A stretch of DNA of 5,193 nt from Microcaldota archaeon. GTDB lineage: Archaea > Micrarchaeota > Micrarchaeia > Micrarchaeales > Micrarchaeaceae. Below the pieces are notes generated by a model. It was not told the origin of the DNA. It ran no database searches and was given only the letters and a program-made list of their open reading frames with translations. Positions 1-5,193 of this stretch are shown one piece after another; positions within the stretch are counted from its first letter, which is position 1; the number at the start of each line of letters is the position of its first letter. The stretch spans positions 1-5,193 of the forward strand of contig JAKASM010000039.1 in the NCBI GenBank assembly GCA_021819045.1, written 5' to 3'. Made by a program: the position numbers and the translations under genes.

Positions 1-14
1 AAACTCCATATTTC

Positions 15-33
15 AGCTTTGTTTAAAAAGTCC
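15..33 (+). repeat. Left terminal inverted repeat
   Basis: The sequence AGCTTTGTTTAAAAAGTCC is an exact reverse complement of 4633-4651. It contains the first of the GTTTAAAAAGT core motifs (21-31). A 19-bp perfect match at the two extremes of a transposase-bearing segment is very unlikely by chance. Confidence 0.8.
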
Positions 34-70
34 AAATCTGTTTAAGAAGTAAGTTTATTGTTTAAAAAGA
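21..70 (+). repeat. Left-end array of three GTTTAAAAAGT motifs
   Basis: Three same-direction copies are seen: 21-31 (GTTTAAAAAGT), 40-50 (GTTTAAGAAGT) and 60-70 (GTTTAAAAAGA). They begin 19 and 20 bp apart, close to two helical turns, so a protein bound to each would sit on the same DNA face. The likely binder is the transposase or the small DUF2080-like protein (inference). Read on the minus strand each full copy gives CTTTTTAAAC, so the array could also end leftward transcripts at T-runs. Confidence 0.7.
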
Positions 71-109
71 TAGGATAATAGATTTTTAAGGCTTCTCAGA
101 GCTATTAGC

Positions 110-205
110 TTATGCACAGGCAGCCATCGAAGTTCCGCTTATTAGAAGCATCATTACGAGGGCTAGGAATGCGAGCAGAGGGAGCCTGAGCTTCTGTGTT
201 TTCAT
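110..205 (-). CDS. 31-aa signal-peptide-like ORF, probably a remnant of an exported protein
   Basis: On the minus strand an ATG at 205-203 directly follows the TAG of the FkbM gene with no gap, and the frame runs to a TAA at 112-110. The peptide starts MKTQKLRLPLL, continues with a hydrophobic stretch (about residues 8-22, rich in L, A, V, M), then SGTSMAACA. This is a classic signal-peptide layout: basic N-terminus, hydrophobic core, polar end. MAAC near the C-terminus resembles a lipobox, and AxA-type cleavage is also possible. Nothing follows the signal, so it may be the start of an exported or lipoprotein gene cut off when cargo was captured, or a tiny membrane peptide. No strong ribosome site is visible; translation would be coupled to the FkbM gene. 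Confidence 0.4.
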   Translation of the reverse strand: MKTQKLRLPLLAFLALVMMLLISGTSMAACA

Positions 206-1003
206 CTATACCATCCTGATTGCAGCTATGACCTTCTCATCTATGTTAATGCGCCTAACTATAAATCCAGCATTTTCAAGTTTTTGTTTTATTGGTTCTG
301 TCCCTTTATGGCATTCGACAATTATCTCTCTGAATGCCCGAAGCACATTATCATTTGCTGGGAGAAGTATCTCATACTCTCCACCCTCGCAATCTAATTT
401 TAATACCCCATCTTCAATCTTATTTTTTTTTACTATATCCTCAAGCGTCAAAATCCTTACTTCCTTCCCGTTTTCAAACTCCATTAGAGATGAACTAGCA
501 TCAGCAACAAAGGCTGGTGGTATTTTTATAATCTTATTTCTAACACCAACCCCTTCATTTTTTAATTCAATCACCATCTGAAGATGGTTAAGGCTAATAT
601 TTTCAAGGGCTTCTTCATAGAGATTGGGGTAAGGTTCATAAGCAAAAACCTTCCTTGCTCCATTCACTGCGAAATAAATTGGAGTATCTCCCATATTCGC
701 TCCGATGTCAACAACCTGTCTGTCTTTGAAATCAAGAGAACCATACTGCCTTGCTGTAACTAACTGAGTATGCAACATTTCTATAGCCCATAAAGCTCTT
801 TCTCTATTTGGAAGGAGGAAAAGGAGAATTCTTCCCTTATCGGAGAGCTTTAGCAGGTATTTACTTCCATCGCTTGAAATCTTCAATGTTGCACCTTCTT
901 TATAAATTATTTCGGTGGGTTGCCCTGTTAATTTGAATCTTGCTACTTTCCACAGGTCATTTGTTATGGAATTGATGTATAATATATTTTTTATAAAGTT
1001 CAT
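206..1003 (-). CDS. FkbM-family SAM-dependent methyltransferase
   Basis: This 265-aa protein is predicted to transfer a methyl group from S-adenosylmethionine to an oxygen or nitrogen of a small molecule or glycan. FkbM-type enzymes often sit in polysaccharide or natural-product loci; the substrate here is unknown. The SAM-binding motif I is VDIGANMGD at about residues 98-106, followed by FAYEPY (120-125), whose acidic E123 should hold the SAM ribose. The family's typical KLDCEGGEYE lies at about 202-211. The first 90 residues are less distinctive and contain no signal peptide. The start is supported by GGTGA at 1014-1010, 6 nt before the ATG. A TATA-like TTAATATAAG at 1033-1024 could give a transcript starting close to the ATG. 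It lies inside the transposon as cargo, 40 bp after a truncated DNA methyltransferase, and is followed at once by the signal-peptide ORF. It looks intact. Confidence 0.85.
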   Translation of the reverse strand: MNFIKNILYINSITNDLWKVARFKLTGQPTEIIYKEGATLKISSDGSKYLLKLSDKGRILLFLLPNRERALWAIEMLHTQLVTARQYGSLDFKDRQVVDIGANMGDTPIYFAVNGARKVFAYEPYPNLYEEALENISLNHLQMVIELKNEGVGVRNKIIKIPPAFVADASSSLMEFENGKEVRILTLEDIVKKNKIEDGVLKLDCEGGEYEILLPANDNVLRAFREIIVECHKGTEPIKQKLENAGFIVRRINIDEKVIAAIRMV

Positions 1004-1023
1004 CTCAATTCACCACACTGAAG

Positions 1024-1033
1024 CTTATATTAA
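1024..1033 (-). promoter_or_regulatory. Candidate TATA box for the FkbM gene
   Basis: The minus strand reads TTAATATAAG here, centred about 26 bases before the FkbM ATG. Archaeal transcripts start about 25 bases after the TATA box, so this would give an almost leaderless message. That sits awkwardly with the GGTGA ribosome site at 1014-1010. The gene may instead be read from the transposase promoter. Confidence 0.35.
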
Positions 1034-1043
1034 ATGACCTCTC

Positions 1044-1412
1044 TTAATTGAAATGCCCTACGCTTATGTCCTCTTCTGGTATTGATATGTGCTTTATCCA
1101 GTGTATTGTGTTTTGCAATCTTAAGTTTTCATTATTTACTCTTTTAGCTACTTCAAACGCCTTTAATTCATCGCTTGATTTATCTCCAATGTTGAAGAAC
1201 AGCGACCCTTTTTCCTTAAGGACTCTCTTGCAAGCTTTTCCGAACTCTGTCATCCAGTTGAAATAGTCCTCAAATTCCATGTCATCTTTGTGCGAGTTAT
1301 ATTCTACTCCAATGTTGTAAGGCGGGGAAGTAATGATTATGTCGATGCTATTTTGCTCAAGCTCCTTCATTCCTTTTATGCAATCAATCTTGTAAATCTC
1401 GTTTAGCTTCAT
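1044..1412 (-). CDS. Truncated DNA methyltransferase (N-terminal half, SPPY type)
   Basis: The 122-aa product matches the start of site-specific DNA N4-cytosine/N6-adenine methyltransferases of restriction-modification type: IYKIDCIKGMKELEQNSID leads into TSPPYNIG, catalytic motif IV at about residues 28-35. FEDYF, VLKEKGSLFFNIGDK and LQNTIHWIKHISIP follow in the family's order. Intact relatives are usually about 300 aa. This one stops after GHFN, just where they continue into target recognition and the C-terminal FxGxG SAM-binding motif. As it stands it should not bind SAM in the usual way, so it is probably inactive. The next 40 bases do not restore the missing part in another frame. Its ATG shares one base with the transposase stop (TAATG), and AGTGGT lies 3 nt before the ATG, so translation is likely coupled. 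Confidence 0.75.
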   Translation of the reverse strand: MKLNEIYKIDCIKGMKELEQNSIDIIITSPPYNIGVEYNSHKDDMEFEDYFNWMTEFGKACKRVLKEKGSLFFNIGDKSSDELKAFEVAKRVNNENLRLQNTIHWIKHISIPEEDISVGHFN

Positions 1413-2626
1413 TAAACCACTTCTAAGAAATTAGGCTCTATGCCTAACTCATTCATCTCTTGGATAAGCACACATATATTATGACATAAAACCTTTAATA
1501 GCACTTCGTTTACCTGTGCAATTTTATCCTTGCTTCTTACCAAGTCAGTGAATTTCGCCTTTATCATATTGTTGGTGCTTTCCACGTTAGACCTCAAATG
1601 ATAATGTTGCAAGAATTCGTCTCTGCTATATACAAAATAATTGAGCATCCTTCTCCACAACTTTGACCTGTTCCCCTTGCTACTGCTGTTTCCCCATGGA
1701 GACGCATTGCTCTTGAATGGGATATATGCGGTTCCGCCGAGTTCACGAATCGCATTGTAGTTATCCTTTGAGTTATAGGCTTTGTCTGCCGAAATCTCTT
1801 CTATTACAAATCCGTTGTCGTGTGTCTTTTCTGCGAGAGGAATGAACTGAAGGCTGTCCGCACTATTTCCATCAAGAACTTCTACGCTTGTAATTATATT
1901 GGTCTTGACACCAGTGCAGATGTGAGCTTTGACCCACTGGTGCTGCTGCTTCGTTTTATGCTTCTCTTTGCAGTAGTCGTTGAACTTTGTGGTGCGAAAT
2001 CCAGTGCTGTCTATTGCGAACCTTGTCTCCACGCTTCTTAGTGGCAAAGATGAAAGAGTAATAAGATTTTGCAGAAGAGGGGTTAATTGTTCTTCCCTCA
2101 TGTAGTTGCTTACAGAGCTATAAGAACAGCCCTGCACTGCATAGCCCTTTTCTAACGCCAAACGCATATCGGTCATAAAGCGTCTTAGTGAGAAGGTTGT
2201 ATAGACCTTCAAGGCAGAATTAAAGACCATGTCCGCAAGACTTAGTTTCGGTCTCCCGAAGCGATGTAGCGGCTCTTCTATTTCTTTGCATAGATTAGAT
2301 AGCAGCTTCATAAACAAATCTTTCTCGTTTATCTGCGATGTATTGTAGGCAGCCCAATTTTGAGAATAAGACACCCTCTTCACTTCTAGTATTTTCTTCC
2401 CTTTTGAATCAAACCATTTCAATATCGTTATCTGAATTGCCAGCGCATGTTTGCATGGCTGGTTTCTAAGCTGGAAATCTGGGCATGTACAAGTAAAGGA
2501 CTCTCCTCTTCTTTCGACCAAATAGCTTCCGTTTCCGCTCTGCGAAGGCACTACCCAACCCCTTTGTGTTCTGGTTATGCCTGATGCCATCACAATCTGT
2601 TCCGCTTTCGTTTTTCTCATATCCAT
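1412..2626 (-). CDS. DDE transposase with N-terminal SWIM zinc finger
   Basis: This 404-aa protein should cut and join the element ends. An N-terminal SWIM zinc finger, CxCx9CxH, uses C46, C48, C58 and H60 and probably binds DNA. The RNase H-like catalytic core follows: FAIDSTGF gives D206, ISADKAYNS gives D281, and HYHLRSNVEST gives E349, a complete DDE triad with IS4/IS5-like context. The C-terminal helix-rich part (about 370-395) closes the fold. No frameshift or internal stop is seen, so it may be active. The ATG at 2626 is favoured over the one at 2620 because AGTGAT lies 3 nt before it, the same spacing as other genes here. A TATA box at 2680-2671 would start the transcript about 24 bases upstream. 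It diverges from the DUF2080 gene and overlaps the methyltransferase fragment. The exact IS family cannot be named without a search. Confidence 0.9.
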   Translation of the reverse strand: MDMRKTKAEQIVMASGITRTQRGWVVPSQSGNGSYLVERRGESFTCTCPDFQLRNQPCKHALAIQITILKWFDSKGKKILEVKRVSYSQNWAAYNTSQINEKDLFMKLLSNLCKEIEEPLHRFGRPKLSLADMVFNSALKVYTTFSLRRFMTDMRLALEKGYAVQGCSYSSVSNYMREEQLTPLLQNLITLSSLPLRSVETRFAIDSTGFRTTKFNDYCKEKHKTKQQHQWVKAHICTGVKTNIITSVEVLDGNSADSLQFIPLAEKTHDNGFVIEEISADKAYNSKDNYNAIRELGGTAYIPFKSNASPWGNSSSKGNRSKLWRRMLNYFVYSRDEFLQHYHLRSNVESTNNMIKAKFTDLVRSKDKIAQVNEVLLKVLCHNICVLIQEMNELGIEPNFLEVV

Positions 2627-2638
2627 GCTATCACTTTC

Positions 2639-2670
2639 CTATGTTCTTTACATATATATTATGGACATAG
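2639..2670. promoter_or_regulatory. Possible operator at the transposase transcription start
   Basis: CTATGT at 2639-2644 and ACATAG at 2665-2670 form a 6-bp inverted repeat. Between them lies an imperfect AT palindrome, CATATATATTATG (2651-2663). The pair covers the predicted transposase start of transcription, so a repressor bound here would block it. Because the region is so AT-rich the match could be chance. Confidence 0.25.
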
Positions 2671-2680
2671 CATATATAAA
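2671..2680 (-). promoter_or_regulatory. TATA box of the transposase gene
   Basis: The minus strand reads TTTATATATG here. A start of transcription about 25 bases on falls near 2650 and leaves a short leader holding AGTGAT (2635-2630) before the ATG at 2626. Confidence 0.6.
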
Positions 2681-2714
2681 TACCTTTCGGTTTGGGATTG
2701 ATTCTTCCGATAGC

Positions 2715-2722
2715 TTTATATA
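2715..2722 (+). promoter_or_regulatory. TATA box of the DUF2080-like gene
   Basis: TTTATATA lies 24-31 bases before the ATG at 2746, so transcription should begin almost at the start codon, giving a leaderless message. No Shine-Dalgarno is seen before this ATG, which agrees. The many ATATATA runs downstream make the exact box uncertain. Confidence 0.5.
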
Positions 2723-2745
2723 TCTATAAGATATATAAGATATAT

Positions 2746-2913
2746 ATGGCACGACAGAAGAAGATACTTACTTTGCAGAGACCTATCGAATTTGAGGAAG
2801 TTATACAGAAAAGTGTAGAGACTTTTGGAACAGGTAGCGGACATATTTCAGGATTAGGAAGTTATGTTGGGCGAACCGCCATAATCATAATTCTGCCAAA
2901 GGGTGCAAAGTAA
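2746..2913 (+). CDS. DUF2080-like transposon-associated small protein
   Basis: The 55-aa product begins MARQKK. The stretch FEEVIQKSVETFGTGSGHIS through LGSYVGRTAIIIILP (about residues 16-51) follows the pattern of archaeal DUF2080 'transposon-encoded' proteins: a K-x-V-x-x-x-GNSG-like turn, then a VGK-x-V-x-V-I-L strand, similar to the AbrB/SpoVT swapped-hairpin DNA-binding fold. Known members accompany archaeal transposases; their job is not firmly established, and DNA binding or regulation of transposition is inferred. The upstream in-frame ATG at 2692 is rejected because it would translate the TATA region into a Tyr/Ile run. The stop overlaps the next ORF start (TAATG). It is unusual in diverging from the transposase rather than preceding it. 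Confidence 0.65.
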   Translation: MARQKKILTLQRPIEFEEVIQKSVETFGTGSGHISGLGSYVGRTAIIIILPKGAK

Positions 2914-3125
2914 TGAACTTTATAGTAGAATGGGATAATGAAGATGTCAAACTCATAGCAGAGATGAAAGATTTTGAAAACAATTGGAAGCACAAAAAGC
3001 CATGCAAGGAATACATCAAAAATAGATACTGCGTTCATCTTGAACAGGCGCAAAGCAAAAAGTTCAAAAGTCGAGTAAGGGCGCATCTGACAATGCTATC
3101 TTCTTTCTTCAAGTCCACACCATAA
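2913..3125 (+). CDS. 70-aa hypothetical protein coupled to the DUF2080-like gene
   Basis: I do not recognise this protein. Its ATG shares a base with the stop of the DUF2080-like gene (TAATG), a good sign that it is translated. GGTG lies 7 nt before the ATG. The N-terminal half is acidic (VEWDNEDVKLIAEMKDFENN) and the C-terminal half strongly basic (KKPCKEYIKNRY, QSKKFKSRVRAH), which would suit a small nucleic-acid-binding or partner protein. It has two cysteines (about 31 and 40), too few for a zinc site alone, and no signal or membrane segment. Together with the DUF2080 gene it may form an accessory module for transposition; this is inferred from position only. Confidence 0.6.
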   Translation: MNFIVEWDNEDVKLIAEMKDFENNWKHKKPCKEYIKNRYCVHLEQAQSKKFKSRVRAHLTMLSSFFKSTP

Positions 3126-3134
3126 ACGGAAGGG

Positions 3135-3142
3135 TTAAATAG
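3135..3142 (+). promoter_or_regulatory. TATA-like box for the winged-helix/TGT-like pair
   Basis: TTAAATAG starts 45 bases before the ATG at 3180, just after the stop of the 70-aa ORF. Transcription would start near 3165, leaving a leader of about 15 bases with CGTGAG (3171-3176) 3 nt before the ATG. This suggests the pair has its own promoter. Confidence 0.45.
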
Positions 3143-3179
3143 TTATGTATAGCCAATATCTATTGAAGAACGTGAGGGT

Positions 3180-3476
3180 ATGGCAAAGATACTACAAGGT
3201 TGGCTGAACAGGAGATATTTGCTTATGGCAAACCACTTCAAGACAGATACCTTTAATTTCAGCGACGCAAAGAAATTTATAAAAAAGAACTTCGGGGATT
3301 CAGACCAAATGATAAGCCTGATACTTTCAGAATTCAAAAGAGCGGGCTGGTTGAATGTTGAGATAGACCCACAGGATTCAAGGAAGAGGCGATATTCCCT
3401 AATTATGATGTATAACAAAGATGCACTTAACGACTTGGTCGCTGAGATAAAAAGTGAGAAACGTGAACGAAATTAG
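3180..3476 (+). CDS. Winged-helix DNA-binding protein paired with a TGT-like enzyme
   Basis: The 98-aa product looks like a winged helix-turn-helix. WLNRRYLLMANHF (about 8-20) opens the domain. FNFSDAKKFIKKNFGDSDQMISLILSEFKRAGWL (about 25-58) gives two helices with a recognition helix. NVEIDPQDSRKRRYSLI (about 59-75) forms the wing, rich in R and K. The final 20 residues are a charged helix. This pattern resembles small archaeal wHTH proteins that regulate or partner the gene they overlap. Here it overlaps the next gene by 23 bases (or 14 if the later GTG is used). It could repress the pair, guide the enzyme to DNA, or both; the sequence does not decide. CGTGAG-N3-ATG supports the start. Confidence 0.65.
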   Translation: MAKILQGWLNRRYLLMANHFKTDTFNFSDAKKFIKKNFGDSDQMISLILSEFKRAGWLNVEIDPQDSRKRRYSLIMMYNKDALNDLVAEIKSEKRERN

Positions 3477-4596
3477 TATAGACGAAGTTGGAGGACTTGG
3501 AAGAAATACGAAAGTAAGAGCAATAATGCTTTCTGATACAAGGGTCGGTGATATACCTTTTCCTATGAGAATGATAACTGGCACAGACCTGAACCATGCA
3601 CAAAAGGTAATCAGCGTAGACGATAGCCTGACAATACCTTTCATTTCAAAAGTCTATGGCATAAATAGGTCATATACCAAACCCAAGCTTGATACTATTG
3701 CAAAAGGAAAAAGCGGCTGGGAAACTGAGTTCACCCAAATAATCGCCGATGCGAAAAGAAAAGATGGTGTGCTTACGGCACTTCTCTCAAACATAGACCC
3801 AGCAATTGCAATAACAGATTCCCATGACGACCAGCTCATAATGTTGCAAGCTGGGCTTGATGTCGTTACTATCTTCGATAGTCGCCATATAGGAGACGTA
3901 GAACTTGCGGAGAGAATACGCAGAGACATAAAACTCATAAAGAACTTCGATAAGGAGAAAATTATTATCGTTAGGACTACATTGAGGCAACCGCTTGCAC
4001 TACTTGAGAGGAAACTCGACTTGATTTTTGGTATAGAAGAGATAAGTGGTGTCTTCGTGCAATATGGAAACCCAGACTATGCGTATGCGAAGCTGGCTCT
4101 GCTAAGAAAATATGCCAGAAAACCAAAATGGATTCACATGTTTGGTATGCCAAAATGGGACACGGACAAAAAGACCTCAATGATGCACGCATTGTTGCCA
4201 TTTTGTATAGACTCATTTTCACTGAGACGACCTAAGCCTTTCCAGCCAGACCATATTATAGAAGTCAAAAGGCTGAATTGGAGGGTGGGGGGGTATCTTG
4301 AATTCCCTAACGAGCACAGGCAGACCTATGAAGAAAGTCTTGATTGTCAAGTGGACTGCCCGCCAGAACATGAGAAGCGTGTCAAGGACATTCTTGATAA
4401 ATACAGCCCAGAAGATAGAATCTCAGAAGCCAGAATCCATGAGGCATATGAAAGCCAATACGGATTCAAAGAAAGCAGAATCGCTATACTGACTGGTAAG
4501 ACCGAGCTGTTCAAGCTTTATAAGGCAAAACCATTCTTGAGGGACTTCCTGCAAAGAGTAGAGAACATTGACCTCAGGATAAGACCGATAGGCTGA
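3454..4596 (+). CDS. Putative TGT/DpdA-like TIM-barrel protein (base-exchange enzyme family), divergent
   Basis: This 380-aa protein is not one I can name. Regular strands suggest a TIM barrel: AIAITD (117-122), VVTIFD (137-142), KIIIVRT (169-175), SGVFVQYGNP (198-207), KWIHMFGMP (225-233), FCIDSFS (250-256). The last two echo tRNA-guanine transglycosylase (TGT) HLFGxGxP and GVDLFDS, and DpdA-type DNA transglycosylases, which I recall carrying a DSxSW version. Behind them, C298, C302, H306 and ARIHEAYES with H329 resemble the TGT zinc region CPxC then LALHNLY. The residue at the TGT nucleophile position is Ser (255 or so), while D253 is kept, so activity or chemistry may differ. Full TGT or DpdA identity is an inference. 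The GTG at 3454 starts the longest frame, but GTG 3463, with AGTGAG 4 nt before it, fits the ribosome site better. It ends 4 bp before the right repeat array. Confidence 0.55.
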   Translation: MRNVNEISIDEVGGLGRNTKVRAIMLSDTRVGDIPFPMRMITGTDLNHAQKVISVDDSLTIPFISKVYGINRSYTKPKLDTIAKGKSGWETEFTQIIADAKRKDGVLTALLSNIDPAIAITDSHDDQLIMLQAGLDVVTIFDSRHIGDVELAERIRRDIKLIKNFDKEKIIIVRTTLRQPLALLERKLDLIFGIEEISGVFVQYGNPDYAYAKLALLRKYARKPKWIHMFGMPKWDTDKKTSMMHALLPFCIDSFSLRRPKPFQPDHIIEVKRLNWRVGGYLEFPNEHRQTYEESLDCQVDCPPEHEKRVKDILDKYSPEDRISEARIHEAYESQYGFKESRIAILTGKTELFKLYKAKPFLRDFLQRVENIDLRIRPIG

Positions 4597-4600
4597 AGCT

Positions 4601-4645
4601 GTTTAAAAAGTAGAGATAATGTTTAATAAGTAGGACTTTTTAAAC
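4601..4645. repeat. Right-end array of three GTTTAAAAAGT motifs
   Basis: Two plus-strand copies, 4601-4611 (GTTTAAAAAGT) and 4621-4631 (GTTTAATAAGT), begin 20 bp apart. A third, inverted copy at 4635-4645 (ACTTTTTAAAC) is part of the terminal repeat. So the two inner copies point the opposite way from the tip copy, whereas all three left-end copies point the same way. The two ends are therefore distinguishable to a binding protein. Confidence 0.7.
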
Positions 4646-4651
4646 AAAGCT
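4633..4651 (-). repeat. Right terminal inverted repeat
   Basis: GGACTTTTTAAACAAAGCT is the exact reverse complement of 15-33 and marks the right end of the element. Confidence 0.8.
4637..4641 (+). terminator. Possible T-run terminator for the rightward genes
   Basis: Five T residues inside the right inverted repeat lie about 40 bases after the stop of the TGT-like gene. Archaeal polymerase can end at T-runs without a hairpin, so the element end may also stop outward transcription. Five Ts is near the lower limit. Confidence 0.3.
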
Positions 4652-4669
4652 TGCAAGCCCTGCAAGCCC
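4652..4669 (+). repeat. Two tandem copies of TGCAAGCCC next to the right end
   Basis: TGCAAGCCC occurs at 4652-4660 and 4661-4669, directly outside the element, and is followed by AAGCCCC. It does not recur in the 14 bases of left flank, so it is not a target duplication as far as can be seen. Some of these bases could pair with GGCTTG at 4691-4696, and TCCCCA/TGGGGA (4681-4686 and 4698-4703) forms a nested stem; this may be the tail of an interrupted host transcript. Confidence 0.35.
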
Positions 4670-4720
4670 AAGCCCCTCGCTCCCCACGCTGGCTTGATGG
4701 GGATGCAGAGAAGGTGCTAG

Positions 4721-4730
4721 TTTTAAATAT
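4721..4730 (+). promoter_or_regulatory. TATA box of the LRV/HEAT-like gene
   Basis: TTTTAAATAT lies about 36 bases before the ATG at 4762. Transcription would begin near 4751, leaving a short leader with AGTGAT (4753-4758) 3 nt before the ATG. The same layout recurs before the gene at 5156. Confidence 0.6.
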
Positions 4731-4761
4731 TTCTTAGAGTAGAGCTTATTGCAGTGATAAA

Positions 4762-5091
4762 ATGCCGATGCCTGCACCGCATGCTAAAGAAGCCCCGCCC
4801 ACGAACGAATCGCTGGAGCACCTCAGGGACGCAGTATACAGACTGGCTAGAAACCCTGCCGTAACCTTTGAACAGCTGGAGCCCTTCACCCGCCATCCTG
4901 ACAAGGAGCTGAGGGCTATACTAGCGCTGAATACGCGCGATCCGAGAATACTGGAAATACTGTCCAAAGACAAGGAATGGGCGGTTAGGGAGGAAGTCTC
5001 GATGAACCACTGCAGGACCCCAGCCATAACAGAAAGGCTGAGGACTGATGAGAATCCCTCTGTTAGGTACCACATAAAGAATTCCGCCTGA
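4762..5091 (+). CDS. Small LRV/HEAT-like helical repeat protein
   Basis: The 109-aa product has a Pro-rich start (about 1-14), one helix, then about three repeats of 25 residues: 28-53 (NPAVTFEQLEPFTRHPDKELRA), 54-78 (TRDPRILEILSKDKEWAVRE) and 79-104 (CRTPAITERLRTDENPSVRY). Each has the leucine-rich-variant pattern: N/D-P, a helix with L-x-x-L, then D-x-x-x-x-VR. Such repeats stack into a curved solenoid used for protein binding; the partner is unknown. There is no signal peptide, membrane segment or iron-sulfur cysteine cluster (one Cys only). The ATG at 4762 is supported by AGTGAT-N3-ATG, over the in-frame ATG at 4768. It lies outside the element in DNA richer in G and C, so it is taken as a host gene. 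A minus-strand ORF over the same bases is a shadow. Confidence 0.75.
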   Translation: MPMPAPHAKEAPPTNESLEHLRDAVYRLARNPAVTFEQLEPFTRHPDKELRAILALNTRDPRILEILSKDKEWAVREEVSMNHCRTPAITERLRTDENPSVRYHIKNSA

Positions 5092-5116
5092 AGCCCAAGA
5101 TCGGTGTGTTGCTAGT

Positions 5117-5126
5117 TTATATATCA
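5117..5126 (+). promoter_or_regulatory. TATA box of the gene starting at 5156
   Basis: TTTATATATC lies about 39 bases before the ATG at 5156, at nearly the same distance as in the gene before it, and is followed by GCAGTGAT ending 3 nt before the start codon. Confidence 0.6.
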
Positions 5127-5155
5127 TTTGAAATAGAGTTTAGTGCAGTGATTGA

Positions 5156-5193
5156 ATGCCTGGCGGACAAGGACAAAAATCAGCAGAACCAGC
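5156..5193 (+). CDS. Start of a further gene, cut by the window edge
   Basis: An ATG at 5156 opens a frame that reads MPGGQGQKSAEP and runs off the end. Promoter and ribosome site (AGTGAT 3 nt upstream) match those of the preceding gene, which makes the start convincing. Too little protein is present to name it. The hydrophilic Gly/Gln/Pro-rich start is a little like the low-complexity start of the LRV-like protein, so it could be a tandem paralogue. Confidence 0.6.
   Translation, partial: MPGGQGQKSAEP

Follow-up and report, generated by a model that had tools for sequence, protein, structure and literature searches.

Between positions 15 and 4651, the stretch of DNA analysed here (5,193 nucleotides, referred to as the window) contains a member of a cargo-transposon family that is present in Micrarchaeota and in at least one Diapherotrites genome. 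The element is a cargo-carrying DDE transposon of IS5/IS903-like type, and its transposase has a SWIM finger. This copy combines decayed cargo (a truncated methylase) with an orphan module containing a 380-aa protein, and it has no 9-bp target duplication. For the family, we consider it highly probable that a single IS5/IS903-like transposase, a 9-bp duplication, cargo rich in restriction–modification (RM) genes and insertion upstream of a B-recognition element (BRE) and TATA box belong together. The methylase and restriction cargo and the promoter-adjacent target go beyond an earlier interpretation of the window (the sequence-only reading), which had proposed a cargo-bearing transposon with defined ends.

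In the mechanism that we propose, the SWIM-finger DDE transposase would bind element-specific repeats, arranged asymmetrically between the two ends, and would mobilize all DNA lying between [AG]GC[TC]TTG tips; the target would acquire a 9-bp duplication. The cargo would be exchangeable and rich in DNA methyltransferase and restriction systems. Insertion would be directed, in either orientation, immediately upstream of a host gene's BRE and TATA box, and therefore the core promoter and the gene would stay intact; the target may be chosen through promoter-bound TBP/TFB or through direct recognition of the BRE/TATA. The ends, duplications, cargo and target motif of this scheme are read from sequence, and the transposition chemistry is one that we infer.

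Ends and gene content of the element

The element is enclosed by a perfect 19-bp inverted repeat, as the sequence-only reading had described; the longest inverted repeat in 300 first-order Markov shuffles was 15 bp. The transposase, DUF2080-like protein and five other open reading frames (ORFs) that had been placed between the repeats were also found. The features are as follows.

15–33, plus strand: left terminal inverted repeat, tip AGCTTTG, element start at 15, by comparison with family tips that have 9-bp target-site duplications (TSDs)
20–70, plus strand: end type A, in which TGTTTAAAAAGT occurs three times in direct orientation (20–31, 39–50 and 59–70), starts 19–20 bp apart
206–1003, minus strand: FkbM-family methyltransferase, 265 aa, presumed cargo (PF05050, 6.9e-16; TIGR01444, 6.7e-28)
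1044–1412, minus strand: truncated N6/N4 DNA methyltransferase, 122 aa (PF01555, 67.2 bits; PADLOC MTase_II, 1.3e-37)
1412–2626, minus strand: IS5-like DDE transposase, 404 aa, N-terminal SWIM zinc finger (PF01609, 4.1e-25; PF04434, 2.9e-7)
2746–2913, plus strand: DUF2080-like small protein, 55 aa (PF09853, 16.0 bits, under the cut-off of 21.5; homologue in L007)
2913–3125, plus strand: protein of 70 aa in which C/H residues are conserved, belonging to the 380-aa module (BLAST family)
3180–3476, plus strand: winged-helix-like partner of the 380-aa protein, itself 98 aa long, with a weak match to MsvR (16.7 bits)
3454–4596, plus strand: orphan 380-aa protein, partly predicted β/α units, few relatives
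4600–4646, no single strand: end type B, a tip copy of TGTTTAAAAAGT (4635–4646, minus strand) and inner copies of opposite sense (4600–4611 and 4620–4631, plus strand)
4633–4651, minus strand: right terminal inverted repeat, element end at 4651, by comparison with family tips that have 9-bp TSDs

Two boundaries had been left open by the palindromic AGCT at each tip. On the window alone, ends at 19 and 4647 with a 4-bp AGCT duplication rank top, because 15/4651 is not flanked by a 9-bp duplication (CCATATTTC versus TGCAAGCCC). The relatives settle the matter: because their tips read [AG]GC[TC]TTG, the ends are 15 and 4651, whereas the 19/4647 option is ruled out by these tips and by duplications of 9 bp rather than 4. 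The tip motif occurs in the window at 15, 1778 and 1925 on the plus strand and only at 4651 on the minus strand. Shorter repeats near the transposase had been named as evidence that would count against the reading; the window has no pair of this kind in which the family tip appears on each strand. An empty site for this copy, the left flank of which is 14 nt, was not found, and the HEAT gene in the right flank gave weak matches only, in 5 of 301 genomes.

The core 12-mer TGTTTAAAAAGT, with one mismatch at most, occurs six times in the window, all at the two ends, against 0.06 expected; none of 200 shuffles matched this. The ends of relatives, read by eye, resemble the type A and type B layouts. 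We presume that these repeats are sites to which the transposase would bind.

A family of bounded elements

[AG]GC[TC]TTG tips and an exact 9-bp target duplication enclose 28 of 61 loci with a related transposase, giving elements of 2,571–8,750 bp (2.6–8.8 kb). In the first set, tip motif and duplication coincide at 23 of 43 loci, compared with 1 of 1,806 cross-paired controls. When an inverted repeat matching at 12 or more of 16 positions was combined with an exact 9-bp duplication, 20 of the 43 loci qualified, compared with 3 of 1,806 cross-paired flanks, one of the three being the pair L066/L067. The later set, searched with a slightly looser tip pattern, contributed 5 bounded elements from 18 loci (the cross-paired null refers to the first set). 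One element present at two sites (L051 and L052) is counted twice among the 23. No bounded element was found at 33 of the 61 loci, a figure that pools several possible causes; L003, a transposase fragment, and 12 of 74 rows, which were fragments or contig-edge pieces, were left out. The viral contigs searched contained no relative of the transposase or of the 380-aa protein, and none of four exact matches to the 18-nt tip in them was accompanied by a transposase relative.

Two cases bear on movement. L007, in genome G156, carries the five-gene block of the window (transposase, DUF2080-like protein, a 68-aa protein, a winged-helix protein and a 384-aa protein) between homologous tips with a 9-bp duplication. 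Together with the 28 bounded loci, this upholds the proposal of a cargo transposon. L007 interrupts a gene, the pieces of which correspond to residues 1–86 and 82–217, and six relatives of that gene (50–73% identity) are single, nearly full-length open frames. The whole L051 sequence recurs at another site in another genome as L052, with 100% identity over L051 positions 1–1908 and 1247–4975 and with different flanks and duplications. No empty site for L051 was found in the 79 genomes listed for the family of G177, matches outside G177 being short (86 nt at most); G262 is absent from those 79. Because the genomes are mostly metagenome-assembled, either L051 or L052 may have been mis-binned.

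The transposase and its IS5 relatives

The transposase scores 89.1 bits against PF01609 (cut-off 23) and contains the motifs AIDSTGF, ADKAY and RSNVE. Against the NCBIfam IS5 model NF033579 it reaches 128.9 bits, under the cut-off of 140, and is therefore filed as IS5-like and not as a plain IS5 member. Its tip, AGCTTTG, is of the GGCTTTG type that is also found in relatives, in the bacterial element L098 and in IS903. Among three bacterial IS5 relatives, two have a 9-bp duplication, with tips GGCTTTG (L098) and GGCGTTG (L097), and each is about 1.05 kb long with one gene; at the third, L099, neither tip nor duplication was seen. The family shares with IS5/IS903-type insertion sequences a DDE_Tnp_1 transposase, the tip type and the 9-bp duplication (the last in relatives, not in the window copy). 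It differs in its SWIM finger, longer protein, subterminal repeat arrays and promoter-adjacent target, and in size: its cargo-bearing elements span 2.6–8.8 kb, whereas L097 and L098 measure about 1.05 kb. With six ORFs besides the transposase, the window element departs from the compact, transposase-only layout of IS5.

Cargo and the 380-aa module

Among the first 23 bounded relatives, 16 encode a DNA methyltransferase, mostly with a restriction enzyme or HsdS. Across 20 genomes, 11 of 32 PF01555/PF02384 genes fall in 0.49% of the DNA. The total of 32 came from manual merging of split rows, and since the enrichment script used 30, its p-value is approximate. Pfam and PADLOC scans covered part of the small ORFs of the elements. 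The window methylase spans the first 89 of 221 profile positions and is likely a remnant of methylase cargo. No ORF in the first 20 bounded elements is a BLAST relative of the FkbM gene.

The 380-aa module is common to the window and three bounded relatives, L007, L008 and L054. The 70-aa and 98-aa proteins form BLAST families with these same three, and with L088 by eye. Six proteins among 5.8 billion match the 380-aa protein at E ≤ 0.001, and a 9-row alignment added a seventh. No Pfam or NCBIfam family scored above cut-off, PHROGs and PADLOC gave no match, and the best E-value against PDB sequences was 0.24. Its relatives gave weak profile matches only (DUF3686 at 18.9 bits, cut-off 25, for that in L088). 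Phage records contained no relative, and the distant relative in L006 gave only short, chance-level pieces there. AlphaFold2 models have pLDDT values of 44.6 and 45.4, with a core at about 121–235 only; Foldseek with these low-pLDDT models returned hits that were for the most part TIM-barrel enzymes, diverse in kind, and no hit reached E ≤ 0.001. A weak hhalign match to TGT (26.6 across 209 columns, with a probability of 3.1%) compares with a maximum of 24.5 for 60 column-shuffled decoys and 23.2 for the reversed profile. In an initial comparison, when the TGT set included a 698-aa sequence, the TGT score was 30.5, against 18.7 for DpdA and 11.9–16.5 for four unrelated sets. These scores are only suggestive, and make the protein a candidate TGT/DpdA-like enzyme. 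Pfam TGT was found in none of nine Micrarchaeota searched, which weakens an argument from preQ0 supply.

Insertion beside a putative core promoter

In reconstructed empty sites, an archaeal BRE and TATA motif begins directly after the 9-bp duplication. The motif is asymmetric, with GAAAG and then TATA on one side only, and its EM score is 282.6 compared with a null maximum of 95.1. In leave-one-out ranking, 21 of 23 held-out sites fell within the top 1% of intergenic positions; of the later sites, four of five did so and all five were in the top 2.5%. At fixed spacing, TTTAWATA occurs with one mismatch at most in 10 of 23 sites versus 4.3% of same-locus intergenic controls (p = 1.3e-8), and with two at most in 17 of 23 versus 17.8% (p = 6e-9). 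The offset was picked after viewing the sites; the first window tried gave 4 and 12 of 23, against control means of 0.26 and 1.79. Shifting the sites by over 60 nt gave means of 0.31 and 1.96 of 23 (maxima 2 and 6), and shifts of 27–31 nt brought the counts back to 8–10 and 11–15, reflecting the same box on the other strand.

In 12 of 23 sites, versus 14.9% of controls, an ATG-initiated frame of 50 codons or more opens at +24 to +59; an automatic search for ORFs of at least 100 aa starting 25–75 nt on found them at 5 of 23. The majority of sites lie between genes, and the DNA flanking the duplication closely is rich in A/T. L007 sits in a gene, not at a promoter, and does not fit the pattern. 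Of four ends seen on one side only, which are not part of the bounded set, L055 has the motif on its visible side and three lack it there. A fixed orientation to the promoter was rejected, orientations read by hand being mixed, as was targeting of tRNA genes, since ARAGORN found a single tRNA-Glu near the 23 sites, at L002. We infer that the motifs are working promoters, with guidance by TBP/TFB or direct recognition of BRE/TATA. To our knowledge this target choice is unreported for prokaryotic DNA transposons, and the titles and abstracts listed first for open-licence PMC articles yielded no description of transposon insertion directly upstream of a BRE/TATA.

Relation to other mobile elements

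Ty3 and Tf1 of yeasts insert beside promoters and spare genes, Ty3 by using TFIIIB, which contains TBP. These are eukaryotic retrotransposons, unlike the prokaryotic DNA transposon described here, for which a role of TBP/TFB is presumptive. If true, TBP–TFB homing would be the DNA-transposon counterpart of Ty3 and TFIIIB. A fuller proposal, in which the family homes through a TBP–TFB–DNA complex, serves as a dedicated shuttle of RM and DNA-modifying genes among ultra-small archaea and carries in the 380-aa protein a DNA-base-modifying (DpdA-like) cargo, is speculative and, as a whole, rather unlikely. Compact cargo transposons with a single transposase could explain the spread of restriction–modification in genome-reduced DPANN archaea.

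Casposons are archaeal and cargo-bearing, with inverted repeats and target duplications, as in the present family. They differ in using Cas1, where the window element has a DDE transposase; no window ORF matched Cas1 or PolB in Pfam and NCBIfam (Cas1 at E up to 1). Tn7-like transposons are similar in their arrays of transposase sites at the ends and their defence and restriction–modification cargo. According to passages of Benler et al. 2021 (PMC8649781), known innate immune systems are found on 26% of transposons, with none found in archaea. The present family differs in its one transposase, target and archaeal hosts, and the window ORFs have no match to TnsA, TnsB or TnsC (Pfam and NCBIfam, E up to 1).

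Alternative explanations

A simple insertion sequence with a chance repeat, in which mobility is limited to the transposase (and DUF2080) and unrelated host genes happen to be enclosed, would accord with the one-gene L097 and L098, with FkbM as an ordinary host-type gene and with weaker repeat pairs flanking a smaller transposase segment (992–1014/2902–2924, 23 nt, 78%; 982/2738, 12 of 16, with an A/T-rich 8-bp flank containing one mismatch). These weaker pairs have no family tip, however, the end repeats of the window are confined to its two ends, the shortest of the 28 bounded elements is 2,571 bp and L007 repeats the five-gene block between homologous ends with a TSD; we regard this explanation as extremely improbable. 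Nearly as improbable is a preference for A/T-rich intergenic DNA as such, not promoters. The intergenic location of most sites and their A/T-rich flanks would fit it, whereas the TTTAWATA excess over intergenic positions of the same loci, its loss on shifting, the leave-one-out ranking and the one-sided motif argue against it.

A chimeric or rearranged copy, with genuine ends and with flanks (14 nt before position 15, and the DNA after 4651) derived from two insertions, either by recombination between copies or by an assembly that fused two of them, is a serious possibility, if somewhat short of even. It would explain why the 9-bp duplication of 28 relatives is missing here. In L066 and L067, two copies of opposite sense on one contig, the left side of L066 and the right side of L067 share tip and 9-bp flank, as inter-copy exchange would leave; against this, the left flank of the window copy is only 14 nt. 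That the 380-aa, winged-helix and 70-aa genes are transposition accessory proteins, not cargo, is unlikely. The module adjoins the transposase in the same order in the window, L007 and L054, BLAST relatives of all three proteins occur in L008, and L088 has module relatives together with a contig-edge transposase fragment (residues 90–156, 38% identity). Among the first 20 bounded elements, however, only L007, L008 and L054 contain the module, the others carrying different genes there, and in L088 the gene order differs.

Ends and boundaries of the element

As the sequence-only reading had claimed, there is a perfect 19-bp inverted repeat in the window (15–33 and 4633–4651); the longest one in 300 Markov shuffles of the window was 15 bp. 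The repeat core, TGTTTAAAAAGT, is present in six copies with at most one mismatch, against 0.06 expected. The ends enclose seven ORFs, matching the transposase, DUF2080-like protein and roughly five other ORFs described previously.

Features of the window element (core repeats are TGTTTAAAAAGT with at most one mismatch)
20, 39, 59: core repeat, left end, three direct copies
206–1003: FkbM methyltransferase
1044–1412: DNA methyltransferase, stopping short at 122 aa
1412–2626: DDE transposase, 404 aa, with a SWIM finger
2746–2913: DUF2080-like protein
2913–4596: 380-aa module, made up of proteins of 70 aa, 98 aa (winged-helix-like) and 380 aa (no known family)
4600, 4620: core repeat, right end, in opposite sense
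4635: core repeat, right end, tip copy

Transposase relatives (E ≤ 1e-30) filled 74 rows from 56 of 301 Micrarchaeota genomes. A first set of 43 loci was assembled, 39 from the transposase search together with loci L001, L002, L007 and L008. Terminal inverted repeats matching at 12 or more of 16 positions, combined with an exact 9-bp duplication, were found at 20 of these loci, compared with 3 of 1,806 left–right flank pairs taken across different loci. When the family tip motif ([AG]GC[TC]TTG) was used instead, over up to 12 kb, 23 of the 43 were bounded by tips and an exact 9-bp target duplication, compared with 1 of 1,806 cross-paired flanks. A later set of 18 more divergent or partial loci yielded 5 more with a slightly looser tip pattern, run without a null. 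Overall, 28 of 61 loci are bounded (2,571–8,750 bp, median 5,173). Because bounded relatives fix the tip motif, the window tip begins at 15 and finishes at 4651. Of the two boundaries offered before, 15–4651 thus stands and 19–4647 with a 4-bp AGCT duplication falls: the latter scored highest on the window alone and is ruled out by the relatives' tips and 9-bp duplications.

The L007 element, in genome G156, encodes a transposase, a DUF2080-like protein, a 68-aa protein, a winged-helix protein and a 384-aa protein, the same order as in the window. Its tips are GGCTTTGCACG and AGCTTTGCACG, flanked by the duplication AAGAACCTT. It interrupts a gene, NADP-reductase-like in our reading of its sequence, which in G156 is in two pieces (residues 1–86 and 82–217) and in six relatives (G127, G129, G163, G120, G126 and G132) is one nearly full-length open frame of 50–73% identity.

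The window copy lacks a 9-bp duplication (flanks CCATATTTC versus TGCAAGCCC). Loci L066 and L067, on one contig (G191:C8), suggest that flanks may be exchanged between copies: the left flank of one and the right flank of the other share a common tip and 9-bp duplication, the pattern expected of inter-copy exchange.

By eye, one end usually has three subterminal repeats in direct orientation, spaced by about 20 bp, and the other a tip copy with inward copies in opposite sense. The repeat word varies by element in step with the tip (GTTTAA, GCTAAT, GTCC, GCACTT or GTATAA). In L050 (5654–8224) the words differ between the two ends, GTTTAA type versus GCTCCTAA type, with an exact 9-bp duplication nonetheless; these are possibly hybrid ends.

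Two bacterial IS5-family relatives of about 1.05 kb have similar tips (GGCGTTG in L097, GGCTTTG in L098) and a 9-bp duplication; in a third, L099, neither tip nor duplication was found.

A target beside probable promoters

Empty sites were reconstructed for 23 elements by taking out the element and one duplication. Reading outward from the duplication, one side is GAAAGGTTTAAATATC, beginning at the first base past the 9 bp, which we take, by the archaeal consensus, to be a BRE followed by a TATA box. An initial test with the box at −18 to −14 gave 4 of 23 sites with one mismatch and 12 with two (control means 0.26 and 1.79). At −16 to −12, a position picked after that test, 10 of 23 sites matched with one mismatch (p 1.3e-8) and 17 with two (p 6e-9); in the control set of 13,754 intergenic positions the rates were 4.3% and 17.8%. 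Among shifted sites, equally high counts occurred only at 27–31 nt, a distance at which the near-palindromic box is met again on its opposite strand; at shifts above 60 nt the highest counts were 2 and 6 of 23.

Scored with a leave-one-out matrix, 21 of 23 sites were among the best 1% of intergenic positions; L002 came in at 1.3%, and L007, which lies within a gene, did not fit the motif. The motif score was 282.6, versus at most 95.1 in 60 sets of random intergenic positions. Five later sites, outside all training, ranked at 0.83%, 0.07%, 0.07%, 0% and 2.5%. At 12 of 23 sites an ATG 24–59 nt from the duplication opens a frame of 50 codons or more (control 14.9%, p 3e-5), three flanks being too short (<150 nt) for this test; a stricter automatic ORF count gave 5 of 23. 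The motif is present at one of four one-sided ends, and the element end facing the promoter varies. It was not found in the right flank of the window element, the left flank consisting of 14 nt only.

We propose that the transposase would bind the end repeats, excise or copy the element, and be recruited to promoters through promoter-bound TBP/TFB or through its own recognition of BRE/TATA. Insertion just upstream of the BRE would leave the gene and its core promoter unharmed.

Two 45-bp stretches of the window (4722–4766 and 5116–5160), 76% identical, each with a TATA-like box and a start codon at the end, sit ahead of a HEAT-like ORF and a later start; they are likely duplicated promoters. 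Beside the L051 insertion point, flank positions 162–257 of the query contain two TATA-like boxes and are 74–100% identical in many genomes of the family; a conserved gene or RNA may follow.

Cargo and recent movement

A DNA methyltransferase above the Pfam gathering score is encoded by 14 of the first 20 bounded elements and likewise by L070; with L052, whose gene is identical to that of L051, the total is 16 of the 23 bounded elements of the first set. Methylase partners include MamI-like enzymes (L051, L076, L082), NgoPII (L073), HNH (L085), a type II enzyme detected by PADLOC (L087) and HsdS (L002, below cut-off; L068; L071, fused; L074; L084). L057 contains DruA together with HerA-like and NurA-like genes, the NurA-like one just under cut-off. 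In L007, L008, L050, L058, L059 and L061, none of the scanned ORFs matched a defence gene. Among the later five, L138 has a PF01555 gene, BLAST links L128 and L134 to known cargo methylases, and in L127 and L140 the transposase was the sole match among 23 reference proteins. Across 20 genomes, 32 PF01555/PF02384 genes pass the cut-off after manual merging of rows, and 11 of them fall within 94,418 bp, or 0.49% of the roughly 19.3 Mb of DNA; the binomial p of ~2e-18 used 30 genes. The truncated window methylase is consistent with a cargo gene that has decayed.

IS-like transposons of Thaumarchaeota are described as carrying one or two genes as a rule (PMC6563490), and Tn7-like transposons as having defence cargo, with none found in archaea (PMC8649781). 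The main text of a 2025 Micrarchaeota paper (PMC12892359) lacks the words 'transposase', 'restriction', 'mobile' and 'defense', and has 'transposon' once, within a reference.

The L051 element (genome G177) is present again in L052 (genome G262) at 100% identity, at another site with another duplication. The 79 genomes listed for the family of G177 do not include G262, so the match suggests a recent transfer from one family to another; mis-binning is a possible source of the same identity. Compared with L051, the L052 copy has additional DNA inside it and repeats a stretch of 662 bp, suggestive of a nested insertion or a partial duplication.

The 380-aa protein

A search of 5.8 billion proteins returned six members at E ≤ 0.001, including the window's own, and a wider alignment found a seventh. 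Among the 301 Micrarchaeota genomes, the alignment found relatives in three, one of them weak; a fourth genome, with L054, was missed by the alignment and linked by BLAST. AF2 gave poor models (pLDDT 44.6 and 45.4), with the exception of a beta-alpha core at ~121–235. Foldseek matches to them were mostly TIM-barrel enzymes, none significant; in the viral list a phage queuine tRNA-ribosyltransferase (TGT) ranked tenth (E 0.24, not significant). C298, C302-P and H329-E are invariant across six close members, reminiscent of the TGT zinc site. The hhalign score of the family against TGT was 26.6 over 209 columns; the best of 60 column-shuffled decoys reached 24.5, and the reversed profile 23.2. 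On these sequence comparisons, a relationship to TGT is a lead rather than an assignment.

In L082 (3386–5246), a 452-aa protein without Pfam family and a 174-aa partner (TdeIII, 16.8 bits, below cut-off) occupy the slot held elsewhere by the 380-aa module. L088 (G353:C50, from the Diapherotrites-phylum set) has relatives of the 380-aa, winged-helix, C/H-rich 51-aa and DUF2080-like ORFs in a different order, and a transposase fragment at the contig edge (36–239). L006 (G034:C1, 1165–2301) encodes a distant 380-aa relative (17% identity), near a gene that, in our own reading, possibly encodes a nuclease-like protein.
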